A stretch of DNA of 32,916 nt from a bacterium. Its GTDB lineage: Bacteria > Patescibacteriota > Minisyncoccia > Phycocordibacterales > Phycocordibacteraceae. A program made the translations under genes and the position numbers. The stretch is from assembly GCA_021794425.1 (NCBI GenBank), contig JAJYQV010000017.1, forward strand, positions 1 through 32,916, written 5' to 3'. Positions 1 through 32,916 of this stretch are shown here, piece after piece. Under the pieces are notes generated by a model that was given only the letters and a program-made list of their open reading frames with translations, was not told the origin of the DNA and did not search any database. Position 1 is the stretch's first letter. The number at the start of each line of letters is the position of its first letter.

Positions 1-181
1 TCCCCGATGAACCGACGATCTTCGCTGCGGGAATCGCGAAGAAGCCATCGTTGCAACCGATATCCATGAAGGCCATGCCCTCTTGGAGCCCTGCGGCGCG
101 CAGGAGCTTCTCCGGGTCGAGCTTCTTTCGCCGGGTTTCTTCGTCGTATTGAAAACCGATGCCGTGGGTGTGGGCGTGCAT
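1..181 (-). CDS. Class I SAM-dependent methyltransferase, N-terminal part (C-terminus runs off window)
   Basis: Own minus-strand translation MHAHTHGIGFQYDEETRRKKLDPEKLLRAAGLQEGMAFMDIGCNDGFFAIPAAKIVGSSG; DIGCNDGFF is a motif-I like SAM-binding loop. Confidence 0.75.
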   Translation of the reverse strand, partial: MHAHTHGIGFQYDEETRRKKLDPEKLLRAAGLQEGMAFMDIGCNDGFFAIPAAKIVGSSG

Positions 182-202
182 GTGCTCTATGCTAGCACGT
201 AT

Positions 203-811
203 TCAGGTGACGAGCGGGACGAAGGCGTAACCCTCGTGGCAACGGGTGGTGAAGTCGTCGCCCGCGCGGTCGACGACGCAGATAGCGTTCCCGACAGGGA
301 TGACCATGCGGCCGCCGTCGGCGAGCTCTGCGGCGAGCGCGCGGGGCACCTCGCGCGCGGCGGCCGAGACGAGGATGCGGTCGAAGGGCGCGGCGGAGGG
401 CTTCCCGAGCGCCGCGCCTGCCTGCTCGATGCGCGCGTTTGCCGGCGCATACTTCGCGAGGTTCTGCTGCCCGAACGCCACCAGCTCGGGGACGCGTTCC
501 AGGCCGGTCACTTCCCCGCCCTTGCCGACGAGCTCGGCAAGGAGCGCGGTCGTGTAGCCTGAGCCGCTGCCGACGTCGAGCACGCGATTGCCCGGCTCGA
601 CGGCCAGCTCTTCGAGGCAGAATGCGACGACAGTCGGTTGCGAGATGGTCTGCCCGTAGCCGATCGGGAGGGCGGTGTCGAGATAGGCGGCGGGCTTTTC
701 TTCTTTTGGCACGAAGTCGGCGCGGTCGATCGCGCGGAAGGCCGCCTCGACTGCCGGCGTGCGGAGCGCGCCGGTCATCCTAAGTTCGCTTGCGAGTGTC
801 TCATTTGTCAT
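203..811 (-). CDS. pcm: Protein-L-isoaspartate O-methyltransferase
   Basis: ISQPTVVAFCLEEL and VLDVGSGSGYTTALLAELVG motifs typical of PCMT. Confidence 0.93.
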   Translation of the reverse strand: MTNETLASELRMTGALRTPAVEAAFRAIDRADFVPKEEKPAAYLDTALPIGYGQTISQPTVVAFCLEELAVEPGNRVLDVGSGSGYTTALLAELVGKGGEVTGLERVPELVAFGQQNLAKYAPANARIEQAGAALGKPSAAPFDRILVSAAAREVPRALAAELADGGRMVIPVGNAICVVDRAGDDFTTRCHEGYAFVPLVT

Positions 812-855
812 AGGTCCTTATACGGTGTCGCGTCGTGGTCATCCGCGCGAACCCT

Positions 856-1332
856 TCAAGGTGATACGGTCACGATATGCTGTTCCAGGATTGACTGTCC
901 GTCACCGCCAAAAAGGAATTCTGCCTCAAGACGTTCGCCCGAGAGGACGCGCGGGAGCCAGTGGACATCATCAATCCACATCTGGTCGAATGGCACGGCG
1001 TCTGTCGGGTGCCACTGGGGCGCCATCTCCTCGCTCTCCGCAGGCTCGCCCTGCCACGCTTCGGCAGTGAAGACGTGACAGTCGAACTCCCACTCGGGGT
1101 GCTCAGCGAACACGAAGTGCAGCCGCGCTACCGGGACGGCATCTTCTTCGCGTATGGTCACGCCGATCTCTTCGTGTGCCTCGCGCACGGCCGCCCGGGG
1201 GACGGTCTCACCCTCCTGCACTTTGCCGCCCACGCCGTTCAGCTTCCCCACCCCGAAGCCGCGCTTCTTCATCGCGAGCAGGATCTGCCCGCGTTCCTTG
1301 TCGAGGAGAAACAGCAGTGTGACGGTTTTCAT
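856..1332 (-). CDS. NUDIX hydrolase (8-oxo-dGTP diphosphatase / MTH1-like)
   Basis: NUDIX box GGKVQEGETVPRAAVREAHEEIGV; start chosen at MKTVTLLFLLD inside the longer ORF. Confidence 0.92.
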   Translation of the reverse strand: MKTVTLLFLLDKERGQILLAMKKRGFGVGKLNGVGGKVQEGETVPRAAVREAHEEIGVTIREEDAVPVARLHFVFAEHPEWEFDCHVFTAEAWQGEPAESEEMAPQWHPTDAVPFDQMWIDDVHWLPRVLSGERLEAEFLFGGDGQSILEQHIVTVSP

Positions 1333-1336
1333 TGCG

Positions 1337-1576
1337 TTATATGGTACTCCCCGCACGCTCACTCGCAAGAATCTCACGTTTACGAGAGGCGCCGCGATTG
1401 TAGCCACCCGGGGTGCCGTCGGCGCGGACGACGCGGTGGCACGGGATCGCGGGGTCGTAGTTGGTGTGCAAAATGTTCCCCACGGCGCGATACGCGCGCG
1501 GCCTCCCGGCCGCGCGCGCCACCTCGCTATAGGTCATCGTCTTCCCTTTCGGGATTGCGCGCGTGATGTCAAACAC
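1337..1576 (-). CDS. MGMT-family (methylated-DNA--protein-cysteine methyltransferase) DNA-binding domain protein
   Basis: TYSEVARAAGRPRAYRAVGNILHTNYDPAIPCHRVVRADGTPGGYNRG with PCHR active site; start (GTG, VFDITRAIPKG) uncertain. Confidence 0.88.
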   Translation of the reverse strand: MFDITRAIPKGKTMTYSEVARAAGRPRAYRAVGNILHTNYDPAIPCHRVVRADGTPGGYNRGASRKREILASERAGSTI

Positions 1577-1594
1577 TCTCTCACGAAACGAAGC

Positions 1595-1615
1595 TGTAGA
1601 AGTTCGACTTCTACA
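1595..1615. repeat. Palindrome family A, copy 1 (TGTAGAAGT-TCG-ACTTCTACA)
   Basis: Perfect 9-bp inverted repeat with 3-nt centre; identical 21-mer at 9826-9846. Confidence 0.85.
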
Positions 1616-1631
1616 ACAGTTGCGGGATGAG

Positions 1632-2435
1632 TCAGGCGCCTTTCTTTTTCTTTGCATGATAGTGCGCCATGGAGATCTTGCCGGCTTCTTCGCGATAGAG
1701 GCAGTAGTCGCACGGGCCGCCACCGAACGCGGTGCCCACCGCAGGCATCTCATCGGAGAGGAGTGCTTCCTTGAGGCGCGTGAGGGTCGGTTCGACCCAG
1801 TCGTCAGAACCGGTGTACGGAATGAGTTTGATATCGAATTCGAGCTTTGCGTCGAACGCCTTGGCGTCTGAGTTGCCGTTGGCGTAGACGAAATAGCCGG
1901 TCGGCGAGACCGCAAAACCGTTCTTGCGGAAGAGCCATTGGTACACCTCCATCTGGCGCTTGTAGGAATCGTAGAGGTCGTCCGGCGAGGAGGGACCCTC
2001 TTTCTTCGAGGTTGCCTTGTAGTCGACGATGATGAGCTCGCCCGCAGGCGTGACCCACACGTCGTCGATGCCGCCGCGCAGGAGGATGTTGGTCGGCTCG
2101 TGGAGGTAGGAGATGCCGCGCTTGAACGCATCGCGCCACTCCTCAAGCTTCTCGTGTGCATACGGTACGGCGTCGATTCCGTACGTTTTCATCAAAGGAT
2201 GCGCCTCGGTTTTGGCACGGTAGGCGTCGAATTCGCGCTTGAAGAGCTCGTCGACCGCGTTGTTGAGGGTGAAGGAGGGGCCGGAGGGGCGCTTCACGCC
2301 GTAGCGCATGTCGAGGTAGGCGCAGCGCGGGCACTCTGAAAAGAGGTCGATCTTTGAACGGCTCACACGATAGGGCTCTTTTGATGACGGGTCAAAGATG
2401 CCCCACTTCCCTTTTTTGTAAGGGGAGGAGGCCAT
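1632..2435 (-). CDS. PD-(D/E)XK nuclease family protein (Cas4/RecB-like with paired Cys motifs)
   Basis: GGIDDVW...LIIVDYKATS nuclease motif; CPRC near N-term and CDYC near C-term, consistent with Fe-S type RecB/Cas4-like nuclease. Confidence 0.85.
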   Translation of the reverse strand: MASSPYKKGKWGIFDPSSKEPYRVSRSKIDLFSECPRCAYLDMRYGVKRPSGPSFTLNNAVDELFKREFDAYRAKTEAHPLMKTYGIDAVPYAHEKLEEWRDAFKRGISYLHEPTNILLRGGIDDVWVTPAGELIIVDYKATSKKEGPSSPDDLYDSYKRQMEVYQWLFRKNGFAVSPTGYFVYANGNSDAKAFDAKLEFDIKLIPYTGSDDWVEPTLTRLKEALLSDEMPAVGTAFGGGPCDYCLYREEAGKISMAHYHAKKKKGA

Positions 2436-2971
2436 TACGGTGTCGCCGACGAAGTCGTTGCAGCGTCAGGTGCGCTCAGGGTGTGGAAGGGCGCGACCAC
2501 AGGCGCGCCGCTGTCAAAGTCGACATAGACACTGTCGACTTTGAGGTTGAACACGCCGCCATCGCCGCCGTCTCGGTACAGGACGACGGCGTAGGCGCGG
2601 TCTGGTGCAGTGTTGCGCAGCAGATTTACCGTCACGTTTGAGCGCGGGCCATGCACGCGCGTGGCGCCGAGCACGTTGCCGAGCGTCCCATCACTCGTCT
2701 CTTGTATGGCGACCCATACACCCGGCGGCGGCACCGTGACCGATTCGACCGTCACGCTTGAACCAGCCGACTGGTCCGCAACAGAGACGGCGCCGCTCCC
2801 GGACGCTGACACCTCCGTGTTGTTTGCGGTATTTGCGGTGGTGGTAGCAGAAGGGGTCGAGCGGAGCGGAGCGGCAGGCGAGACGCTCCCACCGAAAAAC
2901 CACGCGCCTACGAGAACGGCGCCGAACACGAAACCGGCGGCAAATGAATGCATAGAAAAGCCTTTCATCAT
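2435..2971 (-). CDS. Membrane-anchored protein with DUF7282-like domain
   Basis: N-terminal hydrophobic anchor; SVTVESVTVPPPGVWVAIQE...AYAVVLYRDGGDGGVFNLKVDSV. Confidence 0.7.
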   Translation of the reverse strand: MMKGFSMHSFAAGFVFGAVLVGAWFFGGSVSPAAPLRSTPSATTTANTANNTEVSASGSGAVSVADQSAGSSVTVESVTVPPPGVWVAIQETSDGTLGNVLGATRVHGPRSNVTVNLLRNTAPDRAYAVVLYRDGGDGGVFNLKVDSVYVDFDSGAPVVAPFHTLSAPDAATTSSATP

Positions 2972-3837
2972 AGGGAAAGAGTATCACGGGTTACGTCTGG
3001 AAGCGAAAGGAGTCCCTCCGCTTCAGCCATCAGGTCGCCAACCCGATCGGGCGAGAGGCGCAGCACGTCAAGCCGCCGGCGATCATGTACGATCTCGTCG
3101 ACGGCGATAATGCCGGCGTCGACGAGAAGGCGCTTCTCGGCGTGCGAGAGACGGGTGAGCGTCGTGATGGGGTACACTTTCGCGCGGCTCATGAGCATAA
3201 AGAGAGAATTGTCTTCCGGATAGCCCCAGCCGAGAAGCTCCACTCCCGAGCACTCGGCGTAGGCGATGGCTTCGGAAGTAAATTTCGTATTCGTGACCAG
3301 GAGGCCACGATCGATCGGGCACGCGCGGACATCCGGATGGCACGAGAAGATGTCATCGAAACGGCTCTTCACATAGAGGGCGACCTTGAGGTCGGTCTTG
3401 TAGTTCGGGTCGTTGTGGTACTTGAGTTCGGCGGCGAGGTACGTGTTCTGTTTCGGGTGCGAGGCATAGAAGTCGGTCTCGTGCATAACGCATTTCCCTT
3501 GGATCATCTTCCGCGTCTCGACGTGCCAGCCCTCGACGCGGAACAGATGCGAAACGAAGTCCTCAAACGGGTGGCCGGTGGGGCCGAGCTCCAGAAGCGC
3601 GCGGCGCAATGCGTAGCGTGCGGCGACCGGCCGCGACTCCTTCCGCAGGAGCGCAAAGGCGCGCGCGTAGATCTCTTTCGAGGTCATGCCCGGCACTACC
3701 GTGTCGGTGATGGTGCGCGAGATGCGCTCGGCCGTGTGTTCGCCGGCACCGGCTCGCTTGAGCGAGGTGACGAGAAGGGCCGGGTCAAAGACGACATCAG
3801 ACCCGTCCGCTTTGATGATGATGGGGAGGGCAGTCAT
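2968..3837 (-). CDS. ATP-cone domain plus Mrr-like restriction endonuclease domain protein
   Basis: N-term IIIKADGSDVVFDPALLVTSLKRAGA... ATP-cone pattern; C-term FEDFVSHLFRVEGWHVETR...HETDFYA...LAAELKYHND Mrr-like nuclease pattern. Confidence 0.8.
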   Translation of the reverse strand: MTALPIIIKADGSDVVFDPALLVTSLKRAGAGEHTAERISRTITDTVVPGMTSKEIYARAFALLRKESRPVAARYALRRALLELGPTGHPFEDFVSHLFRVEGWHVETRKMIQGKCVMHETDFYASHPKQNTYLAAELKYHNDPNYKTDLKVALYVKSRFDDIFSCHPDVRACPIDRGLLVTNTKFTSEAIAYAECSGVELLGWGYPEDNSLFMLMSRAKVYPITTLTRLSHAEKRLLVDAGIIAVDEIVHDRRRLDVLRLSPDRVGDLMAEAEGLLSLPDVTRDTLSL

Positions 3838-4247
3838 AGCGCCGTCGTCGTCGCGGTGATGCCGTTCACGGTCGCGGTTATCGGAAGGTTGGCGGGTGCC
3901 GCCACCGTCGCGGAGAAATCCAAGACCGTGCTCTGCTGCAGACAGATGCCGGTATCGGCGGGCATCAAGACGGCGACGAGGATGCCCGTCGTGCTTGAGG
4001 CGGTTCCGGTCGTCGTCGCGCTCGCGGAGAGCGAGGTGCAGGGCGTCGGCGCTTCGACCGAGCCGGTAATCGTATGGGTACCCCTCCTGAATGCGTCGTG
4101 GAGGGCGACCGACGGTGTGGGTGTTGTTGCTGGCTGAGGCGATGTCTTCTCGACGATATCGCGAGTGTGCGGCACTGAAAGCGCGAAGCCCGCAAGGATG
4201 ACGCAGGCAATGATGGTCGCGGCTACCAAAAGGCGTTTGTGGCTCAT
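3834..4247 (-). CDS. Hypothetical exported/membrane-anchored protein
   Basis: N-terminal signal anchor KRLLVAATIIACVILAGFAL, Thr/Ala-rich; 4-bp overlap with neighbour. Confidence 0.6.
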   Translation of the reverse strand: MSHKRLLVAATIIACVILAGFALSVPHTRDIVEKTSPQPATTPTPSVALHDAFRRGTHTITGSVEAPTPCTSLSASATTTGTASSTTGILVAVLMPADTGICLQQSTVLDFSATVAAPANLPITATVNGITATTTAL

Positions 4248-5359
4248 GAGGCAATGATACCACCGCCGACGAGTTCGTCACCCTGGTAAAAGACGATCGA
4301 CTGCCCGGGGGTGGGAATTTCCGGCAGCGGGGCTGCGCTCTGGAAGGTCTGACTTTCCGCACCCTGGATGCCAAGTCCTCTGGAACTTTCAACGCGCCCG
4401 GGAACGCGAGGACCGCGGTAACGATACTGCGCTTCGGTCGCGCGAGACGGCTCGCCGAGCCATTTGGCGTTAGTGAAGACTATCTCGCCGCGCGCGCGGA
4501 GCGCGCGCGGCGTCCTCTCCTTCCCCACGACAAGCTCATTTCTCGCGACCTCTTTGGCGAGAACGAACCAAGGACCCGGCTTGCGCGCCTTCGCGAGCGC
4601 GACGCGTTCGCCGAGGGTGTGCAGAAGCGCACCGTCGTGTTTCCCCACCGGGCGTCCGTCCTCGTCGAACGCGTCCCCTGGGTGCACCCCGAACTCGGCT
4701 CGGAGGAACTCCTCGACCGAAATGTTGCCGAGGAAACAGACGCCCTGGCTGTCGCGTTTCTCTGCCACCGGCACGTTGAACTTCTTCGCGAGTTTCCGCA
4801 CGCATTTCTTGCCCATCCGCCCCACCGGAAAGATGGTTGCGTCGAGGACTTCCTGCGGCACGGCCCAGAGAAAGTAGGATTGGTCCTTGTTAACATCATA
4901 ACCGCGCGACAGTCGGACGTGCCCCGCTTCGCCAAGATTGCTCGGGATGCCCGGCTCGCGGACGAGCCGGGCATAGTGGCCGGTCGCGATCGCGTCGGCG
5001 CCGCGCTCCTTGGCGAAGCGGTAGAAGGCACCGAACTTCACCTCGCGGTTGCACATCACGTCCGGATTCGGTGTGCGCCCGGCGGCATACTCCGACAGCA
5101 TGTAGTCGATAACCCCCCGCTTGTACTCTTCACTCGCGTCGAGGGTGAGAAACGGGATGTGCAGGCGCGCAGCCACGCGCATCGCATCACGCCGGTCAGC
5201 GGCCCAGGTGCAGGGCATGCCGGGCGGGTACCAGCCTTTCAGGTAGACGCCGGTCACCTTCGCGCCAGCGCGCTGCAAGAGCGCAGCCGACACGGCACTG
5301 TCTACGCCGCCCGAGAGACCGACGAACACTTTCTTTCCGCTCGCTTCGCTCACATCCAT
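4244..5359 (-). CDS. mnmA: tRNA-specific 2-thiouridylase
   Basis: KVFVGLSGGVDSAVSAALLQRAG, GVYLKGW, DQSYFLW, DSQGVCFLG, TPGQSIVFYQGDELVGGGII; start at MDVSEASG. Confidence 0.95.
   Translation of the reverse strand: MDVSEASGKKVFVGLSGGVDSAVSAALLQRAGAKVTGVYLKGWYPPGMPCTWAADRRDAMRVAARLHIPFLTLDASEEYKRGVIDYMLSEYAAGRTPNPDVMCNREVKFGAFYRFAKERGADAIATGHYARLVREPGIPSNLGEAGHVRLSRGYDVNKDQSYFLWAVPQEVLDATIFPVGRMGKKCVRKLAKKFNVPVAEKRDSQGVCFLGNISVEEFLRAEFGVHPGDAFDEDGRPVGKHDGALLHTLGERVALAKARKPGPWFVLAKEVARNELVVGKERTPRALRARGEIVFTNAKWLGEPSRATEAQYRYRGPRVPGRVESSRGLGIQGAESQTFQSAAPLPEIPTPGQSIVFYQGDELVGGGIIAS
4342..4388. repeat. Two adjacent imperfect palindromes inside mnmA
   Basis: GGAAGGTC-T-GACTTTCC (4342-4358, one mismatch) and AAGTCC-TCT-GGAACTT (4373-4388, one bulge). 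Confidence 0.55.
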
Positions 5360-5373
5360 GTGGACGAGTGTAA

Positions 5374-5399
5374 CAAAAAAACCCCGCTCGCGGGGTTTT
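5374..5399. terminator. Intrinsic terminator (bidirectional)
   Basis: aaaaaaACCCCGCtcGCGGGGTttttt between mnmA and the upstream minus-strand gene. Confidence 0.8.
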
Positions 5400-5405
5400 T
5401 CAGCT

Positions 5406-5657
5406 TCATCCCTTCGAACCTGAGGGGGTCTCGGCGAGAGGTGAGAAAGGGATTCGCAGATTCTCTGGGACAATGTGTGTTCCGTGACGCCAGAGCGTCC
5501 AGAGGAGTTCCCCGAGTACAAATACCCCTTGGTCCCCAAACGCATGGCACATCCCCAGGCAAATTCTATGGCTGATGTCCGGTCGCTCTTTTGATATTTC
5601 GGCAATCTGTTCACCGAGCCGATACAATTGGTCCGGGCTCATGTTGGAAAGGTCCAT
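5406..5657 (-). CDS. Hypothetical protein (83 aa)
   Basis: Minus-strand ORF with plausible composition, start MDLSNMSPDQLYRLGEQIAEI. Confidence 0.55.
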   Translation of the reverse strand: MDLSNMSPDQLYRLGEQIAEISKERPDISHRICLGMCHAFGDQGVFVLGELLWTLWRHGTHIVPENLRIPFSPLAETPSGSKG

Positions 5658-5728
5658 AGGATACCTCCTTTGCTGTCGTTGAAGAACACTGCTGAAATTC
5701 TAGATTTAGGTGTAGCATCCAAGGCTCT

Positions 5729-6738
5729 CTACCGCAAATACAGGTGTTCGTTGGCCTGGTGCTCTGCGTAGGTGGTCGCGTAGTGCATGGTGCCGTCCTT
5801 GCCGGTGAGGTAGTAGAGATCGGAGGTATGCGCAGGATTAAGCGCCGCTTCGATCGCATCGAGACCCGGATTGCAGATAGGCCCGGGCGGGAGGCCTTTG
5901 TGCGTATAGGTATTGTATGGTGAGTCGACCTTCAGGTCAGCAAAAGAGGGTGAGTAGGTGTCGCGGTCGAAGATGTACCCGAAGACCGCATCGACCTGGA
6001 GCGGCATACCGCGCTTGATGCGGTTCCAGAGGATGCCCGCGACCATACGCCGGTCAGCGGTTGTGCGCGCTTCTTTCTCGACCAAGGACGCCATCGTGAC
6101 GATGTCGGCGAGCGAGTGCCCCGAGGCGCGGATATCGGCCGCGAGCGGCGCGATCTTGACGTCGAAATTCTTACGCATCATGGCGACGATCGATGCTGCG
6201 TCAGCGGACGGTTGAAAGAAATACGTGTCGGGGAAAAGATACCCCTCTTGCCCACTCGCCGCCGAGATGAATTCGTCCGCAGAGACGCTCAAAGAGGTGC
6301 TGGCGACCTGCTCGGCCGCCTCGCGCACGGTCATACCCTCGATAAACGTGAGGCGCACCGGCGGCAAGCCGTAGTCGCCCGCCACGAGCCGATAGGCGAC
6401 CAAGAACAGGTTTTGAGGCGCGTTGAATCGGTACACGCCGGTCTGGAGGCTGCCGCTCTCTCCCGAGAGGCGCAATGCTGCGCGCAGGAGCGCCGGGTGC
6501 CGGACGACGTGCGCGGTGGCGAGTTGCTGCGCTATTTCAGGAAGCGAGGTGCCGTAGGAGACGCGAACGGTCGTTCCCGGGACGAAGGCAGCCGGGGCTG
6601 CGAATGCGTAATAGCTGGCGAGGAAGAGCGCGACGAGCGCAAGCACAGCGGCATCTTTGCGCGAGAGCGAGATGCGCGCAAAGTACGGCATGCACCGCGA
6701 CCGGATTGTCGAAAGATAGTGCCTGAAAGTCCTCATGC
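5729..6738 (-). CDS. mltG: Endolytic murein transglycosylase MltG (YceG-like)
   Basis: EGYLFPDTYFF, MASLVEKEARTTADRRMVAGILWNRIKRGMPLQVDAV, SPYNTYTHKGLPPGPICNPG. Confidence 0.95.
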
Positions 6739-6741
6739 GCA

Positions 6742-8136
6742 CTAGGTGGGAAGGTTGGCTGGTGCCTCGGCTGTCGCAGATTGGATGCGACCGAGGCTCG
6801 GAGTCTCGACGGCCTGCGACGGAATGTGGTAGATGGTCGCGAGCTCCTCGGTGCTCATGACCATCGCGCTTGACTCGTACGGAACGTGGAAGAACTGGCG
6901 GCGACGGTAGGCGTCGATGAGCCAGGCGAGATACTTTTTCTTGGTCTTCTCGACGCCGAATTCCCACGGGTAATCATCAAAGAGCGTCATCCATCCGCTG
7001 GGCTTCAGGCCGTTCCAGCCCTCGGTGGAGAATTGCTTGAAGATGCCCGTGAGGGCCGAAATGACGATCGGGTCGAATGCTTCAGGTTTTGCGAGATAGA
7101 TACCGCGCGCGCCCACGTCGAATGCGAGCTTTGAAACGTTACGCTCGATGGCGGCAATCATCTCTGATTGTCCTTTCGTTGGGTTGGGGAAACCGTCAGT
7201 CTCGCGCATCTCACCGGTAAATACATCTTTATATTTTACTTTGCTGACCGTGGAGGCACGTATGTCTTTGACCATCTCGTCACCGCGGTGCTTCCAGGTG
7301 TAGTCGGTTGTGGTCTTCTTCATCTTGTGGGTTTTCGGATCCTCGACCATGACCTTCTTGTTGTATTTTTCGCCCTTGTGCATGCGGATGGGTAACTGCA
7401 ACCACAAATACTCGCCTTTCCCCATCGAACCCATGAACTCGATGAGGTTCGCGAGCGGGTCGACCTGCTCGGGTTCCTTTTGCACCTTGTCGAGCCCGTA
7501 CTCGACATAGGTCTTGATCGGGAGGGGGTCCTCTTTCGTGTGAGTGAAGTCACATCCCCAGATTTGCCACTCTTCGGGTGTAGCGGTGATGAGGCGCGTG
7601 TAATCCGGTGCCTCGACGACCTGTACGCCTGGATACTGTGCGTAGAACTGGCTCTCGATGTGGCGACGGAAGCTGGCGCGCGTCCAGATGAAGAAATGCA
7701 CCTGACCCTCAAGCGACGCGATCTCCAAGGACCACCAAGGCCGCACAGCGCCTTTTATGTATTTCTTATACCAGGTCGATTCACCCGGGCCCAGGTGGAG
7801 GCCAGAGAGGACGGCTTCCATCGCGAGTGGGGTCTTCACGAGATTGCGCGGCGGCTTGATCTCAAGCAGTATCGTCTTCTGGGCGGCAATGAATTCCGAA
7901 CGCTTGAGGATGATCCATATTGTCCACGCGCCAGCAATGAGCATGAACGGCAGCCACACGGGCGCCAGGAAGAGCGCCAGCGAGAGCGCCAGCGATACGC
8001 CGTTTGGCATGACGATGAATGAGAGCGTGAGGATCGCGAGCCCGAGGATGAAAATGGGCCACGGCGCGGTTCGGACACCGGCCTTACTCTTTATTTTTTT
8101 CGTCCGGCTTTCGATGAAATCAAGAAACGGCAGCAT
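6742..8136 (-). CDS. Conserved patescibacterial membrane protein (DUF8128-like)
   Basis: Two N-terminal TM segments, then a large domain with FFIWTRASFRRHIESQFYAQYPGVQV; resembles proteins neighbouring VirB4/TraC-like ATPases. Confidence 0.7.
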   Translation of the reverse strand: MLPFLDFIESRTKKIKSKAGVRTAPWPIFILGLAILTLSFIVMPNGVSLALSLALFLAPVWLPFMLIAGAWTIWIILKRSEFIAAQKTILLEIKPPRNLVKTPLAMEAVLSGLHLGPGESTWYKKYIKGAVRPWWSLEIASLEGQVHFFIWTRASFRRHIESQFYAQYPGVQVVEAPDYTRLITATPEEWQIWGCDFTHTKEDPLPIKTYVEYGLDKVQKEPEQVDPLANLIEFMGSMGKGEYLWLQLPIRMHKGEKYNKKVMVEDPKTHKMKKTTTDYTWKHRGDEMVKDIRASTVSKVKYKDVFTGEMRETDGFPNPTKGQSEMIAAIERNVSKLAFDVGARGIYLAKPEAFDPIVISALTGIFKQFSTEGWNGLKPSGWMTLFDDYPWEFGVEKTKKKYLAWLIDAYRRRQFFHVPYESSAMVMSTEELATIYHIPSQAVETPSLGRIQSATAEAPANLPT

Positions 8137-8160
8137 AGGTTACGTAGAGTATAACAAGAA

Positions 8161-8198
8161 AACAGGAGGCCCCCGCCGCGCGGCGGGGGCCTCCTGTT
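8161..8198 (-). terminator. Long perfect hairpin, probable intrinsic terminator
   Basis: AACAGGAGGCCCCCGCCGC|GCGGCGGGGGCCTCCTGTT, 19-bp perfect stem; T-rich (TTTTCTTGTT) on the minus strand after the stem. Confidence 0.8.
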
Positions 8199-8217
8199 CA
8201 TAGAGGGACGTATCTAT

Positions 8218-9306
8218 TTAGGCGGCGGTGTATCGGCCATCTTTCATCCGCTTAAAATAGCGGGGGTCGTTGAGGTTTACGAGGATCGTATTGTCTTTAA
8301 CGAATCGCGCGGTCTTCACCTGCTTGATGATGTCCTCTTTCTTCAGGGGACCCTTCTCTTCAAGCGTCTCGCGGATGACGTCGCGCACGACACCGGGTTT
8401 GTAGCCCCACTCCGTGAGCGCGTAGAGCCCGCGGCCCACGAGTACGAAGCGAGGATCTTTGATGAGCTCGTTGTGGGTCGTTGCGACATGAGCCTTCTTG
8501 GAGAAGAGCGTGCCGATGGCCTTTGAGACGTCTCCGAAGTGCATCGGGGAACCGTGGCGTTTGATGGCGAGATACGCGTAGTCACGGATGCCTTTGATGC
8601 GGATAGCCGGCGCAGTCGCACGGCCCCACTCGGCGAGCGGGTTGCTGCCGATCTTCTTAGAGAGCGAGAGCCAGCGCTTCATGACTTCTTCGTTCTTATA
8701 CGCGTCGTTCACGTCTTTCAGCTCATCAAGAAAACGGCCAAGAAGCTCTCCTTCGGGAATGACCTCATCATCGGGAAGCGAAGCGTAGAGGCGCGAAAGC
8801 GCGTCATGGATGTTTTTCGCGGTCGCGGCATCAATGTGCCAGCGTGAGAGGAAATCATTCGTCTCGCGTTCGCGATAAAAAGACGAATCAAGCACCAGCA
8901 AGAAACGAAAGCGGTTCCGGGTCTTCTCGTCTTTCCCGACAGAGGCGAGCAGTTCCTCTTCAGGCACGATGACGCCCATCGAGTGGATGTAGCGTGCGAA
9001 CTCTTCAAAGGCGGGGCGCGCCTCTTTGAAGACTTTGCTCGCGCGTATGGCGTCGAGGCCGGCCGCTTCGATCTGGCGGACGCGCTCGCGCGTGATGCTT
9101 GAGCGATCGCCGATCGCCTCAAGCGTCTCGTGCGCGGCGCTCGTGCCGAGGCCGAAACGGCGGATGAGAACCTCGCGGGCGCGTTCCGGCGCGGTGGCGA
9201 GAAGCTTCTTCACCAGCGTTACATTATCAAATGAGAACGAAACGGCCGCAGCTGATTTCGCTGTGTCGCGCTTCTTCGCACTCTTCGTCTCGAGGGTCTT
9301 GCTCAT
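8218..9306 (-). CDS. Sigma-70 region 4-like HTH plus HARE-HTH domain protein
   Basis: EVLIRRFGLGTSAAHETLEAIGDRSSITRERVRQIEAAGLDAIR (sigma region 4); C-term MHFGDVSKAIGTLFSKKAHVATTHNELIKDPRFVLVGRGLYALTEWGY (HARE-HTH). Confidence 0.85.
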   Translation of the reverse strand: MSKTLETKSAKKRDTAKSAAAVSFSFDNVTLVKKLLATAPERAREVLIRRFGLGTSAAHETLEAIGDRSSITRERVRQIEAAGLDAIRASKVFKEARPAFEEFARYIHSMGVIVPEEELLASVGKDEKTRNRFRFLLVLDSSFYRERETNDFLSRWHIDAATAKNIHDALSRLYASLPDDEVIPEGELLGRFLDELKDVNDAYKNEEVMKRWLSLSKKIGSNPLAEWGRATAPAIRIKGIRDYAYLAIKRHGSPMHFGDVSKAIGTLFSKKAHVATTHNELIKDPRFVLVGRGLYALTEWGYKPGVVRDVIRETLEEKGPLKKEDIIKQVKTARFVKDNTILVNLNDPRYFKRMKDGRYTAA

Positions 9307-9353
9307 GTGGCGTAATTTATAACAAATGCTTATTGGTAAGTCAATAATATTAA

Positions 9354-11888
9354 TTATACCACGAGATTTAGAATTCTGCTCGGCACATAGATGACCCGCT
9401 TCGGTTCCTTATCTTTCAATTGCGCTGCGACGGCCGGAATCGCTCGGGCTGCCGCGACGATGGCCCCTTCGGGCGCGTCCACGGCAACCTGGACCGAGCC
9501 GCGCCGCTTGCCGTTCACCTGCACGGCAAGCTCGCAGGTGTCGCTTGCGAGCACGGACTCGTCATACGCCGGCCACGGCGCGGCGTGGACGCTCCCCTCC
9601 TCGCCGAGCCTTTCCCAGAGGTGTTCGGCGAGGTGCGGCGCAAACGGCGCGAGCATGATGACGAGCGCCGAGAGCGCCGGCGCGAGGACGTCCGCTGCGG
9701 CCTCGAGCTCGTTCAGGAGAATCATGAGCGCCGCGACGCCGGTGTTGAATTTGAACCGGTCGCCATCTTCGGTGATTTTCAAGTTCGCGCGCGCGAGTGC
9801 CTGCGCCGCCGCCCCCGATGCGTTCTGTAGAAGTTCGACTTCTACAGCCGAGGCCGGGTCTCTGTGGCACTCGACGAGGCGCGCGATGCGTTCGAGAAAC
9901 TTGCGCATGGAGGCGACGCCGTCGAGATTCCACGGATAGTTCCCCGGCTCGTTGTAGGGGCCGATAAAAGCGAGATAGAGCCGCACCGCGTCAGCGCCAT
10001 ATTCCCGTACAAACTCGTCCGGGTTCACGACGTTTCCTTTCGACTTGCTCATCTTCTGCCCGTCGGGGCCCATGATGAGCCCGCGATTGAAGCGTTCGGT
10101 AAACGGCTCGTCTACCGGCACAAGATCCAGATCGTGGAGAGCCTTTGTGAAGAAGCGCGCGTAGAGGAGGTGCATGGTCGTGTGTTCGCTCCCGCCGGAA
10201 TAGCGATCGACCGGTAGCCACTTTTTCATAAGCGTCGCGTCGGAGAAGTCGTGCGGATCTTTCGGGTCAAGATACCGTAAGAAGTACCACGACGAATCCA
10301 CAAAAGTATCGAGCGTGTCATACTCCGGCGTCCATCCCTCGCCGAAGAGGCGCGTCACACGCTCCTTGAGCTCTTTTGACGACGCGAGCGGCGCTTCGCC
10401 GGTCGGCGTGAAGTCTACGTCAGTCGGCAGAAGCCACGGCAGGTGCTCAGAGGGGACCGCATGCGGGTTCCCTTCTGGGTCATAGACGACCGGTATCGGG
10501 CACCCCCAGTAGCGCTGACGGCTCACGAGCCAGTCGCGCAAGCGGTAGTTGGTCGCACGTTCCCCGCCGGAGGCCGCGACGATGTCCCACTTCGCTTCTT
10601 CGCTTTTTCGTCCAGTGAAATCTCCAGAGTTGATCAGCGTGCCGTCTTTTGTGTACGGGCCATGTTGAATTACTTCTCCTGCAAAAAGTGCTGAAGCTTG
10701 CTCCGAATCAAATTCGCCAGACATCAAAGTTTCTGCCGTACTTTGCGCAATACTTGCGACGAAGGGGTTAACGACTGATTTTATTGGCAGGTTGAACTTC
10801 TGTGCAAACGCATAGTCGCGCTCGTCGTGGGCGGGCACCGCCATGACCGCGCCGGTGCCGTAAGAAGCGAGCACGTAGTCGGCGACGAAGACCGGGATCT
10901 CTTCCCCGTTTGCGGGATTCACCGCCCTCACCCCCTTGAGTTCGACGCCCGTCTTCTCCTTGTTCTCGCTGCGCTCCCGCTCGGTCTTCTTCGCGGTCGC
11001 GGCTACGTAATCCTGTACCTCTTTTTTGTTTGAAACGGTATCAAGCAGCGTCGCGACAAGGGGATGCTCGGGCGCAAGCACCACGTAGGTCACGCCGAAG
11101 AGGGTGTCCGGGCGGGTCGTGAAGACAGTAATGATCGGTTGGACATCCGATGTCACTCCTGCCGAAGTTAGGACATCGGATGTCCTAACTTCGAAATCGA
11201 GTTTGGCACCCTCGCTCTTGCCGATCCACGCGCGCTGCGCGTCTTTGATCTCTTCGCGCCACGGGAGCGCGTCGAGCCCGGCAAGCAGGCGGTCGGCGTA
11301 ATCGGTGATCTTGAGGAACCATTGCGTAAGACGCTTCTCCTCAACCTCGGTGCCACAGCGCTCGCAGCGGCCGTCGGTGATCTGCTCGTTGGCGAGGACG
11401 GTCTTGTCCTTCGGACACCACTTCACTGCCGCGTTACGGCGCTCAGCGAGCTTGTGTTCGAAGAGCTTCGTGAAGAGCCACTGCGTCCACTGGTAGTAGC
11501 TCGGATCGCAGGCGATGACTTCCTTGCTCCAGTCAAACGAGGCACCCATGCTCATGAGTTGTGCGCGCATGTGCTCGATATTCTTATAGGTCCACTCTCT
11601 CGGGTCGACTCCGTGCTTGAGGGCGGCGTTCTCGGCCGGCAGGCCGAAAGCGTCGAAGCCGATCGGGAAGAGTACGTTCTTGCCGCGCGCGCGCAAGAGG
11701 CGTGCATAGATGTCGGTCACAGCAAACGCGTACCAGTGCCCGATGTGCAGATCGCCGGAGGGATACGGGAACTCGACGAGGAGGTAATACGGCTCTTTCG
11801 CTTCGCCCGAGAGATCAGCGCGGTAGAGGTCAAGCTCAGTCCATTTTTCTTGAGCCTTCTTCTCTATCTCACGATGATCGTACGCCAT
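9354..11888 (-). CDS. leuS: Leucyl-tRNA synthetase
   Basis: FPYPSGDLHIGHWYAFAVTDIYARL, TTRPDTLFGVTYVVLAPEHPL, MSKSKGNVVNP; start at MAYDHREIEKKAQ. Confidence 0.97.
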   Translation of the reverse strand: MAYDHREIEKKAQEKWTELDLYRADLSGEAKEPYYLLVEFPYPSGDLHIGHWYAFAVTDIYARLLRARGKNVLFPIGFDAFGLPAENAALKHGVDPREWTYKNIEHMRAQLMSMGASFDWSKEVIACDPSYYQWTQWLFTKLFEHKLAERRNAAVKWCPKDKTVLANEQITDGRCERCGTEVEEKRLTQWFLKITDYADRLLAGLDALPWREEIKDAQRAWIGKSEGAKLDFEVRTSDVLTSAGVTSDVQPIITVFTTRPDTLFGVTYVVLAPEHPLVATLLDTVSNKKEVQDYVAATAKKTERERSENKEKTGVELKGVRAVNPANGEEIPVFVADYVLASYGTGAVMAVPAHDERDYAFAQKFNLPIKSVVNPFVASIAQSTAETLMSGEFDSEQASALFAGEVIQHGPYTKDGTLINSGDFTGRKSEEAKWDIVAASGGERATNYRLRDWLVSRQRYWGCPIPVVYDPEGNPHAVPSEHLPWLLPTDVDFTPTGEAPLASSKELKERVTRLFGEGWTPEYDTLDTFVDSSWYFLRYLDPKDPHDFSDATLMKKWLPVDRYSGGSEHTTMHLLYARFFTKALHDLDLVPVDEPFTERFNRGLIMGPDGQKMSKSKGNVVNPDEFVREYGADAVRLYLAFIGPYNEPGNYPWNLDGVASMRKFLERIARLVECHRDPASAVEVELLQNASGAAAQALARANLKITEDGDRFKFNTGVAALMILLNELEAAADVLAPALSALVIMLAPFAPHLAEHLWERLGEEGSVHAAPWPAYDESVLASDTCELAVQVNGKRRGSVQVAVDAPEGAIVAAARAIPAVAAQLKDKEPKRVIYVPSRILNLVV
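9826..9846. repeat. Palindrome family A, copy 2, inside leuS
   Basis: TGTAGAAGTTCGACTTCTACA, identical to 1595-1615; encodes VEVELL in leuS. Confidence 0.85.
11141..11193. repeat. Palindrome family B inside leuS: truncated copy (11141-11154) plus full copy (11163-11193)
   Basis: CGAAGTTAGGACATC-G-GATGTCCTAACTTCG, perfect 15-bp stem; GGACATCCGATGTC repeated 9 nt away. Confidence 0.85.
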
Positions 11889-11901
11889 AGCCCTAGAGCC
11901 C

Positions 11902-12459
11902 CTAGTCGCGGAATCGTCGCCAGCCGATGTAGAGGAGCGCGCCGAGTGCGACGGCGGAGATACCGAGACGGAGCCAGTTGCCTGCGTCGCCCCAGTACTG
12001 CATGGCGCCGATGATGAGCGCGAGTACGCCGCCGTAAGAGAGGCCAGACGAGACGATTGAGGAGCCGATTGGCACGAGGCCAATGGCCAGGGCGATAACA
12101 CCGAGCACGGTCATAAGGATGAACGCGTAGAGGTGCTGCTGTCCGAGCGCTGCCTCATAGGGCGCCTGGCACTTGGCATAATAGTCGCAGTAACCAGCGA
12201 CCTCCTTTGTCGGTACGGTAGCGACGCTCGTCGGCTGCGGCGGATACTCGGTCCAGATGCCGCCTTGCGCGTCGCACGCTGCGGCGTTTTGGGCCTGAAT
12301 GACCGGCTGCGGGCAGTACGCAGCGTAATCTGGCTCGGGAAAGGCAATCTGCTCAACGACGAAGAAGAATACGTTCAAGATAACGACGATACCGATAAGG
12401 AGCGCCCAACGGACGAATTTCGGATGATGCGGAGCAGGCGCGATAGTTGGTGTTTCCAT
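11902..12459 (-). CDS. Conserved hypothetical membrane protein (185 aa)
   Basis: Multiple TM stretches (WALLIGIVVILNVFFFVVEQI; YAFILMTVLGVIALAIGLVPIG). Confidence 0.7.
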   Translation of the reverse strand: METPTIAPAPHHPKFVRWALLIGIVVILNVFFFVVEQIAFPEPDYAAYCPQPVIQAQNAAACDAQGGIWTEYPPQPTSVATVPTKEVAGYCDYYAKCQAPYEAALGQQHLYAFILMTVLGVIALAIGLVPIGSSIVSSGLSYGGVLALIIGAMQYWGDAGNWLRLGISAVALGALLYIGWRRFRD

Positions 12460-12497
12460 AGACGCGTATTATACCACGGAAATGAAATCACCTGCAG

Positions 12498-12806
12498 CTA
12501 TGAACGGGAAAGCAGCGCAAAGCGCATGAAATAACCTTCAAGACTCTCAAGCGTGCTGCCGTATTCTCGGCCGTCGAGAACGGCGTCGGCGACACTTTCG
12601 CGCGCGCGGTCGAGCTCGGCCTGACGACTTTTCCAGCGCGGGTCTTCGCGCGTGAGGTCGAGGAGCTCAAGCGCCCGCCCCGCCGCGCTCCAGAAACGTT
12701 CCTCGTTCTTCCCTCGCCAGGCGCGTGCGCGGCCGACCTCGCTTCCCACATTGCCGAGCTGGTCGGCAAGCGGTAGGGTGTGCCAGCGCTCTGGAGAAAC
12801 CGCCAT
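12498..12806 (-). CDS. Conserved hypothetical protein (102 aa)
   Basis: SPERWHTLPLADQLGNVGSEVGRARAWRGKNEERFWSAAGRALELLDLT. Confidence 0.65.
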   Translation of the reverse strand: MAVSPERWHTLPLADQLGNVGSEVGRARAWRGKNEERFWSAAGRALELLDLTREDPRWKSRQAELDRARESVADAVLDGREYGSTLESLEGYFMRFALLSRS

Positions 12807-12809
12807 AGG

Positions 12810-13157
12810 CTAGGTGATGAGCCGCGCGACGATGGCGCGGACCTTCTCCTGTATTTCTTCGCTCTCGACGCCGCGCGTGCGGTTGCCAAGCAGTGGCTTG
12901 AGATTCACCATCGAGTCGAATTCGATGAAGTCGTCAGAGGTCTGGTCGAGGTAGAGGTTAATGCCCCAGGTCGTGTCGCCGTGCGAGCCCGCTTCCCTTA
13001 TGAGGAGCGATTGGATGTCGACGTGGAGCTCACCGCCTACCCCCATGATGCCCTGCGCCACATCGACGACGGCCTTGATGAGGTCGCCGTACTGCTCGCG
13101 CGCGAGCGCACGCAACTCCTCGCGTGTGATGCCGTCCCGAATGATTTTTGTCTCCAT
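12810..13157 (-). CDS. DUF5674 family protein
   Basis: ITREELRALAREQYGDLIKAVVDVAQGIMGVGGELHVDIQSLLI...INLYLDQTSDDFIEFDSMVNLKP. Confidence 0.8.
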   Translation of the reverse strand: METKIIRDGITREELRALAREQYGDLIKAVVDVAQGIMGVGGELHVDIQSLLIREAGSHGDTTWGINLYLDQTSDDFIEFDSMVNLKPLLGNRTRGVESEEIQEKVRAIVARLIT

Positions 13158-13176
13158 CGTCTCCAGTATACCGCAG

Positions 13177-14274
13177 CTACCCGTGCAAGAAGACCATGAC
13201 GTCGCCGTCGTTTACGATGTACTCTTTGCCTTCGACGCGCACGAGGCCCCGCTCGCGTGCCGCGGCATATGAGCCGAGCTCAAGAAGCTTGTGCCACTCG
13301 ATGACTTCGGCGCGGATGAACTTGTCCTTGAAATCATTATGAATCGCGGCGCCCGCTGCGGGCGCCGCGCTGCCTGCGGGAATCGTCCAGGCACGCGTCT
13401 CGTCTTTGCCGGTCGTGAAGAATGAAATGAGCCCGAGCGTCTCATAGGCGCCGCGGATGAGGTCGGCCAAGCCGTCTTCGGTCACGCCGAGCTCCTGGCG
13501 AAAGCTGCTGCGGTCGTCGTCGGCGACGTCGTTCAGCTCCCGCTCGGTCGCGGCATCGACGAAGACGTGGCGGCCGCCGAGTGCCGCGATGAGCTCGTAG
13601 GCGCGCTCGGCGCGCCCGTCGGCAAGCTCGTCGAGGTTGTGGCCGCTGCTCTTTTTATTGAGCGCGTAGAGTATCGGCTTCATCGTGAGCAGGTTCAGAC
13701 TCGCGACAAGCTTCCGCTCATCGTCGGTAAGGCCGGCGTGGAGCGCAAGCTTCCCCGCCGCAAATCCCTGGGCGAGCTTGGCGAGCGCTGCGTCCTCAGC
13801 GGAGGCTTCTTTCGAGCCTCTCTTGACATCGCTCGCGATTTTGTCGCGGCGCTTCCGCACCTGCTCAGCATCGGCGAGTACCAGCTCGAGGTTGATGATC
13901 TCAATGTCTTTGTACGGCTCGATGTCTCCCTCGACGTGGTGCACGTCGGCATCGTCAAAGAAGCGGACGACCTGGAGGATTGCATCGGTCTCGCGAATGT
14001 TCGCAAGGAACTGGTTGCCGAGCCCCTCGCCCGTAGCGGCGCCCCTTACGAGCCCGGCGATGTCGACGAACTCGATGGCTGCCGGGACGGTTTTCTCGCT
14101 CTTTGAAAACGCTTCAAGCGCGGCGAGCCGCTCGTCGGGAACGCCGACGACGCCCACCGACGGATCGATCGTGCAGAACGGATAGTTCTCCGCGGGCACG
14201 GACGCTTTGGTGAGCGCGTTAAAAAGCGTGGACTTCCCCACGTTCGGCAAACCGACGATTCCTATCGTAAGCAT
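13177..14274 (-). CDS. ychF: Redox-regulated ATPase / Obg-like GTPase YchF
   Basis: MLTIGIVGLPNVGKSTLFNALTKASVPAENYPFCTIDPSVG; C-term TGS-like domain. Confidence 0.97.
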   Translation of the reverse strand: MLTIGIVGLPNVGKSTLFNALTKASVPAENYPFCTIDPSVGVVGVPDERLAALEAFSKSEKTVPAAIEFVDIAGLVRGAATGEGLGNQFLANIRETDAILQVVRFFDDADVHHVEGDIEPYKDIEIINLELVLADAEQVRKRRDKIASDVKRGSKEASAEDAALAKLAQGFAAGKLALHAGLTDDERKLVASLNLLTMKPILYALNKKSSGHNLDELADGRAERAYELIAALGGRHVFVDAATERELNDVADDDRSSFRQELGVTEDGLADLIRGAYETLGLISFFTTGKDETRAWTIPAGSAAPAAGAAIHNDFKDKFIRAEVIEWHKLLELGSYAAARERGLVRVEGKEYIVNDGDVMVFLHG

Positions 14275-14325
14275 CTTCTCAAGCTACCGTGCCGGAGAGA
14301 AAAAAGAAAGAGCATTGAGCGCGTG

Positions 14326-14829
14326 TCACTTTCGCGGCTTGGCGAGCAGGCGCGCGTATTGGAGGATGGCGTAAAAGATGCCGGTCGCGATGATGAAGAA
14401 GGCGATGGTCGCGCCGAAGGAGCGTGCCGGCATGAGACCGATCGTGAGGTAGGCGAGGAACCACCACGCCGTGAAGGCGAGAGCTGAACCGAGCGGAAAG
14501 CTGATGCGCTTGCGCGAGAGTGCCCAGGAAACGTAGATGATAAGGAGCGCGAAGATGATGAGGGTCCAGTACCCCGCGGTGAGCGCGGGCTGGAGGGATG
14601 CGTGCAAGAGGTACGCGATGATGACGAGCGCGAGCGAAGAAAGAAGCAGGAGCGTCATGCCGAAATTGAGTCCGTGTGCGATTGCACGCAGGTGTGCGCG
14701 TTCGGCGCGGTCGAGTCGGCCGTCACGCATTGCGCGCAGGTAGGCGAGCTCGCCCCAGATCGTCGCGCCGGCGCCGATGAGCGCGCCGAGCGCTTGGCAG
14801 AATATGACGAAAGCGACGAGCGGGGTCAT
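14326..14829 (-). CDS. Hypothetical multi-TM membrane protein
   Basis: Several hydrophobic segments; no recognised domain. Confidence 0.65.
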   Translation of the reverse strand: MTPLVAFVIFCQALGALIGAGATIWGELAYLRAMRDGRLDRAERAHLRAIAHGLNFGMTLLLLSSLALVIIAYLLHASLQPALTAGYWTLIIFALLIIYVSWALSRKRISFPLGSALAFTAWWFLAYLTIGLMPARSFGATIAFFIIATGIFYAILQYARLLAKPRK

Positions 14830-14833
14830 GGCG

Positions 14834-15064
14834 TCACCTCTGCATGAGCGCCGCGAGCTCGACGCGATGTTTTTTCATCACTTCCATTGCGGCCTTAGTC
14901 TCGCTCTCGCCCCCCTTCTTGCGGCGCTCAATCTCCTCGCCGATTTTCTTGAAGAGCTCTGGGTCTTTCGAGACGAGCGCGGTCATCTGCTCGCGCTGCT
15001 CCTCTGGAACGTCTCTGAGCTTCCATTTAGCGTACTGGTTGAGAAGAAAGTTTTGAACAGACAT
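14834..15064 (-). CDS. Hypothetical protein (76 aa)
   Basis: MSVQNFLLNQYAKWKLRDVPEEQREQMTALVSKDPELFKKIGEEIERRKKGG. Confidence 0.65.
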   Translation of the reverse strand: MSVQNFLLNQYAKWKLRDVPEEQREQMTALVSKDPELFKKIGEEIERRKKGGESETKAAMEVMKKHRVELAALMQR

Positions 15065-15082
15065 AGGAGATCAAATTAAGGA

Positions 15083-15502
15083 TTAAATGAGTTTTGCGCG
15101 TTGGATGCGGCCGCGGATGGTGCGTGTGGTGAAGTAGAGCGCCACAAGCGAGAGGAGTGCGAGCGCCTCGGTGTAGGTGAACGAGGGATCAAAGATGCTC
15201 ATACCTGCGCGATAGTGCTCGACGGCGGTCGTGCCAAAAAGGAGTGAGCCGCCGACAGCCAGAAGCGCATTAAACCAGTGAATCCAGGATTGTGCCGGGT
15301 TCGTGATGCCGGCTGCAATGACGAGCGTTACAGCAACAATCACAGCGCCGAACGTCGAGAGCGGGAGGTCGGCGCCAGTCGACTGCGCTATGACGAGCAC
15401 GATTGCCCCGACGAAAAAGAGGATGCGCTCCTCGTCGCCGTGGTAGTGGAGCACCCTTCGGTGCTGCGGCACGCTCTCGACCCCATCCCCTTCGAAAGTC
15501 AT
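15083..15502 (-). CDS. Hypothetical membrane protein
   Basis: TM segments; start set at MTFEGDGVESVPQHRR within the ORF. Confidence 0.6.
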   Translation of the reverse strand: MTFEGDGVESVPQHRRVLHYHGDEERILFFVGAIVLVIAQSTGADLPLSTFGAVIVAVTLVIAAGITNPAQSWIHWFNALLAVGGSLLFGTTAVEHYRAGMSIFDPSFTYTEALALLSLVALYFTTRTIRGRIQRAKLI

Positions 15503-15539
15503 GCTCCTAGTATACGCCTCTTGCGCAGCGCGCAACAGC

Positions 15540-15785
15540 CTAGAGGAGGATAGTCACCTGATTGTGCGAGACTTCGGCGATGCCGCCTCTCGCTATCTCG
15601 AAATCACGTACCTGCTCGTCGGCAGTCTTCACGCGTGCGCGCCCTTGCCGCAACTCGGAAACGAATGCCTCGTGCCCGGCAAGTATCTCGAAAGCGCCCT
15701 CGACGCCAGGGAATGCTGCGGATACGACCTCGCCCTCGAAGAGGTTTTTGCCGAGTTCGGCTATGGTGAGGTGGAATGTTTTCAT
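15540..15785 (-). CDS. atpC: ATP synthase F1 subunit epsilon
   Basis: MKTFHLTIAELGKNLFEGEVVSAAFPGVEGAFEILAGHEAFVSEL; adjacent to atpD. Confidence 0.93.
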   Translation of the reverse strand: MKTFHLTIAELGKNLFEGEVVSAAFPGVEGAFEILAGHEAFVSELRQGRARVKTADEQVRDFEIARGGIAEVSHNQVTILL

Positions 15786-15800
15786 ATAGCGTATTTCGAG

Positions 15801-15968
15801 CATGAAGCAGTAGATCGCTCAAAAGGTACGGCGTAATTTTCTGTACCATGAGGGCACTTCTTGTCTTCTAGTTCGCTTCGCTCACAAGAAGACAAAGTCG
15901 CTGGAAATTCGCTTCGCCCTCGCGCCCTCGCGCTGCGGGAGCCCTTTTTTACGATATCCTGCTTCATG
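15801..15968. repeat. Putative MITE-like/foldback element filling the atpD-atpC spacer
   Basis: Terminal inverted repeats CATGAAGCAGTAGATCG (15801-15817) / CGATATCCTGCTTCATG (15952-15968), 15 of 17 matching; internal inverted repeat TTGTCTTCT...AGAAGACAA (15861-15869/15887-15895). Confidence 0.55.
15844..15870 (+). repeat. 27-nt dispersed repeat, copy 1
   Basis: TACCATGAGGGCACTTCTTGTCTTCTA, 24/27 identical to 30360-30386. Confidence 0.7.
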
Positions 15969-15971
15969 TGG

Positions 15972-17357
<1,386 letters not shown>

Positions 17358-17509
17358 TTATTAATCCGCCGTGCACGTAACATTCGTATAATGACTTGTT
17401 GCCCTGAATGATATGTTCAACGCCCACAAAATTCTCAATCGTGGCCCGATCGAACGAAATCTCGTATCGTAAGCCCGTCCCGGAATCTTCTATATTTGCG
17501 TAGCGTAGT

Positions 17510-17554
17510 GGCGAGTGCCTCGCGCCCACTGATAATTTCTGACACCTCGCGGGT
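17510..17554 (-). pseudogene. Displaced/duplicated 3' end of atpG (15 codons TREVSEIISGREALA)
   Basis: Encodes the same 15 residues as the intact atpG C-terminus (18077-18121); all nucleotide differences are synonymous. Confidence 0.85.
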
Positions 17555-17632
17555 GGGAGCGTGCTGTCCACACCGGTCGTTGACATGCACCGTCCCCCAC
17601 GCTATGATGCTGGTACTTACGGCTTCGGCCTG

Positions 17633-17656
17633 CCCGCCCTTCGCGAGAGGGGCGGG
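17633..17656. promoter_or_regulatory. Strong hairpin just downstream of the pemK-like gene
   Basis: CCCGCCC-ttcgcgagag-GGGCGGG; T-run follows only on the plus strand, so not a clear terminator for the operon. Confidence 0.5.
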
Positions 17657-17663
17657 AGAATTT

Positions 17664-18068
17664 TTATACGGTATCTTCATAGGTGAAATTTACTCGGACA
17701 AGTTCGGCAAGCAATGCTTTGAACATTGGTTTTGCGATCACGCCAGTCTTTTGTGTCAGGCGTCGCCGGTCGACAAGACGTAATTGCGACAGGTTTGCCA
17801 CCGCCTCGCGACCACTTGCCGAACCGATGGAGAAGTAATACTTTCCCTTTTTCGGTTTTGTCGTGAGCGGTATGACGAGACAGGTGTCGAGGTTAAACTT
17901 CTTCACGATGATAACCGGGCGCTCGAATGAACCCCCACGCCCGTCAACCTCATACCCCACATTCGCGCCGAGTTTGCACCACCAGATGTCTCGCTCATCG
18001 AACACGATCCCCGAGGTGGTTTCGTGAGCAGCCTGTTTGACGCCAATCCAACGGAGGAAATCTTTCAT
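17664..18068 (-). CDS. PemK/MazF family toxin (type II TA-like)
   Basis: RDIWWCKLGANVGYEVDGRGGSFERPVIIVKKFNLDTCLVIPLTTKPKKGKYYFSIGS...AVANLSQLRLVDRRRLTQKTG; start 2 nt after atpG stop (TGATCATG). Confidence 0.9.
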   Translation of the reverse strand: MKDFLRWIGVKQAAHETTSGIVFDERDIWWCKLGANVGYEVDGRGGSFERPVIIVKKFNLDTCLVIPLTTKPKKGKYYFSIGSASGREAVANLSQLRLVDRRRLTQKTGVIAKPMFKALLAELVRVNFTYEDTV

Positions 18069-18070
18069 GA

Positions 18071-18979
18071 TCAACTTGCGAGCGCTTCGCGCCCGCTGAT
18101 AATCTCGCTCACCTCGCGCGTGATCGCCGCTTGGCGGATCTTGTTGAAGCGGCGAGTGAGGTCGCGCGCGACTTCTTTTGACTTTTCACTCGCGTTTTTC
18201 ATCGCGACCATGCGCGCCGAGTGTTCCGACGCCTTCGCCTCAAGCAGCATGTGGTAGAGCGAGACCGCGATGAGTCGCGGGATGAGGAGCCCGAGCACCT
18301 CCCCGCCTTCCGGCTCGACCTCGTACGCCGTGGGCGCCTCAAGCGATGGTTCGTGGCTCCATTTCCCTTTCGCCGGGACGATGCCGGCAACGATGTCGTG
18401 AAGCGCTGGCAGCGAGAGCGGGAGGAGGCGACGCAGGGTCGGCACCTGCTCGAACGTCGATTTGAAATGGCTATAGACCGTGATGACTTTGTCGTAGTCA
18501 CCCTGCAAGAATCCGAGAGAAAGCTCTCGTGACAGCTCTTCCATCACCGCAAGCGGCACGGTGTCGCTCTTATTCTCGAACGAGCGGACGATTCGGTACC
18601 CGCGCCGGCCGAAATATTCTTCGCCCTTTCTCCCGTAAGCATAGACGGCGACATCGCGTGCGGCGCGTCCCTCAAGCGCTTCACAGGCGCGCTTGAGCAC
18701 GCTGCTGTTGAGTGCACCAGCGAGGCCTTTGTCGCTCGTGATGAGCACGAGCGCGATCTTCGTCCCGTCTCGGTGCGCGGCGAGCGGATGGCGCTTCACC
18801 GCTTCGGTTCCTGAGAGCCGGGTCAGCATGGAGAGCGCCGCGCGGGCATAGGGGCGGCCCTCAAGCGCGGCTTCTTGCGTCTTGCGCATCTTCACCGCCG
18901 AGACGGCTTCCATCGCGCGCGTCACCTTGTGCGTGCGAGAGGTCGCGGCTATCTTGTTTTTGATATCTTTCAGTGCCAT
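18071..18979 (-). CDS. atpG: ATP synthase F1 subunit gamma
   Basis: MALKDIKNKIAATSRTHKVTRAMEAVSAVKMRK...LITSDKGLAGALNSSVLK...TREVSEIISGREALAS. Confidence 0.96.
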   Translation of the reverse strand: MALKDIKNKIAATSRTHKVTRAMEAVSAVKMRKTQEAALEGRPYARAALSMLTRLSGTEAVKRHPLAAHRDGTKIALVLITSDKGLAGALNSSVLKRACEALEGRAARDVAVYAYGRKGEEYFGRRGYRIVRSFENKSDTVPLAVMEELSRELSLGFLQGDYDKVITVYSHFKSTFEQVPTLRRLLPLSLPALHDIVAGIVPAKGKWSHEPSLEAPTAYEVEPEGGEVLGLLIPRLIAVSLYHMLLEAKASEHSARMVAMKNASEKSKEVARDLTRRFNKIRQAAITREVSEIISGREALAS

Positions 18980-18996
18980 ACACCCAAGCCAGGTCG

Positions 18997-20553
18997 TTAC
19001 TTTGCTTCTGCGTGCCGCGCGACAAATGCGTCGAGCTTTTCGCGAAGCGTCTCTTCGGAGCCTTCGCGGATTTCCTTTGACTCTCGGATTGCCGTAAGCA
19101 CACCACCCGCCTCGCGCGACAGGAAGTCTTGCAGCTTTGTTTCGATCTCGCCGATACCGGACGGCGGGACAGAGTCGAGATAGCCGTTCGTTGCCGCGAA
19201 GATGATCGCGGCTTCCATCTCAAACGGGAGCGGTGCTCCGCGCCCCTGGTTCAGAATCTCGGTCATGCGTCGACCCGAATCGATGCGCTTTTTGGTATCG
19301 GCATCGAGGTCGGACGAGAATTGCATGAACGCCTCGAGCTCGCGGAACTGCGCGAGCTCGAGCTTTATCTTGCCCGAGACTTTCTTCATGGCCTTCGTCT
19401 GCGCGGCGCTGCCCACGCGCGAGACTGAGATACCGACGTTGATAGCCGGGCGCTGACCCTTGTTGAAGAGGTCGGCCTCGAGGTAGATCTGACCGTCGGT
19501 AATCGAGATAACGTTCGTCGGGATGTAGGCCGAGACGTCGCCTTCTTGCGTCTCGATAATGGGGAGCGCGGTCAGAGAGCCGCCACCCTTCTCTTTCGAG
19601 AGCTTGGCGGCGCGCTCAAGCAGGCGCGAGTGCAGATAGAAGATATCGCCCGGATAGGCTTCGCGGCCCGGCGGGCGACGCAAGAGGAGCGACATCTGGC
19701 GATACGCGACCGCTTGCTTGCTCAGGTCATCATAGACGACGAGCGCGTCCTTCCCCTGCTCCATGAAGTATTCGCCGATGGTCGCGCCGGCGAACGGGGC
19801 GAGGAACTGGAGTGCCGCAGGCGAACTGGCCGGCGCGGTCACGACGATCGTGTAGGCCATTGCGCCGCGCGCCGCGAGCTCGGCGACGATCTTTGCCGTT
19901 TTCGATTCTTTCTGTCCGATAGCCACATAGATGCAGATCGGGCGAGACTCCTTCGGCTCGCTCTTTTGGTTGAGGATCGTGTCAATGGCGATGGTCGTCT
20001 TACCGGTGCCGCGATCGCCGATGATGAGTTCGCGCTGGCCGCGCCCGATGGGGATCATCGCGTCGATCGCCTTTACGCCGGTGTGGAGCGGGACGTCGAC
20101 TGGCGCGCGGTCAATGACGCCGTAGGCTTCGCGCTCAATGGGGCGCACGTCCTGTGCGCCGGTCGGGCCTTTCCCGTCGACCGGCTCGGCGAGCGGGTTT
20201 ACCACGCGGCCGATAAGCGACTCGCCCACCGGGATCGAGAGGAGCCGCCCGAGCCGTCGTACCAGCATGCCCTCGTAGACCTTCGATGCGTCACCGAGGA
20301 TCACCGTGCGCACGCCGTCTTCCTCAAGGTTCAGCACCAGGCCGTAGACGGGCGACGGGTCTTTCAGCGCATCGGCGAGCGTGCGGTCGAAGGTGGGGTC
20401 GAAGAGCACCATTTCGTTCATGGCAGCCTTCGACAGGCCGTCAATCTCCGCGATGCCGTCTCCCGTAGCGCGCACGACGCCGGTCTCTTCGGCACCCGCC
20501 TCGGGTGCCCACGCGGCGATCTCTTTCTCGATTCGTTCGATGATGCTTTGCAT
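18997..20553 (-). CDS. atpA: ATP synthase F1 subunit alpha
   Basis: [62 protein letters not shown]. Confidence 0.98.
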
Positions 20554-20560
20554 AGGTAAG

Positions 20561-20932
20561 TTACGCGGTGACTCGCTGGTAAATATTGATAAGGGCGCGC
20601 TTGGCTGAACGGTCAACGAGCGTGCCGCCGCTCTGCGCGCGCCATCCACGGATGAGTGCGGGGTTTACACACGCGCGGCCCGCGACGATGCCCGAGGCGG
20701 CCGCGGCGCGCAGGGCTGCCGCTTCTTCGCTCTCAGAGGCGACCTCGACCCGCGCTCGAAGCGCGTGGCGCCGCGCGGCGACTTTCTTCAGCTCGCGCGC
20801 GATCTTGGGGAGCATGTTCATGCGCCCCATGCTCTTCAGGTGCACGATGAGCTTGGTTACTGCGGCGTCGGCGACGGCCTTGTCCCCGGTCTCAGCGACG
20901 GCTTCGAGCAGGCGCGTGTAGGTGTCGATCAT
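20561..20932 (-). CDS. atpH: ATP synthase F1 subunit delta
   Basis: Position between atpF and atpA; C-term [17 protein letters not shown]; 4-bp overlap with atpF. Confidence 0.8.
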
Positions 20933-21375
20933 GGTCGTTCTTGCAAGACTTTTTCAGCAGCCAGGACAGCGAGACGTGCGATGTCGCGCTCGCTCTCGCG
21001 CTGTGCGCGCGCATGGGTCTCTGCAGCGCGCGTCTCGGCGTCTCGTGCGATGGCCGCAGCGCGTTCATCGGCTTCCTTGAGAAGCCGCGCCTTCTCTGCG
21101 CCGGCGGAATCGCGGGCGGCAGTCATGATCTGTTCTGCCTCGGTGTCGGCCGCCTTCACGCGGTCCGCCGCTTCGCTATCCGCGCGGGCAAAGGTGGCGG
21201 CCGCCTGCTCAGCGTCCCGCACGCCCTTGGCGATGAGCTCCTGACGCTTCGCGAGCATCGCCCCTACCGGCTTGTAGAGGAAGTACCAGAGCGCCACGAG
21301 CACGATGGTAAAGTTCACCGCCTGTGCGATGAGGAGATTCCACGAAACGCCGAAGGCTGAGAAGAGTTGTTGCAT
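20929..21375 (-). CDS. atpF: ATP synthase Fo subunit b
   Basis: NLLIAQAVNFTIVLVALWYFLYKPVGAMLAKRQELIAKGVRDAEQAAATFARAD. Confidence 0.95.
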   Translation of the reverse strand: MQQLFSAFGVSWNLLIAQAVNFTIVLVALWYFLYKPVGAMLAKRQELIAKGVRDAEQAAATFARADSEAADRVKAADTEAEQIMTAARDSAGAEKARLLKEADERAAAIARDAETRAAETHARAQRESERDIARLAVLAAEKVLQERP

Positions 21376-21397
21376 GTCAGAAACGCTCTCGGATTCC

Positions 21398-21634
<237 letters not shown>

Positions 21635-21664
21635 TTATGTTGCAATAGTAAAAGACCCCATCCC

Positions 21665-21705
21665 GGAGCCGCACGAAGCGCCACTAGTGCGCCTCGTGCG
21701 GCTCC
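21665..21705 (-). promoter_or_regulatory. Hairpin overlapping the atpB stop codon, in the atpB-atpE junction
   Basis: GGAGCCGCACGA-a-GCGC-cactagt-GCGC-c-TCGTGCGGCTCC: 12-bp plus 4-bp stem with one mismatch. Confidence 0.7.
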
Positions 21706-22430
21706 ATGATTGCCAGCTTAATGAAGAACAAGGTGAGCATCGCGAAGACGAGCGCTTGCACGAGCCCGATGAACATCTCGAACCCCATGAGGGGTGCTGG
21801 GAGAAAGTACGGGAGGAAGTACCCGGCGACGAGCACCATAACCTCTCCTGCGAAGATATTCCCGAAAAGACGGAAAGAAAACGAAATGAGCCGCCCAAGA
21901 TTGCTCATGAGCTCGATAAGCCCAACCGCGAACCCGAGCGGTGATTTCAGGTTAACATATTTCCCCGCATGCTTGAAAAAGCCCAAGGTCGCGATGCCGG
22001 TTATCTCGATGGTGAAGAAGGAGATCATGGCGAGCGCGAGCGTGAAGTTGAGGTCGGTGGTCGGCGTGCGCAGGATCGGCAGAAATGTCGATGCGTGCAC
22101 GAGACCGAGTGAGCCGACCCCCGGAAAGAATTCGAGTTCGTTGATGAGCGCGATGAAGATGAAGATGGAGGCAACGAGGGGGAAGAACCGTCGCGCAAGC
22201 TTCTCGCTCTCAAGCACGTCGGCCATATAGGCGATTGCGCCCTCAAAAGCCCATTCGACGCCCGCCTGGATCTTGCCGGGAACGAGCGTGAGCGAACGCC
22301 CAAAAAAAAAGGCCGCTGTGATGAGGAGCGCCATCACCACCCATGCCATGATGAGCGAATTAGTGACGGGGAAACCTAAAACGGAGCCCAGGTGCTCCGC
22401 CTTGAGGACGACCGTGATGCCCGAGTGCAT
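21684..22430 (-). CDS. atpB: ATP synthase Fo subunit a
   Basis: FRLFGNIFAGEVMVLVAGYFLPYFLPAPLMGFEMFIGLVQALVFAMLTLFFIKLAI. Confidence 0.96.
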   Translation of the reverse strand: MHSGITVVLKAEHLGSVLGFPVTNSLIMAWVVMALLITAAFFFGRSLTLVPGKIQAGVEWAFEGAIAYMADVLESEKLARRFFPLVASIFIFIALINELEFFPGVGSLGLVHASTFLPILRTPTTDLNFTLALAMISFFTIEITGIATLGFFKHAGKYVNLKSPLGFAVGLIELMSNLGRLISFSFRLFGNIFAGEVMVLVAGYFLPYFLPAPLMGFEMFIGLVQALVFAMLTLFFIKLAIMEPHEAH

Positions 22431-22503
22431 ATGTCGGTATTCTAGCAAACGCGCTCGGAAAAGGAAAAGCCGACCCCTTCCCCTGTGATATATTTTGTAG
22501 AGT

Positions 22504-23853
22504 ATGGCGTCACCCATTATCAATGTCGATCATCTCGATTTCTACTACGACTACAAGTTGCCGACGGAAACGTACGCGCTCAAAGATATCAACTTGCAAG
22601 TAGCACAAGGCGAGTACGTCGTCTTCTTCGGCCCGTCGGGATGCGGGAAGACGACGCTCGTCTACCTCATCGGCGGCATCACCACCGGGAAAAACGGCAC
22701 CGGCGAGATCGTGGTAAACGGCAGTGACGTGCTCCAGCTCTCGCGAGAAGAGCTTGCCGTCTTTCGCCAGACGGGCATCGGCATCATCTTCCAGAACTTC
22801 AACCTCATCCCCTCGCTCACCGTGCTCGACAACGTCGCGCTTCCCATGACCTTCGTCGGCGTGCCGCAAGAGAAGCGGCGGACGGAAGCGCACAATATCT
22901 TGGCGCGCCTGGGTATGGAAACCTATGCGGCGCGCTACCCGACGGAGCTCTCGGGCGGTCAGCAGCAGCGCGTCGGCATCGCGCGCGCGCTCGCAAACAA
23001 TCCGCCCATCATCATCGCCGACGAACCGCTCGGCAACCTCGACTCTGAAAACGCCGAACATGTCTTGAAATTCCTCAAAGAGCTGCAGGAAAAAGACGGG
23101 CGCACCGTCATCATGGTGACGCACGAGGCCTGGAGCGTGCGCGATGCGGACAAGATCATATACTTGAAAGACGGTGCCGTGATCAAGACACAAACCGACG
23201 GGGCCTTACGAAAGAAGGCGGCCGAGGAGGAAGCGCTCGCGCTCTCTCCCGACCTCTTCCGCCAGCTTTATCCCGAAGTCTCCCCGAAAGAGATCATGCT
23301 CAAGTCGCTCTCGAACCTGCTCTTGCGCGGGTTCTCGGTCGACGAGATAAAACGCTTTGAATTCTTCCTTGAGGAGCGTCTCTCTGGAAAGATCGATGCG
23401 GCAACCTTCGAGAGTTTACTTGATCGGCCCTATCACGACGAAGGTGTCGGCCTCTGGAAACAGCGCGCGCAAAAGATCGCGACGCTCACGGAAGACATTC
23501 TCTCCGAGAAAAAGATGCTGGAAGATATTTATAAAGAGCTCGAAGAGAATCCGGCAGCGCCCATCCTGGAGGAGGTGTCCTCTCTTCGCGAATGGATCTT
23601 GCGAGAATACAGCGGGCGGGTGAACGATGAGCAGCGCGCGCGCCTCAACGAAGCTATCGCTGGACGCCTCCGTGGCACCATAAACACCGAGGGATTCCGC
23701 AAGACGGTTAACCTCGCTCGCTCGCGCGGCGGCGTCGGATTCTCTATCCGCACCACGCAGCACCTCTCCGACCGACTGGAGTCCGTGCTCATGCTAGGAC
23801 GCGCCGGTGACATGAAGGACGCCATCTCGTCTCTTTCTCAGTCTGCCCCCTGA
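22504..23853 (+). CDS. ABC transporter ATP-binding protein (MacB/LolD type) with ~200-aa C-terminal extension
   Basis: GPSGCGKTTLVYLIGG, ELSGGQQQRVGIARALANNPPIIIADEPLGNLDSENAEHV; extension after about residue 235. Confidence 0.95.
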   Translation: MASPIINVDHLDFYYDYKLPTETYALKDINLQVAQGEYVVFFGPSGCGKTTLVYLIGGITTGKNGTGEIVVNGSDVLQLSREELAVFRQTGIGIIFQNFNLIPSLTVLDNVALPMTFVGVPQEKRRTEAHNILARLGMETYAARYPTELSGGQQQRVGIARALANNPPIIIADEPLGNLDSENAEHVLKFLKELQEKDGRTVIMVTHEAWSVRDADKIIYLKDGAVIKTQTDGALRKKAAEEEALALSPDLFRQLYPEVSPKEIMLKSLSNLLLRGFSVDEIKRFEFFLEERLSGKIDAATFESLLDRPYHDEGVGLWKQRAQKIATLTEDILSEKKMLEDIYKELEENPAAPILEEVSSLREWILREYSGRVNDEQRARLNEAIAGRLRGTINTEGFRKTVNLARSRGGVGFSIRTTQHLSDRLESVLMLGRAGDMKDAISSLSQSAP

Positions 23854-23861
23854 CCTGGTCT

Positions 23862-25073
23862 ATGTCGAAAAAACCTACGATAGCGTTCATAGACCTCATA
23901 CGCCTCTCGCTCCGCATCTTCAAGACGAAGCCGACGCGCACGTTCCTTACCATTCTCGGCATGTCCATCGGGATCAGCGCCGTGGTCTTCCTCGTGTCGC
24001 TCGGTTACGGGCTGCAATACATCCTCATCGGAAAGCTGGTGACGAGCCAGGACTCGCTCATAACGCTTTCAGCTTCCTACCCAACCGAAAGCGGCCTCAG
24101 CATCAGCACCTCGACTATCGCAAAGATCCAGGCGCTCCCCGACGTCGCCGAAACCAGTCCGGTGGCCGAGTTTTCTGGCGTGCTCACCGTCGACGGATCT
24201 TCCGGCCTCGTGCCGGTCGTTCGGGTCGCCGAGCCTGACATCTTCCGTCTCTCCGGAACGAATCCGGACATCGGCGGACCGATCCGTCCCGGCGATAACG
24301 ACATCGTCCTTTCGAGCCAGGCGCTGCAGCTCATAAATGAACCGGCGACCAGAAGCGTGCTCGGCAAAGAAGTCCACATCGATACCTACTTCCCGAATCC
24401 GGACGGCACCATGCGGGACGTCAGCATTCCGACGCCCTTCTCTATCGTCGGCGTCATCTCCGATCCGCAGCAGCCGCCCATAGCGATCATCCCCGCAAGC
24501 AGCATGCCGGTCCCCATTTCGTCCTTCAAGCAGGTTTACGTAAAGGCCAAAGACGCGAACGTCCTGACAGCCCTTCGCGACACGCTCACGCAGCAGGGAT
24601 TCATCATCTCGGCAAATATCGACCTCGTCCTGCAGGCGGAAAAGATAACCAACGTCGTGACCATGATACTCGCCGTATTCGGCATCACGGCGCTCATTGT
24701 CTCGGCGATCGGCATGTTCAACACCATGCTCATCGGATTCATCGAGCGCACGTATGAGGTGGGCGTGATGAAGGCCATCGGCGCGACCGACGCCGACGTG
24801 CGGGATCTGTTTCTCATGGAGTCGGCGGTCATCGGCGTGCTCGGCGGCGGCGGCGGCATCTTGATCGGCCTCGGCCTCGGGAAGCTCACCGACCTCGTGC
24901 TCAACATCATCTCGTCCAAAATGGGTGGGAAATCGATCGAGCTTTTCATGCTCCCGCTCTGGTTCGGGGTTTTCGTATTTCTCATGTCAATCATCATCGG
25001 CGTCATCGCGGGCTTCTTGCCGGCACGCCGCGCGGCAAGGCTCTCACCGCGCGAAGCCTTTACGAGAAAGTAG
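23862..25073 (+). CDS. ABC transporter permease (MacB/FtsX-like)
   Basis: N-term KTKPTRTFLTILGMSIGISAVVFLVSLGYGLQ, FtsX domain FNTMLIGFIERTYEVGVMKAIGATDADVRDLFLMESAVIG. Confidence 0.94.
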   Translation: MSKKPTIAFIDLIRLSLRIFKTKPTRTFLTILGMSIGISAVVFLVSLGYGLQYILIGKLVTSQDSLITLSASYPTESGLSISTSTIAKIQALPDVAETSPVAEFSGVLTVDGSSGLVPVVRVAEPDIFRLSGTNPDIGGPIRPGDNDIVLSSQALQLINEPATRSVLGKEVHIDTYFPNPDGTMRDVSIPTPFSIVGVISDPQQPPIAIIPASSMPVPISSFKQVYVKAKDANVLTALRDTLTQQGFIISANIDLVLQAEKITNVVTMILAVFGITALIVSAIGMFNTMLIGFIERTYEVGVMKAIGATDADVRDLFLMESAVIGVLGGGGGILIGLGLGKLTDLVLNIISSKMGGKSIELFMLPLWFGVFVFLMSIIIGVIAGFLPARRAARLSPREAFTRK

Positions 25074-25113
25074 CGGCCGACCCGGGCGTGCACAGGGGCG
25101 GCAAAGTATGCTA

Positions 25114-25119
25114 TATACT
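25114..25119 (+). promoter_or_regulatory. Candidate -10 element (TATACT, in TATGCTATATACTATG) upstream of the SWIB gene
   Basis: AT-rich -10-like hexamer about 40 nt before the ATG; no convincing -35 called. Confidence 0.35.
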
Positions 25120-25157
25120 ATGTTAGCCCGTTACCAATAAATACAACAAACGTCATT

Positions 25158-25409
25158 ATGGCAATAAACGCAGCTCTCTCGAAGCCGCTGGCACTCTCTC
25201 CTGAATTGGAAGCAGTGATCGGTGCCGGGCCGCTCCCGCGGACCGAGGTCGTCAAGAAGCTCTGGGAATACATCAAGGAGCACAATTTGCAGAACCCGGA
25301 AAACAAGCGCAACATTCTCGCCGATGACAAGCTCAAGGCCGTCTTCGGCGGTAAAGCTGAAGTCACCATGTTTGAGATGACGAAGCTCGTCTCCGCGCAT
25401 TTGAAGTAA
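25158..25409 (+). CDS. SWIB/MDM2 domain protein
   Basis: SKPLALSPELEAVIGAGPLPRTEVVKKLWEYIKEHNLQNPENKRNILADDKLKAVFGG. Confidence 0.95.
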   Translation: MAINAALSKPLALSPELEAVIGAGPLPRTEVVKKLWEYIKEHNLQNPENKRNILADDKLKAVFGGKAEVTMFEMTKLVSAHLK

Positions 25410-25426
25410 CGCGACGTTCTCGGCGT

Positions 25427-25477
25427 GCGAAGCGAAACACGGAATCCGCCTTTGGCGGATTCCGTGTTTCGCTTCGC
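25427..25477. repeat. Perfect 24-bp foldback with TTT loop
   Basis: GCGAAGCGAAACACGGAATCCGCC-TTT-GGCGGATTCCGTGTTTCGCTTCGC. Confidence 0.9.
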
Positions 25478-25488
25478 TGCTGTTGCGG

Positions 25489-25559
25489 TGGACCTACGGG
25501 GAGTCGGACCCCGACCTCGTCCATGCCATGGACGCGTTCTACCGCTGAACTATAGGCCC
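25489..25559 (-). tRNA. tRNA-Ala(GGC)
   Basis: GGGCCTATAGTTCAGCGGTAGAACGCGTCCATGGCATGGACGAGG...TAGGTCCA; anticodon loop ATGGCAT; CCA not encoded. Confidence 0.92.
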
Positions 25560-25627
25560 TTTCGTTGCCAAAGGCTGGCGGTCTTACTCTACTTCCCTTT
25601 CGCACTTTGCTCAAGCAGCATCAAACT

Positions 25628-25685
25628 AGAGCCTGTCTCAAAACCCTCCCCGAGCGAGGATTTGAGGGATTTTTGAACAAGCTCT
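25628..25685. repeat. Imperfect foldback downstream of the P-type ATPase gene
   Basis: AGAGCCTGTCTCAAAACCCTC (25628-25648) and GAGGGATTTTTGAACAAGCTCT (25664-25685), inverted with a few mismatches/indels. Confidence 0.6.
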
Positions 25686-25697
25686 ACACAGCTTCCC

Positions 25698-28076
25698 TTA
25701 TGAAACTTTCATAAGCTTCGCTTGCAAATCTTTCATGAGCTCGGCCGCTTGCATCCAGACGAGCACCCAGAGCCACACGAAGCCCGCGCTCGCGAGCGTG
25801 ATGCCCGACGGCATCAGGAATCCGGTCACGGCCAACGTCGTCGCGATCGCCTGCGTACCCAAGGTCGCCAGGACCACCTCTTTACTCGGGAGGAACTTGT
25901 ACCACCGCTCTTTCGTGTGCGCGACAAAAATGAGCGCATGGCCTGACACCGTGAGCTTGAGGAAGAACATCGTCTGGACGACCGCCAACGGGAGGTGCCA
26001 GACTTCCATCATGAGATAGAAGAGCGAGAGGCTCTCAAGTATGCCGACGAGGCCGAAGAGCAGGCTGAGCGTGAGCCGTTCGCGAGACTTTATCTCGGAG
26101 GGTTTCCGCGAGATCTTCACTCGGTCGACCGCGAGCGAGATGATGGGGATATCATTCAAGAACGCGAGCAGGATGAGCTGGAGCGGCACGAGCGGGTACG
26201 AGCCGTACCATAAGCCGAGAATCAAGATGGTAACGATCAGACGGAAGCTCTCTGAGATGCGGTAGACGGAGTAATTGTGCAGACGGACGAAGATCTTCCG
26301 CGATTCCACGATGGCATCTCGGATGACCGCCACGCCCGGTCCGAGCAGAACGATGTCCGCCAAGCTCTTCAGCGCAGACACGGCGCCCGAGACGGCGATG
26401 CCCACGTTGGCGATCTTGAGCGCCGGTAGGTCGTTTATACCGTCTCCCGTCGCGGCCACCACGTATCGCGCCTTAAACGCTTTCACGAGCTCATACTTAT
26501 CTTTCGGTAAGATCTCGGCAAAGGCTCCGATGGCGGCTCCTTCTTCTTGGAGTAATCTCTCGTTCCCGTAGAACTTCCGCGCTTCTTCGGCGGAAATGAC
26601 CGTGCCTGGAAGGCCGAGCTCTTTGGCGATCCGCTCCGCGATGACTTTATTGTCTCCGGTCAGCATCTTCACGTCGATGCCGTTTTCTCGCATGAAATGC
26701 ACCGTGCCCTTCGAGCTCTCGTCGAGCGGATCGGCGAGGAAAAGGACGCCGAGGAGCGTCATGCCGGTCTCTTCTTCGCCCGCGCCTCTCTTCATCGCCA
26801 CCGCGAGCACCCGGTAGCCCTCACTGGCGGCAGTAGCGATGTCGCTCTCGAAGCGGTCGGAGATGTCTTTTGACGCGGTCGTGTCGAACGCGCGCACCAC
26901 CTGCGGCGCGCCGAGGCTTATGAGCACCCGCTCCCCGCCTTTCTCGAGAAACACCGTCGTTCTTTTTCGCTCAGAATCGTACGGGGAAAAATGCAAGACA
27001 TTCGCTGGTACCGGCGTGCGGCCTGTTTCTTCGAATTTCTTGGTAATCGCCGCGTCGATGGCGTCCGGCGTATCGGGCGACGTGGCGTAGCGTGCCAGCT
27101 CGATGAGGTCGTCTGCGCTCAGGCCGTTGCGGTATGAGATGACATCCATCACGCTGATCTCATTCTTCGTGAGCGTGCCGGTCTTGTCGGTGAGGAGCAT
27201 GTTCACATTCGCCAGGTCCTGGAGCGCAGAGAGGCGGCGCACCACCACCATCTTCTTTGCAAGACCTGCCGCGCCGATGCTGAGGATGATCGCCATTACC
27301 ACCGGTAGGGCGATAGGAATGCCGGCGATGATGAGGCTCAAGTCGAGCGTGAGGAGATCTTCGAGCGGGAATCCTTTGGAGAGCAGCACGGCGGTGAGGA
27401 CGAGTACCGCCACGACGCTCACGATCGTCAGGAACCGCGTGATGCTGAGCACATCTTTCTCCAGCAGGCTCTTCCCTGCCGCCGGCTCTATGGAAAAGAT
27501 GGTCTTGCCGAAGCTGGTCCGTTTGCCGGTGGCAGTAACCTCAGCCTCGAAACTGCCCGTGGCGATAAAAGCGCCCGAGAAGACCGTGTCGCCGGCAGTC
27601 TTCTCTTTCGGCATCGACTCGCCGGTAAGCACGGCCTCATTCACCGAGAGATTGTTGGCGGAGATGACCGTGCTGTCGGCCGGGATGATGCTCCCGAGCC
27701 CGAGGCGGACATGATCACCGGGCACCAGCAGCTTTGCGTTGACCAGGCCCCACGCGCCGTCCCGCTGTGTCCGCACATCGAAGGAAAGCTTGCTCTGCAG
27801 CTCCTGGATGGCCCGGTCTGCCTTGAACTCCTGCCACTTTTGAACCGAATAATTGACGAGGTAGAGCGCAAGAATGAAATAGAAGTCGAAGACCTTGCCG
27901 TTTGCGCGCGAAAGAAAGGCCGCACCGAGGAGCATGAGTGAAATGGGAGAGTAGAGTGGCGCGAGAAACTTCTTGAGCACGCTCGCCTTCTGCTCCTCGA
28001 CGTCATTAGGGCCGTAGGTCTTCAGCCGCGCACCAGCTTCTGCCGTCGTCAACCCTGCGCTTTGGTTCGGTGTCAT
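25698..28076 (-). CDS. P-type ATPase, plasma-membrane H+-ATPase (P3A) like
   Basis: DKTGTLTKNEISVMDVI, LTGESMPKE, AGIPIALPVVMAIILSIGAAGLAKKMVVVRRLSALQDLANVNML, ATGDGINDLPALK. Confidence 0.9.
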   Translation of the reverse strand: MTPNQSAGLTTAEAGARLKTYGPNDVEEQKASVLKKFLAPLYSPISLMLLGAAFLSRANGKVFDFYFILALYLVNYSVQKWQEFKADRAIQELQSKLSFDVRTQRDGAWGLVNAKLLVPGDHVRLGLGSIIPADSTVISANNLSVNEAVLTGESMPKEKTAGDTVFSGAFIATGSFEAEVTATGKRTSFGKTIFSIEPAAGKSLLEKDVLSITRFLTIVSVVAVLVLTAVLLSKGFPLEDLLTLDLSLIIAGIPIALPVVMAIILSIGAAGLAKKMVVVRRLSALQDLANVNMLLTDKTGTLTKNEISVMDVISYRNGLSADDLIELARYATSPDTPDAIDAAITKKFEETGRTPVPANVLHFSPYDSERKRTTVFLEKGGERVLISLGAPQVVRAFDTTASKDISDRFESDIATAASEGYRVLAVAMKRGAGEEETGMTLLGVLFLADPLDESSKGTVHFMRENGIDVKMLTGDNKVIAERIAKELGLPGTVISAEEARKFYGNERLLQEEGAAIGAFAEILPKDKYELVKAFKARYVVAATGDGINDLPALKIANVGIAVSGAVSALKSLADIVLLGPGVAVIRDAIVESRKIFVRLHNYSVYRISESFRLIVTILILGLWYGSYPLVPLQLILLAFLNDIPIISLAVDRVKISRKPSEIKSRERLTLSLLFGLVGILESLSLFYLMMEVWHLPLAVVQTMFFLKLTVSGHALIFVAHTKERWYKFLPSKEVVLATLGTQAIATTLAVTGFLMPSGITLASAGFVWLWVLVWMQAAELMKDLQAKLMKVS

Positions 28077-28093
28077 GGTTTATTTATTTTGAG

Positions 28094-28166
28094 TGGACCA
28101 TAGGAGAGTCGAACTCCTGACCTCGTCAATGCGAATGACGCGCTCTACCAACTGAGCTAATGGCCC
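28094..28166 (-). tRNA. tRNA-Ala(CGC)
   Basis: GGGCCATTAGCTCAGTTGGTAGAGCGCGTCATTCGCATTGACGAGG...ATGGTCCA; anticodon loop TTCGCAT. Confidence 0.93.
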
Positions 28167-28198
28167 CTGTGCAAATCATACTCGAATCCTGCGCGGAA

Positions 28199-28226
28199 CC
28201 GCAATGCCGCTCCGTCGGCACTGCGG
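28199..28226. repeat. Hairpin in tRNA spacer
   Basis: CCGCAATGCCG-ctccgt-CGGCACTGCGG, 11-nt arms with one central mismatch. Confidence 0.7.
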
Positions 28227-28293
28227 GACCAGGCTTCGAGAGGGATCCCCGCCTCCCCGGATCAAGTTTATCATGCGGAAACCAAACTTCGAG

Positions 28294-28364
28294 TCGGGCT
28301 ACCGGGAATCGAACCCGGGCTGCATGACCCCCAGCCATGCGTACTACCATTATACGATAGCCCG
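28294..28364 (-). tRNA. tRNA-Pro(GGG)
   Basis: CGGGCTATCGTATAATGGTAGTACGCATGGCTGGGGGTCATGCAGCCCGGGTTCGATTCCCGGTAGCCCGA. Confidence 0.9.
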
Positions 28365-28392
28365 TGCCTCCTTCACGAGGAGACGTTCTCTG

Positions 28393-28463
28393 TCGGGCCG
28401 CCGAGAATTGAACTCGGTCTACACGAACCCGAATCGTGCGTACTACCGGCATACTCCGGCCCG
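28393..28463 (-). tRNA. tRNA-Pro(CGG)
   Basis: CGGGCCGGAGTATGCCGGTAGTACGCACGATTCGGGTTCGTGTAGACCGAGTTCAATTCTCGGCGGCCCGA; anticodon loop TTCGGGT. Confidence 0.9.
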
Positions 28464-28506
28464 ACACAGAACATCTCCCTTCCCGTTCGTCTCTCACGAT
28501 ACAGGG

Positions 28507-28580
28507 TGCGCTCTAAGGGATTCGAACCCCTGACCTTTCGCGTGTGAAGCGAACGCTCTAACCAACTGAGCTAAGAGCGC
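28507..28580 (-). tRNA. tRNA-Val(CAC)
   Basis: GCGCTCTTAGCTCAGTTGGTTAGAGCGTTCGCTTCACACGCGAAAGGTCAGGGGTTCGAATCCCTTAGAGCGCA; anticodon loop TTCACAC. Confidence 0.94.
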
Positions 28581-28784
28581 GCACACCCTGTACCATACCA
28601 GAAATCCGCATGGATTCCCAGACTGACGACACCTTGCGCGTCTTCTCGAGATCCCAGAGCAGTATAAGGCCCCAGGGAATGGGGATCGTTGCATTATTGG
28701 CGCCGTACGCGTACCGTACTTCTTGGAGCGGGTAGTTTTTGCTCTTTTAACCCCTAACCAGAAACCAGAAACAAGGAGAACAAA

Positions 28785-30272
28785 ATGGCCAGTAAAGCCA
28801 AGCTTCCAGGCGCCCAAAAAGGAAAGGCCGCTCCCCGGCCCTCAGCCACTCAAAATGGAGTGCTAAGGGGCATGATGGAGCGCCTCACACAGAAGATGTT
28901 CGTGCTCGACACGAATGTGTTCATGCACGACCCGACGTGCCTGTTCCGGTTCGAAGAGCACGATATCTTCATTCCGATAACAGTGCTCGAAGAGCTCGAC
29001 AACCACAAAAGAGGCCATGAGGAGATTGCCCGGAATGTGCGCCAAGCGACACGCATGCTGGACGAAATCGTCACGGGCGCTGTCTCCCTTGAGGGGGGCG
29101 TCAGGCTCGACGGACCTTCAAAAGGTCTCGCAACCGGCCGGCTCTTCTTGCAGACTGAGGCGATTCCGAATGACTTATCCAACGGGCTCCTTGCAGGAAA
29201 AAACGACAACCAGATAGTGGCGGTCGTAAAACATTTGCAAGGGAAGTTCCCTGATCGACTGGTCGTCCTGGTGTCGAAAGACATCAACATGCGCATCAAG
29301 GCACGAGCACTCGGACTCAAAGCGCAGGACTATCTGAACGACAAGGTGTTGGAGGACACCGACCTGCTCCCCACAGGGATTCTCGAGTTGCCTCCAGACT
29401 TCTGGTCAAGGAACGGGAACGGTCTGGAGTCGTGGAAAAAAAGAGCCACGACCTATTACACCCTTCATGGCAAGCTGGCAGAGAGTATGCTCCCAAATCA
29501 GTTTCTTTTCCAAGATTCGGGAGGTTCGCAACCGTTCTACGCCCGGGTGGTCAAGTGCGACCCTGTCAAAGGGGTCACGCTCGCGACCGTGACGGACTAC
29601 ACTCACCATAAGAACGCGGTGTGGGGCATCACGGCCCGTAATCCGGAGCAAAATGCTGCCCTCAACCTGCTCATGGACCCTGAGATCGACTTCATTACTC
29701 TGCTGGGCCAGGCGGGTACGGGCAAGACCCTGCTCACCCTCGCCGCCGCCCTGGAGCAGACGCTGGAGCGCAAGACCTACTCGGAGATCATCATGACCCG
29801 AGTGACCGTGCCGGTGGGGGAGGACATTGGCTTTTTACCCGGTACCGAAGAAGAAAAGATGACTCCCTGGATGGGCGCCCTGGAAGACAACCTGGACGTG
29901 CTGAACCGGACCGACGATGAGGTCGGCGAGTGGGGGCGCGCTGCGACCCAGGACCTAATCCGCTCAAGAGTGAAAATCAAGTCGCTCAACTTCATGCGCG
30001 GACGGACGTTCATCAACAAGTTCCTCATCCTCGACGAGGCACAGAACCTCACTTCGAAGCAGGTACGGACACTGGTCACGCGTGCAGGTTCCGGCACAAA
30101 GATCGTCTGTTTGGGCAACATTGCTCAAATCGACACGCCGTATCTGACCGAAGGGAGCTCCGGACTGACGTATGTGGTCACCCGCTTTATGGGGTGGGAA
30201 CACTCAGGTCACGTCACGCTGCAGCGCGGTGAACGGTCGCGGCTTGCCGATCGTGCCGCCGAGGTTCTGTAG
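28785..30272 (+). CDS. PIN domain plus PhoH-like ATPase protein
   Basis: KMFVLDTNVFMHDPTCLFRFEEHDIFIPITVLEELDNHKRG (PIN); LLGQAGTGKTLLTLAAALEQ, FLILDEAQNLTSKQVRTLVTRAGSGTKIVCLGN (PhoH). Confidence 0.96.
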   Translation: MASKAKLPGAQKGKAAPRPSATQNGVLRGMMERLTQKMFVLDTNVFMHDPTCLFRFEEHDIFIPITVLEELDNHKRGHEEIARNVRQATRMLDEIVTGAVSLEGGVRLDGPSKGLATGRLFLQTEAIPNDLSNGLLAGKNDNQIVAVVKHLQGKFPDRLVVLVSKDINMRIKARALGLKAQDYLNDKVLEDTDLLPTGILELPPDFWSRNGNGLESWKKRATTYYTLHGKLAESMLPNQFLFQDSGGSQPFYARVVKCDPVKGVTLATVTDYTHHKNAVWGITARNPEQNAALNLLMDPEIDFITLLGQAGTGKTLLTLAAALEQTLERKTYSEIIMTRVTVPVGEDIGFLPGTEEEKMTPWMGALEDNLDVLNRTDDEVGEWGRAATQDLIRSRVKIKSLNFMRGRTFINKFLILDEAQNLTSKQVRTLVTRAGSGTKIVCLGNIAQIDTPYLTEGSSGLTYVVTRFMGWEHSGHVTLQRGERSRLADRAAEVL

Positions 30273-30296
30273 ACCTTCTGTTTGTCCTTTAGCAAT

Positions 30297-30326
30297 GACC
30301 CCGCTGCAATGGCGGGGTCGTTTTTT
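30297..30326 (+). terminator. Intrinsic terminator of the phoH-like gene
   Basis: GACCCCGC-tgcaatg-GCGGGGTC-gTTTTTT. Confidence 0.9.
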
Positions 30327-30363
30327 GGTGGACCGTACAGGATTCGAACCTGCGACCCCTACC
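30327..30363 (-). pseudogene. tRNA-Ala 3' fragment A (T-arm, acceptor 3' strand, encoded CCA)
   Basis: + strand ggtggaccgtacaggattcgaacctgcgacccc identical to the 3' half of the intact tRNA-Ala(UGC); anticodon arm missing. Confidence 0.85.
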
Positions 30364-30386
30364 ACAAGGGCACTTCTTGTTTTCTA
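30360..30386 (+). repeat. 27-nt dispersed repeat, copy 2
   Basis: TACCACAAGGGCACTTCTTGTTTTCTA, 24/27 identical to 15844-15870. Confidence 0.7.
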
Positions 30387-30457
30387 AATGAGATCTTAGC
30401 GCCGGTCTATTCGAGGCGTCCTCCAGGGATTCAAATGCTGAGGGTCTCGTCGTCGGT

Positions 30458-30868
30458 TTATCTTGAGGTGGGAGATGGCCCCTTCGCTTTCCAGCGTCGA
30501 TACAAGAACAGCAACGAGAGGAGGACTCCCGTAGAAAGTAATGCTTTGAGAGCTTCGTTTGCCAACATCAGTACGGGTCCTACCCATGGCGCTTGGAACG
30601 TCTTCAAGCCTACGTGAAGGTAGCAGGGATCCGCTCGATCGATTTTGTAACTTGTCGTGTACAAGCCTAGGGGATCAAGAGAAAAAGGCATATTCCATCG
30701 ATGGCAAAGATAAAAGTCATTCGTACCTGTACCAGTAAATAACTGAATGTTGATGGATGAGTCGGCGGACAGATTGAATGTCATGAATATTACAAACGCC
30801 AACGGAAAGAGCACCCATATGTTTTTGGTTAAGAGGAAATGCAACCCTTTCGAGGGGACATTGAACAT
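30458..30868 (-). CDS. Orphan small membrane protein (136 aa, ~2 TM)
   Basis: MFNVPSKGLHFLLTKNIWVLFPLAFVIFMTFNLSADSS...LLSTGVLLSLLFLYRRWKAKGPSPTSR; no antisense gene, lower GC than surroundings. Confidence 0.6.
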   Translation of the reverse strand: MFNVPSKGLHFLLTKNIWVLFPLAFVIFMTFNLSADSSINIQLFTGTGTNDFYLCHRWNMPFSLDPLGLYTTSYKIDRADPCYLHVGLKTFQAPWVGPVLMLANEALKALLSTGVLLSLLFLYRRWKAKGPSPTSR

Positions 30869-30940
30869 AGTTCAAATTGTATCACGGGACTGAATATGCC
30901 GAGAATCTGAAACCTTGCCGAGTGGAGCGAGGCACAAGTT

Positions 30941-30953
30941 TACCAACTGAGCT
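30941..30953 (-). pseudogene. tRNA-Ala D-arm fragment D
   Basis: + strand taccaactgagct, matches D-arm of the intact gene, 4 nt from fragment B. Confidence 0.5.
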
Positions 30954-30957
30954 GGTT

Positions 30958-31013
30958 GTGGACCGTACAGGATTCGAACCTGCGACCCCCTCATTGCAAA
31001 TGAGGTGCTCTAC
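30958..31013 (-). pseudogene. tRNA-Ala(UGC) fragment B (acceptor 3', T-arm, anticodon arm, to D-loop)
   Basis: gtggaccgtacaggattcgaacctgcgaccccctcattgcaaatgaggtgctctac identical to the intact gene; stops at TAC in the D-loop. Confidence 0.92.
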
Positions 31014-31029
31014 TGCAAGGAGCGAAGGC

Positions 31030-31054
31030 GAACGGCGCGTCCGCGCGCCAGTTC
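31030..31054. repeat. GC-rich hairpin in the tRNA-Ala insert
   Basis: GAACGGCGCG-tccg-CGCGCC(a)GTTC, 10-bp stem with one bulge. Confidence 0.65.
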
Positions 31055-31074
31055 TAGCCGAGCGACGCAGCAGA

Positions 31075-31196
31075 AAGCTTTTTGAGCATTTGAGAATTTT
31101 GGTGGACCGTACAGGATTCGAACCTGCGACCCCCTCATTGCAAATGAGGTGCTCTACCAACTGAGCTAACGGCCCACCAAAATTCTCAAAAAGCTT
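31075..31196. repeat. Inverted repeat enclosing the tRNA-Ala(UGC) gene
   Basis: AAGCTTTTTGAG[catttgag]AATTTTGGTGG (31075-31105) and CCACCAAAATTCTCAAAAAGCTT (31174-31196); arms identical except for the 8-nt insertion. Confidence 0.9.
31100..31175 (-). tRNA. tRNA-Ala(UGC), CCA encoded
   Basis: GGGCCGTTAGCTCAGTTGGTAGAGCACCTCATTTGCAATGAGGGGGTCGCAGGTTCGAATCCTGTACGGTCCACCA; anticodon loop TTTGCAA. Confidence 0.95.
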
Positions 31197-31216
31197 ACCA
31201 ACTGAGCTAACGGCCC
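31196..31216 (-). pseudogene. tRNA-Ala 5' fragment C (acceptor 5' strand plus D-arm)
   Basis: + strand taccaactgagctaacggccc identical to the 5' end of the intact gene; joins fragment B to make a full tRNA. Confidence 0.92.
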
Positions 31217-31228
31217 ATTCGGCACATA

Positions 31229-32191
31229 TTAGCGCGAACGCGCGAGATTGACCAGATGCGCGAGGAAGTCGGGAAATGGCACGCCGACGGCCGCGAGCGA
31301 CCTGGGCATGAGCGACTCGGGCGTGAGGCCGGGCAAGGTGTTGGTTTCGAGATAGTAAACGCCCTTTGGTGCGACGATGAAGTCGCTTCGGGAATAATGG
31401 CGCAATCCGAGCGAGCGGTGCATCACGCGCGCGAGGCGCCGCAGTTCTTCTGTCGTTACGCGCGAAAAATTGCCGGGGCAGACTTCACGCGTCGCGCCGG
31501 AATACTTCGCGTCATACGAAAAGAAGCTCCCCGCAGGCGGGATTATTTCGACCGAAGGCAGCGCATAGAGCGCTTCGCCGCGCAGACCCTCGACGATGCC
31601 GAGGGTCGCTTCCCTGCCGCGGATATGCTCTTCGACCAGGATGCTTGGGGCACCGAGCGCAAAGAGATCGTTGAGCGCAGAGCGCAGGGGCGCATAGCCG
31701 CCCACGACCGAGACGCCGATGGACGATCCCCATCCGACAGGCTTCACCACCACGGGCTGCGGGAGCGTTCGGGTAATCTCGTAGGCAGCCGCTTCTGTGT
31801 CCGCTCCGCGTTCGAGGTGGCGAAATGCCGGCGTGAGCACGCCGGCTTCTTGCGCGCGTGTCTTCGCCATGAGCTTGTGCATCGCGAGGTATGAACCGAA
31901 AGGATCAGCTCCAGCATAGGGCACGCCGAAACGCTCAAGAAGGCGCTGCACCTGCCCGTCCTCGCCATACTCGCCGTGCAGACCGATAAGGGCGACATCG
32001 ATTTGCCGCAGTGCGCGGTGGGGCTCGACAGGGCGCCCGGCCACGTGCCACACGCCCTGCCGGTCGATGAATATGTCGCGCGCGTCGAAACGCTTTTCAG
32101 GAAGGTTCGCGAGCATGGCCGCGCCTGTTTTCAGCGAGACCTCGTGCTCGCGCGATGGCCCGCCGCGCAGTATCCCGACGATAGTTTGCAT
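31229..32191 (-). CDS. ddl: D-alanine--D-alanine ligase
   Basis: GGPSREHEVSLKTGAAML, ALIGLHGEYGEDGQVQRLLERFGVPYAGADPFGSYLAMHK, YLETNTLPGLTPESLMP; start at MQTIVGILRGG. Confidence 0.95.
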   Translation of the reverse strand: MQTIVGILRGGPSREHEVSLKTGAAMLANLPEKRFDARDIFIDRQGVWHVAGRPVEPHRALRQIDVALIGLHGEYGEDGQVQRLLERFGVPYAGADPFGSYLAMHKLMAKTRAQEAGVLTPAFRHLERGADTEAAAYEITRTLPQPVVVKPVGWGSSIGVSVVGGYAPLRSALNDLFALGAPSILVEEHIRGREATLGIVEGLRGEALYALPSVEIIPPAGSFFSYDAKYSGATREVCPGNFSRVTTEELRRLARVMHRSLGLRHYSRSDFIVAPKGVYYLETNTLPGLTPESLMPRSLAAVGVPFPDFLAHLVNLARSR

Positions 32192-32212
32192 GCGTACAGT
32201 ATACATAAGAAA

Positions 32213-32238
32213 CGCCGGCGAATAAGAATTCGCCGGCG
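32213..32238 (-). terminator. Probable intrinsic terminator
   Basis: CGCCGGCGAAT-aaga-ATTCGCCGGCG, 11-bp stem between the 32261 gene and ddl; TTTCTTAT follows on minus. Confidence 0.65.
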
Positions 32239-32260
32239 AAACACCCCGCATAAGAGAAGA

Positions 32261-32644
32261 CTATTTTCCCGCGCTCCTCATCTTCGCGCTGCACCCGTCG
32301 CGAAGGAGCTTTCTCATGAGCTCTCGGTACGCGCCGTCATGCGCCGTGCGCGGGAGTGCGCCGACCCGCGCATCGGCGTACCGATTGCAAAAAGCCGGTG
32401 CCGGTTGGTCCGTGCGATACGCGGGCGGAAGCGCGATGCCGCCCTCCGCTTCCGCACGGTCCACCGTACGCCGGCACTCGTTGGCGAGCCGGTCATAACG
32501 CGCGTTGGTTTCCGGCACGCCCGCCTCGCGCATAAGGTCGCGGCACGCCTCCAGAGCCGTACGCGCCGCATACATGCGCGGCTGGAGCGCGCAGGCCGAG
32601 AGCACTGCGCTCACAAAAAGCGCAGCAAAAAAGATTCTGCCCAT
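32261..32644 (-). CDS. Hypothetical lipoprotein
   Basis: MGRIFFAALFVSAVLSACALQPRMYAARTALEACRDLMREAG; lipobox-like LSAC. Confidence 0.65.
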   Translation of the reverse strand: MGRIFFAALFVSAVLSACALQPRMYAARTALEACRDLMREAGVPETNARYDRLANECRRTVDRAEAEGGIALPPAYRTDQPAPAFCNRYADARVGALPRTAHDGAYRELMRKLLRDGCSAKMRSAGK

Positions 32645-32751
32645 TCCCTTTCTCCTCTGTGGTTGTTGAATCTGCCGGACAGGTCGCCCTGTCTTCCTCC
32701 TCGAGGAAACCACCGCGCGCCCTGTATGTCAAATAGTCCGTGCGTCCTCCA

Positions 32752-32916
32752 TTACCCCGCGCGCAAGCCGCGCGTTCGCGCAGCGCGGTGCTTGGCGAGC
32801 GAGAAGCGATGCGCCTCGGCGTTTGCGAGGACGGCGTCAGCTTCAGAAATGCCGGCGACGCGGGCGCCAAGTATCTCGCGCGGGCGGTGGCGCTCGTCTT
32901 TCACTACTGCGGCGAC
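32752..32916 (-). CDS. Hypothetical protein, C-terminal end only (N-terminus beyond window)
   Basis: Own translation VAAVVKDERHRPREILGARVAGISEADAVLANAEAHRFSLAKHRAARTRGLRAG* open to the window edge. Confidence 0.5.
   Translation of the reverse strand, partial: VAAVVKDERHRPREILGARVAGISEADAVLANAEAHRFSLAKHRAARTRGLRAG

Follow-up and report, generated by a model that had tools for sequence, protein, structure and literature searches.

A tRNA-Ala gene split at its D-loop, probably by a two-hairpin mobile element that encloses an intact tRNA-Ala, and recurrence of the same break in related Patescibacteria

The only complete tRNA-Ala(UGC) gene found in the genome lies inside another tRNA-Ala(UGC) gene, which is broken in its D-loop. 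The window analysed here, the whole stretch of 32,916 nt, is contig C5 of a 687,745-base genome (G000) in 45 contigs. The arrangement probably arose through entry of a short, non-autonomous mobile element with two hairpins into the resident tRNA-Ala(UGC), and the intact tRNA-Ala in the element's first hairpin would now act as the functional gene. The split is not a chance event, since the same one recurs in many relatives. The features of the locus are collected in Table 1.

Table 1. Features of the split tRNA-Ala locus, all on the minus strand of the window
Feature	Position	Strand	Basis
Resident tRNA-Ala(UGC), 5′ part, positions 1-21, GGGCCGTTAGCTCAGTTGGTA	31216-31196	minus	100% identity with positions 1-21 of the intact gene
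Inserted two-hairpin element, 185 nt, from after GGTA to terminal GTA	31011-31195	minus	Boundaries from the rejoined tRNA; other split tRNA genes with the same boundaries
Hairpin 1, 5′ arm AAGCTTTTTGAG; first A is A21 of the split tRNA	31185-31196	minus	Complementary to 31075-31086
Intact tRNA-Ala(UGC), CCA encoded, within the hairpin 1 loop	31175-31100	minus	ARAGORN; Rfam tRNA, 72.6 bits
Hairpin 1, 3′ arm CTCAAAAAGCTT	31075-31086	minus	Complementary to 31185-31196
Hairpin 2, GC-rich, closed by CTGC (31073-31070)/GCAG (31016-31013)	31013-31073	minus	88% identical copy at G000:C33
TA repeat, right end of the insert (GTA counting 31013)	31011-31012	minus	Sequence read directly
Resident tRNA-Ala(UGC), 3′ part, positions 22-74, without CCA	31010-30958	minus	Identical to the intact gene
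Orphan D-arm fragment AGCTCAGTTGGTA	30941-30953	minus	
Hairpin AACTTGTGCCTCGCTCCACTCGGCAAGGTTT, 3′ of the orphan D-arm; resembles the hairpin beside the C33 element	30910-30940 (extent approximate)	minus	
Extra tRNA-Ala 3′ fragment, positions 43-76, with CCA	30359-30323	minus	13 bits

The 5′ part of the split gene begins 12 nt after the stop of ddl. Rejoined, the outer halves score as tRNA-Ala(tgc), and a 56-nt exact repeat at the locus was verified. An earlier sequence-only reading had placed an intact tRNA-Ala(UGC) within the D-loop of a split copy, which direct reading of the sequence, ARAGORN and Rfam bear out, and had held that the joined fragments give a complete tRNA identical to the intact gene, as the match at 74 of 74 positions confirms. 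It had also described the junction repeat as TAC. A repeat is indeed present, but it is better read as TA, or as GTA if taken as a recombination core, because in most intergenic copies of the element the shared bases are no more than TA on the left and GTA on the right. The 3′ part as delimited in that reading (fragment B, 35.1 bits as a partial tRNA) begins three bases earlier than ours, because the GTA at 31013-31011 also terminates the insert.

The flanks of the inner tRNA-Ala pair as an extended stem of hairpin 1, as seen both in the inverted repeats (31075-31091/31180-31196, 17 nt, 94%; 31089-31110/31169-31190, 22 nt, 95%) and in the fold of the strand, which is far more stable than that of shuffled sequences (z = -6.1). 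Hairpin 2, which stops two bases short of position 22 of the split gene, contains the core of subfamily A (CGTCGCTCGG...TTCGCTCCTTGCAG), a group whose copies were recovered by their own sequence. No consensus promoter or terminator was found at the tRNA-Ala locus. Three further features of the window are recorded here. The repeat TACCAYRAGGGCACTTCTTGTYTTCTA occurs at 15844-15870 and at 30360-30386, where it adjoins the extra 3′ tRNA-Ala fragment. Between the tRNA fragments lies an open frame of 136 aa (30458-30868, minus strand), without a Pfam match and without a relative among the loci fetched. Finally, a perfect 24-bp inverted repeat with a 3-nt loop (25427-25477) is found near the 3′ end of a tRNA-Ala(GGC) at 25487.

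Downstream of ddl there is a tRNA-Ala(UGC), often only 12-80 nt away and unbroken, in most of the genus loci fetched and in several loci of other families in the order (L012, L013, L019, L026, L027). The 5′ half of the split gene occupies this ddl-adjacent site. Its 3′ half resembles L012 in having no CCA, in contrast to the inner gene with its CCA and inverted-repeat flanks; the split gene is therefore the resident one, and the remainder was added. The left junction with the inverted-repeat-flanked tRNA is common to the window and G001. Outer halves are decayed and the inner gene is kept intact in G025 and G001, and the outer halves in the window have probably lost their function.

The insert belongs to a family of two-hairpin elements of 73-115 nt. 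A second copy of its GC-rich part in the same genome (contig C33, 88% over 68 nt) stands directly after a D-arm ending in GGTA and is followed by AACTTGTGCC; at 30953-30931 of the window the same D-arm is joined straight to AACTTGTGCC, and this stretch is the unoccupied form of the C33 element's site. A scan of 93 genomes of the genus for a D-arm with GGTA not followed by G22 matched nine, of which eight are split tRNA genes, and the reversed control gave none. With wider searches, 21 split tRNA genes were tabulated, and a search with the element sequence added four, so that about 25 are now counted, covering 13 isoacceptors in 20 genomes; where the record of a carrier is named, it belongs to the Patescibacteria, for example Candidatus Kaiserbacteria and Parcubacteria. 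Together with the unbroken tRNA-Ala just after ddl in relatives, where the sequence-only reading had advised looking for one, these splits at the same point support its view of an insertion into the D-loop of a resident tRNA; they also answer its call to look for the element beside other tRNA genes. As a whole, its insertion reading was largely right.

The break point is identical among the tabulated genes. The left side is GGTA in 21/21, the right side is position 22 (at C33, a second element), and the insert ends in GTA in 19/21; the two exceptions are an element of G028 that ends in ATA and, in G140, an unrelated palindrome of 45 nt. The latter lies at the same D-loop point of a tRNA-Ala(TGC) in another family (L109, 1516-1560), and an intact tRNA-Ala(TGC) of different sequence is found 38 nt downstream of that split copy. 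Some sites hold elements in tandem (three at STA_55 Lys; also WY5 Lys, G111 Thr and G075 Ala-GGC), and different elements are met at one site. Hairpin 1 begins exactly at A21 in 16 of the 20 other cassettes, and its arms differ in sequence between cassettes yet remain complementary; this retention of position and pairing despite divergent arms suggests that the hairpin itself matters. The cassettes are too divergent for one joint alignment usable for a covariance model. Nostoc loci without a tRNA nearby (9 of the 19 genome-wide matches) were discarded from the junction scan, as were several ordinary tRNA-Val genes with GGTACGAGC from the order-level matches. The junction pattern had no match in viral contigs, on which ground a viral origin was rejected.

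Most of these searches presupposed the left junction, hence the use of the element sequence alone as a bias control. Subfamily A (CGBCGCTCGG...CTCGCTYCTYSCAGTA) gave five matches in the 93 genomes and none in the control; all five copies are in tRNA D-loops, one of them in a tRNA-Gln with a quite different D-arm sequence. Subfamily B (TTGCCTCG...CTCGGCTCGYTTG) gave 25 matches, of which eight were found by reading to be in tRNA D-loops, the rest being mostly intergenic at TA; its hairpin 1 starts at T/A in 17 copies and its right end is GTA in 24. Because subfamily B copies are mostly intergenic, the family is not confined to tRNA genes, and strict D-loop specificity of the whole family was rejected. 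It behaves as a hairpin element that is dispersed and takes TA or GTA as its target, and tRNA D-loops are a strong hot spot for it, given that all tRNA genes together make up about 0.5% of such a genome.

An intact gene for the same isoacceptor was located by ARAGORN within 200 nt of the split copy in 20 of the 21 tabulated cases, and the cognate of the 21st, G106 Thr-GGT, was seen by eye with an intron-like insert. The intact cognate is inside the element at four loci, within hairpin 1 in the window and within hairpin 2 in G075, G025 and G433. The simplest reading is survivor selection, in which splitting is tolerated only with an intact copy brought along or already adjacent. In the mechanism that we favour, the element would enter at the TA of the D-loop (GGTA/GAGC), presumably moving as DNA, and would leave TA (or GTA) on both sides; the inner tRNA-Ala(UGC) in hairpin 1 would now be the functional gene and the outer halves a dead copy. 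Family members sit at intergenic TA sites and, far above chance expectation, in tRNA D-loops. A split in an essential tRNA gene should kill the cell, and therefore only insertions with an intact same-isoacceptor copy inside or beside them would persist. Against this account, neither excision nor a circle nor an empty allele from the same strain was seen.

The origin of the intact copy is less clear-cut, and its main rival explanation is duplication followed by insertion, because tandem duplication is visible beside the split genes of three relatives. A redundant, often partial tRNA copy would have arisen by tandem duplication, the element would have entered its D-arm later, and the nesting would be due to a template switch at the hairpin, with the element never having carried a tRNA. 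At STA_55 Lys, WY5 Lys and G433 Val, the split copy and the intact one share a duplicated leader (0/300 shuffles as good), and duplication appears to have contributed at least at these loci. Many split copies are moreover only partial and directly beside the intact gene, and in G025 the tRNA-Ala 3′ part and an element arm form a tandem repeat of 100 nt, with GTA at its start and end (L075, 4036-4286). The simple tandem duplication that the sequence-only reading offered as an alternative is thus clear beside three split genes; however, the other split copies tested gave no signal of leader duplication, the leader and trailer of the inner gene in the window bear no resemblance to what flanks the outer halves, and in four nested cases the enclosed cognate differs in sequence from the resident. 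We give the duplication-first account as a whole a substantial but minority chance.

In these four cases the inner tRNA and the broken resident share an anticodon but not their sequence. Identity between inner and resident copies is 53/75 for Ile-TAT on contig C40 of this genome, 63/74 for G083 Ala-CGC and 69/74 for G045 Ala-TGC, a range of 71-93% among the three measured; the differing cognate of G111 Thr-GGT was read by eye. Four missing anticodon-loop bases were supplied by us in rejoining the G083 and G045 residents, so that their anticodons are deduced from the remaining sequence. Such cognates are not easily explained by local duplication. The C40, G083 and G045 residents are broken in the anticodon loop and have other flanks, and they may reflect a process separate from that of the D-loop cases. 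At C40 an intact tRNA-Ile(TAT) lies in the anticodon loop of the broken tRNA-Ile(TAT), with TAC on both sides (L072, ~17660-17870). On contig C28 of the same genome, the anticodon loop of a tRNA is interrupted by ~200 nt of intron-like sequence (L073, ~8050-8330); to the eye this insert is similar to a group I intron, but it had no Rfam match, and the same gene in G106 resembles tRNA-Thr(GGT). Since the inner and outer copies in the window are identical, its sequence does not mark the inner tRNA as imported. That the intact tRNA arrived with the element is, in our judgement, an even bet, and its placement into the hairpin by local duplication or template switching is somewhat less probable. 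The broader proposal of mobile tRNA-replacement cassettes in Patescibacteria, in which a hairpin element would bring a same-isoacceptor tRNA, sometimes foreign, and break and replace an essential gene in one step, is tentative and rather unlikely.

Two other explanations take the outer halves or the assembly differently. If the insert were an intron, it would be removed and the outer halves joined in RNA to give a second tRNA-Ala, in keeping with the perfect outer halves in the window and G075 and with one fixed break point across many tRNAs. Against this, an intact cognate accompanies every split gene, G025 and G001 show decay of the outer halves, and in many split copies the acceptor strand is absent or little of the 3′ part is left, which makes an intron very improbable. 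A catalytic group I or II intron was rejected in particular, as neither the window locus nor the other split loci scanned had an Rfam match. Misassembly of tRNA repeats, also raised by the sequence-only reading, could be suspected in a genome of 45 contigs, the more so as the contigs of some relatives end at such repeats (G004:C33, G014:C36). It is scarcely credible given the equivalent nested structures in G075, G025 and G433, the left junction shared with G001 and the G022 split, which sits in a four-contig genome.

The statement that no integrase or transposase lies in the window holds for Y1 transposases, tyrosine recombinases and reverse transcriptases, which a genome-wide search matched on other contigs. 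In this genome there are seven Y1 transposase hits, of which five are RAYT-like, and RAYT-like genes abound in the genus. G022, a 100% complete carrier, lacks Y1 genes, and none is above threshold in G025; reverse transcriptases are present in 3 of 12 carriers, and one Xer-like tyrosine recombinase is found in nearly all 20 genomes tested, carriers or not. No mobilising enzyme proved common to the carriers, and each of the three types was rejected as general mobiliser, being either inconsistently present or not carrier-specific. The element did not match the flanks of the seven Y1 genes, where the palindromes are unrelated, and an origin from RAYT/REP sequences was rejected on the same ground for the RAYTs of this genome. 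The window does hold CTGTAGAAGTTCGACTTCTACA palindromes (1594-1626 and 9825-9857), the same as those flanking a RAYT-like gene on contig C29, which are probably RAYT-linked REPs.

Large integrating elements classically land in tRNA genes, as a rule at the anticodon loop, T-loop or 3′ end. What is new here is that the window case is one instance of a recurrent element family with a hot spot in the tRNA D-loop, and its recurrence in about 20 related genomes points to an undescribed family of tRNA-invading mobile DNA. No description of it was found in the open-access literature, which was the scope of our search. A miniature element with its hot spot in D-loops, with tandem arrays that have a fixed end triplet and with intact tRNAs in its hairpins would be another means of invading tRNA genes and turning them over; the large bacterial group concerned, to which this ultra-small bacterium belongs, has very small genomes. 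The family also accounts for fragmented tRNA-like repeats, a source of confusion in annotation and assembly, and it is a defined target for finding the mobilising enzyme.

Among known systems, integron cassettes are tandem short units with folded ends, one entry point and the end triplet GTT. The element shares this organisation, with GTA as its fixed triplet, but its cargo is inside the hairpins and intergenic copies exist; in place of an integron-type integrase, nearly all 20 genomes tested, with or without split genes, have one tyrosine recombinase that looks Xer-like. IS200/IS605 derivatives have hairpins near both ends, no terminal inverted repeats and a short fixed target. By inspection the element likewise has subterminal hairpins, no terminal inverted repeats and a short fixed target, but the Y1 transposase is missing from some carriers and TA or GTA stands on both sides. 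The TA on the left (17/25) and GTA on the right (24/25) of subfamily B may recall a miniature element of the Tc1/mariner-IS630 type, and the ends (AGC.../...CAG) are by inspection not inverted repeats. Transposing tRNA introns of archaea place related sequences in several tRNA genes at a fixed point, from which they are spliced (PMC10714607, a review). Different tRNA genes are also interrupted at one fixed point here, but the broken copies decay next to an intact gene that is retained. Mitochondrial double-hairpin, or repetitive hairpin, elements occupy rRNA and intergenic sites (PMC2800124). They too have two adjacent hairpins, tandem copies and insertions into RNA genes, whereas the present element is bacterial, has a fixed point in the tRNA D-loop and can hold a whole tRNA gene. 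REPINs and REP elements are mobilised by RAYT transposases (PMC3116915), and GTAG-tagged REPs are known (PMC3733652). Like these, the element is miniature, non-autonomous, dispersed, hairpin-forming, gene-free and found in tandem clusters, and some copies end in GTAG followed by TA; it differs in having two unlike hairpins instead of an inverted REP pair, in its D-loop hot spot, in being unmatched beside the RAYTs of its own genome and in having a complete carrier, G022, without a Y1 gene. REP-RAYT systems, integron cassettes and catalytic introns thus each fail in at least one defining feature, and by analogy the element would work most like REPINs and other miniature hairpin elements.
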